12,739 bases of DNA from Tubulinosema ratisbonensis (lineage: Eukaryota > Microsporidia > Tubulinosematidae): NCBI GenBank assembly GCA_004000155.1, contig RCSS01000049.1, forward strand, positions 4,352-17,090, read 5' to 3'. Under the pieces are notes generated by a model, which saw only the letters and a list, made by a program, of their open reading frames with translations, was not told where the DNA came from and made no database searches. The translations under genes were made by a program, and so were the position numbers. Positions 1-12,739 of the stretch are shown piece after piece. Position 1 is the first letter of the stretch. Each line of letters opens with the position of its first letter.

Positions 1-14
1 TGACTAATTATTCT

Positions 15-1175
15 TTATTTATCATTTTTCATATACTCGTCTTCTATCAAATGATTTACTTCTACTATTTTATCAAGAATATCAGTNATAGATTCAATCC
101 AATTACCTTGTAAATTTGTATTAAACATAATTAATCCATCATCCTCACTAATCTTACACTGTAATAATTTATTATTAACCACATAACAAATCTTATCAAT
201 CAATTCTTGAGTGTCACATTTTAAAAGTACAGCCAATTCACTTGCATTTATAAAAGTACAATACTTAGAAATGACGGTTAAATTATGAACATCCAATGCT
301 CTGATAATTTCTTCCTCAAAAATGTTTAAATCTACGTATTCTTTAAAAGAAAATATGTCTTCTTTAACAAGTAATTCAGTTTTTAAAAAAGAGTGAAGTA
401 TTTTTCTGATACTTTCTGTGTTACTTTGATTGTAAATTAGTTTGTTAAGAAAATCATCTCTTTCTTTACTTTTATCAGAGACAACAGTGTAAAAAGAAGA
501 AAGAAAAATATAATTATTACTAGAATCACTCTTCTCACTCATCTCATAAAGTAATTTAGCAGCATTAAAATACATTTTCTGTCCTAAGTTCATGTCTGTA
601 AGCAAGGAAAGATAAACAATCTCTTTTTTTATATCCTTCTTTTCAGTAAAATACTTACTTCTTATCTTCTTATAGGATACTTCTGCTCTGATCCAATCTT
701 TATTAATTACAGCTAATCTAAGTTGTTCTAATTGATACTTAATTACCTCACATTCACTTACATTAGAAAATGTTTCTATTGGTACCTCAAAAATAATATC
801 CATGGCTTTTTTTAATTCACCTTCCTTTTCATAACAATCTTTTAAAAAAGAACTAATCATAATTCTTTCTCTTTCTAAAAACATATTCCCTTCAATTACC
901 TCTTTAAGGATACACTCAGCATACCTAATNAGTTTTTCTTGTGAATCAGGTTTGTTAATATTTTCGTAATAAACNTTTTTTCTTTGAAAATTGTAAGACA
1001 CAAACCAACTAAACACGTGCAATAATTGTCCTTTTCTTTTGCTAAGAAGGATTTGTAAGTTTATTAGATCATCATCTGATTCACATAACTTAGTCATTTC
1101 TGTAAATATGTTTTTTTGTAATTCTTCATTTTTGTCTAATCTTGCTGTTCTTTCTNNTTCTANNAANTATTCCAT
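15..1175 (-). CDS. RPN5: 26S proteasome regulatory (lid) subunit RPN5
   Basis: RPN5 (PSMD12 in animals) is a PCI-domain scaffold of the 19S lid that helps hold the deubiquitinase subunit in the proteasome. The 386-residue product matches the family along its length: the helical-repeat block around residues 124-156 (DIIFEVPIETF followed by YQLEQLRL, corresponding to the family's VETYGSM...FILEQM region), the SYKKIRSKYF helix (167-176), and a C-terminal PCI winged helix at about 290-380, with HNLTVISKYCTFI, ELAVLLKCD, NGNW-like W359 and the final VNHLIEDEYM helix. It is shorter than the roughly 445-residue yeast protein, mainly at the N terminus, as is common in microsporidia. The start is uncertain: codon 3 reads TAN and could be Tyr or stop. 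If it is a stop, the next in-frame ATG is Met27. The ATG is preceded by ACCN, probably a CCC-type start signal. Confidence 0.9.
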   Translation of the reverse strand: MEXXXEXERTARLDKNEELQKNIFTEMTKLCESDDDLINLQILLSKRKGQLLHVFSWFVSYNFQRKXVYYENINKPDSQEKXIRYAECILKEVIEGNMFLERERIMISSFLKDCYEKEGELKKAMDIIFEVPIETFSNVSECEVIKYQLEQLRLAVINKDWIRAEVSYKKIRSKYFTEKKDIKKEIVYLSLLTDMNLGQKMYFNAAKLLYEMSEKSDSSNNYIFLSSFYTVVSDKSKERDDFLNKLIYNQSNTESIRKILHSFLKTELLVKEDIFSFKEYVDLNIFEEEIIRALDVHNLTVISKYCTFINASELAVLLKCDTQELIDKICYVVNNKLLQCKISEDDGLIMFNTNLQGNWIESXTDILDKIVEVNHLIEDEYMKNDK

Positions 1176-1178
1176 NGG
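1176..1178 (-). promoter_or_regulatory. CCC-like start-proximal motif of RPN5
   Basis: On the minus strand the bases before the ATG read ACCN-ATG. If the N is C this is the same CCC signal seen before the UBA1 and casein kinase starts. The unresolved base limits confidence. Confidence 0.45.
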
Positions 1179-1179
1179 T

Positions 1180-1503
1180 AAATAGAAAAAATTTATTTAT
1201 TTCTTATTTTAAAAATAATTTTATTTATTTCACAAAATAGAAAAAATAAATTTAAATACCTTAAAGAATTAAGATAATAGCATTTAATCTACAAAAAAAT
1301 CAATGATGAAATACTATTTTTAATATTTAAAAAAATTAAAAAAGAAGCTTATTTTTTAAAATATCTTGTAATTTGGTAAATTTCTAATATAAAAGACATA
1401 ATAATTATATGTTTAAATGTAAAAGAATTTTAATTATAATGTAATGTACATGGAATATTATTTAATAATAAGTATTTTAAATTAATTAAGTTATTTAAAT
1501 TTT
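1180..1503. other. AT-rich spacer upstream of RPN5, nothing recognised
   Basis: This stretch contains only stop-rich A/T sequence. It must include the RPN5 promoter, but no clear element can be named. It ends where similarity to the dispersed repeat described at 1504-1700 begins. Confidence 0.5.
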
Positions 1504-1700
1504 CTTTAGAGGACATAGAATTCTATTATTTACAAAATATAATGGTTTTAAAAGTGAAAAGCTTAGTATTTTGTGCTGTACCTAGTTATGTAGAAAAATA
1601 TTTTACCATATGTTTTTTTAATGAAAGCTATATATATTATATATACTAATAATTATAAAAGATCTATCTATTGATTTCTCATCCTTAAACAATAAAAAAA
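1504..1700 (+). repeat. SINE-like retroposon, copy 2 (plus strand, diverged)
   Basis: This block aligns in order with the minus-strand reading of the copy at 2370-2560. Shared pieces include GGTTTTA at 1544-1550, GTGAAAAGCT, GTATTTTG, TACCTA, an 18-base block at 1598-1615 with one mismatch, and a 3' block at 1657-1696 (AAAAGATCT, TGATTTCTCATCC, AAACAATAAAAA). It ends in an A-rich tail of AATAAAAAAA. Most differences are G/C to A/T, as expected for an older copy decaying in an AT-biased genome. The 5' boundary near CTTTAGAGG is approximate and no convincing target-site duplication was found. Confidence 0.75.
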
Positions 1701-1975
1701 GATAATTTAAAAAGTGTACGAAAAAATGTCTAAGAATTATGTTATAAAGACATGATATAAGGAAAAGAATCTTATGCTTTAATCAGATGTGAGAATTTTA
1801 AATCATAGAAAAGTCAATGACTTTTCTTTTAATGGTATAATTTGGGTTACAAAGAAATTGCCAAGTCAATACTTTTATTTAAACACTTTATTCTAAAAGC
1901 TATTAAATATTTTTAGGGATAAATCGGTAAAATAAAATATTTATTTTTGATTGACATCCAATAATTGAGGTAAAA
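1701..1975. other. AT-rich spacer with a 21-bp palindrome
   Basis: No coding potential was seen. The only structure is a perfect 10-bp inverted repeat with a one-base centre at 1807-1827, AGAAAAGTCA / TGACTTTTCT. In RNA it would form an 8-bp stem with a 5-base loop, followed by a T-rich run. Confidence 0.5.
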
Positions 1976-2190
1976 TTTTTATTATTGGTATAAAACAAAG
2001 TAGATTAAGATTTCTAAGTAAATTTTAGACAATATATTTATTAACAATCAGAATCTTTAGTTGACTTTTCATTTTCTATCCTTTAAAATATAAACCAAAT
2101 AAATTATAAAAAAAATTAAATTTACAGATAAAATTTATTATCTCCAGGTAAGAAACCCATCACCAAAAAACATTAAGACAGAACTATCTA
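1976..2190 (-). repeat. SINE-like retroposon, copy 4 (minus strand, badly decayed)
   Basis: Read on the plus strand, this segment matches the 2370-2560 copy in the same order: TTTTTATTATTGG against TTTTTGTTGCC (tail end), TAGATTAAGAT against TAGGAAGATC, ATATTTATTAACAATCAGAA against ATATTTATAACTAGTCGACAGAA, a TTTTCTATCCTTTA block, and most clearly TCTCCAGGTAAGAAACCCA at 2141-2159 against TCACCAGCTAAAACCCA. The 5' end of the element is near 2190. Several indels make the limits approximate, and individual blocks could be chance in AT-rich DNA. The shared order of blocks is the main support. Confidence 0.55.
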
Positions 2191-2356
2191 ATAAATTATT
2201 AATTAAAAATATTTTTTTATCAAAATACCCGTTTTTGAGAAATAAGAAGCAATGGAATGGTAAAGAGAGACTATAATTAATATAAGTTATTATCTATAAA
2301 AATTTTAATTTGAAATTATTGATATCGAAAAAATATTTTATTCAATAAAATTATTA

Positions 2357-2369
2357 CTTTTTTCCCTAC
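2357..2369. repeat. Probable target-site duplication, tail side of SINE-like copy 1
   Basis: The sequence CTTTTTTCCCTAC here resembles CTTTTTTTACCTAC at 2561-2574: 12 of 14 columns are identical, with one substitution and one T-run length difference. The pair brackets the repeat at 2370-2560. Confidence 0.5.
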
Positions 2370-2560
2370 TTTGTTTTTGTTGCCTAGGGATGGGAAATCA
2401 TAGGAAGATCTTTTGATATACCTTCTTTATAAGAATATTTATAACTAGTCGACAGAAACATACGGTAAAATATGTTTCCCATACTTAGGTATATCTCAAG
2501 ATACTGCGAGCCTTTCACCAGCTAAAACCCACCCCGTGCACTCTATTGACTGCCTAAGTG
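2370..2560 (-). repeat. SINE-like retroposon, copy 1 (minus strand, best preserved)
   Basis: This is a 191-base block much richer in G+C than its surroundings. On the minus strand it begins CACTTAGGCAGTC, carries TTTTAGCTGGTGAAAGGC near residue 35-55, and ends CCCTAGGCAACAAAAACAAA, an A-rich tail. The imperfect direct repeats at 2357-2369 and 2561-2574 look like a target-site duplication. No protein frame is open across it. The segment TTTTAGCTGGTG is loosely like a tRNA A box, but no convincing B box follows, so the promoter class is unknown. The RNA could form a GAAACATA/TATGTTTC hairpin (plus 2455-2478). The region 2475-2489 is complementary to 2383-2397 at 13 of 15 positions in the sense RNA. 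Three other segments in this window share its sequence. Confidence 0.78.
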
Positions 2561-2574
2561 CTTTTTTTACCTAC
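2561..2574. repeat. Probable target-site duplication, 5' side of SINE-like copy 1
   Basis: This is the partner of 2357-2369. It includes a T7 run at 2562-2568 that could also be read as a Pol III terminator for plus-strand transcription. The repeat interpretation is preferred because of the matching sequence on the other flank. Confidence 0.5.
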
Positions 2575-3455
2575 GAATGTGGAAAGTGGGTAAAGAAGTT
2601 AAAATTTTAAAATCTTACAGACGTGTAAACAAGTACTGTAGATTCATTTTTGGTACTGAATATAACTATGTTAGGTTTAATAGTCTAGCTGTTATATCTT
2701 ATTTTACCACCAAAAACAATCTAATAAAAAAACTGTAAAAAAAGTTATAATTAATTTTAAAGCAAAAACACAAAAATTATTACATTTTTAAAGTTAAAAG
2801 AAATAAAAACTTATGTAAGATTCTAAAAGAGATTTAAAATTTTAATTAAAAAGAAGTAAGTTAAGTTATAGATCTTTGTATGAAAACTTCATCTCTAAGC
2901 AATTAAAAATGATAAAAAAGAAATTATCGATAATACAGGTAAATGGATAATTTTAAGTGAATTCCTATGCTTAAAAAACTTTAAAGATATGTAATCCTTG
3001 TATTTAATATTTAGTTATCGAATGGTTGTATCATATGTTAAAATTCTATTCTAGTGATAAATTTTTTATTTATAAGATATTTAATAGAAGTGAGAAAACA
3101 AAAGTATAAATAATTTCATGAAAGACTGTTCTTAAGAATCGAAGGTATTTTATTATATAATTATAGGTTGAGAATTATTGCAAAAGTATTGATTTAACAA
3201 ATAAGAAATTCATGAATTTTATTAAGTAACTAAAGTAAAATGTTTATATTTGAAAATTTAGGAAATTTAACTGTCTTTTAAAAATACAATCAAAGTTTTA
3301 GTTTTTTTTTAAATATTTTTAAATCGAATAAAAAAAATGATGAAAAAAAATGTTTATTTCTTTTCTTATTATCTTTGTTTCTAAAAAGAATCAAACATTA
3401 ATTTTAAGAAAATAATTATTTTTATATTTTCTTTTTAACAAAATCACAACTTAAA
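2575..3455. other. Gene-free AT-rich stretch
   Basis: No open frame, tRNA or rRNA was seen on either strand. A short TTCTTA...GAAGGTAT match near 3130-3150 to the SINE-like repeat is too weak to call. The stretch may contain further unrecognisable repeat debris. Confidence 0.5.
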
Positions 3456-3466
3456 AGTCTTATACA
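3456..3466. repeat. 11-bp target-site duplication (left) of SINE-like copy 3
   Basis: AGTCTTATACA is repeated exactly at 3496-3506, immediately flanking the truncated repeat copy and its A tail. Confidence 0.75.
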
Positions 3467-3495
3467 TTCCCATCCCTAGGCAACAAAAAAAAAGA
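3467..3495 (+). repeat. SINE-like retroposon, copy 3 (5'-truncated, A-tailed)
   Basis: The 18 bases TTCCCATCCCTAGGCAAC are identical to the 3' end of copy 1 (plus 2379-2396 in reverse complement). They are followed by A10 and a G. The insert sits exactly between two copies of an 11-bp direct repeat. A 3'-anchored fragment with an A tail and a target-site duplication is what 5'-truncated target-primed reverse transcription leaves. It lies about 50 bases downstream of the stop codon of the gene at 3548-4405. Confidence 0.8.
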
Positions 3496-3506
3496 GTCTT
3501 ATACAA
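3496..3506. repeat. 11-bp target-site duplication (right) of SINE-like copy 3
   Basis: This is an exact copy of AGTCTTATACA at 3456-3466. Confidence 0.75.
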
Positions 3507-3547
3507 AAAAATTATGTTTTATTACTAAACTTNNNAAAGTTACAATA

Positions 3548-4405
3548 TTATTTAATAATAAAATTCCATTCATCATCAATCACACCCATCTCTTTCCAAA
3601 ACATTTTAATTTCCTCTTTCTTAAGCAACAATCCTTCAAAAGATTTAAAACTAACCAATAAAGTAACCTTATTCTCTTCCCCAAACTCAACTTCTATCAT
3701 AGAAAAACAGCTACACAAAAAATATTCTCTATCTTTATGTACAGGTAATTCTATATGAATAAACTCAAATTTATCACAAACATTCTCGCACCAATACAAA
3801 TGAGAGATGATTGTTTTGGTAAAAATGGTAGATGAATGGATTGGTAAATTAGATTTGGGAGAGTAATCCTTTACTTTGTTAAGTAATTCTAAATCCTTTT
3901 TCATAATACCTAGCTGAAAAGAAACATTGGTGTTAATTTTGTTATGAAAATTGGAAATGATTTTTGAGTTTATCTCTTTTTTTAAAATGATTTGTTGTGC
4001 AACGTAATTTAATAGAAAATAACTTATATCTTCGTATAAAGAACAAATAAAAGAGAATATGTCAGTGTATTCTAAATCAGGGTACCAATAATAAGAATCT
4101 TCTTTAAAAGATTTGTTTTCTATAAATTGTATGAAAGAAAAGAATAAATCTTTTCTTTTTACCAAAATGTGACCTATTTTTTTTATCTCTTTTTGAAATT
4201 GTTGAGGTGATTTGAATAAATGATTAAGAAATTTGAGTATTTCTAAAGTGGAGTGATTGGATAAGTCTGGTAAGTCATAAGAAGGTTCTATTAAGTATGG
4301 GATGTAAGAAATTTTCTTTGTTTTTAAACTTTCTTTTAATGCTTGTTTTATTGTTTTACTGTTTAACACTTCATACTTTTTTAATATGTTTAAGTCTTCT
4401 TCCAT
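3548..4405 (-). CDS. Unrecognised 285-residue protein
   Basis: The 286-codon open frame is far too long to be chance in DNA this rich in A+T stop codons, so it is a real gene, but I do not recognise a family. The product is mostly helical-looking and charged (MEEDLNILKKYEVL at the start), with hydrophobic helices near residues 50-66 and 112-145 that also carry charged residues and need not span a membrane. The C-terminal third (about 205-285) looks more like alternating strands: FEFIHIELPV, REYFLCSCFSMIEVEF, KVTLLVSF, ending DDEWNFIIK. No signal peptide or metal-binding motif was seen. The start ATG follows a stop-rich upstream sequence without a CCC triplet, unlike its neighbours. A hexanucleotide microsatellite begins only 19 bases before it. 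It lies 189 bases downstream of the UBA1 stop in the same orientation. Confidence 0.8.
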   Translation of the reverse strand: MEEDLNILKKYEVLNSKTIKQALKESLKTKKISYIPYLIEPSYDLPDLSNHSTLEILKFLNHLFKSPQQFQKEIKKIGHILVKRKDLFFSFIQFIENKSFKEDSYYWYPDLEYTDIFSFICSLYEDISYFLLNYVAQQIILKKEINSKIISNFHNKINTNVSFQLGIMKKDLELLNKVKDYSPKSNLPIHSSTIFTKTIISHLYWCENVCDKFEFIHIELPVHKDREYFLCSCFSMIEVEFGEENKVTLLVSFKSFEGLLLKKEEIKMFWKEMGVIDDEWNFIIK

Positions 4406-4424
4406 TAATCAGAGTATTTAGTTA

Positions 4425-4501
4425 ATTTTTATTTTTATTTTTATTTTTATTTTTATTTTTATTTTTATTTTTATTTTTATTTTTATTTTTATTTTTATTT
4501 T
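4425..4501. repeat. Hexanucleotide microsatellite (ATTTTT)n, 12.8 copies
   Basis: A occurs exactly every sixth base from 4425 to 4497 with five Ts between, a perfect array. On the minus strand it reads (AAAAAT)n and sits 19 bases before the ATG of the gene at 3548-4405, so it lies within that gene's 5' control region. Arrays of this kind readily change copy number. Confidence 0.95.
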
Positions 4502-4594
4502 AATATTTTTTTATTTTCAGTCAAAGCATACTTTTCCAAAATTAATCATAGTTAAATTTAAATTAATTACTATATTAAATATTTCTTACTTCTT

Positions 4595-7369
4595 TTATTC
4601 ATTTATTACCACTATAGCAGGAAAAGTTTCACATTCACAGTCAAAGAAAATAATTAATTCTACCAATTTATTATTACTAAATTCACTNACATACTTATCT
4701 AACTTATTATTATTTTTATCAAAAGTAGAATAAACTGTATCAGTTCCTATTAGAATCATATCTACGGTAACATCTAAGTCAGAAAAATAATTGACTAAAT
4801 CTTTTATCTTTTGATTTTTAAATTCTATTCTTGTCCAAATGTCATATTCTCCTTGAAATTTATCATTTATAAAATATTTTGATTTTTTAGGTGGTAAAGG
4901 AGTGGATGATGAAAAGAAAGGAAGTGCTAAGTTAATAAAAGTATTTTTAAAATGATCTAATTCATAATTTAAAACATATTTGACCATTTCTAAAGTGGAT
5001 AATCCTGAAATTATTGCTGTGGTAGTGGCTATGGCTGGTATTATTCTACCTGCTATTCCTTTAATTGCATGTTTAGTTCCATTTAAAATTTTATAATTGT
5101 TAGCTCTTAAGTTAGAACATGAGTAAATAAAATCCATGTGATAATTTGAGTCAACGTCTTTTTCAAATTCTACTGGTAAAACTTTTTTTATTTTATTTTC
5201 TTTGTTTTGGATGGTAAATTTATTTTTTAAAATTAAATCTTCTTCACTTAAATCTTCATCCTTTTCATTTTTTAAATCAGTTAAATTCATTGAGTTAAGT
5301 TTTAAGAATCTTTCTTCAATTTCTGTTTTACTTATTTTTTCATTTACACAATAAACATGGCTTAAAATATTAGCTGTAGAAATAAGAAATAAACAATGTA
5401 AATAATCAGAAATATCCAAAATTATTGGCATAGGAGGTCTTTTAGGTGGATTCCAGAAAGGAATACCTTCTTCTGTTAAATGATCAACTGGAAAAACTTT
5501 GAGTAACTTATTAATTGAAAAGTAAAAATATTCAAAAAATAATTCAAGTGANTTGTCAATGCAGTCTTCTTTTGTAAAAATATTTGTACCTTGTTTTTCT
5601 GCTGTCATAAGATCATCGTAAAATACTTTTTGAAATTTGTTCAATGCCCATTCAATTGTATGAGCAATGGATGATGGAAAGTTTTGAATTGTGCAAAGTG
5701 GTATACCTTTTTCAGGTGGATCTTGNGATGAAGAGTAACTTTCNGTTAGGAATGGTAGGATTACCTGAGTATTTCCTTTTGTTCCTAAAGTACCACTCTC
5801 AAAAAGAGGTTTTCTATAGAATACACAAAGACTATCTACGTACATTCTACTTTCTACATTGTCTAAAGCATTTGCCACGAATGTTAAATTATTAAAAAAA
5901 TTCTCATCAAAAATACTCTCTGTTTCTTTTCCTAATTTGGAATTAAAGTATTGAATTTTCACTTTTTTATTGTTCATCACTTTTTTTGCTGCTGTTTCTG
6001 CCTTCATTTTACCTACGTCTTCCTTTCTAAAAAGAAATTGTCTGTTGAGATTAGACTGTTCAATTGAATCCATATCAGTGATAAAAATACTACCCTTATT
6101 TCCAAACCCTGATAGAGCTAAATTTTTTAAATGTTCACAACCTATGGCACCAGCACCAACTACGAAAACATTGCTTTCTTCTATTTTTTTAAAATTTTCT
6201 AACCCTATTAAATTTATGATTGGTTGGTTTATTTTATCACTACTTTCTTCATAACTTACATTTTCATTGAATAAATTTACTGAATCAAAGTAAAAAAATT
6301 GCTTTAAGGGGGTGAATTTGGATGAACAGCCTTTTAACACTTCTTGTGCTACAAATCCACCAATAACAGAAATTATTGGCATAAAATTTCCTTGAATTTG
6401 TTTACTAAAATTTTTTATCAGTTTTTCGAAATTTTCTTCTGGACCGAATTGTTCCATGTAAAAATTATAAAAATTTTCGGCTTCTTCTTCATTTCTGACC
6501 CTTGGTTCTCTTCTTAATTTTCTTTGAAACAAATTTAAGGTCAAAAAACAATTATGGATGACTTTAGGTTTGTTAGGAAATTCAAAATCAAAATCCAAGA
6601 TAGGTGGTTCATTTAAACATTCTTTTAAACTCAAAAATGACATCACTAAGGGTTTTCTTTGTTGTTCAAACATTCCTCCTTGTGTAAAAGAGAATTTATT
6701 TTTACTTTTTAGTTGTAATTTATGCGGTGTCAAAACTTTTACTTCAAATATTTCATTATCATAATTTTCATTTTCTGTTATTTTTATTAAATCACCATCT
6801 TCTAAGTTGTGTCTTTCATTTTCTATCAAAGTTAAAATACCATTTTCACAAATGTCATTGATATTTCCAACTGACATATTTTCACCTGTTGGATCAAATA
6901 CGTAAAATGATTCATTAAAATCACAAAATATTTGTGCAAACAATCCTTTTACTTGACATCCAATAAAAATACCACCTTCTCTTCTTATTTTTTCATTCAT
7001 TTCTACCATAAAGTCAATTGATTTGTTTACACACACAACACATTCATACTTTATTTCTATTTCTTCGATTATTTCTACTTTGACGTAAGGATTTAATTCT
7101 CTTAGGAAAGGAAGAAGTGTTTGATCTCTTCTTTTTCCAATATCACATTNTTTGAAGAAGAAGGATGTACAAATTTCACATTCTTTTATTGTTTCAGTGT
7201 CAAGTAAATGTAGTTCGTTTACACCTGCTAAACAAATATTCTTTGCTATTTCTTGTGCTAATCCATCACAACCTATGATTAATACCTTGCTCTGTAACAT
7301 TTTTTGCATAGCTTCATGTCCTAAAACGTACAACTGTCTTGAGTAAAGAGATTCATCTATTTCTTGCAT
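4595..7369 (-). CDS. UBA1: Ubiquitin-activating enzyme E1 (UBA1)
   Basis: E1 adenylates the ubiquitin C terminus with ATP, forms a thioester, and passes ubiquitin to E2 enzymes. All expected parts are present in 924 residues. There is an inactive adenylation half beginning YSRQLYVLGHEAM (9-21). The active adenylation half has the ATP-binding loop GAGAIGCE (405-412), TDMDSIEQSNLNRQF (431-445), GKMKAETA (453-460) and ALDNVESR (501-508). The catalytic cysteine is Cys559 in KGIPLCTIQNFPSSIAHT. The second catalytic domain is followed by the crossover segment RIIPAIATTTA (775-785). The C-terminal ubiquitin-fold domain starts at about 825. It is roughly 100 residues shorter than yeast Uba1. Five unresolved codons do not affect the motifs. 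The ATG is preceded by CCCCTT on the minus strand. Two full E1 halves make it UBA1-type rather than UBA2/UBA3 or AOS1. Confidence 0.97.
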   Translation of the reverse strand: MQEIDESLYSRQLYVLGHEAMQKMLQSKVLIIGCDGLAQEIAKNICLAGVNELHLLDTETIKECEICTSFFFKXCDIGKRRDQTLLPFLRELNPYVKVEIIEEIEIKYECVVCVNKSIDFMVEMNEKIRREGGIFIGCQVKGLFAQIFCDFNESFYVFDPTGENMSVGNINDICENGILTLIENERHNLEDGDLIKITENENYDNEIFEVKVLTPHKLQLKSKNKFSFTQGGMFEQQRKPLVMSFLSLKECLNEPPILDFDFEFPNKPKVIHNCFLTLNLFQRKLRREPRVRNEEEAENFYNFYMEQFGPEENFEKLIKNFSKQIQGNFMPIISVIGGFVAQEVLKGCSSKFTPLKQFFYFDSVNLFNENVSYEESSDKINQPIINLIGLENFKKIEESNVFVVGAGAIGCEHLKNLALSGFGNKGSIFITDMDSIEQSNLNRQFLFRKEDVGKMKAETAAKKVMNNKKVKIQYFNSKLGKETESIFDENFFNNLTFVANALDNVESRMYVDSLCVFYRKPLFESGTLGTKGNTQVILPFLXESYSSXQDPPEKGIPLCTIQNFPSSIAHTIEWALNKFQKVFYDDLMTAEKQGTNIFTKEDCIDXSLELFFEYFYFSINKLLKVFPVDHLTEEGIPFWNPPKRPPMPIILDISDYLHCLFLISTANILSHVYCVNEKISKTEIEERFLKLNSMNLTDLKNEKDEDLSEEDLILKNKFTIQNKENKIKKVLPVEFEKDVDSNYHMDFIYSCSNLRANNYKILNGTKHAIKGIAGRIIPAIATTTAIISGLSTLEMVKYVLNYELDHFKNTFINLALPFFSSSTPLPPKKSKYFINDKFQGEYDIWTRIEFKNQKIKDLVNYFSDLDVTVDMILIGTDTVYSTFDKNNNKLDKYXSEFSNNKLVELIIFFDCECETFPAIVVINE

Positions 7370-7371
7370 AA

Positions 7372-7375
7372 GGGG
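7372..7375 (-). promoter_or_regulatory. CCC-type start-proximal signal of UBA1
   Basis: The minus strand reads CCCC-TT-ATG. This matches the C-rich motif that microsporidia place just before start codons. It supports the chosen start, and C runs are rare in the surrounding AT-rich DNA. Confidence 0.7.
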
Positions 7376-7839
7376 TTTGTTTATGCAAATTTATATTTTA
7401 AATAAGATTTACCTTGAAATAAAATAAAATTATAAAAAATAATTTTAATAAACATTATGAAGAAATAAAATAAAATTATAGAAAATAATCAAAAAAAAAT
7501 AGTATAATATTAAAAATAATAAAAAATATAATAATAATTTAAAATCAGTAAAAAATAATGTAAGTAATACTACAAAAATAATTTAAAAAATGATAAATAA
7601 ATAATTAAAAAAATGATAAATAAATAATTAAAAAATAAAATAATTTAAAAAAAACAATTTTTTACTCAAAAAAAAATTAAAATAATTAAAAAATAATTTA
7701 AAAAATGATAAATAAATAGTTTAAATAAACAAATAAAAATAATCTAAAAATAAAATAATTTAAAAAAAAAACAATTTTTTACTCAAAACAAAAATTAAAA
7801 TAAATAAAAAATAATTTATAAAAATGAAAAATATAATTT
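7376..7839. repeat. Low-complexity spacer with duplicated blocks
   Basis: This 460-base spacer between casein kinase and UBA1 is almost pure A/T and built of repeats. A 27-base block at 7416-7442 recurs at 7462-7488 with one difference. TGATAAATAAATA occurs at 7591, 7614 and, in near-identical form, 7706. A larger imperfect direct duplication of about 115 bases runs 7578-7692 and 7693-7809, both halves containing CAATTTTTTACTCAAA (7655-7670 and 7772-7787). It must include the UBA1 upstream region. No gene was seen. Confidence 0.75.
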
Positions 7840-8793
7840 TTAATTTTGTAGTGCTAAATTCAAATCTTTAATATAATTCCAATCATACAATCCATCATCT
7901 ATCAAATTTTCTTTAAGAAAAACTCTCTTCATTGCTGTTTTTATGTACAAATAAGAAGGTAATTCATCAAAATTTAGATTTCTTATATAATAAAGCAATT
8001 TAGAGAATACAGGGTGTATTCCCTCACATATTTGGTTTATTGGCATTGTTTCTTTTATTTTTCTAATTTTAGCAAATTTTTCTTGTTTATTTGCACCAGG
8101 CACACCCTGCCAAGGCAATTTTCCTTTTGAAAAATAAATCAAACAATAAACCATACTCTCTAAGTCATCTCTTCTGCTTTGTTCTAAACCTAAGTGACAA
8201 TTTAGTGATGCATATCTGGCTGTACCAGTAAGTGATTTACCTGAGCAACAGGGTATGTGCCAAAAGGTGTCTGGGTTACGGTATAACTTAGCTAAACCAA
8301 AATCAACCACAAACATTCTAGTATATCTCTGTGTACCATCATCAAATACAAAGTTTTCTGGTTTAATATCTCTGTGTATCAATCCTTTAGAGTGAATATA
8401 TTCTATTATGTCTACCATATTCTCTCCTAGTTTTAACACTGTCTTTAAAGAGAATCTGTTACTACAAATCTTAAAAAGAGTCTCTAAAGAAGGACCTAGC
8501 AGATCTAAAATAAGACCATTGGCTCCTTGTTTCTCAAATACCATCGTACCATAACCATAAATATTAGGAATAAATGGTTTATTGTCTTTCTTAAATTCCT
8601 TGTACACTTTATACTCATTTCTAAGCTGTTTTTGGTCCATTTTTCTTTCTATTTTAATGGCTACTTTTCTGCCTGTCTCTTTCTCTACTGCACTGTGTAT
8701 TTCTCCAAATGCTCCACTTGCTATCTTTTTTACTATTACATAATTTTTACTGCTTTTCTTTTCCATTTTGTTGGGGCTATCTTCAAAACTCAT
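7840..8793 (-). CDS. Casein kinase 1 family serine/threonine protein kinase
   Basis: This 317-residue protein is a single CK1-type kinase domain. The glycine loop is IASGAFGEIH (24-33), with ATP-anchoring Lys47 in VAIK. The catalytic loop HRDIKPENF spans 140-148 and DFGLAK 164-169. The CK1 hallmark SLTGTARYAS (187-196) is followed by HLGLEQSRRDD (200-210). The segment GKLPWQG occurs at 224-230. The usual APE motif is absent, as in all CK1. The first glycine of the glycine loop (GSGSFG in most CK1) is alanine here, Ala25, which is tolerated in many kinases. The short C terminus ends ALQN, without the terminal Cys-Cys of the membrane-bound yeast YCK group, so it is closer to the HRR25/CK1-delta group. 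It may act in vesicle traffic or DNA repair. The ATG is preceded by CCCT on the minus strand. Confidence 0.96.
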   Translation of the reverse strand: MSFEDSPNKMEKKSSKNYVIVKKIASGAFGEIHSAVEKETGRKVAIKIERKMDQKQLRNEYKVYKEFKKDNKPFIPNIYGYGTMVFEKQGANGLILDLLGPSLETLFKICSNRFSLKTVLKLGENMVDIIEYIHSKGLIHRDIKPENFVFDDGTQRYTRMFVVDFGLAKLYRNPDTFWHIPCCSGKSLTGTARYASLNCHLGLEQSRRDDLESMVYCLIYFSKGKLPWQGVPGANKQEKFAKIRKIKETMPINQICEGIHPVFSKLLYYIRNLNFDELPSYLYIKTAMKRVFLKENLIDDGLYDWNYIKDLNLALQN

Positions 8794-8794
8794 A

Positions 8795-8797
8795 GGG
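8795..8797 (-). promoter_or_regulatory. CCC-type start-proximal signal of casein kinase 1
   Basis: The minus strand reads ATA-CCC-T-ATG, the same C-triplet arrangement found before UBA1. It supports the start at 8793. Confidence 0.7.
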
Positions 8798-8799
8798 TA

Positions 8800-9510
8800 T
8801 TTTTCTATTTTTTGTTTCAGAATTTTTTAAATGTTACTTTGTAAAAAAATTATTTAAATTTCTAAGAACAGAAATAAATTTTTAAAAATAAAATAATATT
8901 TTGATTGGTTAATTTTAAACTGAAATTTCCTTTATTGACTTATAAATTTAATTGGTAATTGATTTACTTTTGTAAGGTATTATTTAAAAAGTAAATTGAA
9001 TTAGAAATTTTTAAATTTAAATCATAAAAAATCATTTTCCAGGCTTAAAAAATTGTTTTTAAAAAAAATAATTGAAATAAAAAAATATTTTTTTATAAAT
9101 TTAAATTTCGCAAAATTTTTATGGGTTTAATAAATCATTTTTGATTTATTAATCCATTAATAGAAATAAAAAATTAGGATTTTGATTTTACTATGAGATT
9201 TACTTTAATGAATGTAAAATTATTATAGAATATTTTTAATAAACATTTTTAAACTAAGAAATTCTTGAAAAATAACCTTAATATTAATTCATATTTAATT
9301 TAATCATAATAATTAAAATCAATTATTAAGTTTTTTAAAAGTTGTAAATTTTACAAATTAAATATAAATTTTTTTTGAAAAATTTTTAAACTTTTAATAG
9401 AATTGTTTAAAAATATTTCTTTTTCTAAGTTTTCTATTGCTAAATTAAAATAAACAAATATAAAACAAGCATTTTTATGTGGTTAATAAAATATTATTTT
9501 GGTTATTTTT
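8800..9510. other. Gene-free AT-rich stretch upstream of casein kinase 1
   Basis: No open frame, RNA gene or repeat could be supported. Mixed A/T runs only. Confidence 0.5.
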
Positions 9511-9514
9511 ATTC

Positions 9515-9690
9515 TTAGTCGTAACAAAAAGTTTTTTGGGCACTTTGTTGTGTCTTAAAATGGTAAAGGACAGTGTTTTGTGTACTGCTCATGCGCTCGC
9601 ATTAAAGAAAATTATTGTGTAAACCTTTGTCTTTAAGCGGTTTATTTAAGGTTGTTCTGCTTTGTCTGTCTGTTGTGTTTTCCTTCTTCA
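9515..9690. other. Compositional island, G/T-skewed on the plus strand, unassigned
   Basis: The island is visibly richer in G+C than the kilobase on either side and is G/T-rich on the plus strand. It contains short complementary segments: ATGC/GCAT at 9591-9602, CAGT/ACTG around 9571-9587, AAACC/GGTTT at 9620-9642. A 52-codon frame (9464-9622) ends MVKDSVLCTAHALALKK and the rest, but it is short and no family was recognised. It could be a structured RNA gene, a fragment of a mobile element, or a relic gene. Position and composition are observed; function is unknown. Confidence 0.4.
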
Positions 9691-10741
9691 ACTTCATATA
9701 ATTAATTATTTTTTTGATAAACATTTTTTAATTTATTTGACAAGAACTATAAGTTATATGAATATTTTTAGATTTCTGAATATAAATAAGTATAAATTTA
9801 GATATTTTTTAAAAATATATCAAAGTTTTTAATAAAGATGAAAAATTAAACTAAATTTATTTTTTATTATTATTTTTTAGCTGTAATTAATTCTTTCTAA
9901 ATTTTGCTATTCTTTGACTCTTTGCTGAGAGATTTAGAATATTTTAAAAAAAATACACAAAGTTTAGTCGAGACTTTTAATCACGTGACTAAAGATTTGT
10001 CCTGTGTTTATTTGTTCATGTTTAAGTTTTGAAAATGATAGCATATCAGTCATATATTTGATCTTATTTTAATTTAGATTTATGATTACAGTAGTATTTA
10101 AATCAAAAAAACACAACAGAAAATTTAAATATTTTATTTTAAGATAGTTTCTAATATAAAATCTATAAAAAAGTAATAATCCTGTAGATTATTGTAAATT
10201 TAAGGTTTATTCTGCTAAACAATAACCTTATCTTTTAAATTTAATCAAGCTATATTTTATAGAAATTAATACTATCTCAAGTATTAATTTAGTATAAGAT
10301 AGAAGATATTCTTTAGGATGCTTAAAGATATATTTTTAGATAAAACAATATGATACAGATTTTTTATTAAAATTATATCTCACAACAATTTTCATCCTGT
10401 GGTTATATTTTGTTTATTTGGATTATTTATTTAAAATTTTTGGAGCAATTTTTTTCTATTATTGTAATGAAAAGAGTTAAAATATTACCCTAATAAATTC
10501 AAGGCTACAAAATTGTATTATTAATGCAGATATTTAGGTAAATTTAATGAATATGATTTAAATTTGAATAGAATATTACGTATATATTCATGAGTGTATT
10601 AGAATAATTAAAATTAGTTGTATATTTTACTTTTTACAAAGTGTTTCAACATTTAAATAAAATCTTCATATCGTATTACAATATCATCCCAGTTTTACCG
10701 AAATATTATTTATTTAATATCAAAAAATCAAAAACAATTTA
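9691..10741. other. Gene-free AT-rich stretch with one strong hairpin
   Basis: No gene was seen. The clearest structure is TTTAGTC (9963-9969) with GACTAAA (9987-9993), a perfect 7-bp stem around a 17-base loop ending in CACGT. A weaker AAGGTT/AACCTT pair occurs near 10202-10229. Confidence 0.4.
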
Positions 10742-11350
10742 TTAAATAATTTGTTGATTGAATTCTTTAGTAAAACTTAGTTGCTGGTCGCTCATGTATT
10801 TGTCAAGATTGAACAAAATTTCTCCTTCTTTTAAATACACCAAGTATTTACCTTTTTCTTTATCAAAAAAATCAGGTTTATTTTCTAGAATTATCTCAAG
10901 CAAAAACTGATTGATATTCTCAGATTTATGTTTAATCCATTTATTCGGTAAAGATTCTAACAAAGGAACGTCAAAGAAATCTATTGTATTTTCACCATAG
11001 AACATTTTATTTGTTTCAAAAGAAGCATCACTAAATTGATTTTCACCTAATTTAAACTTTTCAAGGAAGAAATCGTCAAAAACAAACAATTTTAAATATA
11101 ATTGATTTTTTATATCTACATAATTTAAAAAAGTCTTTAGGAGTAAATTTGCGATAAACATGCTATTCTCATCAAAATCAAGCAAAAAACAGCAATTTAA
11201 ATAAATAAAAATTCTTGAACTAAATATAAACTTTCTTATCAAACTTGATTTTTTTAAATATAACAATCTTTTTCTTGATGAAGCATAGGTCTCTTTGTTG
11301 ATTTCTGTTCTATAAATCTCAAATATGAAATTATATTTTAACATTGGCAT
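10742..11350 (-). CDS. Unrecognised 202-residue protein
   Basis: The 203-codon open frame is very unlikely by chance in DNA with roughly one stop per eleven random codons, so I treat it as a gene. No family is recognised. The product is rich in Phe, Leu, Lys and Asn. It has a basic segment SSRKRLLYLKKSSLIRK (24-40), a hydrophobic stretch about 41-58 (FIFSSRIFIYLNCCFLLDF), and an acidic C-terminal half. The hydrophobic stretch could be a membrane segment or a buried helix. Two ATGs lie close together, Met1 and Met3; the second is preceded by GCCA and may be the real start. A decayed transposase fragment on the opposite strand begins within a few bases of this start, so the 5' end or promoter may have been rebuilt or lost. 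Expression cannot be judged. Confidence 0.6.
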   Translation of the reverse strand: MPMLKYNFIFEIYRTEINKETYASSRKRLLYLKKSSLIRKFIFSSRIFIYLNCCFLLDFDENSMFIANLLLKTFLNYVDIKNQLYLKLFVFDDFFLEKFKLGENQFSDASFETNKMFYGENTIDFFDVPLLESLPNKWIKHKSENINQFLLEIILENKPDFFDKEKGKYLVYLKEGEILFNLDKYMSDQQLSFTKEFNQQII

Positions 11351-11352
11351 TG

Positions 11353-11800
11353 AAAAACGTTAAAAAAGAAGCTATAATCAACTGCTGGAAACATACTGGA
11401 ATTATAAGTCATAAGAAACTATGAAGCTATAAAATATTTAATCAGACGAAATCAAAAATTTAAATGATTTAATTGAAAAAATTGCGAGTTTGATGAAAAA
11501 ATATCAGCTGAGAAGTATATCAAACTTGAGATCGATGGTCATTTTCATGGAACATTAGAAAATAATGAACTATTAGATTTTGGCTCTCATAATGATGAAA
11601 ATGGTACTTTATTAGAAAAAAAGTCATCTATAGAGCATGAAAATTATAAGTTTGTCACTTTTGAAGAAGCAAAGATTTCCTTTACAATTTTACAAGATTA
11701 TATTTTACAAAGTAATGAAGACTCGATCTATCTTGATATGCTGTACTCTATAAAAGAAAAGCTCATAAATGATTCTAAAAAAATCGTCATCCAAGTTTAG
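11353..11800 (+). pseudogene. pogo/Tigger-type transposase, C-terminal remnant
   Basis: Three successive frames carry adjoining pieces of the C-terminal region of a Tc1/mariner-superfamily pogo (Tigger/Jerky) transposase. The first is KNVKKEAIINCWKHTGII (from 11353), matching the family's I-x-N-C-W-x-H/K-T/A-G-I motif. It ends at a TGA at 11422. The second is SDEIKNLNDLIEKIASL (11442-11492), in another frame. The third runs from 11477 to a TAG at 11798-11800: FDEKISAEKYIKLEID, then an acidic linker, FVTFEEAKISFTILQDYI and a final helix. At least two frameshifts and one stop separate them, so the gene is dead. The DNA-binding N terminus and the catalytic D-D-D core are absent. The preceding sequence is the start of the opposite-strand gene at 10742-11350. 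Confidence 0.8.
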
Positions 11801-11858
11801 ACCGAATTTGAATAGAGAAAATAAAAATCGAAATCAATTAATTTTAAATATTCTATAT

Positions 11859-11924
11859 AAGATCACCCTCTACATAAGGCCAGTTTTTAAAAAACAATCA
11901 TGGCCTTATATGGAGGTTGCACTG
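11859..11924. repeat. Palindromic terminal-repeat pair (66 bp, MITE-like)
   Basis: The segment at 11859-11882 (ending ACATAAGGCCA) and the inverted right end at 11901-11924 match at about 18 of 24 positions, with a perfect 9-bp core ATAAGGCCA/TGGCCTTAT at 11874-11882 and 11901-11909. TA dinucleotides lie at both outer edges. It may be the subterminal palindrome of the pogo end or a minimal non-autonomous copy. Confidence 0.65.
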
Positions 11925-11926
11925 TA

Positions 11927-12372
11927 TTGAAATCAATATTATTACGATATATATCTTGGATGAGGAGTCAATAATTTAAACTTTTTTATGAAAATATGAG
12001 AGTAGATTTAAGCAAAGCATTTAACAATGGTAATTTTTAGATAAATTAGTGGTTACAATAGATAATTTTTTCTTCAAAACTTTAGTTTTTAGTAATAATA
12101 TATTGATTTAGCTAAATTTATATATTAAAAATTTAAGCTATTTATTTGAAAAATTAATTCATTAATTTTTTATTAATTTTGTATGAAATTCTAACCAATG
12201 CAATGAATAATTTTTCTTCTAATCAGTGAATAAATTCTTTATGCATTTTTGAACAAACTTCTAAGAATTTATAAAGAAATTTACGAATAAAGAAAAGTTA
12301 AAAATAAAAGATATCCTCAAAAATAAATTGTAACAAAAATTAAATAAAAATTTTAAAAAGGATACTTTATTT
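11927..12372. other. Gene-free AT-rich stretch
   Basis: No coding frame or RNA gene was seen between the transposon end and the stop codon of the right-edge gene. Confidence 0.5.
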
Positions 12373-12739
12373 TCATTTTAAAGGCTTGATAATTAAATCC
12401 AAATCTTTGAGAATTCCATCCAATAAATTTCTATACTCTTTTATCTGCTCCATCAACAATTGTTCCAATTTAATTCTTTCTTCATTAAAATAATCTTCCT
12501 TATTCATTTTATACCTCCAATTTATATTAATAACTTTGTAATAATGATTAATATCTTTATAAGTTCGCTTTAATAACAAACACATTTTATCAAAATTTAC
12601 TAAAATTTCATTTAAATTATTTGAAAAAAACATCACTCGTGTTTTTTAAAGGAAAAATCTCTGATTTTGATTTCTTAAGTTTATAAATCGTATTTTCTAA
12701 TGTCTTTAAAGCTTTTTTTAAATTTTTAGAACTGAATTT
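12373..12739 (-). CDS. C-terminal part of an unidentified helical protein, frameshifted, runs off the right edge
   Basis: Two overlapping minus-strand frames read as one protein. The first is open from the window edge (KFSSKNLKKALKTLENT, then YKLKKSKSEIFPLKNTSDV) and stops at 12617-12619. The second continues as FSNNLNEILVNFDKMCLL and ends EYRNLLDGILKDLDLIIKPLK at a TGA at 12373-12375. The switch falls at a run of seven A (plus strand 12624-12630); one base fewer would join the frames. A sequencing error is likely, though a real frameshift cannot be excluded. The sequence is rich in K, E, L and N with heptad-like leucine spacing at the end, suggesting helices or coiled coil. The family is not recognised. 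The second frame alone has only a GTG, not an ATG, at 12634-12636. An internal ATG at about 12506, preceded by GGAGGTATAAA, would give only 44 residues and is less likely. Confidence 0.55.

Follow-up and report, generated by a model that had tools for sequence, protein, structure and literature searches.

A dispersed repeat family, probably of SINE-like retroposons, in the genome of the microsporidian Tubulinosema ratisbonensis

Microsporidia are a standard case of extreme genome reduction. SINEs of the Alu/B1 type, which are moved by L1, are marked by an A tail, 5′ truncation and target-site duplications of variable length, and the EhSINEs of Entamoeba histolytica are not known to have a tRNA-like head. 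Described fungal SINEs include AfuSINE2, MgSINE and Foxy. According to the available part of one account, MgSINE is present in about 100 copies and Foxy in 160, target-site duplications of AfuSINE2 measure 4-14 bp, the AfuSINEs are related to tRNA or 5S RNA, the tRNA-related ones carry pol III promoter sequences, and SINEs usually depend on LINEs (PMC5063351). Mobile DNA of microsporidia is described, in the available parts of the papers concerned, as LTR, LINE and DNA elements and Helitrons (PMC4202319, PMC3486916, PMC3614468, PMC3749934, PMC7313128, PMC12558613, PMC13174016). As far as their main text was available, the word "SINE" is absent from it in PMC4202319, PMC3486916, PMC3749934, PMC7313128, PMC12558613 and PMC13174016. 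For Nosema bombycis, a repeat table has a SINE entry of 28,669 bp, or 0.18% of the genome, which is a table row with no family, sequence or anatomy in the part of the paper available (PMC3614468). The titles and abstracts of the open-licence literature gave no described microsporidian SINE family; an older description may exist elsewhere or in Repbase.

Here we describe a repeat in the Tubulinosema ratisbonensis genome that is probably a family of non-autonomous, SINE-like retroposons, retroposed in trans by a LINE. It resembles the fungal SINEs, as portrayed in the excerpt cited above, in its shortness, copy number and duplications. In contrast to the AfuSINEs of that excerpt, it has no detectable relation to tRNA or 5S RNA. 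With EhSINE1/EhLINE it shares that both are retroposons of parasitic protists with target-site duplications, as far as the available text of PMC3716655 goes; EhLINE has a restriction-like endonuclease, judging from the title of a paper cited there, whereas the LINE found here has one of the APE type. The marks of the Alu/B1 type are all present in our repeat and an L1-like helper is plausible, but no similarity to 7SL RNA was found, in a genome whose own SRP RNA two models did not recognise.

The window, which is the whole stretch of DNA analysed (12,739 nucleotides), is part of contig C13 in an assembly of 4.12 Mb and 236 contigs. For a 924-aa ubiquitin-activating enzyme, the closest named relative was that of Astathelohania contejeani (49% identity across 63% of the query), followed by those of other microsporidia; one further protein was 71% identical. 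Because the relatives of this enzyme are microsporidian, so is the host genome, as the initial annotation had proposed from the sequence.

That annotation had also named four segments of the window as copies of one sequence. We aligned each segment to the family consensus and compared the score in each case with those of 300 dinucleotide shuffles. The segments at 1504-1700, 2370-2560 and 3467-3495 scored above their shuffles and could be kept as copies (Table 1). The segment at 1976-2190 was rejected: it scored 9-10 on either strand, at or below the shuffle mean, and none of the eight stretches that nhmmer reported on the window at E 10 lay in it.

The best copy spans about positions 31-213 of the consensus, being truncated by about 30 nt at its 5′ end, and is nearest to the young subfamily. 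Its flanking duplications form an imperfect pair of 13-14 bp with one mismatch and one indel. The old copy is nearest to the old subfamily, with shuffles at a mean of 12.1 and a maximum of 22 against its score with the old-subfamily consensus; its 5′ part could not be aligned. It is followed by an A-rich stretch on its 3′ side, and exact flanking repeats around it did not exceed 7 bp. The smallest copy is the most telling. It comprises the 3′-terminal 18 nt of the element (TTCCCATCCCTAGGCAAC) and a tail of nine A's (3485-3493), set between a perfect 11-bp pair of AGTCTTATACA. Two of the copies have flanking direct repeats, as had been noted, one pair being perfect and the other imperfect.

Table 1. 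Copies of the repeat in the window and the features that flank them
Feature	Position	Strand	Evidence or sequence
Best copy	2379..2559	-	nhmmer 188.6 bits, E 5.9e-58; alignment score 163 vs shuffles <=15
3′ target-site duplication of best copy	2357..2369	-	minus strand GTAGGGAAAAAAG
A-rich tail of best copy	2370-2378	-	between element and 3′ duplication
5′ target-site duplication of best copy	2561..2574	-	minus strand GTAGGTAAAAAAAG
Old, decayed copy	1544..1692	+	nhmmer 34.3 bits, E 8.9e-11; alignment score 62
Smallest copy, extremely 5′-truncated	3467..3484	+	alignment score 18 vs shuffle maximum 14
Upstream target-site duplication of smallest copy	3456..3466	+	sequence, AGTCTTATACA
Downstream target-site duplication of smallest copy	3495..3505	+	sequence, AGTCTTATACA

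Genome-wide, the 3′ end of the element (CATCCCTAGGCAACA, with at most 2 mismatches) was found at 201 places, the first 100 of which were listed. The copies were in both orientations, as previously noted for the window, with 109 forward and 92 reverse 3′ ends; the same pattern read backwards gave 0 matches. A 31-nt stretch starting one base into the element was found at 64 places with at most 3 mismatches (control, 0). The 3′ ends were therefore about three times as common as the 5′ ends, as 5′ truncation predicts, with the qualification that patterns and mismatch limits differ between the two counts. Exact-pattern scans of prokaryotic and viral contig collections gave 0 matches, which is little informative for a eukaryotic repeat.

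A search with the sequence at 2370-2560 gave 42 matches from 40 scored candidates among 244 first-look candidates. We fetched 137 loci because they had the 3′-end pattern, resembled the window copy or had matched a protein or RNA family. With the window added, nhmmer reported 141 hits in 138 sequences. Of these hits, 127 were non-redundant and had flanking sequence, and 114 of them reached the 3′ end; the others were dropped before duplications were counted. The way in which the loci were chosen biases the proportion of full-length copies to truncated ones here, and the counts of 64 and 201 are the fairer measure.

The common unit was 213 nt plus an A tail, with the consensus CCTGTAACC...CCCTAGGCAAC. 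Its 5′ end was nearly fixed at CCTGTAACC and its 3′ end fixed at CCCTAGGCAAC, followed by A's. No reading frame was open across the full 213-nt consensus, in agreement with the view that the repeat is non-coding; its first 44 nt or so may end a frame of a longer form described below. The 49 full-length copies diverged from the consensus by 2.4-29% (median, 8%), and the older ones shared diagnostic differences, suggesting that the family has been active for a long time and until fairly recently. In being short (SINEs measure about 80-500 bp), non-coding, dispersed and, for a 4.1 Mb genome, high in copy number, the 213-nt unit has the general traits of a SINE.

Duplications were called as exact repeats, one near the 5′ end of the element and the other after the A tail. 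Of the 114 copies reaching the 3′ end, 36 had such repeats with a length of at least 9 bp, compared with 1.5% in a control with swapped tails; for repeats of at least 12 bp the values were 20 of 114 and 0.05%. Their length varied from 9 to 19 bp. Among the best-scoring full-length copies, 13 of 24 had a duplication of at least 9 bp and 11 had no exact one of that length. Copies truncated beyond position 30 had duplications in 20 of 59 cases, and the truncation starts of the nhmmer copies were spread along the element. In contig C22, a 3′ piece of about 25 nt with its A's is nested in the head of another copy. The consensus gives the empty site of the host copy, so the target can be read directly; by eye it is duplicated as GGTAAGGTAGACT / GGCAAGGTAGACT, with one mismatch.

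The tail, the duplications of variable length and the 5′ truncation are the marks of target-primed reverse transcription. Further copies with a common 3′ end, A tails, 5′ truncations and 9-19 bp duplications, which the initial annotation had expected elsewhere in the genome if it was right, do exist. It had named terminal inverted repeats with a constant target as the sign of a DNA transposon, and these were not seen. A MITE or other DNA transposon would account for a short sequence in many copies on both strands, but the ends of the element are not inverted repeats of each other, with 4 matches among the 20 terminal bases, its duplications are not of fixed length, and truncation affects one side only and is combined with an A tail. 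We regard this explanation as refuted and give it next to no probability.

Two apparent features of the insertions were dropped. The A runs at the 3′ ends clustered at 7-9. In the retrieved sequence as a whole, repeat tails and overlapping loci included, A/T runs longer than 9 were rare (17 of 2,342 runs of at least 6), and a short A tail was therefore not kept as a fixed feature of the family. The ceiling of 7-9 A's is possibly a trait of the genome or of its sequencing, and the real tails may be longer. A preference for TT/AA targets was also abandoned since calling the maximal duplication beside an A tail partly forces a T/A step.

The repeat could also be a regulatory repeat or a functional RNA gene, dispersed over the genome through segmental duplication or recombination. 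Its consensus has a better predicted fold than shuffles of it (z of -3.57 for the young and -2.60 for the old subfamily). In the predicted fold, GCCUG..UAGGC and GGGGUGGG/CCCAUCCC join the ends of the element, and changes on both sides of a pair occurred in 32 cells compared with 17.7 in column shuffles. Such changes were equally frequent when the partners were slid (24-45 cells), however, and RNAalifold on 49 copies gave only -2.06 kcal/mol; covariation support for the fold was thus weak. A comparison of 60 truncated copies over their upstream 250 nt gave only 4 weak mutual similarities. Over 1.5 kb there were more of them, due largely to the repeat itself and to the long head described below. 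The duplications and tails, moreover, mark the copies as insertions. Spread of an RNA gene by duplication or recombination is accordingly a very improbable origin of the family.

No tRNA or 5S origin could be recognised by sequence. At 11 loci with copies, Rfam models gave one match with E values up to 10, to a bacterial sRNA (E 0.09), and in window positions 1400-3600 they gave three matches (E 0.85-2.5), none of them on a copy. At four long-form loci they gave a true tRNA in locus L176 and a weak antisense match on that tRNA. The best matches to the A box and B box in the consensus were no better than those in shuffles; the same kind of pattern found an A box in 28 and a B box in 29 of the 30 listed tRNAs of the genome. 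When the consensus was aligned to these 30 tRNAs, 277 of 300 shuffled consensuses aligned as well. The consensus was also dissimilar to two of the three 5S genes listed. A divergent 7SL origin is conceivable; of the two SRP RNA models, the fungal one was silent in controls. By strict definition, the head of a SINE must stem from a pol III gene and carry A and B boxes. Such a head was not found in the tRNA, 5S and box tests, so that "SINE-like" is the right label. The repeat behaves like a SINE, and one strict feature that was tested, a recognisable pol III head, fails.

Some copies belong to a longer, older form. The loci L050 and L093 have 159 bases before CCTG in common, and the genome has this extra head at 11 places. 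In 10 of these its end is at most 6 nt from the start of the repeat; in C60 it joins the repeat at about position 64. The repeat part of the long copy in C181 is weak (score, 34). The head starts at about the same point (GCTCTTGGG) in C52, C201 and C60. Beyond that start, the similarity goes on for about 90 bases between C2 and the C36 end, and for about 20 between C181 and C189. The 5′ end of the head is not sharp, because the extent of shared upstream sequence differs among the long copies. The 5′ ends of short copies are ragged by a few bases, fitting ...ACTTCCTG, and T stands two bases ahead of CTG in 33 of 49 copies (p = 4e-5). RNAs of the short form would start, or be cut, near the junction of the long form.

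A search for a partner LINE gave 27 RVT_1 matches in the genome, most of which appeared Ty3/gypsy-like when their frames were read. C19 is the sole locus where matches to an APE-type endonuclease and to a reverse transcriptase co-occur. The element there is frameshifted, with one endonuclease frame and two reverse-transcriptase frames. In the protein scan the endonuclease matched PF03372 (E 4e-5) and PF14529 (E 1e-4), both below the Pfam cut-off; in the genome scan PF03372 was just above it, at 24.7 bits. The reverse transcriptase matched RVT_1 with 69.5 bits, and the nearest solved structure was LINE-1 ORF2, then R2. By its endonuclease type and its LINE-1 kind of reverse transcriptase, the element can be classed as a putative L1-type LINE. 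No target duplication of this LINE could be fixed.

A protein search with one C19 frame gave only two further fragments, in C157 and C201. The C157 reverse transcriptase, a dead fragment on whose strand no repeat tail was seen, was set aside. C201 has three decayed C19-like pieces (E 0.003, 1e-7 and 0.01), in order and on the same strand, which stand about 0.5-1.5 kb before the long copy of that contig. A SINE and its partner LINE often have the 3′ end in common. About 0.65 kb after the last reverse-transcriptase frame of C19, on the same strand, there is a stretch resembling the tail of the repeat (score 25; the maximum of 1,000 shuffles was 20). This stretch may belong to the LINE as its tail or be a copy of the repeat that has decayed. 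A link between LINE and repeat is likely.

These arrangements could have another explanation, in which a longer LINE, formerly autonomous, had the repeat as its 3′ end, made up of the last codons and the 3′ UTR. The 213-nt copies would then be 5′-truncated at a favoured stopping point, or be a SINE excised from the LINE end. The recurrent head joined so closely to the repeat, the decayed LINE pieces ahead of the C201 long copy and the repeat-like tail behind the C19 frames all fit this explanation. So does a frame of 67 codons in the C52 long copy, which runs through the head and is closed by a TAG about 44 nt inside the repeat. A frame was open throughout in 337 of 20,000 mononucleotide shuffles (1.7%), and other long copies show pieces of the same peptide. 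Judged by eye, the peptide of the long form also resembles a LINE RNase H domain, which is a lead only.

The protein comparisons, on the other hand, gave the C52 peptide no Pfam match at E 10, and a piece of another long copy matched only Interleukin 7 (E 0.049); a PDB search with the long-form peptide gave one match at chance level (E 0.32). Mismatches among long copies were even over codon positions (99, 92 and 95), which is a weak test since the 3′-part control was uneven (73, 57 and 116). Open as the C52 frame is, the long form was not accepted as coding, for it has no family match and no codon-position bias. Upstream of the head, about 90 nt are common to C2 and C36 but nothing to C201 and C52, which means that the head is not just a continuation of LINE code. 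The CCTG 5′ end is sharp and several young copies have their duplications directly at CCTG, and near the LINE fragment in C157 the only repeat copy is on the other strand. We consider this explanation of the repeat unlikely.

The evidence taken together favours SINE-like retroposition in trans. The initial reading of the repeat as a LINE-mobilised SINE is supported in this qualified form, as a SINE-like element with no detectable pol III-derived head and with a putative partner LINE. An RNA copy of the unit would be reverse-transcribed at a nicked chromosomal site by target-primed reverse transcription, with the endonuclease and reverse transcriptase of a LINE acting in trans. Reverse transcription would begin at the A tail and often end early. 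The likeliest helper would be the L1-like C19 LINE with its APE endonuclease, or an intact relative absent from the assembly. The mobile RNA probably does not come from an internal promoter of the tRNA type. Its source is more likely to be a locus with upstream sequence, for example the older long form, where this sequence would provide the promoter or, close to the ...ACTT/CCTG junction, a site for processing.

A bolder version, in which our confidence is low, has no internal pol III promoter at all. The RNA would come from long-form loci, where the upstream sequence of at least 159 nt would act as an external promoter or be cleaved off, and the ragged 5′ end at ...ACTT/CCTG would result from this. 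The founder would be an unrecognised structured RNA (perhaps divergent and SRP-like) or a LINE 3′ end living as a parasite of its own. If this is true, the family spreads from master loci only, and it is defined by RNA structure (GCCUG..UAGGC, GGGGUGGG/CCCAUCCC and GCUAUACC/GGUAUAGC) and not by a promoter.

A SINE-like family with about 200 or more copies in 4.1 Mb would mean that retroposons mobilised in trans persist in a reduced genome, and it would show fairly recent activity where few pieces of LINEs were found. It would also offer a way to test if SINEs can persist with no promoter inside them. The copies could be used as insertion markers for strain phylogeny. As an insertion would break the frame of its host, no avoidance of genes is shown by the observation that 0 of 77 hits lay mostly within open frames of at least 150 codons, which make up 27% of the bases.

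An older, long version of the repeat carries a 159-nt head, which lies upstream of the CCTG 5′ end and was found at 11 genomic places. In the long form on contig C52, a frame of 67 codons is open across this head (L173:1502-1702), and the predicted peptide, judged by eye, recalls an RNase H domain. Among the loci examined, the LINE locus on contig C19, which is frameshifted, was the only one where APE-type endonuclease and reverse-transcriptase frames lay side by side.

Positions of long-form heads, the LINE locus and other frames (C, contigs of the assembly; L, loci taken from them)
Feature	Position	Strand	Loci	Basis
Long-form head	C52:10210-10368		L050/L173	genome search
Long-form head	C201		L093/L174	genome search
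Long-form head	C36		L175	genome search
Long-form head	C2		L176	genome search
Long-form head (second place on C36)	C36:13688			genome search
Long-form head, further places	C189, C93, C60, C181, C38, C124			genome search
LINE, APE-type endonuclease and reverse-transcriptase frames	C19 ~8600-12120	minus	L019/L029/L090	
317-aa frame	window 7840-8793	minus		translation read by eye
477-aa frame		minus	L035	translation read by eye

Other stretches were shared between loci. The 175 bp upstream of one repeat copy each in L098 and L126 are 81% alike and are neither the repeat nor its long head; this likeness may reflect either another dispersed repeat or a duplication. L059 and L093 have a 208-bp stretch in common (86.5%) in inverted orientation.

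In the sampled loci, A/T homopolymer runs came to a near-sharp stop at 9 bases. When runs of at least 6 were counted in the sampled sequence, with repeat tails and overlapping loci included, there were 1293 of length 6, 699 of 7, 217 of 8, 116 of 9, 15 of 10 and 2 longer. This ceiling is a property either of the genome or of sequencing/assembly.

Within the window, a (TTTTTA)n tandem array (4427-4500) is flanked by two long frames. AT-rich direct repeats spaced at 23 and 69 bp occupy 7543-7818, where a 115-nt unit recurs in six copies that overlap one another (at least 60%).

Read by eye in translation, the 317-aa frame looks like a protein kinase of the casein-kinase-1 type, and the 477-aa frame like a putative MULE-type transposase bearing a SWIM zinc finger. 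L156 (C27) and L157 (C2) carry two tRNA genes of 83 bases each, identical in sequence (N in one), with an insert 3′ of the anticodon that looks, by eye, like a short intron.
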